From contig JACQVE010000050.1 in NCBI GenBank assembly GCA_016209965.1, positions 1 to 32,450 of the forward strand: a stretch of DNA of 32,450 nt, read 5' to 3'. The notes beneath the pieces are model-generated. The model made no database searches. It was not told the DNA's origin and saw only the letters and a list, made by a program, of their open reading frames with translations. The position numbers were made by a program, and so were the translations under genes. Every line of letters starts with the position of its first letter. Position 1 is the stretch's first letter. Source of the DNA: Gemmatimonadota bacterium (GTDB taxonomy: Bacteria > Gemmatimonadota > Gemmatimonadetes > Longimicrobiales > RSA9). This document shows, one piece after another, positions 1 through 32,450 of this stretch.

Positions 1-191
1 AAGCCGGGGAGGGCTCCTGCGTCCAACTCGAGCTGCCTCTCGGCCCGTCGTGCCAGTCGGGCGCGGCGGGCGCGCTCGAATTCGCGGTGCAATTCGACCA
101 GAAATTCCAGGGCTTCGGGCGTGAGGATTTGGCGGGCATCCGCCGTCGCCGGGGGGAGGACTTTGACGGCCTCGAGAGCGCTCTGGGTCAC
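1..191 (-). CDS. aceB: malate synthase A, N-terminal fragment (cut by window edge)
   Basis: Only about 63 codons are present; the gene runs off the left edge. Malate synthase condenses glyoxylate with acetyl-CoA to malate in the glyoxylate shunt. The start is a GTG at 191-189, preceded by an AGGAG Shine-Dalgarno about 8 bases upstream. The fragment contains the stretch ILTPEALEFLVELHREFE, then an Arg/Ala-rich helix with ARRAERQLELDAG and ALPGF. That order is typical of the N-terminal clasp of malate synthase A. None of the catalytic TIM barrel is in the window, so the call rests on the N-terminus alone. The gene lies 198 bases downstream of murJ and may be a separate transcription unit. An isocitrate lyase partner would be expected nearby, outside the window. 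Confidence 0.72.
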   Translation of the reverse strand, partial: MTQSALEAVKVLPPATADARQILTPEALEFLVELHREFERARRARLARRAERQLELDAGALPG

Positions 192-334
192 TGGGGTCTC
201 CTGCGAGAAACGTACGCCTTGGCGCGGCCGCCGCGCTCCCCGCCGCTCGGGCAGCAGTTTCTCGAGGGCGCCCCGGCGGGAAGCGGTGATGCAGGGATTC
301 TGCCCGGGGGGGGCCTCGATGCCTTCGGCGTTTT

Positions 335-384
335 CGCCGCCCAAAGTGGCGGCGCACGTGAGGTCGCACGCGCCAGGGCGTGCG
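335..384 (-). terminator. two tandem hairpins between murJ and aceB
   Basis: Directly after the murJ stop (390) lie two GC stem-loops. The first is a 7-bp stem at 365-371/378-384 (CGCACGC/GCGTGCG) with a 6-base loop. The second is a 7-bp stem at 335-341/348-354 (CGCCGCC/GGCGGCG), also with a 6-base loop. Neither is followed by a U-run on the minus strand, so they are not classic intrinsic terminators. Their position at the end of a long gene chain suggests 3'-end formation or mRNA protection. The rest of 192-389 shows no ORF and no promoter I can support. Confidence 0.35.
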
Positions 385-389
385 GCGGC

Positions 390-1976
390 TCAGGACGGGA
401 GCCGTCGGCGCAGCACGCGCAGCGCGTCGTGAGTTTCCTCGATCCCGAGCGCAGCCGCGATGCCGAAGTAGGCGGCGCCGAACGCGGTGAGCGCCAGCAC
501 GCCCGTGAGAAGGGGGCTGAGCGGCGGCAGTACGAGCACGACCCCGCGGGCCAAGCCTCCCGCTACGCCAGCCGCGATGCTCATGCGGGCGAGCCGGCCG
601 GCGCCGACCCGGATGGCCCCGACCCGGCGGCCGAGCGAGCGTCTCAGGAGCACCCACTCGACCCAGGCCGCAGCTCCCGTCGCCACACTCAGCCCCACAG
701 CCCCGAGGGCGCGCCCGTCTACCACGACTTCGTCCAGCCGGAACATGAGCAGGTATCCGCCCAGGCCGGCGAGGAGGACACGGAGAAACGCCACCTTGGC
801 CGGCGTCCTGGTGTCGTGCAGCGCAAAGAACGCCGAGCTATAGAGCCTGCTGGCCGTCGAAGCGAGGAGCCCGACCGTGTAGCCGGCCAGCGCGAAATAG
901 ACCAGGAGGGTGTCACCTGCCCCGAAATCGCCGGTCTGGTAAAGCGCGGCGACGATCACATCGCCCAGGAGCAGATAGCCGACCACGGTGGGCACGATGT
1001 AGAAGGAGATGCGCCGGAGCCCGGCGCTGGCCCGCTCGCGGAGTGCGCCGGCCGGCCCGCCCCGCTCGCGGGCCAGCTCCGGCAGCTCCGCGGCGGCTAC
1101 AGACATGCCGAACAGGCTAACCGGCAGGATGTAGAGGGTCTGGGCGTAGCCCAGCGCGGCCACCGCGCCCTGCGCCAGCAGCGAGGCGAGGATCAGGTCC
1201 ACCCACGCGCTGAGCTGCACGACGCCCCGGCCGAGAAGTGCCGGCCCGGCGTTTCGTACCGCCTCCCGCACCCCCGCCAGCCGAATGTCCCAGGCCACAG
1301 CCAGCCGGCGCTCGAGCGCCAGCACCCAGGGAAGCTGGATCAGGAACTGGAGCATACCGCCCAGTAGCGCGCCCCACGCCAGGGCCATGACCAGTTGCGC
1401 CTGCGCCAGGCGCCCGCCCAACCCGAGCAGCGTGGCGATCATGGCGGCGTTCCACAGCACGGGGGCGACGTAGGGGATGAAGAAACGACGGTGGCTGTTC
1501 AGGATTGCGAGCGCCCATGCCGACAGCACGAGCACCCCGGTCATGGGAAATAGGATGCGCGCCGCACCGATGGTGAGCTCGCGGCGCAGCCCGGTAAAGC
1601 CCGGCAGGAAGACGCTGACCAAGGCCGGGGCGAGGAGCAGGCCGATCAGCGTGAGCGCACCGGCCACGGCCAGAAGCAGGGCGAAAACCGCACCGGCTAC
1701 GCGGCCCGCTTCCTCTTCCCTGCCCTGCTCCAGCAGCTCTGCGTAAACCGGGATGAAGGACGCGCTCAGCGTACCCTCGCCCAGCAGGTTCTGCAGGACA
1801 TTGGGCATACGCAGCGCCGCGCGCCAGGCGTCGGCGGGCGCGGCCGTGCCAAAATAGTGCGCAAAGACTCGCTCCCGCACTAACCCAGCAAGGCGGCTAA
1901 AAAGAATGCCCGCTGCTACCCAATGGGCGGAGCGGGCAGAGTCCCGGACTGGGGCGGGTTCAGGAGGGACGTTCAC
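390..1976 (-). CDS. murJ: lipid II flippase MurJ (MviN family)
   Basis: MurJ is a MOP-superfamily membrane transporter that flips the peptidoglycan precursor lipid II across the inner membrane. The protein is about 528 residues, close to the family norm near 510, and reads as consecutive hydrophobic helices from end to end. Family signatures are visible: SRLAGLVRERVFAHYFG near the N-terminus, closely followed by NVLQNLLGEGTLSASFIPVY, and later LYSSAFFALHDTRTP. I chose the GTG at 1976 because the upstream in-frame sequence is antisense-like and belongs to the preceding small gene. This start overlaps that gene by 17 bases, which suggests translational coupling, although no good Shine-Dalgarno is visible. 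The C-terminus ends in Arg-rich DALRVLRRRLPS. It is the last gene before the hairpins at 335-384. Confidence 0.93.
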   Translation of the reverse strand: MNVPPEPAPVRDSARSAHWVAAGILFSRLAGLVRERVFAHYFGTAAPADAWRAALRMPNVLQNLLGEGTLSASFIPVYAELLEQGREEEAGRVAGAVFALLLAVAGALTLIGLLLAPALVSVFLPGFTGLRRELTIGAARILFPMTGVLVLSAWALAILNSHRRFFIPYVAPVLWNAAMIATLLGLGGRLAQAQLVMALAWGALLGGMLQFLIQLPWVLALERRLAVAWDIRLAGVREAVRNAGPALLGRGVVQLSAWVDLILASLLAQGAVAALGYAQTLYILPVSLFGMSVAAAELPELARERGGPAGALRERASAGLRRISFYIVPTVVGYLLLGDVIVAALYQTGDFGAGDTLLVYFALAGYTVGLLASTASRLYSSAFFALHDTRTPAKVAFLRVLLAGLGGYLLMFRLDEVVVDGRALGAVGLSVATGAAAWVEWVLLRRSLGRRVGAIRVGAGRLARMSIAAGVAGGLARGVVLVLPPLSPLLTGVLALTAFGAAYFGIAAALGIEETHDALRVLRRRLPS

Positions 1977-2238
1977 CGGATGGCAGAGCGCCCCCGGCCG
2001 CGGGCTTCGCTTCCAGCAGACGGTGCAGGAACTCGCTCTCGTCTTCCAGACGCTGGAGATCCTGGCCCAGCCGTTCGACTTCGGATTCGAGTGTGGCCAG
2101 CCGCCGTACCAGCGCAAGCTCGGTCGGCGCATCCCGACGCTCCAGCCGGGCGGCGAGTGCGCGCCCGAGCTGCGAGTCGAGGACCACCGCGATCAGCGGA
2201 ATGAGCAGTGCGAGTACTACGACGAGAAACCACCACAT
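1960..2238 (-). CDS. small membrane-anchored coiled-coil protein, unknown function
   Basis: I do not recognise this 92-residue protein. It starts MWWFLVVVLALLIPLIAVVL, a single N-terminal transmembrane helix with almost no cytoplasmic tail. A charged region with heptad-like Leu/Ile spacing follows (LATLESEVERLGQDLQRLE, LHRLLEAK), predicted to form a coiled coil, and then a Gly/Pro/Ser tail. The layout recalls small envelope or PspB-like coiled-coil proteins, but no family can be assigned. The ATG at 2238 is preceded by AGGGG almost adjacent to the start and by a -10-like TATTTT six bases upstream, so the mRNA may be leaderless. It overlaps murJ by 17 bases. The reading frame continues upstream, but that part is Arg/Pro-rich and not protein-like. 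Confidence 0.7.
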   Translation of the reverse strand: MWWFLVVVLALLIPLIAVVLDSQLGRALAARLERRDAPTELALVRRLATLESEVERLGQDLQRLEDESEFLHRLLEAKPAAGGALPSGERPS

Positions 2239-2244
2239 ACCCCT

Positions 2245-2274
2245 AAAATACCTCCGCAACGCGGGGCACGGCAA
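2245..2274 (-). promoter_or_regulatory. candidate sigma-70 promoter for the small coiled-coil gene and murJ
   Basis: A -35-like TTGCCG (2274-2269) and a -10-like TATTTT (2250-2245) are separated by 18 bases. The predicted transcription start falls on or next to the ATG at 2238. This fits a leaderless transcript and separates murJ from bshC, which ends at 2344. It rests on sequence match only. Confidence 0.35.
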
Positions 2275-2343
2275 GCGTTTCCGGGCGGGCCGGGCGGGCC
2301 GCTGGCGCCGCCCAGCTCTCAATCGGGGCGGCAGCAATAGGGC

Positions 2344-4008
2344 TCAGCGGCCACCCCTGGCGCTTCCCGCTTCCACCACCGGCGGGCACTGCACGCCGCT
2401 CCAAACCGGTGCAGCCGTGCCCAGCTCGATCGGTAATGCCTGAGCAGCCGCCGGCAGCAAGTCCGGCCCGTAGCGCACCAGATAGTGGAGCACGTTCAGT
2501 ACCCGCTCCTGCGGCTGACCGGAAGGGAAGAGGTTGCTGCGCGCCTTTTCCAGTTGTCCCAGCCCGGTAGCGCTATGCTTCTTGAAATGCTGCGCGATCC
2601 TCTTCTCTGACTCCTGCAGTTGCACCAGGCTGGCATTGCGCGCCGCCTGCAGCGGTCCGGCCAGCGTCGGGTCAATGGACCCGGATTCCTCGACCAGCCG
2701 CTCGTACCCCTCCAGCAGCGCCTGGCGCAGCAGTGCCACAGCCCAGGTGATCCCTTCCGGCAGCTCCTCCCGCAGCAGCCGTGCGGCCAGCTCGTGGGCC
2801 GGCCCCCGGAAGTCGTGCACCTCGAGCCGGAATTTCTCCAACACCTTCCGCACCTTGGGCTCGATGAGCCACACGCTGCAGCGGGGAAGCACCAGTGGCA
2901 TCTCCAGGCCGTGCGCCTGGAAGAGGCAGCCGAGCTGGGCAAAATAGTTGACCTCCGCCGGACCACCGACGTAGGCGACGGTCGGGAACACATAACTCTC
3001 GAGGATGGGCCGCAGCACCACGTTCGGTGAGAAGCGATCGGGCTGTGCCTCGAGTAGCGCGCGGAGCTCCCGGTCGCTCCAACGCTGCCCGCGGCGGCGC
3101 AGCACCCACGCCCCATCCTCGCGCAGCAGCCGCTCGCGCGCCTGCTCGTCCTCGTAGAAGAGATTGGCCGCACTGGGCAGGATCGTAACCTGGCCGGAGT
3201 ACCCCCACTGTTCCAGCCGAGCAGTCTGCTCCGTCAATCGGACTTCGTGCTCCGCCGCACCCTCGAGCTCCCTGGCCAGCACCGCCGCACCCTGCCGCTT
3301 GAGCACAGGATCACCGCCATCCACGAGCAGAAGGTCCAGCGGGCCGAGCACCGAGGTGAAGAGCTCCATGAACGCCTCCGCCACCGTTCGCCCCGGCCGG
3401 TACGCCGATTCGACCTGCTCGAGCAGCGCCGGTGTGAACTCGGTCTCGGGAAGCAGCCGGCGCAGCTCCTCCAGCACCTGCTCGATTCCGGGCCCCAGGC
3501 GGCGCAGCCGCATGGACGGCCGCCGTCCGCCGGAGGCGCCAGGGATCTCGAGGCGCCGCAATTCGTTGGACAAATCGAGCAGGTGGACCTGGTTCGCCTC
3601 TTCCCAATCGTGATCGTCCGAGGCCACCCAGAAAAGCGGCGCGACCGGGCGACCCAGCACCGGCTCGAGCGCCTGCGCCAGCCGCACGGCCGAAAGCGCC
3701 TTGTACACCGTGTACAATGGTCCCAGCAGCAGCCCGGGTTGGTGGCCCGTCGTGACGAACACACCGCCCCCTTCCACGACTCGATCGAGCTGCTGCCGCG
3801 CCGCCTCCGATGTGGGGCGTACGACCTCCGCCATGGCTCGCAGGCGCGCGGTATCGAAGCGTCGGGTCACTTCCGCCGTCTTGCGCCGGTAGGCCTCTGG
3901 ATCCCACGGCGAACCGGAAAAGAAAGCCGCCAGGGCGGCGGACGCCTCGTAGTAGTCCTCGAGCAGGCGACCCCCGCCTTGCAGGCGTCCTGCCAGGATC
4001 TCAAGCAT
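2344..4008 (-). CDS. bshC: putative cysteine ligase BshC (bacillithiol synthesis)
   Basis: BshC is assigned the last step of bacillithiol synthesis, adding cysteine to glucosaminyl-malate. The 554-residue protein is near the usual length of about 540. Family motifs are clear: TGHQPGLLLGPLYTVYKA near residue 90, then FWVASDDHDWEEANQVH, LPSAANLFYEDE, AYVGGPAEVNYFAQL and a C-terminal coiled-coil stretch with KKHSATGLGQLEKARSNLFP. The ATG at 4008 overlaps the end of rlmH by 8 bases, so the two are probably co-translated. bshA and bshB are not in the window. Bacillithiol is best known in Firmicutes, but bshC also occurs in Bacteroidota, Deinococcus and Gemmatimonadota, so it helps place the organism. 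The C-terminal tail (VEAGSARGGR) is low-complexity. Confidence 0.93.
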   Translation of the reverse strand: MLEILAGRLQGGGRLLEDYYEASAALAAFFSGSPWDPEAYRRKTAEVTRRFDTARLRAMAEVVRPTSEAARQQLDRVVEGGGVFVTTGHQPGLLLGPLYTVYKALSAVRLAQALEPVLGRPVAPLFWVASDDHDWEEANQVHLLDLSNELRRLEIPGASGGRRPSMRLRRLGPGIEQVLEELRRLLPETEFTPALLEQVESAYRPGRTVAEAFMELFTSVLGPLDLLLVDGGDPVLKRQGAAVLARELEGAAEHEVRLTEQTARLEQWGYSGQVTILPSAANLFYEDEQARERLLREDGAWVLRRRGQRWSDRELRALLEAQPDRFSPNVVLRPILESYVFPTVAYVGGPAEVNYFAQLGCLFQAHGLEMPLVLPRCSVWLIEPKVRKVLEKFRLEVHDFRGPAHELAARLLREELPEGITWAVALLRQALLEGYERLVEESGSIDPTLAGPLQAARNASLVQLQESEKRIAQHFKKHSATGLGQLEKARSNLFPSGQPQERVLNVLHYLVRYGPDLLPAAAQALPIELGTAAPVWSGVQCPPVVEAGSARGGR

Positions 4009-4480
4009 TGCTGGCTTTGTGGTAGGGCTCGCCTCTCACGATCGTGCCCGCGCGGTAGAGCTGCTCGGCAAGGACCAGTCGCGCCAGGTCATGCGGCAGG
4101 GTGAAAGCCGAAAGGCTGAGTCTCCGGTCGGCGCGGCGTAACACACTCTCCCCCAGTCCGAACGCGCCGCCGATCAGGAAGGCGACGCCGCTTCTCCCGC
4201 CCGATCCCAGATCCTGCAGGTAGGCGGCGAGCCGCATCGAACTCCAGGCCTCCCCGTCGCGTGTCAGCGCCATGACCTGCGCTCCGGCCGGGATCCGTTG
4301 CATCAGCCGCTCCGCCTCGGCCGCCCGGATTTCCCTGGCCGGCCGGCCCCGGGCCGCCTTTTCTTCCCGAACCGTGACTCCCTCGAAGTCCCAGTAGCGG
4401 CGGGCCCGCTCCTCGTACCCGGCAATCGCCTCCACGAGCGGCCGGCCCGGACGGCCGACAGCCAGCACCCAGAGCTTCAC
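4001..4480 (-). CDS. rlmH: 23S rRNA pseudouridine-1915 N3-methyltransferase RlmH
   Basis: RlmH is a SPOUT-class methyltransferase that methylates pseudouridine 1915 in helix 69 of 23S rRNA, acting on assembled 70S ribosomes. The protein is 159 residues, the usual size. The C-terminal trefoil-knot signature is intact: FLIGGAFGL at about 101-109, LSLSAFTLPHDLARLVLAEQLYRA, and the terminal GEPYHK. The start is a GTG at 4480 with a GGGCAGG-type Shine-Dalgarno just upstream, 10 bases after the glutamate dehydrogenase stop. It overlaps bshC by 8 bases. Nothing looks damaged. Confidence 0.95.
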   Translation of the reverse strand: MKLWVLAVGRPGRPLVEAIAGYEERARRYWDFEGVTVREEKAARGRPAREIRAAEAERLMQRIPAGAQVMALTRDGEAWSSMRLAAYLQDLGSGGRSGVAFLIGGAFGLGESVLRRADRRLSLSAFTLPHDLARLVLAEQLYRAGTIVRGEPYHKASNA

Positions 4481-4490
4481 ACCTGCCCGC

Positions 4491-5783
4491 CTACGCGTAA
4501 ATGCCCCGCATCCGATGAACAGCCGCTACCCGGTCGATTGCCAGCATGTACGCCGCCGTCCGCAAGTTCACCCCGTGCTCCCTGGAAAAGCCCAGCAGGT
4601 TGTGGAACGACCGGATCATGACCTCGCGGAGCCTCTTGATCACCACGTCCTCGCTCCAGAAGTAGCCTTCCCGATTCTGCACCCACTCGAAGTAGCTGAC
4701 CGTGACGCCACCCGCGTTGGCCAGGATGTCCGGTATCACAAACACGCCCTTTTCATCCAGAATGGCATCCGCAGGTGCCGTGGTCGGGCCATTCGCACCT
4801 TCGGCAATGACGCGAGCCCGGATGCTCGGCGCGTTGCGCCGCGTGATCACGTTCTCCAGCGCAGCCGGGACCAGGACGTCCACATCCAGCTCCAGCAGTT
4901 CCTCATTGGAAATCGGCTCGCCCCCTGTGAAGCCCTCCAGGAACCGGTTTTCCTCGATCCACTTGATGGCATCATTCACAAGAATGCCATGCGCATTGTA
5001 GATGGCCCCCGTCCGGTCGCTGATCCCGACCACGGTCAAGCCGTCCTCTTCCAGCAGGCGGGCGGCAACCGAGCCGACGTTCCCGAAGCCTTGAACCGCC
5101 ACCTTGGTTCCGTGGAGCGGCAGCCCCAGCTCGCGCAGCGCTTCCTTCACCACGATCCTCACCCCCCGCCCCGTCGCCTCCCTCCGCCCGAGCGAACCGC
5201 CTAGCTCGATGGGCTTTCCTGTGACGACCGAGGTGACGGTATGGCGCCGGTGCATCGAGTAGGTGTCCATGACCCAGGCCATCACCTGCTCGTTCGTGTT
5301 CACATCCGGCGCGGGCACGTCCGATTCCGGGCCCAGCACCTCCAGGATGGAGGCCGTGTAGCGCCGGGTCAGCCGCTCCAGCTCGCCCGGGGACAGCCGA
5401 TACGGGTCGCAGATCACGCCACCCTTGGCCCCGCCGAAGGGAATGTTCACCACCGCGCACTTCCACGTCATCCACGCCGCCAGTGCCGTCACCTCGTCCA
5501 GAGTAACGCCCAGATCGAAGCGGATCCCGCCTTTGGCCGGTCCCCGCGATGTGTTGTAGAGCACGCGGTATCCTTTGAAAACCTCCACCTCCCCGTTGTC
5601 CATCAACACCGGGATCGAGGTGATCACCTGCTTCTCCGGATGGCGAAGGATCTTGTAGAGACCGGGGTCCAGTTCGAGTAGCTCTGCGGCACGATCGAAG
5701 CGCTCCATCATCGCTTCGAACGGGTTCTCCTCATTGATAAGGCCGGCATCTTCCGACCCGGCTGTCCTCGGGGCCGACTCCAT
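4491..5783 (-). CDS. gdhA: glutamate dehydrogenase (Glu/Leu/Phe/Val dehydrogenase family)
   Basis: The enzyme interconverts glutamate with 2-oxoglutarate and ammonia, using NAD(P). The protein is about 430 residues, the size of the small hexameric class typified by RocG/GudB. Visible features are [19 protein letters not shown] (substrate region, about 71-89), [16 protein letters not shown] (two lysines, K108 and K120), [19 protein letters not shown], and the Rossmann loop [14 protein letters not shown]. The C-terminal half contains PAALENVI and the [13 protein letters not shown] signature. I prefer the ATG at 5783, since GGAGGA lies about 12 bases upstream. A GTG 36 bases further up is in frame but lacks a Shine-Dalgarno. 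Leucine or phenylalanine specificity cannot be fully excluded, although the motif set fits glutamate best. The 124 bases up to lpxK hold no promoter I can support. Confidence 0.88.
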
Positions 5784-5907
5784 CGGCGTTCCGTCTCCTC
5801 CAGTGATCACTCGGTCCACGCCCGCTGCGCCGGTCGCCGGCCGCGAGCCGCAATGGCGCCATCGCTTTGCCTTCGAGGGCCGCGCGTGCGGGACCGCTGC
5901 CCCACCC

Positions 5908-6981
5908 TCATGGCTGCCACCTGGCCTCCAACGGTGTCACCAGGGCATCCAGCCGGCTGGCCAGCTGGGACTCCCCCGACTCCACCGCCACGCTCTGTTC
6001 GAGCACCCAAAGCTGCACGTCGGGGAGCAGCTCGCGGAGCTTGATGGCATCCTTCGCCGTGGTTACCACCGGGCGCCCCCCGGACGCCCGACGAATGCGG
6101 CCGGCAGCGCGGGCGTCGTAGTGGTAGTGGTCCGGGAGAGCGAACATCTCCGCCACTTGCGCTCCGGACTGCCGTGCCTGAGCCAGGAAAAGGTCCGGCC
6201 GCGCGACGCCTGCCACCCCCACGACCTCTCCTCGCGGAGTTTCCTGCCCCCCGCTGCCCTCGAGCGCGCGCCTCCATCCCGCGGCCCTGAGCTCGAGCCG
6301 CACCACGTCCGCTGCGGGCGCAAGCTCACGAACCTCCCGCGCCACCTGCTGCGATGCTTCAGGCGGCGCGACCTTCCGGGTCACGGCAACAACCTGCGCG
6401 CGTGCCAGGGCGGAAACCGGTTCCCGCCAGGGGCCGCGAGGCAGCAGGTGCGGCGAGCGGCACCACCCCTCGGCGGTGACCAGCACCAGATCGAGGTCGC
6501 GCGCCAGCCGAAGGTGTTGGAACCCATCATCCAGCACCAGCACGGTGGCGCCGCCGGCTGCTGCTTTCTCCGCTGCCGCGACCCGATCGCGCCCCACCAG
6601 CACGGGTACCTCCGGGTACCAGGCCCGATGCAGCTCCGGCTCGTCGCCGCCGTATCCGCCGTGGAGCACGGCCGGGCGAGCTCCTCGACTGAGGAGCTGC
6701 TCTACCACCCACCGTGCCACTGGCGTCTTCCCTGTCCCGCCTACCACCAGGTTGCCGACGCTCACGACAGGCACTGCGGCCCGCGCCGCTTCGGGCCAGC
6801 CGGAGGCATGGAGGCGGGTGCGCAGCGCCAGGGCTACGCGGTAGATCAGCTCCGCGGGTGCGAGACACCACCCCCAGGCCCCGGCGTCCGAATCATCCCA
6901 CCACAGCCGGCGTAAGCCCGCGAACCGCTGGGAAGCAAGGGTTCCCGCTGCCGGTCCCTCAGCCGCGCTGACCTCGGCCAT
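5908..6981 (-). CDS. lpxK: tetraacyldisaccharide 4'-kinase LpxK
   Basis: LpxK phosphorylates the 4' position of the tetraacyldisaccharide 1-phosphate intermediate to give lipid IVA, at the inner face of the inner membrane. The 357-residue protein carries [20 protein letters not shown], with the P-loop GGTGKT at 81-86, then [12 protein letters not shown] and the family-diagnostic [20 protein letters not shown] (DDGFQH at 151-156). It ends with a domain containing [17 protein letters not shown] and [11 protein letters not shown], both typical of LpxK. The ATG at 6981 has GAGGAAG three bases upstream. It overlaps the preceding DUF374 acyltransferase gene by 23 bases. It is the last recognisable lipid A gene of the cluster. 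Confidence 0.95.
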
Positions 6982-7612
6982 CCACTTCCTCGAGCAGCCG
7001 GTTCAGCTCGTCCTCCAGCAGCCGGGCCTGGCGGCGCAGCTCTCGCGCATCCGCGCCCCGCGGGATCTCCCGGGGGGCGCCGTAGGCCACGCACACCCTG
7101 GCAAAGGGCCGGGGGAGAAGGAAGCGGTCCCAGCTCCGGACCCACCAGGCGCGGTCGGCTCCAGCTGCCATGGGCACGAGCGGCAACCCGCTGAGCTGCG
7201 CCGCCACGACCGCTCCCAGCTTCACCTTCTGGCGCGGCCCCCGTGGCCCATCCGGTGTGAAGGCAAGCGTTCGGCCGGCCCTGGCATGGCGCAGCAGCTC
7301 CCGCAACCCCCCGCGTCCGCCACGCGTGCTCGAGCCCCGCACAACGGCATAGCCCCAGCGCTCCATGATGCGGGTGATGTACTCCCCGTCCCGCGAGCGG
7401 CTGACCAGGGTGGTAATTCCTTGCCGGCGGTGGAGGTAGGTGAGCGGCAGGAGCCGGCCGTGCCAGAGTGCGAAAATTACCGGCCGGCCCCCGTCCCACA
7501 GGCACTGGTAGTTCTCCGCACCGCGCACCTCGAAGTGCAGCGTGGCAAGCCAGGCATCGAGCACCCCACGCCCCGCGGACCCGACCAGCCAGTGGCGCAG
7601 TCCGCGTCTCAC
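6959..7612 (-). CDS. DUF374 lysophospholipid acyltransferase-like protein (possible LpxJ-type lipid A acyltransferase)
   Basis: This 217-residue protein belongs to the DUF374 group of acyltransferase-like proteins. Visible blocks are VIFALWHGRLLPL (His51), VSRSRDGEYI (70-79), VRGSSTRGG (91-99) and AFTPDGPRGPRQKVK (117-131), in the order expected for a glycerolipid-acyltransferase fold. It starts at GTG 7612 in a GTGA overlap with the lpxB stop and overlaps lpxK by 23 bases. The Helicobacter/Campylobacter lipid A secondary acyltransferase LpxJ is a DUF374 protein. Position between lpxB and lpxK therefore makes a late acylation role in lipid A plausible here, by inference. No LpxL/LpxM-type gene is present in the window. 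Substrate and acyl donor are unknown. Confidence 0.82.
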   Translation of the reverse strand: MRRGLRHWLVGSAGRGVLDAWLATLHFEVRGAENYQCLWDGGRPVIFALWHGRLLPLTYLHRRQGITTLVSRSRDGEYITRIMERWGYAVVRGSSTRGGRGGLRELLRHARAGRTLAFTPDGPRGPRQKVKLGAVVAAQLSGLPLVPMAAGADRAWWVRSWDRFLLPRPFARVCVAYGAPREIPRGADARELRRQARLLEDELNRLLEEVDGRGQRG

Positions 7613-8748
7613 GCCGCGCCCGCCAGTAGCTCGGCGGCCATTCGGGTCACGCGTCTGGCTGCCGTACCCGCGTTGTCGGCGTGGGGGTAGGCCAGCGCAG
7701 CGCGCACCCTGCCCAGCCCCTCTATGACGCTGCGGCGAGTCGAGGACTCGGCTCGCAGCAGCGAGATTACGGCGTCGCTGAGCGCGGCGGGCGTCGCCTG
7801 CTCCTGCACCAGCTCGGGCACCAGCCGCTCCCCGGCCACGAGATTCACCAGCCCGATGTGCGGCACCTTCACCAGCCGCCGGGCCAGCCACAGCGTGGCG
7901 GGGTGGGCTCGATAAGCAATCACCATGGGCACGCCGGCCAGTGCCGCCTCCAGGGTCGTCGTCCCCGACTTCACGAGCGCAGCGTCAGAGTGTGCCAGCA
8001 GCTCCCGTGCGTTCAAGACTCGGGGGTACCCCGCCCCTAGGTACGCGGCCGGCGAAAGCACCGGTGACTGGGCAATGACTGGCTGAACCTCGGCGCGCCG
8101 CAGCCCGATCCGGCGCGCCGTCTCGAGAAAGAGATGCAGGTGGCGGTTGAGCTCCTGGGCGCGCGAGCCCGGAAAAAGGGCCAGGATCGGACGCCCAGGA
8201 TCGAGCCCCACCCGCCGGCAAAACTCTTCGCGCGACGACTCCACCGGCGGCAGATCCAGGAGCGGGTGGCCGACGAACTCTGCCCGTGCGCCGGCCGCCT
8301 GGAACAGCGGCTCCTCGAAGGGCAGCACGAGCGCCATCCGATCGGCACGTTCCGCGAGCTGCTTCACCCGGCCTTCATGCCACGCCCAGACCTGAGGCGC
8401 AATGTAATACAAGACCGGAATGGCGCGGTCGCGCGCCAGGCGAGCCAGCCGCAGGTTAAAACCGGGATAGTCAATCAGCAGGAGGAGCTCCGCACCCCGC
8501 GCCTCCAGCTCCCGCCGCAGCCGCTGCAGTAAACGCGCAAAGTACGGCAGGTGCTGGATGACCTCGGCAAAGCCCATGACGCCGAGGCGGTCCAGGTCGG
8601 CCAGCAGCTCGACCCCGGCTTCGGCCATGCGCGGGCCGCCCAGCCCAAAGAGCTGGACGTCTGGCCACTGCCGCCTCAGCTCGCGGGCGACGGCGGCACC
8701 ATGAAGGTCACCGGACAGCTCGCCCGCCGACAGGAAGACTGTACGCAC
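7609..8748 (-). CDS. lpxB: lipid-A-disaccharide synthase LpxB
   Basis: LpxB (GT19) condenses UDP-2,3-diacylglucosamine with lipid X to make the beta-1,6 disaccharide of lipid A. The 379-residue protein matches the family length. It begins VFLSAGELSGDLHGA, followed by FGLGGPRMAEAGVELL, LGVMGFAEVIQHLP, LLIDYPGFNLRLA, YYIAPQVWAWHEGRVKQL and FVGHPLLD. The C-terminal sugar-nucleotide domain contains LFPGSRAQELNRH and VKSGTTTLEAALAGVPMVIAYR. The start is GTG at 8748 with GAGGGAG just upstream; this Shine-Dalgarno overlaps the stop of the micro-ORF at 8756-8872. It ends in a GTGA overlap with the acyltransferase gene. Confidence 0.96.
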   Translation of the reverse strand: MRTVFLSAGELSGDLHGAAVARELRRQWPDVQLFGLGGPRMAEAGVELLADLDRLGVMGFAEVIQHLPYFARLLQRLRRELEARGAELLLLIDYPGFNLRLARLARDRAIPVLYYIAPQVWAWHEGRVKQLAERADRMALVLPFEEPLFQAAGARAEFVGHPLLDLPPVESSREEFCRRVGLDPGRPILALFPGSRAQELNRHLHLFLETARRIGLRRAEVQPVIAQSPVLSPAAYLGAGYPRVLNARELLAHSDAALVKSGTTTLEAALAGVPMVIAYRAHPATLWLARRLVKVPHIGLVNLVAGERLVPELVQEQATPAALSDAVISLLRAESSTRRSVIEGLGRVRAALAYPHADNAGTAARRVTRMAAELLAGAA

Positions 8749-8755
8749 CGCTCCC

Positions 8756-8872
8756 TCACACGATCCGGCTCAAGTACCAGATCAGCAGCAGCACCAGGCC
8801 GAGGGCCGCGACCAGCTTCCACAGCGGAGGCGGCCTTCCCGGACCCCGGGCTCTTTCACGCCGGCCCTGCAT
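8756..8872 (-). CDS. 38-residue single-pass membrane micro-protein, unknown function
   Basis: A short ORF fills the gap between the oxidoreductase gene and lpxB. It has a basic N-terminus (MQGRRERARGPGRPPP), then LWKLVAALGLVLLLIWYL as one transmembrane helix, then SRIV. Positive charge on the N-terminal side predicts a cytoplasmic N-terminus. The ATG at 8872 overlaps the upstream stop by 17 bases; a second in-frame ATG at 8881 would add three residues. Its TGA lies inside the ribosome-binding region of lpxB (GTGTGAGGGAGCGGTG), so its translation would end where lpxB translation begins. No homologue is recognised. It could be a genuine operon protein or a translational coupling device. The exact fit between neighbours and the compact helix argue against chance. 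Confidence 0.55.
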   Translation of the reverse strand: MQGRRERARGPGRPPPLWKLVAALGLVLLLIWYLSRIV

Positions 8873-9845
8873 GAGCGACATGTCCCTCGATTCTCTGCAC
8901 GATCTCCAGTGCAACCGCCAGTGCGCGCCGCCCCTCTGCGCCCGAAACGCTCACGGGAGTCCGCCCCGCAACTGCCGCGACGAAGCTCTCCAGCTCACAG
9001 CGGAGCGGCTCGACTCCATCGCCATCGAAGGAGATGCGTTCCACCACGTCGTGCAGGGAGCTGGCGCCGAGCGGCGTACCCGGATCCAGCACCACGCCCG
9101 GACGCAGGCGCAGGAACACGCCGCGTCCCGCCGCCAGGTCAAGACTGATGTAGCCCGATCGCTGGAAGAAGCGAATCTTCCGCATCCTCTCGAGCGAGAC
9201 CCGGCTGGCCGTGAGGTTGGCCACGGCGCCCCCCTCGAATTCCAGCCGCGCGTTCGCGATATCCGGACTCGGCGTCAGCACCGGCACGCCGGCCGCGGCG
9301 ATCGCCGTCACACCGCGCCGCATCACACTGAGCACCAGGTCCAGGTCATGAATCATGAGGTCCAGCACAACGGGCACATCCGTGCCCCGTCGCCCGAATG
9401 GCGCCAGCCGGTGGCTCTCGACGAATAGCGGTTCGTCCAGGTACGGCTCGCACGCCCGCAACGCACGGTTGAAGCGCTCCACGTGCCCGATCTGCACCAC
9501 ACTCCCGGTGGCGGCCGCGGCTTCCAGGATCCGGTCGGCCGCCTCCAGCGTCAGGGCAATCGGCTTCTCGATCAACACGTGCACTCCCTGGCGCAGCGCA
9601 GCGCAAGCCACGGCCTCGTGTGCCGGCGTCGGAACCGCAACGACCAGCGCGTCCACGGCCTCCAGCAGTGCCTCGAGACGTTCGAAAGCCGGCACCCCAA
9701 TGCTGCGCCCCACCTCCGCCAAACGGCCGGGCTCCGCGTCGTGGACGCCCGCCAGCTTCGCCAAGGGCAGGTTGCTCAGCAATCGGGCGTGATGAAAGCC
9801 CACACTCCCGACCCCGGCCACACCGAGCCGCAGCCGCTCCGGCAT
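8856..9845 (-). CDS. Gfo/Idh/MocA family oxidoreductase in the lipid A cluster (GnnA-like position)
   Basis: An NAD(P)-dependent sugar oxidoreductase of about 329 residues. The N-terminal Rossmann motif GVAGVGSVGFHHARLL has GVGSVG at 11-16. It is followed by VVAVPTPAHEAVA and the family lysine in VLIEKPIALT (EKP at 93-95). The second half has the GFO-type C-terminal sheet (GHVERFNRAL, LDLMIHDLDLVL). The ATG at 9845 lies 5 bases after the lpxA stop; a longer in-frame extension runs through antisense lpxA sequence and is rejected. In Acidithiobacillus, gnnA (same superfamily) and the aminotransferase gnnB lie between lpxA and lpxB and make the 3-amino sugar precursor of lipid A. Here only the oxidoreductase is present, so the substrate is open: UDP-GlcNAc or another nucleotide sugar. 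Confidence 0.88.
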   Translation of the reverse strand: MPERLRLGVAGVGSVGFHHARLLSNLPLAKLAGVHDAEPGRLAEVGRSIGVPAFERLEALLEAVDALVVAVPTPAHEAVACAALRQGVHVLIEKPIALTLEAADRILEAAAATGSVVQIGHVERFNRALRACEPYLDEPLFVESHRLAPFGRRGTDVPVVLDLMIHDLDLVLSVMRRGVTAIAAAGVPVLTPSPDIANARLEFEGGAVANLTASRVSLERMRKIRFFQRSGYISLDLAAGRGVFLRLRPGVVLDPGTPLGASSLHDVVERISFDGDGVEPLRCELESFVAAVAGRTPVSVSGAEGRRALAVALEIVQRIEGHVAHAGPA

Positions 9846-9850
9846 TGCGC

Positions 9851-10648
9851 TCAGAGAGAGATCCCGCGATCGCTCTCTTCGACAAAGGCGAGAAAGCGGT
9901 CGACTTCCGGGAAGAGTTCCAGCTCGAGGCGGGCGCGTTCCAGCGCTTGCGTCACGTTGAGAGCCTCGTGGAAAAAGAGGCGGTACGCCCGCTTCAGCTC
10001 GCGGCGCACTTCCTCCGCAAGGCCGCGGCGCTGCAGCCCCACGCTGTTCAAGCCGTACAACCGGATCGGGTTGCCGGCCGCCTTCACGTACGGCGGCACG
10101 TCCTTGGGCACGCGCGAGGCGCCGCCCACAAACGCATGGCAGCCGATGCGCACGAACTGGTGGACCGCCGTCAGGCCACCCACGATGGCGAACTCCTCGA
10201 TCCGGACGTGTCCGCCCATGTTGACGGCGTTGGACAGGATGACGTGGTCGCCGATCACACAGTCGTGGGCCACATGGGCGTAGGCCATAATCAGGCAGTT
10301 GCACCCGACCTCGGTCACGCCGCGAGCTGCCGTGCCGCGATTCAGCGTCGCATATTCCCGCACCACGGTCCGGTCCCCTACCGTCAGCAGCGTCGCTTCG
10401 CCGGCGTATTTCAGGTCCTGGGGATCCGTGCCCAGCACCGCTCCATAGTGGATGGCGCAACCCTCGCCAATGCGCGTATCCCGCTCGATGAGCACGTGCG
10501 CGCCCAGCCGCGTGCCCGCGCCTATCAGGACATTGGGCCCGACAATCGAGTACGGCCCCACAACCACGTCGGCGCCCAGCTCCGCGCCGCGGTCGACGAT
10601 CGCGGTCGGGTGCACCTCGGCGGAAGGCAGCACGTTAGCGTCTAGCAT
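9851..10648 (-). CDS. lpxA: UDP-N-acetylglucosamine acyltransferase LpxA
   Basis: LpxA is the first enzyme of lipid A synthesis, moving an R-3-hydroxyacyl chain from ACP to the 3 position of UDP-GlcNAc. The 265-residue protein is a left-handed beta-helix with hexapeptide repeats, plus the LpxA C-terminal helical domain (GLQRRGLAEEVRRELKRAYR). DPQDLKYAGE at 75-84 and AYAHVAHDCVIGD hold the catalytic His (H128, equivalent to E. coli H125). The Gly pair in AFVGGASRV includes the position of E. coli Gly173, a residue that sets acyl chain length; its retention is compatible with a long chain, by inference. The ATG at 10648 has GGAGG upstream, 13 bases after the lpxC/fabZ stop. The next gene starts 5 bases downstream. 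Confidence 0.96.
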   Translation of the reverse strand: MLDANVLPSAEVHPTAIVDRGAELGADVVVGPYSIVGPNVLIGAGTRLGAHVLIERDTRIGEGCAIHYGAVLGTDPQDLKYAGEATLLTVGDRTVVREYATLNRGTAARGVTEVGCNCLIMAYAHVAHDCVIGDHVILSNAVNMGGHVRIEEFAIVGGLTAVHQFVRIGCHAFVGGASRVPKDVPPYVKAAGNPIRLYGLNSVGLQRRGLAEEVRRELKRAYRLFFHEALNVTQALERARLELELFPEVDRFLAFVEESDRGISL

Positions 10649-10661
10649 TCCTGCTGCCTCC

Positions 10662-11948
10662 TCAGCGCTCCACGATCCGCGCCATCATTTCGGCCTCCGC
10701 CACGACCTGACCGTCCACGGTGCCAACTCCGCGCATGCGGCAGACGTGCCGCCGGAACTGGAGCATCTCCAGCTCGAAACGGATCTGGTCTCCCGGCGTT
10801 ACCGGGCGCCGCCACTTCACGTTGTCCAGCGACATGAAGTAGACAACCTTCCCTTCCGGGTTTTCTACCGCATCCATGAGCAGCAAGCCGCCCACTTGCG
10901 CCATGGCCTCGATGATCAGGACGCCCGGCATGATGGGGTGACCCGGGTAGTGACCCTGGAAGAACGGCTCGTTGATCGTGACGTTCTTGATACCCACGAT
11001 CCGCTTGCCGGGCTCGAATTCGACCACCCGGTCTACCAGGAGCATCGGGTAGCGATGCGGGAGATACTGCATGATCTTCTGGATGTCCACGATGGGGCGC
11101 ATACCCTGGCTGCTCCCCACCCGCAACAGCTCGCGCGCCAGTGCGAGATTCCCGGCGTGGCTCGGGCGGTCCGCCACCACATGCGCCCGCAGCCGCCGCC
11201 CCAACAGCGCCAGATCGCCAATCACGTCGCCGATCTTGTGGCGCACGAACTCGTCCGGGAAACGCAGCTCCCCTGCCGCCAGCCCGGAGTCGTCCAGCAC
11301 GATGGCGTTCTCCAGACTCGCGCCCAAGGCCAGGCCGCGTGCCCGCAACTGCTCCGCCTCTCGCAGAAAGCCGAAGGTGCGGGCCGGCGCCACCGCCTCC
11401 GCAAAATCCCGCGGCTGCACGTCGAAGGAGCCGAACTGCCGCTGCACCAGCGGATGATCAAATTCGATGCTGGCGGACACTCGCAGCCCGCCGGCGGAGC
11501 CCGCCAGATAGGAAGCACCGGCCTCTGCGACCTGCACCGGGTCGCGCAGCTCCAGCACTTCCGCTGCCCTGTCCTGGGCCACAACCCCCGCTCCGCCCAG
11601 CAGATCGACGAAAGGCCGGAAGCTCCCGTCCATGATGGGAACCTCCGGCCCGTCCAGCTCGATCCACAAGTTGTCGATCTCCAGCGCCGCCACCGCGGCC
11701 AGCACATGCTCTACCGTGTGGACGCGCACGGAATCCGCCGCCAACGTCGTACTCCGCTCCGTGGAGGCCACGTGCTCGAGGTCCGCCGGAACCTCGGGCG
11801 CCCCCTCCACATCAACTCGGCGGAAGCGACGCCCCGTACCCGGCTCTGCCGCACGGAAGCGGAGCACGGCCCGCTCCCCGGTGTGCAAGCCGGCCCCCTC
11901 TAACTGGACCGCGGCTCCGATGGTCTGCTGGCGCGGCGAGGAGCTCAT
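10662..11948 (-). CDS. lpxC/fabZ: fused UDP-3-O-acyl-GlcNAc deacetylase / 3-hydroxyacyl-ACP dehydratase (LpxC-FabZ)
   Basis: One 428-residue ORF joins two enzymes. Residues about 7-272 are LpxC, the zinc deacetylase that commits to lipid A synthesis. Zinc ligands fit H81 (HTVEH), H237 and D241 (HKIGDVIGD), with E80 and H264 (RPSHAGN) in the active site. Residues about 287-428 are FabZ, the fatty-acid dehydratase: [17 protein letters not shown], catalytic H333 in [12 protein letters not shown] and E347 in IEAMAQ. The linker of about 15 residues has no stop or frameshift. Both active sites look intact, so both activities are expected. They compete for the same R-3-hydroxyacyl-ACP pool, and fusion fixes their ratio. 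The fusion is known in Bacteroidota and relatives. The start is in an ATGA overlap with lpxD. Confidence 0.96.
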
Positions 11949-12976
11949 GTGTCGGATGAGGTGCGGCGTAGTAACTTCAATTCCAAAGCCTGGATGCGCT
12001 TCACCAGCTCAGGCAGGCGAAAGAGCGCCGCCTGGGCCCGCAGCGCCTGCTTGTGAGGGCGGGCCGGGTAGCCACTATAGACCGCCCCTGCCGGCACATC
12101 CCCGAACACACCCGCTCGCGCGGCAATGGTCGCGCCATCGCCCACCTCGACATGGCCGGGCAGCCCGGCCTGACCGGCCAGCGTTACACGCCGGCCCACG
12201 GTGGTGCTCCCCGCGATCCCGACCTGCGCCACAATCACGCTGTGCTCGCCAACGCGCACGTTGTGGCCGATGTGGACGAGGTTGTCGATCTTGACGCCGT
12301 CGCCGATTTCGGTCGCTCCGATCGAGCCTCGGTCAATGGTGGTGTTCGCTCCGATCTCGACATCGGCGCCGATCACGCACTCGCCCACCTGCGGGATCTT
12401 ATGATGGGCGCCATCGATTTGCACGTAGCCGAAGCCGTCCACGCCTACGCGCACGCCGCTGTGCAGAATGGAGCGCGGCCCAATGCGCACACGGGGGTAC
12501 AGCGTCACGTGGGGATAGAGCACCACGTCGTCGGCGAGAGTACACTGGGCTCCCACGACGGTATGGGCGCCAATGCGAACGCGGTCCCCCATCCGTGCGC
12601 CGGTGCCGATAACGGCGTAAGGCCCGATGGTCGCAGCCGCGCCCATGGCCACACCCGCGGCGAGCACTGCGGTGGGATGGACTCCCGGCTCTGCTGTAGG
12701 CTCGGGATAGAGCCGGGGGAGCAACGCTGCGAGCGCGCGATGTACGTCGCTGACGACGATGCGGGGCCCCTTCGGCGCTGCCCGCGCGGCCAAGGTCGGT
12801 GAGACGAGGAGCGCCCCGGCTCGGGCGCGCGGAACATGGGGGAGGTAGCGGGGGTGCGCAAGGAACGACAACTGCTGCGGCCCGGCGCGGTCCAGCGGTG
12901 CCACGCCTGTGAGTTCGGGGTCCCCCTCGCCTTCGAGGCTGCCCCCGACCAGGACGGCGATCTCCGATGCTCTCAC
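11945..12976 (-). CDS. lpxD: UDP-3-O-(3-hydroxyacyl)glucosamine N-acyltransferase LpxD
   Basis: LpxD adds the second R-3-hydroxyacyl chain, to the 2-amino group of UDP-3-O-acylglucosamine. The 343-residue protein has the N-terminal uridine-binding domain ([12 protein letters not shown]), then a left-handed beta-helix of hexapeptide repeats from about residue 100. [18 protein letters not shown] and [15 protein letters not shown] hold the conserved histidines of the active site. The C-terminal helix ([18 protein letters not shown]) completes the fold. The start is GTG at 12976 with no strong Shine-Dalgarno, 43 bases after the skp stop. The gene ends in an ATGA overlap with lpxC/fabZ. Confidence 0.96.
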
Positions 12977-13019
12977 AGGTGCGGCCCCGCTCGATCCGCC
13001 GGCTGCGAGGGGTGGCGCG

Positions 13020-13550
13020 CTAGGGCTGCTTGTTGGCCGTGGCCTTCAGCCGTGTTAGTACCTTCTCCGTGATGTCCAGTGCAGGATCCGCTGCAATCAG
13101 GCCACCCGCCGCCGCATCCAGGATGAGCGAGTACGCCTCTTCCTTGCGGATCTCGTTGATCACGGCGCTAATCTTGGTCATGATGGGCTGCACCAGCTCC
13201 GCCTGCCGCTTCGTCGCCTGATCCTCGAGCTGACCCGCCCGCTGCTGGAATTCCCGCTGCTTGGTGCGGATCGCTTCCTCGCGCGTGCGCTTGACCTCCG
13301 GGGAAAGCATGACCTGCTGCTGGTCGTATTCGCCTACCATCTTCTTGAGATCGGTCTCGAGCTGATCCAGCTCCCCCTTGTAGCGGGCCATGTCCTTCTC
13401 GAACGCCTGTCTCGCCTCCTTGGCGCCGGGCGCCTCGGCCATGATCTTCTGGGAGTCGATGTAGGCGAGCTTCGGAACCTGCGCCCACCCGGGCGTGGTC
13501 ACACCCATCAGGCCGGCAGCCGTCACCAGACTCTTCACCAAAGTTCGCAT
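13020..13550 (-). CDS. skp: periplasmic OmpH/Skp-family chaperone
   Basis: Skp/OmpH is a trimeric periplasmic chaperone that holds unfolded outer-membrane proteins and passes them to BamA. The 176-residue product has a Sec signal peptide ([20 protein letters not shown], cleavage likely after GWA). The mature start, [20 protein letters not shown], is the family signature. Long charged coiled-coil arms follow from about residue 35 to 140. The C-terminal strand [20 protein letters not shown] and the final helix match the body domain. I chose the ATG at 13550; the in-frame extension upstream would overlap bamA and places a charged stretch before the signal peptide. It is 25 bases after the bamA stop, the usual bamA-skp-lpxD order. 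Confidence 0.93.
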
Positions 13551-13575
13551 CCTGAGGATTCTCTCTTTCTCGCGG

Positions 13576-16007
13576 TTAGAACGTAGGGCCAAGCTTGAAA
13601 TGGAGCTGCCAGCCCGGTACCACCTTGTCGAACCCGTACGCGTAATCTAGGCCCAACGGGCCGAACGGCGTGACCAGGGTCACGCCCAGACCGGCGCCCC
13701 TGAGCAGTCGGGTCGGGTTGATCTCCCGCGGGCTGCGCCACACATTGCCTGCGTCGTAAAACAGGGACAAAGACAGGTTGTCGTTGAAGCGCACGGCGTA
13801 TTCCGCACTCAAGCGCAGGTACGCGTCGCCGAAGCGGTCCTCGAGCAGAACGCCCGGTACACCGCGGGGAATGTGGCCGCGCGGCGTGACCGTGGTTTCC
13901 TCATAGCCGCGCAGCGGACGGCCGAACTGGACGCCGCCCATCCAGAAGCGCTCAAAGGGGAAGCGCTCGGCGTTGCCGAAGAGCGCGCCGGCCTCCGCGC
14001 TAACCCCCAGCGTGAACCGGATGGGTCGGCTCCCCGGTTGGCCGCCTCCCACCTGACCTGCCGGAACGTACCAGCTCGCACCGGCCGTGTATTTCTGGAA
14101 ATCGCCGTCCCCCCCGAGCAGCCCGCCGCTGAAGCTCCCCTCCAGCTCGTGCCGCGTCCCCGAAACCGGGAACAGCGGGTGGTCCAGCGTGTTACGCACC
14201 AGGCTGAGCGAGATCGTGCTCTGCACCCCGGGCGGCAAGGCGAAGAGGGATGCCGTCTCGAGCCCCGAGGCCTGCTGGTACGTGGTCCGGGAAAGCGAGT
14301 AGCCCAGGAAGACGCGGCTCCACCGGTCGGTCGGCAGCGGGAGACCAAAGCGCAATGATCCCCCCGTGCGCCGCCGCTGCCCCTCCGAGAAGCGGAAGAA
14401 CCTGTCCCGCGCACTGAAGAGGGACGCCGAACCACTGACGCGCGAGCCCAGCATGGCCGGATCGCTGTAGCTCGCCTCGAGATTGTTGGAGAACCTGCCA
14501 AACTCCCAGCGCAGGTGCCCCGCCTTGGCTTGCCCGAACAGGTTGGGCTGATCGTAGCCCAGGAAGCCGGCAACCCCCGTACCGCCGCCCAGCGCCGTGC
14601 CGAAGTTGATCGCGCCCGTCTGCCGCTCCTTGACGTCAAAGGTGATGTCGACATCCCCCTTGTCATTCGGCTGGATGTCCGGCAGCGGCAGCGGGGTCTC
14701 GAAGAAGCCCAGGGCCATCACGTTCTTGTAGCTCTGGATCAGCAGATCCTCGTTGTACACATCCCCCGGGAGCAGCAGGATCCGGTCGCGGATCACGTTC
14801 TCGTGCGTGAAGGTGTTGCCCGTGACGCTCACCCGGTTCACGTAGGCGGGCTCGCCCTCCCGGATCTCCCAGGCAACCTGCACGGCCGGCTCGCCCCCGG
14901 CCGTCTCGGTGCGCTCGATCACCGGCTGCACACGCGCATACAGGTATCCCTGGTTGCGGTAAAGCTGGGATACCCGGTCCGTAGCCCTCTGGAAGGCAAC
15001 CTGATCGAACACGCCGCCTCCCTCTTTGCCGCCGTCGCTGCCAAAGCCCAGCCCCCGCAGCAAGCCGCCCCGCTCGCGGTCGAAGTAGCGCTTCAGCTCG
15101 TCGGCCGGGAACCGGCGGTTCCCGCGCACATCGAACGCCGCCAACTGGTAGCGCTCCCCCTCGTTCACCTTCACCACCAGCCTGGCCTTCCCCCTCTCCG
15201 GGTCCACGACCAGCGTGTCACCCCCCACCGCGAAATCGATGTAGCCCCGCTGCGCGTAGAACTCGGGCAGCTTGTCGCGCAGGTCGGCCTGCAGCTTGGC
15301 CTCTTCGTACGTGCCGTCCCGGAACCAGAAGAAGCCCTCTGGCTTGGTGTCGAGAGCCTTGCGCAGCTGCTCGTCATCAAACACCTGGTTGCCCTCGAAC
15401 TCCACGGCGGCGAGCGCGATACGGTGGCCTTCCGTCACCTGGAAGACGAGCCGCTGCTCGCCCGGCCGGTCGCGGATCGGCTCCAGGCGATGCTCGATCG
15501 CCCGCACACGGTACCCCTTGTCCGCCAACAGCTTGCGCATCATGTGCTCCGCTTCGGCCACCTTCGACGGCCGCAGCGGCACGCCGGGATTCAGCCCCAC
15601 GGTGTCTCGAACCGTGCGGCCATTCACGTGCTCGAGCCCGCGGAACTCGACGTCGCCTATATAGGGCTGTTCCGCCACCTGCACCACCAGCACGACGGGG
15701 GCGGACGGGCCCCCGCCGGCCTGCCGCGCGTATACCTGCACGTCGCGATAATGCCCCGATACCCAGAGCCGGCGGATCGCGCGCTGGATCTCGCGGAAGG
15801 TGATCGTGTCCCCCGCACGCAGCCCCGACTCCGCCTGTACCACCGCCTCGGGCCGGCGCTGGTTGCCCTGCACCTTTACGCTGTCGATGACCACCGGGCC
15901 AGCCGCCGCCGCTTGCTCCTGCGCGAACAGAATGGCGGCGCCTGGCCACGCCAGGGCCGCCAGGAGCAGGGTGACCAGAATGGCGAGCCCCGTCTGGACT
16001 ACTCCCC

Positions 16008-16011
<4 letters not shown>
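13576..16011 (-). CDS. bamA: outer membrane protein assembly factor BamA
   Basis: BamA inserts beta-barrel proteins into the outer membrane. The 811-residue protein has a signal peptide (hydrophobic core around 8-30) and a series of POTRA domains to about residue 420 (for example VIDSVKVQGNQRRPEAVV, LAAVEFEGNQVFDDEQL, YVNRVSVTGNTFTHENVI). A 16-stranded barrel completes it. The loop 6 motif appears as RPLRGYEE, the counterpart of VRGF. The barrel ends FGPLGLDYAYGFDK...KLGPTF with a terminal Phe, as expected for a Bam substrate. Its ATG lies in an ATGA overlap with the clpC stop, an unusual neighbour. A Gly-rich insert (GFGSDGGKEGGG) interrupts one POTRA. skp, lpxD and lpxC/fabZ follow. Confidence 0.96.
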
Positions 16012-18482
<2,471 letters not shown>

Positions 18483-18525
18483 GGTGCGCCTCGTCGCCGG
18501 AGACACCTGTCAACGGAACCGCCGT

Positions 18526-19644
18526 TCATCCCTCGCCTGCCTCCCCGGTCGCCTCCGTGTCCGCCGAGACCAGGCCCTCAGTGGCCAGGACGCGGCGCAC
18601 ATACGCTGCACGATGCAGATCGCTTTCTGCTTCCGACAGCGGGCGGCCCGCCGCCTGCTCGAGGTGGGCAGCCTGGGTGTAGACCATGATTTTGTTGAGC
18701 GTGTATACACTGAGCCCGGGGAGTAGTTTCATGCTGGCGCCCAGTCGAACCCCGCTCAGCAGGTTCATCACCTCCTCGAAGGAAAGGGCGCGCGCATAGC
18801 GCAAGAGGCCGTACGCTCGCCAGATCTTGTCCTCGATCACCCTGGGGGCGTCTCGCCGGAGGACATGGCGCGCCTGCAGCTCGTACTGGATGACCTGGCT
18901 GGCGATCTTCTGCAGGTGGTCGATCAGGTCCTCCTCGCTCTTACCCAGCGTGGTCTGGTTCGAGAGCTGGAAGAAGTTGCCTACCACCTCCGACCCCTCG
19001 CCGTACAGGCCGCGAAACGTGAGCCCAACCTGGCTGATCCCCTGCAGCACCCGCCCGATCTCCTTGGTCAGCACAAGCCCCGGCAGATGGATGAGGATCG
19101 ATGCACGCAATCCCGTTCCTACATTGGTCGGGCAACTGGTCAGATAGCCGAACTCGTGGTGGTACGCCAGCGGCAGCTGGCGCCCCAGCTCCTCATCGAG
19201 GCGGTCCACCATCTCGTACGCCTCGCGCAACTGCAGGCCGGAGAGGATGCTCTGCAGGCGCAGATGGTCCTCCTCGTTGATCATCACCCCGATCACCTCT
19301 CGGCGACCGAGGAAGAGCCCGGTCCCTTGCCGCGGCTCCTCGGCGTTCGCTCCGGCCAGGTCCCGGGAAATCAAGTGCCGCTCGAGCAGGAGCTGCCGCG
19401 AGAGGTTGGCCAGCTTCGAGATCTCCAGGGCTACGCCGTCCCGCAAGCTGCTGGACCGCTCCGCCGCTTCGCGTACGCTGCGGAAGATCTCGATCCGCTC
19501 CGCGTCGCGCAGCCGGTTGCCGAACGCCTGCGCCTGGAGGTTCCGCGCCAGGCGCACACGCGTCGACCAGACGATGTCCGCATGCGGGCCGCTCGCCTCG
19601 AGCCACGCCAGACCAAAGTCGCCTGCAGCCGTAAAATCCACCAT
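18526..19644 (-). CDS. mcsB: protein arginine kinase McsB
   Basis: McsB, a phosphagen-kinase relative, phosphorylates arginine side chains and so marks proteins for ClpCP. The product is 372 residues (Bacillus McsB is about 363). The kinase core is intact: VWSTRVRLARNLQ (25-37), VMINEEDHLRLQ (120-131) and SCPTNVGTGLRAS (170-182) with the conserved Cys171. The C-terminal helical domain follows (from about 270). The family's phosphoarginine-sensing RDxxRA motif reads SDLHRA at 341-346, so its first Arg is replaced. The ATG at 19644 shares one base with the mcsA stop (TGATG). A longer in-frame ORF reaching 20136 is only the off-frame shadow of mcsA. Confidence 0.95.
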   Translation of the reverse strand: MVDFTAAGDFGLAWLEASGPHADIVWSTRVRLARNLQAQAFGNRLRDAERIEIFRSVREAAERSSSLRDGVALEISKLANLSRQLLLERHLISRDLAGANAEEPRQGTGLFLGRREVIGVMINEEDHLRLQSILSGLQLREAYEMVDRLDEELGRQLPLAYHHEFGYLTSCPTNVGTGLRASILIHLPGLVLTKEIGRVLQGISQVGLTFRGLYGEGSEVVGNFFQLSNQTTLGKSEEDLIDHLQKIASQVIQYELQARHVLRRDAPRVIEDKIWRAYGLLRYARALSFEEVMNLLSGVRLGASMKLLPGLSVYTLNKIMVYTQAAHLEQAAGRPLSEAESDLHRAAYVRRVLATEGLVSADTEATGEAGEG

Positions 19645-20141
19645 CACAGCCTGGCCTCTGCCTCCCGGATCTGATCCCGGAGCTGCGCCGCCCGCTCGAA
19701 ATCCTCGCTCTCCACGGCCTTCTCCAGCTTCCGCTTCAGCCCCGCCAGCCGATGCTGCCGCTCTGCTTTCGTCGGGTCGGGCGGCAAGTAGACTTTCCCG
19801 ACATGTTGCGTGCCACCGTGCAGGCGCCGCAAGAGACTGCGCAGATGCGGCTCGAACGTAACATAGCAGTGCGAGCAGCCGAAGCGGCCAGTCTTCTTGA
19901 AGTCCTCGAGCCGCAGGCCGCAGTAAGAGCAGGGGCCCGGCGCCGCCGCGGATTCCGCCGGCCCGCCCTTCCCCATCTGGGCCAGGAAGTCGGTGAGCGG
20001 GAAATTGGCCACGCTCACGCCCGGCTCCAACCCCTTTTCTGCCGCACACTTCTCGCACAGATGGAACGTGCTCATCTGGTTGTTCACGATTTGCGTGAGG
20101 TGCAGCACCGCTTCGTGCTTGCCGCAATGATCGCACAACAT
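19644..20141 (-). CDS. mcsA: McsA, zinc-binding activator of McsB (UvrB/UvrC motif protein)
   Basis: McsA binds McsB and raises its arginine-kinase activity. The 165-residue protein has four zinc-type Cys pairs: C3/C6 (CDHC), C29/C32 (CEKC), C71/C74 (CSYC) and C89/C92 (CSHC). A C-terminal UVR motif follows at about 134-162 (LKRKLEKAVESEDFERAAQL), related to the one in ClpC. This is the normal McsA architecture and length. It starts 8 bases after lolD. In Bacillus the operon is ctsR-mcsA-mcsB-clpC. Here lolD occupies the upstream position, there is no ctsR, and the small gap leaves no room for a CtsR-controlled promoter directly before mcsA. Confidence 0.93.
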   Translation of the reverse strand: MLCDHCGKHEAVLHLTQIVNNQMSTFHLCEKCAAEKGLEPGVSVANFPLTDFLAQMGKGGPAESAAAPGPCSYCGLRLEDFKKTGRFGCSHCYVTFEPHLRSLLRRLHGGTQHVGKVYLPPDPTKAERQHRLAGLKRKLEKAVESEDFERAAQLRDQIREAEARL

Positions 20142-20149
20142 GATTCCAG

Positions 20150-20893
20150 CTAATCCGGCGGGTAGATGCTGCGGAGCCGTCCCTCCTTCAACAGCAGGAT
20201 CCGGTCCGCCCGGTCGGCCAGCTCCCGGTTGTGCGTGGCCACCACCATGGCCACGCGATGCTCCGCTCTGAGTCGGAAGAAGAGGTCATGCAGCTGCTCA
20301 CTCGTGTGCGTGTCCAGGTTCCCGCTGGGCTCGTCCGCGAGCAGGAGTAGCGGGCGGTTCGCCAGCGCGCGCGCCACCGCCACCCGCTGCTGCTCGCCGC
20401 CGCTCAGTTGCCAGGGCTTGTGGCCCAGCCGCTCGCCCAGGCCCACCTCCTCGAGCAACCCCCGCGCCCGGTGCTGCGCGACCGCGGCCGGCGCGCCGGC
20501 AATGAGCAAGGGCATCATGACGTTCTCGAGAGCACTGAACTCGCGCAACAGGTGGTGAAATTGGAAGACGAAGCCGATCCGCGCGTTGCGCGCCGCGGCC
20601 AGCTCGGGCTCGGCCAGCGAGGCCAGATCGCGGCCCCCCAACGTCACCCTGCCCGACGTGGGACGATCCAGCCCACCCAGCAGGTGCAGCAACGTGGACT
20701 TGCCCGCGCCACTCGCTCCCACGACCGCCACCGCCTCTGCTGGCGCGACGCGGATCTCTACCCCATCCAGCACGGTGAGTTCGCTGCCATCCTCTTCGAT
20801 GTAAGTCTTGCGCAGCGCCTGCCCCTCGAGCACCGGCTCGGCCGGCGCCGCGGCCGCCTGCTCGCTCGGGATCGCGCCGGCCAGCTCATTCAT
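20150..20893 (-). CDS. lolD: lipoprotein-releasing ABC transporter ATPase LolD
   Basis: LolD powers the Lol complex, which extracts mature lipoproteins from the inner membrane and hands them to LolA. The 247-residue ATPase has Walker A GASGAGKST (59-67), Q-loop VFQFHHLL (109-116), signature LSGGEQQR (163-170), Walker B LLLLADEPSGNLD (182-194) and the switch His in ATHNREL (221). FQFHHLL and the following EFSALENVMMPLLIAG are typical of LolD rather than MacB. The N-terminus carries an Ala-rich extension of about 20 residues. The ATG at 20893 overlaps the lolC stop by 8 bases. Confidence 0.93.
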   Translation of the reverse strand: MNELAGAIPSEQAAAAPAEPVLEGQALRKTYIEEDGSELTVLDGVEIRVAPAEAVAVVGASGAGKSTLLHLLGGLDRPTSGRVTLGGRDLASLAEPELAAARNARIGFVFQFHHLLREFSALENVMMPLLIAGAPAAVAQHRARGLLEEVGLGERLGHKPWQLSGGEQQRVAVARALANRPLLLLADEPSGNLDTHTSEQLHDLFFRLRAEHRVAMVVATHNRELADRADRILLLKEGRLRSIYPPD

Positions 20894-22130
20894 GGCGGAT
20901 CGCTTCCACGGGCATGAGCCGCGAAGCCTGGCGCGCCGGATAGATCGTGGCGGCGAACGCGATCAGCACACTCACCAGGAGAATCAACAACAGGTCCAGC
21001 GGGTTCAGCGCCACGGGCAGCGTATCGATGAAGTAGACGTCGCCGGGCAGGGTGATGAAGCGGTAGCGATCCAGCAGCCAGACCAGGGCGAGCCCTCCGC
21101 CCGCGCCGAGCACGGTGCCGATCAGCCCGATCGCCAGCCCCTGGAGCATGAACACGCGGAGCAGGCTCCCGTCCGTCATCCCCATGGACTTCAGAATGCC
21201 GATCTCCCGCGTCTTGTCCGTGACCACCATGATGAGCGTGCTGATGATATTGAACGCCGCGACCAGCACGATCAAGGAGAGGATCACCGCCATGGCCAGT
21301 TTCTCGAGCTTCAGCGCCGAGAACAGCGAGCGGTTCAGCGTCATCCAGTCGCTGGTCCAGTAGGGAAAGCCCAGCGCCGAATCGAGGCGGCCCGCGATGG
21401 CGTGCGCCGACCACGGCTCCACGACGTTTACGGCGATCCCGCCTACCCGGTCCGGGATGTCCAGGAACTGCTGCACCGCGCCCAGTTGCGCGTACATGTT
21501 CTGGGTGTCGTACTCGTACATTCCGGTGCTGAACGTCCCGCTCACCTCGAACTGCATCATGGCAGGCATGATGTCACCGAGCGGGCCGCGCCGGATCTTC
21601 TCGAACGATCCGATGGTGACCACATCGCCAGGCAGCACCCCGAGCTTGTCGGCCAGCCGCCGCCCCAGCAGGATACCGGGGTGCCCGCTGGCCGTGGGCT
21701 CGAACGCCAGCTCTCCTTTGCGCAGCCTCTCGTGGATCGCCGTGAGCGACCGGCCGCGCGAGCTCGGCTCGATACCGTACAGCGTGCCAAACTGGGCGTA
21801 TTCGGCGTTCGGCGTAATGCCGACCTGGGTCATGATGAAGGGCTCTGCCGCCACTACGCCCGGTACGCTTGCCACCTTGTCCAGCACGTCCCGCCAGCGC
21901 GCCATGCGGAAGCCCTGGCCCTGCTCGAATACGTAGACGTGAGGGTTCACGCCCAGGATCTTCTCCTGCAGATCGCGCTGCAGCCCGGTCATGACGGCAA
22001 TCACCGTGATCAGGGCCGTGACGCCGAGGGCGATCCCGCCGACCGCGATCAAGGTGATCAGCGAGAGGAACTTTCCCTTGCGGCGGGAGGCCAGATACCG
22101 TCGCGCGAGGTACCACTCGAGCCTACGCAT
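20886..22130 (-). CDS. lolC: lipoprotein-releasing ABC transporter permease (LolC/LolE family)
   Basis: This is the membrane subunit partnering LolD. The 414-residue protein has the FtsX/MacB-like layout: TM1 at about 21-48 (after the family start RLEWYLARRYLASRRKGKFL), a large periplasmic domain, and three C-terminal helices. NPHVYVFEQG and WMTLNRSLFSALKLEKLAM are LolC/E landmarks. The loop between TM2 and TM3 has DKTREIGILKSMGM, the coupling motif. It ends YPARQASRLMPVEAIRHE, another family hallmark. The start is ATG 22130 with GAGAGGGGG upstream; an in-frame start 33 bases earlier lacks support. Only one permease gene is present, so the complex may be a homodimer (LolF-like) or lolE lies elsewhere. 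Confidence 0.93.
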   Translation of the reverse strand: MRRLEWYLARRYLASRRKGKFLSLITLIAVGGIALGVTALITVIAVMTGLQRDLQEKILGVNPHVYVFEQGQGFRMARWRDVLDKVASVPGVVAAEPFIMTQVGITPNAEYAQFGTLYGIEPSSRGRSLTAIHERLRKGELAFEPTASGHPGILLGRRLADKLGVLPGDVVTIGSFEKIRRGPLGDIMPAMMQFEVSGTFSTGMYEYDTQNMYAQLGAVQQFLDIPDRVGGIAVNVVEPWSAHAIAGRLDSALGFPYWTSDWMTLNRSLFSALKLEKLAMAVILSLIVLVAAFNIISTLIMVVTDKTREIGILKSMGMTDGSLLRVFMLQGLAIGLIGTVLGAGGGLALVWLLDRYRFITLPGDVYFIDTLPVALNPLDLLLILLVSVLIAFAATIYPARQASRLMPVEAIRHE

Positions 22131-22211
22131 CGGCCCCCTCTCCGGCCCGGCCCCGCGCACCAAGGGACGTCAGGCGCGGGCGCCCCCCACGGCAGCGGCC
22201 AAACGCCCGCA

Positions 22212-23747
22212 TCACTCCGGCCTCATGGTCGGGAACAGAATCACGTCCCGGATCGATGACTGATCCGTGAGCAGCATCACGAGCCGGTCCACTCCGATCC
22301 CGACGCCGCCGGCGGGCGGCATCCCGTACTCCAGGGCGCGCACGTAGTCCTCGTCATACATCTGGGCCGCCTCGTCCCCTTGCTCCCGAAATCGGAGCTG
22401 CACCTCGAAGCGCTCGCGCTGGTCCAGCGGATCGTTCAGCTCGCTGAAGGCGTTGGCCACCTCGCGGCCCGCGATGATCAGCTCGAATCTCTCGACCAGC
22501 CGCGGATCGTCACGTTTCGGCTTGGCCAGTGGCGAGAGCTCCCTGGGGTAGTCGACGATGAATACCGGCTGCTCGAGGTGTGGTTCCACCAGCTCCCTGA
22601 ACAGCTCGTCCGCCAGCTTGGCGGGGTTCATGGTCTCCGTTCCCTCGACGCCCAGTGACTGCGCCGCCTGCCGCAGCTCGGCATCGCTTACAGCAGCCAC
22701 GTCCAGCCGGCCATACTCGCGCAACGCTTCCAGGAACCTCAGACGGCGGAACGGTCGGCGGAAGTCCAGAGTGATCCCCTGATAGATCACCGCCTCCGGG
22801 CGCCCGCCCGTTACCTCCGCGGCCACAAACCCCAGCAACTCTTCTACCAGCTCCATCATCTCCTGGTAGTCGGCAAACGCCTGGTAAAACTCGAGCATGG
22901 TGAACTCGGGGTTGTGCGTCCGGTCCATCCCCTCGTTCCGGAAATCCTTGCCGATCTCGTAGACTCGCTCGAGCCCGCCAACAATCAGTCGCTTGAGGTA
23001 CAGCTCGTCGGCTATCCGCAGGTAGAGCGGCAGATCGAGCGCCCGATGGTGGGTGACGAAAGGTCGGGCGAATGCGCCGCCGTAGAGCGGCTGGAGCACC
23101 GGGGTTTCCACCTCGATGAACCCCCGATCATCCAGGAATCGCCGCAGCGCGCTGACGACGCGCGTGCGGGTGATGAAGACCTGTCGCACATCCGGGTTGA
23201 CGGCCAGGTCCGCATAGCGCTGCCGATAGCGTTGCTCGAGGTCCGCAAGGCCGCTGAACACGCGGCGCTCCCCGGTCGCGGAATCGATGTCTTGCTTCCC
23301 CAGTGGCAGCGGGCGAAGCGACTTGGCCAGCAACTCGAAGGACTGCACGCGCACCGTCACCTCGCCCCTTCGGGTGCGGAACACCTGTCCCTCTATGCCG
23401 ATCCAGTCTCCGATGTCCAGCAGTTCGAGCAGCCCGTACCGCTCCTCGCCCAGCTCGTTGACCCGGAAATAAAGCTGGATCCGGCCACTCCGGTCCGACA
23501 GGTCGGCAAAGGTGGTCCTGCCATGCAGCCGAAAAGAAAGGAGCCGGCCGCCCAACCGGACGGTCGGCCCGGGGGTGCTCACTTCACCCGGCGGCGTTCG
23601 CGCCTCACTCCCCTCGAATTCGGCTCGCGCCGCCTCCGCGCTATGGGTGACGGCGTAGCGGTATGCAAACGGGGCTACGCCCCGCCGCCGCAGCTCCGCC
23701 AGCTTGTTGTAGCGCGCTTCGATGACGTGGCCGCGGCGTTCCGCCAT
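22212..23747 (-). CDS. lysS: lysyl-tRNA synthetase, class II
   Basis: LysRS charges tRNA-Lys. The 511-residue protein has an N-terminal OB-fold anticodon domain (VRLGGRLLSFRLHGRTTFADL...GRIQLYF) and a class II catalytic core. Motif 2 is clear in DFRNEGMDRTHNPEFTMLE, preceded by YEIGK. REVANAFSELNDP is a LysRS signature, and motif 3 appears as GIGVDRLVMLL near 483-493, before DVILFPTMRPE at the end. The ATG at 23747 has GGAGGGGGG just upstream and follows the prfB stop by 9 bases, a common prfB-lysS pairing. The first 30 or so residues are Arg-rich, as often in this family. Confidence 0.97.
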   Translation of the reverse strand: MAERRGHVIEARYNKLAELRRRGVAPFAYRYAVTHSAEAARAEFEGSEARTPPGEVSTPGPTVRLGGRLLSFRLHGRTTFADLSDRSGRIQLYFRVNELGEERYGLLELLDIGDWIGIEGQVFRTRRGEVTVRVQSFELLAKSLRPLPLGKQDIDSATGERRVFSGLADLEQRYRQRYADLAVNPDVRQVFITRTRVVSALRRFLDDRGFIEVETPVLQPLYGGAFARPFVTHHRALDLPLYLRIADELYLKRLIVGGLERVYEIGKDFRNEGMDRTHNPEFTMLEFYQAFADYQEMMELVEELLGFVAAEVTGGRPEAVIYQGITLDFRRPFRRLRFLEALREYGRLDVAAVSDAELRQAAQSLGVEGTETMNPAKLADELFRELVEPHLEQPVFIVDYPRELSPLAKPKRDDPRLVERFELIIAGREVANAFSELNDPLDQRERFEVQLRFREQGDEAAQMYDEDYVRALEYGMPPAGGVGIGVDRLVMLLTDQSSIRDVILFPTMRPE

Positions 23748-23756
23748 CCCCCCTCC

Positions 23757-24864
23757 TCATGCGAGTTGCGAGCCGAACTCCTTTAGATACGCCTCGATGA
23801 ACGCATCCAGATCCCCGTCCATCACGCGCTGTACGTCTCCGACCTTGCGCTCCGTGCGGTGGTCCGTCACCAGAGTGTAGGGCTGGAAAACGTAGGACCG
23901 GATCTGGTTGCCCCAGGCGATCTCCGTTTTCTGCGCATCGGCCTTGCGCCGCTCTGCCTCGCGCCGCTCGACTTCCCGCTGGTACACCGCGGCTCGCAGC
24001 ATTTTCAGCGCCGTGGCCTTGTTCTGGTGCTGACTCCGCTGGTTCTGGCAGGCGACCACAAGGCCCGTGGGCAGATGCGTGATCCGGACCGCCGAGCTGG
24101 TCTTGTTCACGTGCTGCCCGCCCGCGCCCGAGGCGCGGAAGGTGTCGATGCGGAGGTCCTTTTCCTCGATCTCGACTTCGATGTCGTCGTCGACCAGCGG
24201 ATAGACGAATACGCTGGCAAAAGAGGTATGGCGTCGGCCCTGCGCGTCGAACGGCGAGATGCGAACCAGCCGGTGCACCCCTCTCTCCGCCTTCAGATAA
24301 CCGTACGCATACTCGCCACGGATTTCCAGGGTCGCGCTCCTGATGCCTGCCTCTTCTCCAGGCTGCAAGTCGAGCATCTCGATTGCGAACCCCCGTCCGT
24401 CCGCCCAGCGCGTGTACATGCGCACCAGCATCTCCGCCCAGTCCTGCGATTCGGTGCCGCCCGCGCCGGGGTGAATCGTGAGCAGAGCATTACGCGCATC
24501 GTCTGGCCCGCGCAGCATGCTGCGCAGTTCGAACGTTGCGATCTCCTGCTCGAGATGCTGGAGCTCCGACTCCCACTCCGCGGTCAGGCCTGCATCCGCC
24601 TCCCCTTCCAACAGCTCGGCCAGTTCCTCGAGCTCTGCATATTTTGCGGAGAGCTGCACCCATGGCTGGACCCACCCCTTCAGCTCCTTGATCTCCGCGA
24701 TCGCGCCGCGGGCCGCCAGGGCGTCATCCCAGAAGCCGGCCTCGGACATGCGCCCTTCCAGCACCTTCAGACGCTCGCGCTTCGACTCCAGGTCAAAGAT
24801 AGCCTCCGAGCTCCTGGATCCGCGTGCGGGTCCGCTCCATTGTCGTTCTGTGTTCGTTGGTCAT
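23757..24864 (-). CDS. prfB: peptide chain release factor 2, made by +1 programmed frameshift
   Basis: RF2 terminates translation at UGA and UAA. The gene is in two frames: codons 1-23 (ATG 24864, with GAGGGGG upstream) end at an in-frame TGA at 24795-24793. After a +1 shift at CTT TGA C, reading continues from 24794 to the stop at 23757. The joined protein is about 368 residues, against 365 in E. coli. SPF, the stop-codon recognition tripeptide, is at 203-205, and GGQ, which triggers hydrolysis, is at 248-250 (SGAGGQHVNKT). Both lie two residues before their E. coli positions. A release-factor GAGGTESQDWA block is at 133-143. Annotation from 24764 would miss the N-terminus. Frameshifting makes RF2 synthesis self-regulating. 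Confidence 0.96.
24793..24807 (-). promoter_or_regulatory. prfB programmed +1 frameshift site
   Basis: Read on the minus strand the site is GGAGGC TAT CTT TGA C. An internal Shine-Dalgarno-like GGAGG (24807-24803) lies just upstream of the slippery CTT (24798-24796) and the stop TGA (24795-24793). Spacing and TAT-CTT-TGA-C match the E. coli prfB site. Low RF2 stalls the ribosome at TGA and favours the shift. Confidence 0.95.
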
Positions 24865-24881
24865 GCTGCCCCCTCTGCTAA

Positions 24882-24913
24882 CGCGAGGGGCCGCCCCTTC
24901 GGACGGCCCCGCG
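24882..24913 (-). promoter_or_regulatory. GC-rich hairpin in the prfB leader
   Basis: A stem of about 11 bp with two mismatches and a 4-base loop spans the segment (arms at about 24884-24896 and 24901-24913). It ends about 18 bases before the prfB ATG and just upstream of its Shine-Dalgarno. No U-run follows, so it is not a standard terminator. It could be a leader element or the 3' end of the upstream zinc-ribbon transcript. Confidence 0.4.
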
Positions 24914-24932
24914 AGACAAGACTCCTTGTGCA

Positions 24933-24961
24933 AAGATAACGCCATCCGGCCACCGCGGCAA
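24933..24961 (-). promoter_or_regulatory. candidate promoter for prfB-lysS
   Basis: TTGCCG (24961-24956) and TATCTT (24938-24933) are 17 bases apart in the gap after the zinc-ribbon gene. Initiation is predicted near 24926, inside a perfect inverted repeat ACAAG-N4-CTTGT (24929-24916), giving a leader of about 60 bases that contains the hairpin at 24882-24913. Sequence match only. Confidence 0.42.
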
Positions 24962-24977
24962 CCCGCATCTACCCTCC

Positions 24978-25415
24978 TCAAAACAGCTTCCGGCCCTTGG
25001 CCAGCACGGCATTCAGCGCGTCCCGGAAGTACGGCGTACGCTCGGCCAGGTCGGGGCCGACCTGGGCCACATACTCGTCCCAACTGCGCAGGATTTCCTC
25101 GCGAAAGTCGCTGCGCAGCGTGCCGGCGCCCAAGCTACGGTCGCGCCGCTGCGGATCGCGGGCAGCTATGTCGGATGCCAGCGCGCGCGCCAGGCGTTGC
25201 GCACGCGTGTGCGGGTCTTGCGCGCCGCCAAAGGCAGGGGCGGAGCTGGCGGCCGCGCGCTGCGACGCCGCACCGGTGTCGGCCCGGCCCCGCTCGCGCC
25301 GGCGCACGGGGAAAACTCCGCCACAACGCGAGCACCTCGCGCGCACCCCGGTGGGCGGCACCCGCTCCGGATCTACCCGGAAAAGGGCCCCACAATGCGG
25401 GCAGTAGAGGTTCAC
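24978..25415 (-). CDS. small zinc-ribbon protein (MJ0042-type N-terminus)
   Basis: A 145-residue protein begins MNLYCPHCGALFRVDPERVP and continues to CSRCGGVFPV. C5, C8, C28 and C31 form a four-Cys zinc ribbon of the MJ0042 type. The middle (about 38-70) is Arg/Ala-rich and probably disordered. The C-terminal half is helical (RAQRLARALASDIAAR, DFREEILRSWDEYVAQVG, FRDALNAVLAKGRKLF). Such proteins are common in delta-proteobacteria and Gemmatimonadota with no fixed role; DNA, RNA or protein binding is possible. The GTG start at 25415 overlaps the stop of the GGDEF gene by four bases (GTGA), so the two are likely co-translated and may act together. The exact function is unknown. Confidence 0.78.
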   Translation of the reverse strand: MNLYCPHCGALFRVDPERVPPTGVRARCSRCGGVFPVRRRERGRADTGAASQRAAASSAPAFGGAQDPHTRAQRLARALASDIAARDPQRRDRSLGAGTLRSDFREEILRSWDEYVAQVGPDLAERTPYFRDALNAVLAKGRKLF

Positions 25416-26413
25416 GGCTGCTCTGCGGCCCCCGTGGCGAGGCCATCTGCCACCACTCGGCCGCCCAGCACCACGACCCCGTCTTCCGAACGACGATCCA
25501 CGGCGTACACTGAACCTGGCAGAGTCTTGGCGTACACCTTCATCTCGGTGGCCAGCTCGCTGACCTGAGCCGGGTGCGTGAACCGCCGGGATTCATTCGT
25601 GACCACCCCGATGGAGAGGCTCATGAGGGGGATCCGGAAGATCGTGCCCTGGCGATCCTTTCCCAGGAAGTAGCCCGCGTGGCGATCCACCTCGGTGTAC
25701 TGGTAGGGGATCAGCTCGTCGAAGATGGCGATGCCCTCCTCGCAGCACACGCGCATCTGGGCCAGGGGCACGTTGAAGATGAAGTCATCGCCCCCAATGT
25801 GCCCCAGGAACCCCGTGGGCGCGTGCGCCCGCACGACGTCGCGCAGCATGCGTGAAAGCAGCAGAATCACCCGATCGCCTTCACTGTAGCCGTAGCGATC
25901 GTTGAATTCCTTGAAGTTGTCCAGATCTGCGTAGCAGACCGCAAACCCCTCTTTGCGACGCAGCCGCTCGGTGATATCCCGCTCGATCTGAGCCGTGCCC
26001 GGCAGGCGAGTGCTCGGGTGAACGCCCAGGTCGCGGTCCGCACGCTGCAGCGCCCGTTGGAGCCGCAGGAATTGCTCGTCCCGCCTCATGCTCGCCGTGA
26101 GCACCTCGTCCGCGCCGGCCGCGAGTGCCTCGAGGCCGAAGCCCTGCTCCCCGCGGGGCTCGAGCACGACCACCGGGACGATGGCGCTCAGGCTATCCTT
26201 CTTCAAGGCGCGGCAGAGGCCCAGAACCTCGCCGGTCGAGCCGGGACCCAGTACGATCCCCGCGAGCTGGGACCGGCTGGCCAGGTTCAGCACCTCGTGC
26301 GCCGAGCTCAGAGGCAGGATCCGGAGTCGCTGTTCTGCCGCCAGCTCGCGGAGGACCGAGGGGGCCCTGGCGCTGCGCGCCGCGTGGTAGACGAGGACGG
26401 CCGTGAAGGGCAT
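25412..26413 (-). CDS. GGDEF-domain protein with degenerate receiver-like N-terminus
   Basis: A 333-residue cytoplasmic protein. Residues about 3-125 resemble a CheY-like receiver (VVVLEPRGEQGFGLEALAAGADEVL is its late part), but the expected phospho-Asp position reads GIVLGPG and the usual Lys after the last strand is absent. It is therefore likely a pseudo-receiver. Residues about 133-320 are a GGDEF domain: YADLDNFKEFNDRYG (metal-binding D163) and GHIGGDDF (207-211). The RxxD product-inhibition site is missing (A198/G201 at its positions). GGDDF may still be active, or may bind GTP or c-di-GMP as a sensor. The ATG at 26413 was chosen because the in-frame extension begins at a TTG inside the promoter's -35. 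It overlaps the zinc-ribbon gene by four bases. Confidence 0.85.
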   Translation of the reverse strand: MPFTAVLVYHAARSARAPSVLRELAAEQRLRILPLSSAHEVLNLASRSQLAGIVLGPGSTGEVLGLCRALKKDSLSAIVPVVVLEPRGEQGFGLEALAAGADEVLTASMRRDEQFLRLQRALQRADRDLGVHPSTRLPGTAQIERDITERLRRKEGFAVCYADLDNFKEFNDRYGYSEGDRVILLLSRMLRDVVRAHAPTGFLGHIGGDDFIFNVPLAQMRVCCEEGIAIFDELIPYQYTEVDRHAGYFLGKDRQGTIFRIPLMSLSIGVVTNESRRFTHPAQVSELATEMKVYAKTLPGSVYAVDRRSEDGVVVLGGRVVADGLATGAAEQP

Positions 26414-26447
26414 GGCGGGAGAACGCCGGGATTGGGGGAAACGCGGC

Positions 26448-26476
26448 AAGCTAGCAGCGTTGCTGCCAGGTGTCAA
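26448..26476 (-). promoter_or_regulatory. sigma-70-type promoter upstream of the GGDEF gene
   Basis: A perfect -35 TTGACA (26476-26471), a 17-base spacer and a -10-like TAGCTT (26453-26448) lie in the 81-base gap between rnr and the GGDEF gene. Predicted initiation is near 26441, giving a leader of about 28 bases. It is the best promoter match I found in the window and separates the rnr unit from the downstream genes. Confidence 0.6.
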
Positions 26477-26494
26477 CGCGAAAGGCGCCCCGGC

Positions 26495-28627
26495 TCAACG
26501 AGATAAGCGCGCCGTGGCCGGCCGGGCATCAGCCAGCAGGAAATCGATCTTCCGCTCCTCGCGGTTCACTGCGGCCACCTGCACCCGGACAGGATCTCCC
26601 AACTGGAAGCGCCGGCGGCTCCGCTCGCCCAGCAGGGCGTACTGCTCTTCGAGGAACGCGTAGTAGTCGTCCTCCAGCGAGCTCACGTGCACCAACCCCT
26701 CGACGAAGAAGTCCGACAGCAAGACGAAGAAGCCGAAGGAGGTGACGCCGCTGATCGTCCCCTCGAACGTATCGCCCAGGTGGCGCTCCATGAACTCGAC
26801 CTTCTTCAAATCCATGCTGTCCCGCTCCGCCTCGACCGCGATCCGCTCCCGCTCACTGGCCGTCTGCGCAATGCTCGCGAGCTTCTCTTCCAGCAGGTCA
26901 GCCTGGAGCGGTGCGTGGTCGATGAACGCGGCGGCCGCGAGCCGGTGCACCACCAGGTCCGGGTAGCGCCGGATCGGCGAGGTGAAATGCGTGTAGTGCT
27001 TTGCCGCCAGCCCGAAGTGCCCCGCGTTCAGATGGCTGTAGCGCGCTTGCTTCATGGAGCGAAGCACGACCGTGGAGAGCAGGTTCTCTTCCGGCCGGCC
27101 CTTGGCCGCGGCCAGCAGCCGCGCCACTTCCCGCGGACCCGCCTGAGCGCCGCGCGCCAACTGCAGCCCGAACGTGCCTACGAATTCCGCCAGCTGCTCG
27201 AGCCGGTCGGGGTCCGGAGATTCATGGATACGGTAGAGGAAGGGTAGCCTCGAGCTCGCCGCCTTGCGCGCCACCGTTTCATTGGCGAGTAGCATGAAGT
27301 CTTCGATCAGCCGATGGCTCTCCAGCCGGAGCACCCGCTGGATGTCCGTCGGCTCTCCCTGGGTGTTCAGGACCACGCGTGCCTCGGGCAGGTCGAAATC
27401 GAGGCTGCCGCGCGCCTCCCGGGCCGCGCGCAGCATGCGACCGATACGCAGCAGCTCACGGAGGGCCGCATCCGTGGCCGCATCCACGGAGGCCTCTCCG
27501 TCCAGCACGAGCTGCGCCTGCTCGTAGGACAGGCGGTGACGGCTCCGGATCACGCTGCGCACGAGCTGCGCGCGCCGCGGCCGGGCGTCGCCGTCCAGCT
27601 CGAGCAGCAGCGAGAGAGCCAGGCGGTCCTCGTCCGGGCGCAGCGAGCAGAGGTCGGAGGAGAGCGGCTCGGGCAGCATCGGAAGCACCCGATCAACTAG
27701 GTAGGTGCTCGTCCCGCGGCGCAGCGCCTCCGCATCCAACAGACTGCTCTCCCGGACGTAAAAGGCTACGTCCGCGATATGCACGCCCACTTCCCAGCGG
27801 TCTTCACCCAGCGGCCGGATCGAGAGGGCATCATCGTGATCCTTCGCATCCGCCGGGTCGATCGTGAAGACCAGCAGCTCCCGGAGGTCGAGGCGATCCG
27901 CGAGGTCCGGGGGCTGCATGCCGCGTTCCCGGATCCGCTCCGCCTCCGCTTCGACTTCCCTGGGAAACTCGAGCGGCAGCCCGTGATCGTGGATCACCGC
28001 CAGTACGTCGACGCCGGGCTCCCCCAGGCGTCCCAGCACCTGCTCGACTTCACCCGCTGGCCCCAGATGTTCGTCCCCCCAGTTCGTCACCTGGAGCACG
28101 ACCACGTCGCCATCTACCGCGCCTCGCTCCTGGCCGGGCGGGACGAAGATGTCGCGGACCAGCTTCACGTCCTCGGGGACGACAAAGCCGAAGTTGCGGG
28201 CCGGATGATACACCCCCACCACCTTCTCACGGGCGCGTTCCAGGACCTTGATGATCCGGCCTTCCTGCCGCTGCCCGCGGCGCCACCGCTCCACCCGCGC
28301 CACCACGCGGTCGCCGTCCACCGCCGAGCCCAGCCCGGACGTGGGCACGAACAGGTCAGCCGCACCGTCCTCCGGTATCACGAAACCTGCGCCGCTCCGG
28401 ATCGTCTGCAGCCGTCCGGTGAGGAGATTGATTTTCTCGGGTGCCGCATAGCGTTGCTGCCGCACGCGGTAGACGACGCCCTCGTCCTCGAGCCGGCCGA
28501 GCAGCGCGCGGAACTCGGCGTACTCCGAGGCCGCCACACCAAGCCCGCGGGCCAGCTCCTTTGATTTGAGGGGGCGACCGGCCCGAGTACGCAGGTACTC
28601 GACCACCCGGTCAGGGGATACGGGCAA
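26495..28627 (-). CDS. rnr: ribonuclease R
   Basis: RNase R is a processive 3'-to-5' hydrolytic exoribonuclease that degrades structured RNA and takes part in rRNA quality control. The 710-residue protein has an N-terminal winged-helix region (about 1-62), two cold-shock domains (about 66-200, with GAGFVIPED and NFGFVVPED), and the RNB catalytic domain. Catalytic aspartates are in FTIDPADAKDHDDALSI (D257, D263, D265, D266). A C-terminal S1 domain follows (GDTFEGTISGVTSFGFFVLL). The start is TTG at 28627, supported by GGGAGG five bases upstream. It overlaps the exported-protein gene by 17 bases. The Lys-rich tail of E. coli RNase R is missing; the protein ends soon after the S1 domain. Confidence 0.96.
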   Translation of the reverse strand: MPVSPDRVVEYLRTRAGRPLKSKELARGLGVAASEYAEFRALLGRLEDEGVVYRVRQQRYAAPEKINLLTGRLQTIRSGAGFVIPEDGAADLFVPTSGLGSAVDGDRVVARVERWRRGQRQEGRIIKVLERAREKVVGVYHPARNFGFVVPEDVKLVRDIFVPPGQERGAVDGDVVVLQVTNWGDEHLGPAGEVEQVLGRLGEPGVDVLAVIHDHGLPLEFPREVEAEAERIRERGMQPPDLADRLDLRELLVFTIDPADAKDHDDALSIRPLGEDRWEVGVHIADVAFYVRESSLLDAEALRRGTSTYLVDRVLPMLPEPLSSDLCSLRPDEDRLALSLLLELDGDARPRRAQLVRSVIRSRHRLSYEQAQLVLDGEASVDAATDAALRELLRIGRMLRAAREARGSLDFDLPEARVVLNTQGEPTDIQRVLRLESHRLIEDFMLLANETVARKAASSRLPFLYRIHESPDPDRLEQLAEFVGTFGLQLARGAQAGPREVARLLAAAKGRPEENLLSTVVLRSMKQARYSHLNAGHFGLAAKHYTHFTSPIRRYPDLVVHRLAAAAFIDHAPLQADLLEEKLASIAQTASERERIAVEAERDSMDLKKVEFMERHLGDTFEGTISGVTSFGFFVLLSDFFVEGLVHVSSLEDDYYAFLEEQYALLGERSRRRFQLGDPVRVQVAAVNREERKIDFLLADARPATARLSR

Positions 28628-29492
28628 GACTACCTCCCGGCCACGGCATCACCAACACCACGGTCCACCGCATGCCGTTTCTGTCGCGCTGGATGCCGCT
28701 CTCGATCTGGATCGGCGCGGCGGCGCCACGCGCACCCTTCAGCCGCGCGGCGACCAGGGCGTCGACCGCGCTGACAATGTGGTTTGCAAGGATCAGACCC
28801 AGCGTCCTGGTGGCATCCCGCAGCGCTTCATCGCTTTGCCGGATCAGCTCCCGGTAACTCTGCTGCTCGAGCCCGTTCTCGCCCCAGGCCCACGCGAACT
28901 CGGGGCTCGCCGCGCGCCCCTCATAATAGCGCAAGGCCTGCTCGTATTCCGGCGCATCCGTGGCCAGGCTATCCGCTCCCCGAAAGAACAGCGCGCGGGC
29001 CAGCTCCCAAACCTGCCCATTGAAGCTCCTGGCATCGGTCTCGGGCTGCGTCCCCGGGCGGCGCGGATCCAGGTCGAAGGCGCCGCTCGCAGCGAAACGC
29101 GTCAACGCCTCGTAATACTCGAACTCGCCATCGCGGCGCGGCCCGGCGCTGATACGCCGCGCTACCGACCAGGCCAGGTCCCGATACCGCTTTTCCTGCT
29201 CCCGCCCATCCGCCCGGCGATCCAGGTAGAGCAGCCACCCCCACCCTTCGAGCGCCGCGTATGGCACCCAGCGACCGAGGCCAAGCAGTGCCTGGCCGGC
29301 ACCGGGCAGCAGGACAGAAGCAAGGAACGCACGGCCTGCCTCGGTCAGTGGCCCCTGGCTGTTCACCGGCTCCACCGTGGGCTTGATGGGCGAAAGGAAA
29401 CGCGAAGCCCGGCCAGGCGCCTGCCCAGAGCAGGGCGTGGCCACTGCGACCAGCAGGATGGCCGTATGCAGGACATGCCGCAGACCGTGCAC
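28611..29492 (-). CDS. exported protein of unknown function (DUF5683-like features)
   Basis: A product of about 293 residues with a Sec signal peptide: GLRHVLHTAILLVAVATPCSG, then mature QAPGRASRFLSP. At about 52-90 a hydrophobic Gly/Pro-rich segment (FLASVLLPGAGQALLGLGRW, PYAALEGWGWLLYL) recalls the PGLGQ motif of DUF5683 membrane proteins. The remainder is soluble and helical, rich in Tyr/Arg (KRYRDLAWSVARR, QALRYYEGR). A hydrophobic helix (LGLILANHIVSAVDALVAARL) precedes the C-terminus. The GTG at 29492 follows the stop of the PorV-like gene by 7 bases; the longer in-frame ORF overlaps that gene and lacks a proper signal. It overlaps rnr by 17 bases. I cannot name a function. Pairing with an outer-membrane protein suggests an envelope role. 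Confidence 0.75.
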   Translation of the reverse strand: MHGLRHVLHTAILLVAVATPCSGQAPGRASRFLSPIKPTVEPVNSQGPLTEAGRAFLASVLLPGAGQALLGLGRWVPYAALEGWGWLLYLDRRADGREQEKRYRDLAWSVARRISAGPRRDGEFEYYEALTRFAASGAFDLDPRRPGTQPETDARSFNGQVWELARALFFRGADSLATDAPEYEQALRYYEGRAASPEFAWAWGENGLEQQSYRELIRQSDEALRDATRTLGLILANHIVSAVDALVAARLKGARGAAAPIQIESGIQRDRNGMRWTVVLVMPWPGGSLARIP

Positions 29493-29499
29493 AGAGCGC

Positions 29500-30570
29500 T
29501 CAGAAACGGATGCCGAACGTGACCTGAAACGGTTCTCGATCAGGGTCGAGCGGCGACGCGGCAAACGACTTCGCCACGGCCAGGTCGAACCGCTTATGCT
29601 TGAGGCCAAGACCTACGGCCGGGCCCGTTTCCAGCCCCTCGCCGCCTCGATACCCCACGCGCAAGGCGACAACCTGACCCGCCATCAGCTCGAAAGCCAG
29701 CGAGCCAACCGGCGATCCGGGCTCCCGCAGCCGGTCCTCCACCTCCAGGACCGCCCACAGCGCAAGCGTGCTGTCCGGCCGGATGTGGCGCAGGACCTCG
29801 TACGCGGCGCCGAGATGCAGCCGAGCGGGCAACGGATCGGCCTGCAGCGCGTTCACCACCTGCAGCGCAAAGCCGAGATTCGTCACCGAGGCTCCGAGCT
29901 GAAGACCCTTGACCCAGCCGGGCCTGTACTGGAGGCCGAAATCGATGCCGTGCGTCGTGCCGACACCGTCCCGGCCGCTGCAGGAGCCGCGACAGTCGAT
30001 GCGAAACTGGTACAGCTTGTAGTTCAGTCCGCCGGAGAAACCCGTGCCGATCCCCGTGGCGAAGGAGGCGACCAGCAGATGCTCTCGGGTCGAAATCTCT
30101 CCGGTCGGGAATCCCTGATCGTCCAGCGCTGGATCAACACCCCAGTCAATGAGTTGGTAGGAGACGCCCAGCGTGCCGATCAGGCGTGGTGTGAAGAGCA
30201 GAGAGAAGGCATTGGCGTCCGCCAGCAGGATCGTCGTCCCGTGGTGGACCACGAACTGGCCGGAGTCGAGGTCGGCCAGGCCGGCCGGGTTGGCAAAAAC
30301 GGCGTCCGCCGAAGAAAGCGCCGTCAGCGCCCGCCCCAGCGCCACAGACCGCGCCCCAACCGGGAGCAACAGGATCCCGCAGCACTCGTGGGCGCTCGCC
30401 TCGATCCCGCCGCCCGCCGTCGGCGGGCTCCCGACATCCTGCGCGTCGGCGGCCGTCGGGCCAAGCAGCGCCAACCAAACCAGCAGCGAGATCCTCGCGG
30501 CACTCGCCCACCAGGATGCGGTAACACCGCCGGGATTCGGGCGAGACGGCTCAGAGGGGCTTCGCCTCAT
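29500..30570 (-). CDS. PorV/PorQ-like outer-membrane beta-barrel protein
   Basis: The 356-residue protein has a signal peptide (ARISLLVWLALLGPTAADAQ, cleaved near residue 44). After the signal come LLPVGARSVALGRALTALSS and ADAVFANPAGLADL, the N-terminal signature of the UPF0164/PorV-PorQ barrel family. Alternating strands run to a C-terminal aromatic end, FQVTFGIRF. PorV itself is the outer-membrane shuttle of the type IX secretion system, but many family members have no known role. Two Cys pairs (HECCG, CRGSC) could form disulfides. The ATG at 30570 overlaps the Trm112-like gene by 20 bases. A GTG at 30525 is an alternative that trims the N-terminus to a compact signal peptide. No other type IX genes are in the window. 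Confidence 0.82.
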   Translation of the reverse strand: MRRSPSEPSRPNPGGVTASWWASAARISLLVWLALLGPTAADAQDVGSPPTAGGGIEASAHECCGILLLPVGARSVALGRALTALSSADAVFANPAGLADLDSGQFVVHHGTTILLADANAFSLLFTPRLIGTLGVSYQLIDWGVDPALDDQGFPTGEISTREHLLVASFATGIGTGFSGGLNYKLYQFRIDCRGSCSGRDGVGTTHGIDFGLQYRPGWVKGLQLGASVTNLGFALQVVNALQADPLPARLHLGAAYEVLRHIRPDSTLALWAVLEVEDRLREPGSPVGSLAFELMAGQVVALRVGYRGGEGLETGPAVGLGLKHKRFDLAVAKSFAASPLDPDREPFQVTFGIRF

Positions 30571-30718
30571 CGATGAGCATGATCGGAATGTCCTCCCGGA
30601 CCTCGTAACGGAGCCGGCAGACGTGGCAGATCAGCTCATCCTCGTCGGGCCGATACTCCAGGTCTCCCTTGCACTTGGGGCAGACCAGGATCTCAAGCAG
30701 CTCATTGTCCAGCATCAT
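30551..30718 (-). CDS. Trm112-family small zinc-binding protein
   Basis: A 55-residue protein with LLEILVCPKCKGDLEYRPDE and LICHVCRLRYEVREDIPIML. C13, C16, C31 and C34 form the zinc site. The final IPIMLIDEA is the usual ending of bacterial Trm112-like (UPF0434/YcaR) proteins. Trm112 in eukaryotes and archaea activates methyltransferases; the bacterial role is not well defined. The start is ATG 30718 with GGGGGAG just upstream; an ORF extending to 30739 lacks a Shine-Dalgarno. It follows era by 25 bases and overlaps the PorV-like gene by 20. Confidence 0.88.
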   Translation of the reverse strand: MMLDNELLEILVCPKCKGDLEYRPDEDELICHVCRLRYEVREDIPIMLIDEAKPL

Positions 30719-30743
30719 CCACTCTCCCCCTCCCGGCACCGTG

Positions 30744-31685
30744 TCAGACTTCGCCCTGCGGCGTCCGGGTAGGAACCGGGTAGCCTAGATACCGCAATGC
30801 ACTCGGTTTGTGCCGCCAGCGAGGCAGCGGCTTGACCCACAGATCCAGATAAATCCTGCGGCTCAGGAACTCCTCGATCTTGCGGCGCGCCCGCTGACCT
30901 AACTTCCTGATTCCCGTACCCTGCCGGCCGATCACGATGGCCTTCTGGCTCGGCCGCTCCACGAAGATCGTGGCCCGAACGTACAGGGGATCGCTCGCCT
31001 CCCGGAATTCCTCGATCCGCACCACCGTCGAATAGGGGATTTCCTCCTCGTACTCCTCGAAGATCGTCTCGCGCACCAGCTCGGCCACGAAGAAACGCAC
31101 CGGCTGCACGGCGACTTCGTCCGGCGGGTAGAGGAAGGGTGAGGCAGGGAGCGCCTCGATCAGCGCCCGACGCAACTCCGCCAAGCCGTCCCCACGCGCT
31201 GCCGAGACCAGGAACGCCTCCCTGCCCAGCTCGCGGCGCCCCCAATCGAGCAGCCGCCCCACGGCCTCCGGCCTCGCGGCATCCACCTTGTTGATGGCCA
31301 GCAGCAACGGGGAACGGCGACGCAGCAACTCCAACGTGCGGGGGTCCGGCAGGGTGTCTTCCGGGCGCAGTGCGTCTAGCAGGAGCAGCACCACGTCCGA
31401 CTCCTGCGCCGCCGCCAGCGCGGCCTGCACCATGGACTCTTGCAGCAGGTACTGCGGTTCGAGCAGCCCAGGCGTGTCGACAAAGACGAGCTGGGCGGCC
31501 TCGTCGCTGTAGAGGCCCATCACGCGCTCGCGCGTCGTCTGCGCTCGCGGCGTGACAATGCTCAGCTTCTCTCCCGTCAAACCATTCAGCAGTGTGGACT
31601 TGCCGACGTTCGGCCGCCCCACCAGCGCGACGTAACCTGCGCGAGTCGATCCTGCCCCCTCGGCTCGCCCCGGCGCCTCCGACAT
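30744..31685 (-). CDS. era: GTPase Era (30S ribosome assembly)
   Basis: Era binds the 3' end of 16S rRNA and helps mature the 30S subunit. The 313-residue protein has G1 GRPNVGKS (23-30), G2 around AQTTRERVMG (48-57), G3 VDTPGLLE (69-76) and G4 INKVDAARP (131-139). LVSAARGDGL holds G5. The C-terminal KH domain (about 220-300) has AIVIGRQGTGIRKLGQRARR, the Era KH loop. The ATG at 31685 is where family similarity begins. A longer in-frame ORF would run back into the 5S gene and is rejected. No Shine-Dalgarno precedes the ATG, but a -10-like TACATT lies 7 bases upstream. The C-terminus is slightly extended (YPVPTRTPQGEV). Confidence 0.95.
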   Translation of the reverse strand: MSEAPGRAEGAGSTRAGYVALVGRPNVGKSTLLNGLTGEKLSIVTPRAQTTRERVMGLYSDEAAQLVFVDTPGLLEPQYLLQESMVQAALAAAQESDVVLLLLDALRPEDTLPDPRTLELLRRRSPLLLAINKVDAARPEAVGRLLDWGRRELGREAFLVSAARGDGLAELRRALIEALPASPFLYPPDEVAVQPVRFFVAELVRETIFEEYEEEIPYSTVVRIEEFREASDPLYVRATIFVERPSQKAIVIGRQGTGIRKLGQRARRKIEEFLSRRIYLDLWVKPLPRWRHKPSALRYLGYPVPTRTPQGEV

Positions 31686-31692
31686 GGCGGCC

Positions 31693-31721
31693 AATGTAAA
31701 TCCGGCAGCCGCACCCAGCAA
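31693..31721 (-). promoter_or_regulatory. candidate promoter of era, possibly giving a leaderless mRNA
   Basis: TTGCTG (31721-31716), a 17-base spacer and TACATT (31698-31693) precede the era ATG by 7 bases. Predicted initiation is at or within two bases of the ATG, and no Shine-Dalgarno is present. The rest of the 5S-to-era spacer (about 31722-31857) shows no gene. Confidence 0.42.
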
Positions 31722-31857
31722 GCAACGAGAGACAAAGAGACACGGGCACGCGGAGCCGCGCGGACGCAGAGGCGCGAGCACGCAGGGAAACGGCCTTAGG
31801 TGCGTGCGCTGCGTGGCCGCGTCGCTGCGTCTCACCATTCGAGCGCCGGAAGCACGA

Positions 31858-31889
31858 AACCCCCGATCCTCGAGTGAGGACCGGGGGTT
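31858..31889 (-). terminator. rRNA operon terminator hairpin
   Basis: A strong stem-loop follows the 5S gene. Arms 31858-31871 and 31876-31889 pair over 13 of 14 positions, with one A/C mismatch and the loop ACTC on the minus strand. The 3' arm ends GGGGGTT and one more T follows on the minus strand, giving a short T3 run. It is a plausible intrinsic terminator with a weak U-tract. Confidence 0.8.
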
Positions 31890-31903
31890 CGCGTCAGAGA
31901 ATA

Positions 31904-32021
<118 letters not shown>

Positions 32022-32109
32022 ACCGCTTCTGGCCTTAAGGAAAAACAGAATGTTGGGGGAGGCGAGCGCGCTTCGGCTAGCGGGAGGTGAGGCCGGCCAC
32101 TGAGGAATT

Positions 32110-32450
32110 CTGGCCAAGCCGCTCGGGCGATTAGTACGGCTCGGCTGAGGCGGTTGCCCGCCTTGCACCTGCCGCCTATCCACGTCCTAGTCTCGAACGG
32201 CCCTTCTGTCCGGCACTCAGTCGCCTGAGTGCCGGAGGGAGCGCTGGTCTTGGGGGAGGCTTCCCGCTTAGATGCTTTCAGCGGTTCTCCCGTCCCGACG
32301 TGGCTACCCGGCACTGCCCTGGGCAGGACAGCCGGCACACCAGAGGTCGGTCCATCCCGGTCCTCTCGTACTGGGGACGGCTCCCCGCAGCGCTCCTGCG
32401 CCCGCGACGGATACAGACCGAACTGTCTCACGACGTTCTAAACCCAGCTC
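32110..32450 (-). rRNA. rrl: 23S ribosomal RNA, 3' end (cut by window edge)
   Basis: The last 340 or so bases of 23S rRNA (domain VI and the end of V) are present. The sarcin-ricin loop AGTACGAGAGGACC is at 32372-32359. Near the right edge are GAACGTCGTGAGACAGTTCGG and, upstream of the 3' end, TACTAATCGCCCGAGCGGCTTGGCC. The 3' boundary near 32110 is estimated from E. coli. The 32022-32109 spacer to 5S holds no tRNA that I can see. Confidence 0.96.

Follow-up and report, generated by a model that had tools for sequence, protein, structure and literature searches.

The window, by which we mean the whole 32,450-nt stretch of DNA analyzed here, carries on its minus strand an envelope operon that is transcribed in the order bamA-like, ompH, lpxD, lpxC-fabZ fusion, lpxA, Gfo/Idh oxidoreductase, micro-ORF, lpxB, DUF374 gene, lpxK. 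The first three genes encode a BamA-like Omp85 protein (13576..16011; PF07244 and PF01103), a Skp-like OmpH (13020..13592; PF03938) and LpxD (11945..12976; PF04613), and they are followed by an lpxC-fabZ fusion of 428 amino acids in which PF03331 and PF07977 fall within one ORF (10662..11948), by lpxA (9851..10648; PF13720 and PF00132) and by the gene for a GnnA-like Gfo/Idh/MocA oxidoreductase of 329 amino acids (8856..9845; PF01408), referred to below as gnnA. Beyond the micro-ORF lie lpxB, which has a GTG start and encodes 379 amino acids (7609..8748; PF02684 at 9.2e-95 and TIGR00215 above its cut-off), and lpxK (5908..6981; PF02606), all on the minus strand. The best NCBIfam match of the oxidoreductase was UDP-N-acetylglucosamine 3-dehydrogenase (NF040723), which at 165.8 bits stayed under the cut-off of 450. 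The presence between lpxA and lpxB of a Gfo/Idh gene resembling UDP-GlcNAc 3-dehydrogenase is a hint of amide-linked (GlcN3N) lipid A. Next to the envelope operon, a Clp ATPase gene (16008-18506) is adjoined by an ORF (18526-20136, minus strand) in which an ATP:guanido phosphotransferase domain is recognized.

An earlier note on this DNA had described the micro-ORF as a 38-residue frame starting inside the end of the oxidoreductase gene. The frame exists on the minus strand, running from an ATG at 8872-8870 to a TGA at 8758-8756 (translation MQGRRERARGPGRPPPLWKLVAALGLVLLLIWYLSRIV), and does begin within that gene, which ends at 8856, with its start corrected to an in-frame ATG at 8881, nine bases 5' of 8872. 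We assign the start to 8881 rather than 8872 because this upstream ATG is conserved across relatives; the corrected micro-ORF (8756..8881, minus strand) encodes 41 amino acids beginning MSLMQGRRER (MSLMQGRRERARGPGRPPPLWKLVAALGLVLLLIWYLSRIV), with a basic N-terminal segment and one predicted transmembrane helix, and the main start is probably not that of the 38-residue inner form (8756..8872, minus strand). Among the 58 micro-ORF loci read in detail, 57 start with ATG and only two have Met at position 4, and Ser2 and Leu3 are at least 90% conserved in a diverse alignment. Most members are 41-48 amino acids long, with up to 53 in some loci of family f3. The chance of meeting a comparable frame, taken as an ATG-started ORF of 35-50 amino acids containing a strongly hydrophobic 17-mer, was 6 in 20,000 for first-order Markov sequences and 2 in 20,000 for shuffles of the 167-nt spacer.

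Both ends of the micro-ORF are interlocked with its neighbors. The start overlaps the end of the oxidoreductase gene by 26 nt (8856..8881, minus strand), where the inner start would overlap it by 17 nt, and in all 51 loci with gnnA upstream the two genes overlap by 14-38 nt in an identical relative frame (26 nt in 27 loci, 32 nt in 18). A GAGGG 5' of the ATG and within the oxidoreductase gene (8884..8888, minus strand) is a weak candidate for the micro-ORF ribosome-binding site, and a Shine-Dalgarno-like motif precedes the micro-ORF in only 25 of the 58 loci. At the other end, a Shine-Dalgarno-like GAGGGAG (8751..8757, minus strand) precedes the lpxB GTG at 8748 and has two bases in common with the TGA of the micro-ORF, so that the stop does lie, as had been claimed, within the lpxB ribosome-binding region. 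Across the 58 loci the gap from the micro-ORF stop to the nominal lpxB start has a median of 18 nt and a range of -2 to 310, and is 20 nt or less in 31.

Selection and the predicted protein

The micro-ORF frame is subject to purifying selection. For 50 distinct 132-nt ORFs compared in 211 pairs over codons 13-44, a region that lies outside the gnnA overlap, pN/pS in the micro-ORF frame was 0.234 at 90-99.5% identity, 0.311 at 80-90% and 0.410 at 70-80%, whereas the same codons read in the other two frames gave 1.24-2.80. This set comprises the 44-residue members only, the 41-residue copy of the window being excluded, and as the pairs share ancestry the values are to be read as a contrast between frames and not as an independent-sample test. 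The comparison of synonymous with non-synonymous change, which had been proposed as a check, thus came out in favor of a coding sequence. At seven loci (L089, L092-L097) the interval from lpxA to lpxB yielded no gnnA, and the N-terminus is still MSLI-like there, with L095 reading N at the third residue.

Hydropathy and AlphaFold2 both predict a single transmembrane helix. The AlphaFold2 model, built from 22 members, has a short helix at residues 5-11 and a long helix at 20-40; the blocks of the long helix have pLDDT values of 93 and 96 within a model of mean pLDDT 78.4 and pTM 0.40. Column entropy over 24 diverse members places a conserved stripe along this helix at L26, L30, V33, I37 and L40 (44-residue numbering), and the conservation moment at 100 degrees exceeded that of shuffles (p=0.0019). 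Homologues, profile matches, pN/pS, the helix face and the modeled helix together support the proposal of a real small membrane protein.

The protein had also been called unrecognized, and no convincing match to it emerged from Pfam, NCBIfam, PHROGs or the PDB. Scans of 44 members against Pfam and NCBIfam gave no match over a curated cut-off, the best E values being 0.0083 for Pfam (S1FA) and 0.014 for NCBIfam (YldA), each for one member, and the best scores of the window protein itself were 12 bits against a cut-off of 27 (DotU) and 12.9 against 65 (GspL). A PHROGs search with 22 members returned no significant match (best E 0.026), no PDB chain matched at E<=1, and no Rfam family reached its gathering score within 7400-10000. 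In the literature covered, which mostly excluded subscription journals, nothing recognizable about the protein was found. Judged from sequence, the micro-ORF is a previously unnamed, selected protein family in the Gemmatimonadota envelope operon.

Distribution and a genus without detected LpxB

LpxB is present in 58 of the 61 nearest genomes, and the DNA upstream of lpxB was read for 56 of these, with G017 and G037, whose lpxB fragments lie at contig ends, excluded. The earlier note had held that frames broken in close relatives with the flanking genes kept would speak against the ORF. It withstood this check: at 52 of the 56 loci a hydrophobic ORF stops somewhere from -160 to +60 relative to lpxB (L035 being counted only as a fragment, since a contig end cuts the ORF), though at L030, L038 and L072 the micro-ORF is wholly missing from between two retained flanking genes. 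At L022 a hydrophobic ORF lies at -311 of lpxB, beyond the main distance range. A profile scan of the same loci was likewise positive in 52 of 56, missing L030, L035, L038 and L072, and is no independent confirmation because 44 of these ORFs, plus seven from other LpxB-matched loci, made up its training set. All 11 other genomes examined from the family of the window (G001-G011) have the micro-ORF.

Across the phylum, the profile matched at E<=0.01 in 178 of 395 genomes, the weakest of these matches being at chance level. Strong matches lie in families f1, f2, f3, f7 and f9, and two more come from f11, which does not belong to the class of the window; a similar hydrophobic ORF lies 5' of lpxB in all four lpxB-bearing f11 genomes examined (L144, L145, L146 and L149), with a profile score of only 1.5e-4 at L146. 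Families f4 and f5 gave matches with E values near 0.005, and other phyla gave some at 0.0036-0.03; we regard all of these as chance. There were no profile matches in four genomes from the phylum of G402 or in 47 from that of G406, and these empty results show little because neither phylum provided an internal positive control. We also compared the positions of the micro-ORF and lpxB in further genomes, using a set that lies outside the first 61 genomes and was drawn from 80, with 17 further candidates left out. Adjacency was kept in 74 of the 75 genomes with both a profile match and LpxB, the micro-ORF standing directly 5' of lpxB on a common contig and strand and ending 7-116 nt (median 29) ahead of the LpxB match. 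The sole exception, G248, reflects a contig break, its micro-ORF and lpxB lying at the ends of two contigs.

Several lineages have LpxB and no adjacent micro-ORF. No such ORF was present within 500 nt upstream in any of 18 lpxB loci of f4 and f5, nor within 500 nt 5' of lpxB in G098 (f6) and G273, and a genome-wide profile search of G013, G014 and G048 recovered none; its absence in these lpxB-bearing lineages implies that the micro-ORF is not needed everywhere. In f8, the profile matched less strongly in G203 (8.3e-6) and G133 (1.6e-5), at a site bounded by lpxA and the DUF374 gene, and the lpxB of these genomes is on another contig. At the f8 loci L178 and L179, lpxB is gone from the lipid A operon and sits on a separate contig, and the micro-ORF has lpxA on one side and the DUF374 gene on the other.

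The converse situation was found in genus g93 of family f7, in which all six genomes have the micro-ORF. Searches of five of these (all but G463), the genomes of the genus being drafts of 71-90% completeness, found LpxB in none, LpxK in none, and no LpxC in four; the fifth, G152, has only a C-terminal part of LpxC, fused to FabZ and abutting a 100-base N gap. The same searches in five genomes of the sister genus found LpxC and LpxK in all five and LpxB, full or partial, in four, plus G097. The genome-wide searches in g93 covered LpxB, LpxC and LpxK. An LptD Pfam model matched none of 14 genomes and says nothing on g93, because LPS-bearing genomes were negative as well. From its gene content, g93 looks like a genus that has lost lipid A synthesis, in a phylum in which Kdo2-lipid A synthesis is reported to be common in several habitat groups (PMC11651109).

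The gene order retained in g93 is fabZ, micro-ORF, nadB at L156, L157, L158, L160 and L186; at L159, fabZ and the micro-ORF are visible before the contig ends, and ompH stands ahead of fabZ in G147 and G463, the two genomes read there. FabZ is separate in four g93 loci, as opposed to the LpxC-FabZ fusion of the window, with the partial LpxC attached in G152. The micro-ORF frame remains constrained in this genus: over six sequences its pN/pS came to 0.255, with pS at 0.50, whereas the alternative frames gave 1.21 and 3.10. This selection, together with synonymous sites so divergent, implies that the g93 copy is no recent leftover.

Role of the microprotein

The micro-ORF almost certainly encodes a real protein, and would yield a selected bitopic microprotein of about 40-48 amino acids. 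It is very probably a single-pass inner-membrane protein, with an N-in topology predicted because the N-terminus is basic: the R/K-rich N-terminal segment would remain cytoplasmic, lying against acidic lipid, while the helix would span the inner membrane N-in, C-out, following the positive-inside rule. We consider it probable, from the conservation pattern, that the protein acts by helix-helix contact with a partner, its leucine-rich face (L26, L30, V33, I37 and L40) packing onto another membrane helix, either of its own copy or of that partner. We have considerable confidence that its role extends beyond LpxB. The microprotein may serve an envelope-biogenesis partner that is distinct from LpxB, because in g93 it has survived the apparent loss of lipid A genes and still stands beside fabZ. 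Taken whole, the reading toward which we lean slightly is that of a bitopic inner-membrane microprotein, oriented N-in, that would act independently of lipid A by binding, through its conserved leucine-rich face, some envelope partner that is not LpxB. Since most copies adjoin lpxB, a role in lipid A may still hold in most lineages. We put forward more tentatively the broader proposal of a Gemmatimonadota-specific envelope microprotein, of an age that would fit its presence in two classes. In that proposal it is a hitherto unnamed subunit or regulator of envelope biogenesis, required whether lipid A is present or absent, and its partner is a core component of the inner membrane or of outer-membrane assembly.

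The protein could instead be a lipid A factor for a step other than that of LpxB, with a second role in g93 or merely lingering there. We think this unlikely: the lipid A gene neighborhood in nearly every genome and the retention of the micro-ORF beside lpxA in f8 would both be expected of such a factor, yet selection in g93 is as strong as that elsewhere.

A possible partnership with LpxB was suggested in the earlier note. A dedicated partner would bring this peripheral enzyme to the inner membrane, as its anchor or its activator, and the position of the micro-ORF directly 5' of lpxB in 74 of 75 lpxB-bearing genomes is in keeping with it. The E. coli enzyme can be cited on both sides, as its LpxB is described (PMC5785501) as associating with the membrane through its own hydrophobic and basic surface; membrane association makes a membrane helper conceivable, whereas the use of its own surface argues against one. 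The suggestion was weakened by genomes in which the two genes part company, with the micro-ORF kept in g93 where no LpxB was found, LpxB alone at the 18 f4 and f5 loci, and the two on separate contigs in G133 and G203, where the micro-ORF lies between lpxA and the DUF374 gene. An obligate partner, occurring only with and beside LpxB, fails on these same three groups, and we judge a dedicated LpxB partner of any kind to be quite improbable.

The interlocked gene ends raise a further alternative, also anticipated in the earlier note, in which translation of the micro-ORF matters and its product does not, the frame serving as a leader or coupling peptide that carries ribosomes from gnnA to lpxB. 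The overlap with gnnA, which keeps one relative frame at 51 of 51 loci, and a stop that falls in the ribosome-binding region of lpxB, and no more than 20 nt from lpxB at 31 of 58 loci, do suggest translational coupling inside the envelope operon, although with gaps to lpxB of up to 310 nt the coupling distance is exceeded there. Coupling may therefore exist, but it does not stand as the sole role. A product free to vary is at odds with selection on the amino-acid sequence (0.23-0.41, and 0.255 in g93) and with the conserved helix face, and the sequence is conserved even where lpxB or gnnA is missing from the locus, which makes a pure coupling peptide very unlikely. More doubtful still is a hydrophobic type I toxin peptide, which has nothing in its favor except that the protein is small and has one hydrophobic helix, and is opposed by membership of a sense-strand operon with conserved synteny and by the empty Rfam scan of 7400-10000. 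Overprinting, in which gnnA codon bias would hold open a frame that is no gene, could account for a start that overlaps a coding gene, but is effectively ruled out by selection measured outside the overlap, where most of the micro-ORF lies, and by conservation at loci with no gnnA found upstream.

The value of g93 is that it separates an lpxB neighbor from an lpxB partner, and it serves as a natural experiment in which to see which parts of an outer-membrane operon are kept once lipid A goes. With the micro-ORF, the envelope operon of this widespread phylum gains an unnamed, selected protein family, and the case carries a warning that small ORFs should not take their names from the adjoining gene.

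Comparison with known systems

YldA (NF041476) and Ecr (NF033861), two NCBIfam families whose members are small membrane proteins, gave weak matches of 0.014 and 0.041, each to one of the 44 micro-ORF members; these are at chance level and, on such evidence, the families are not homologues. LapB, LapC and LapD, which regulate LpxC, offer a parallel in the inner-membrane control of the E. coli lipid A pathway. The micro-ORF protein stands apart from them in having about 40 amino acids and in persisting where searches found no lpx genes. Closer in form are the small single-pass regulatory or accessory membrane proteins CydX, MgrB and AcrZ, which like the micro-ORF protein have fewer than about 50 amino acids, one hydrophobic helix and conservation across species. 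CydX lies in one operon with its partner. The micro-ORF protein differs from all three in that no sequence relation was found and in that its gene outlasts the neighboring pathway genes.
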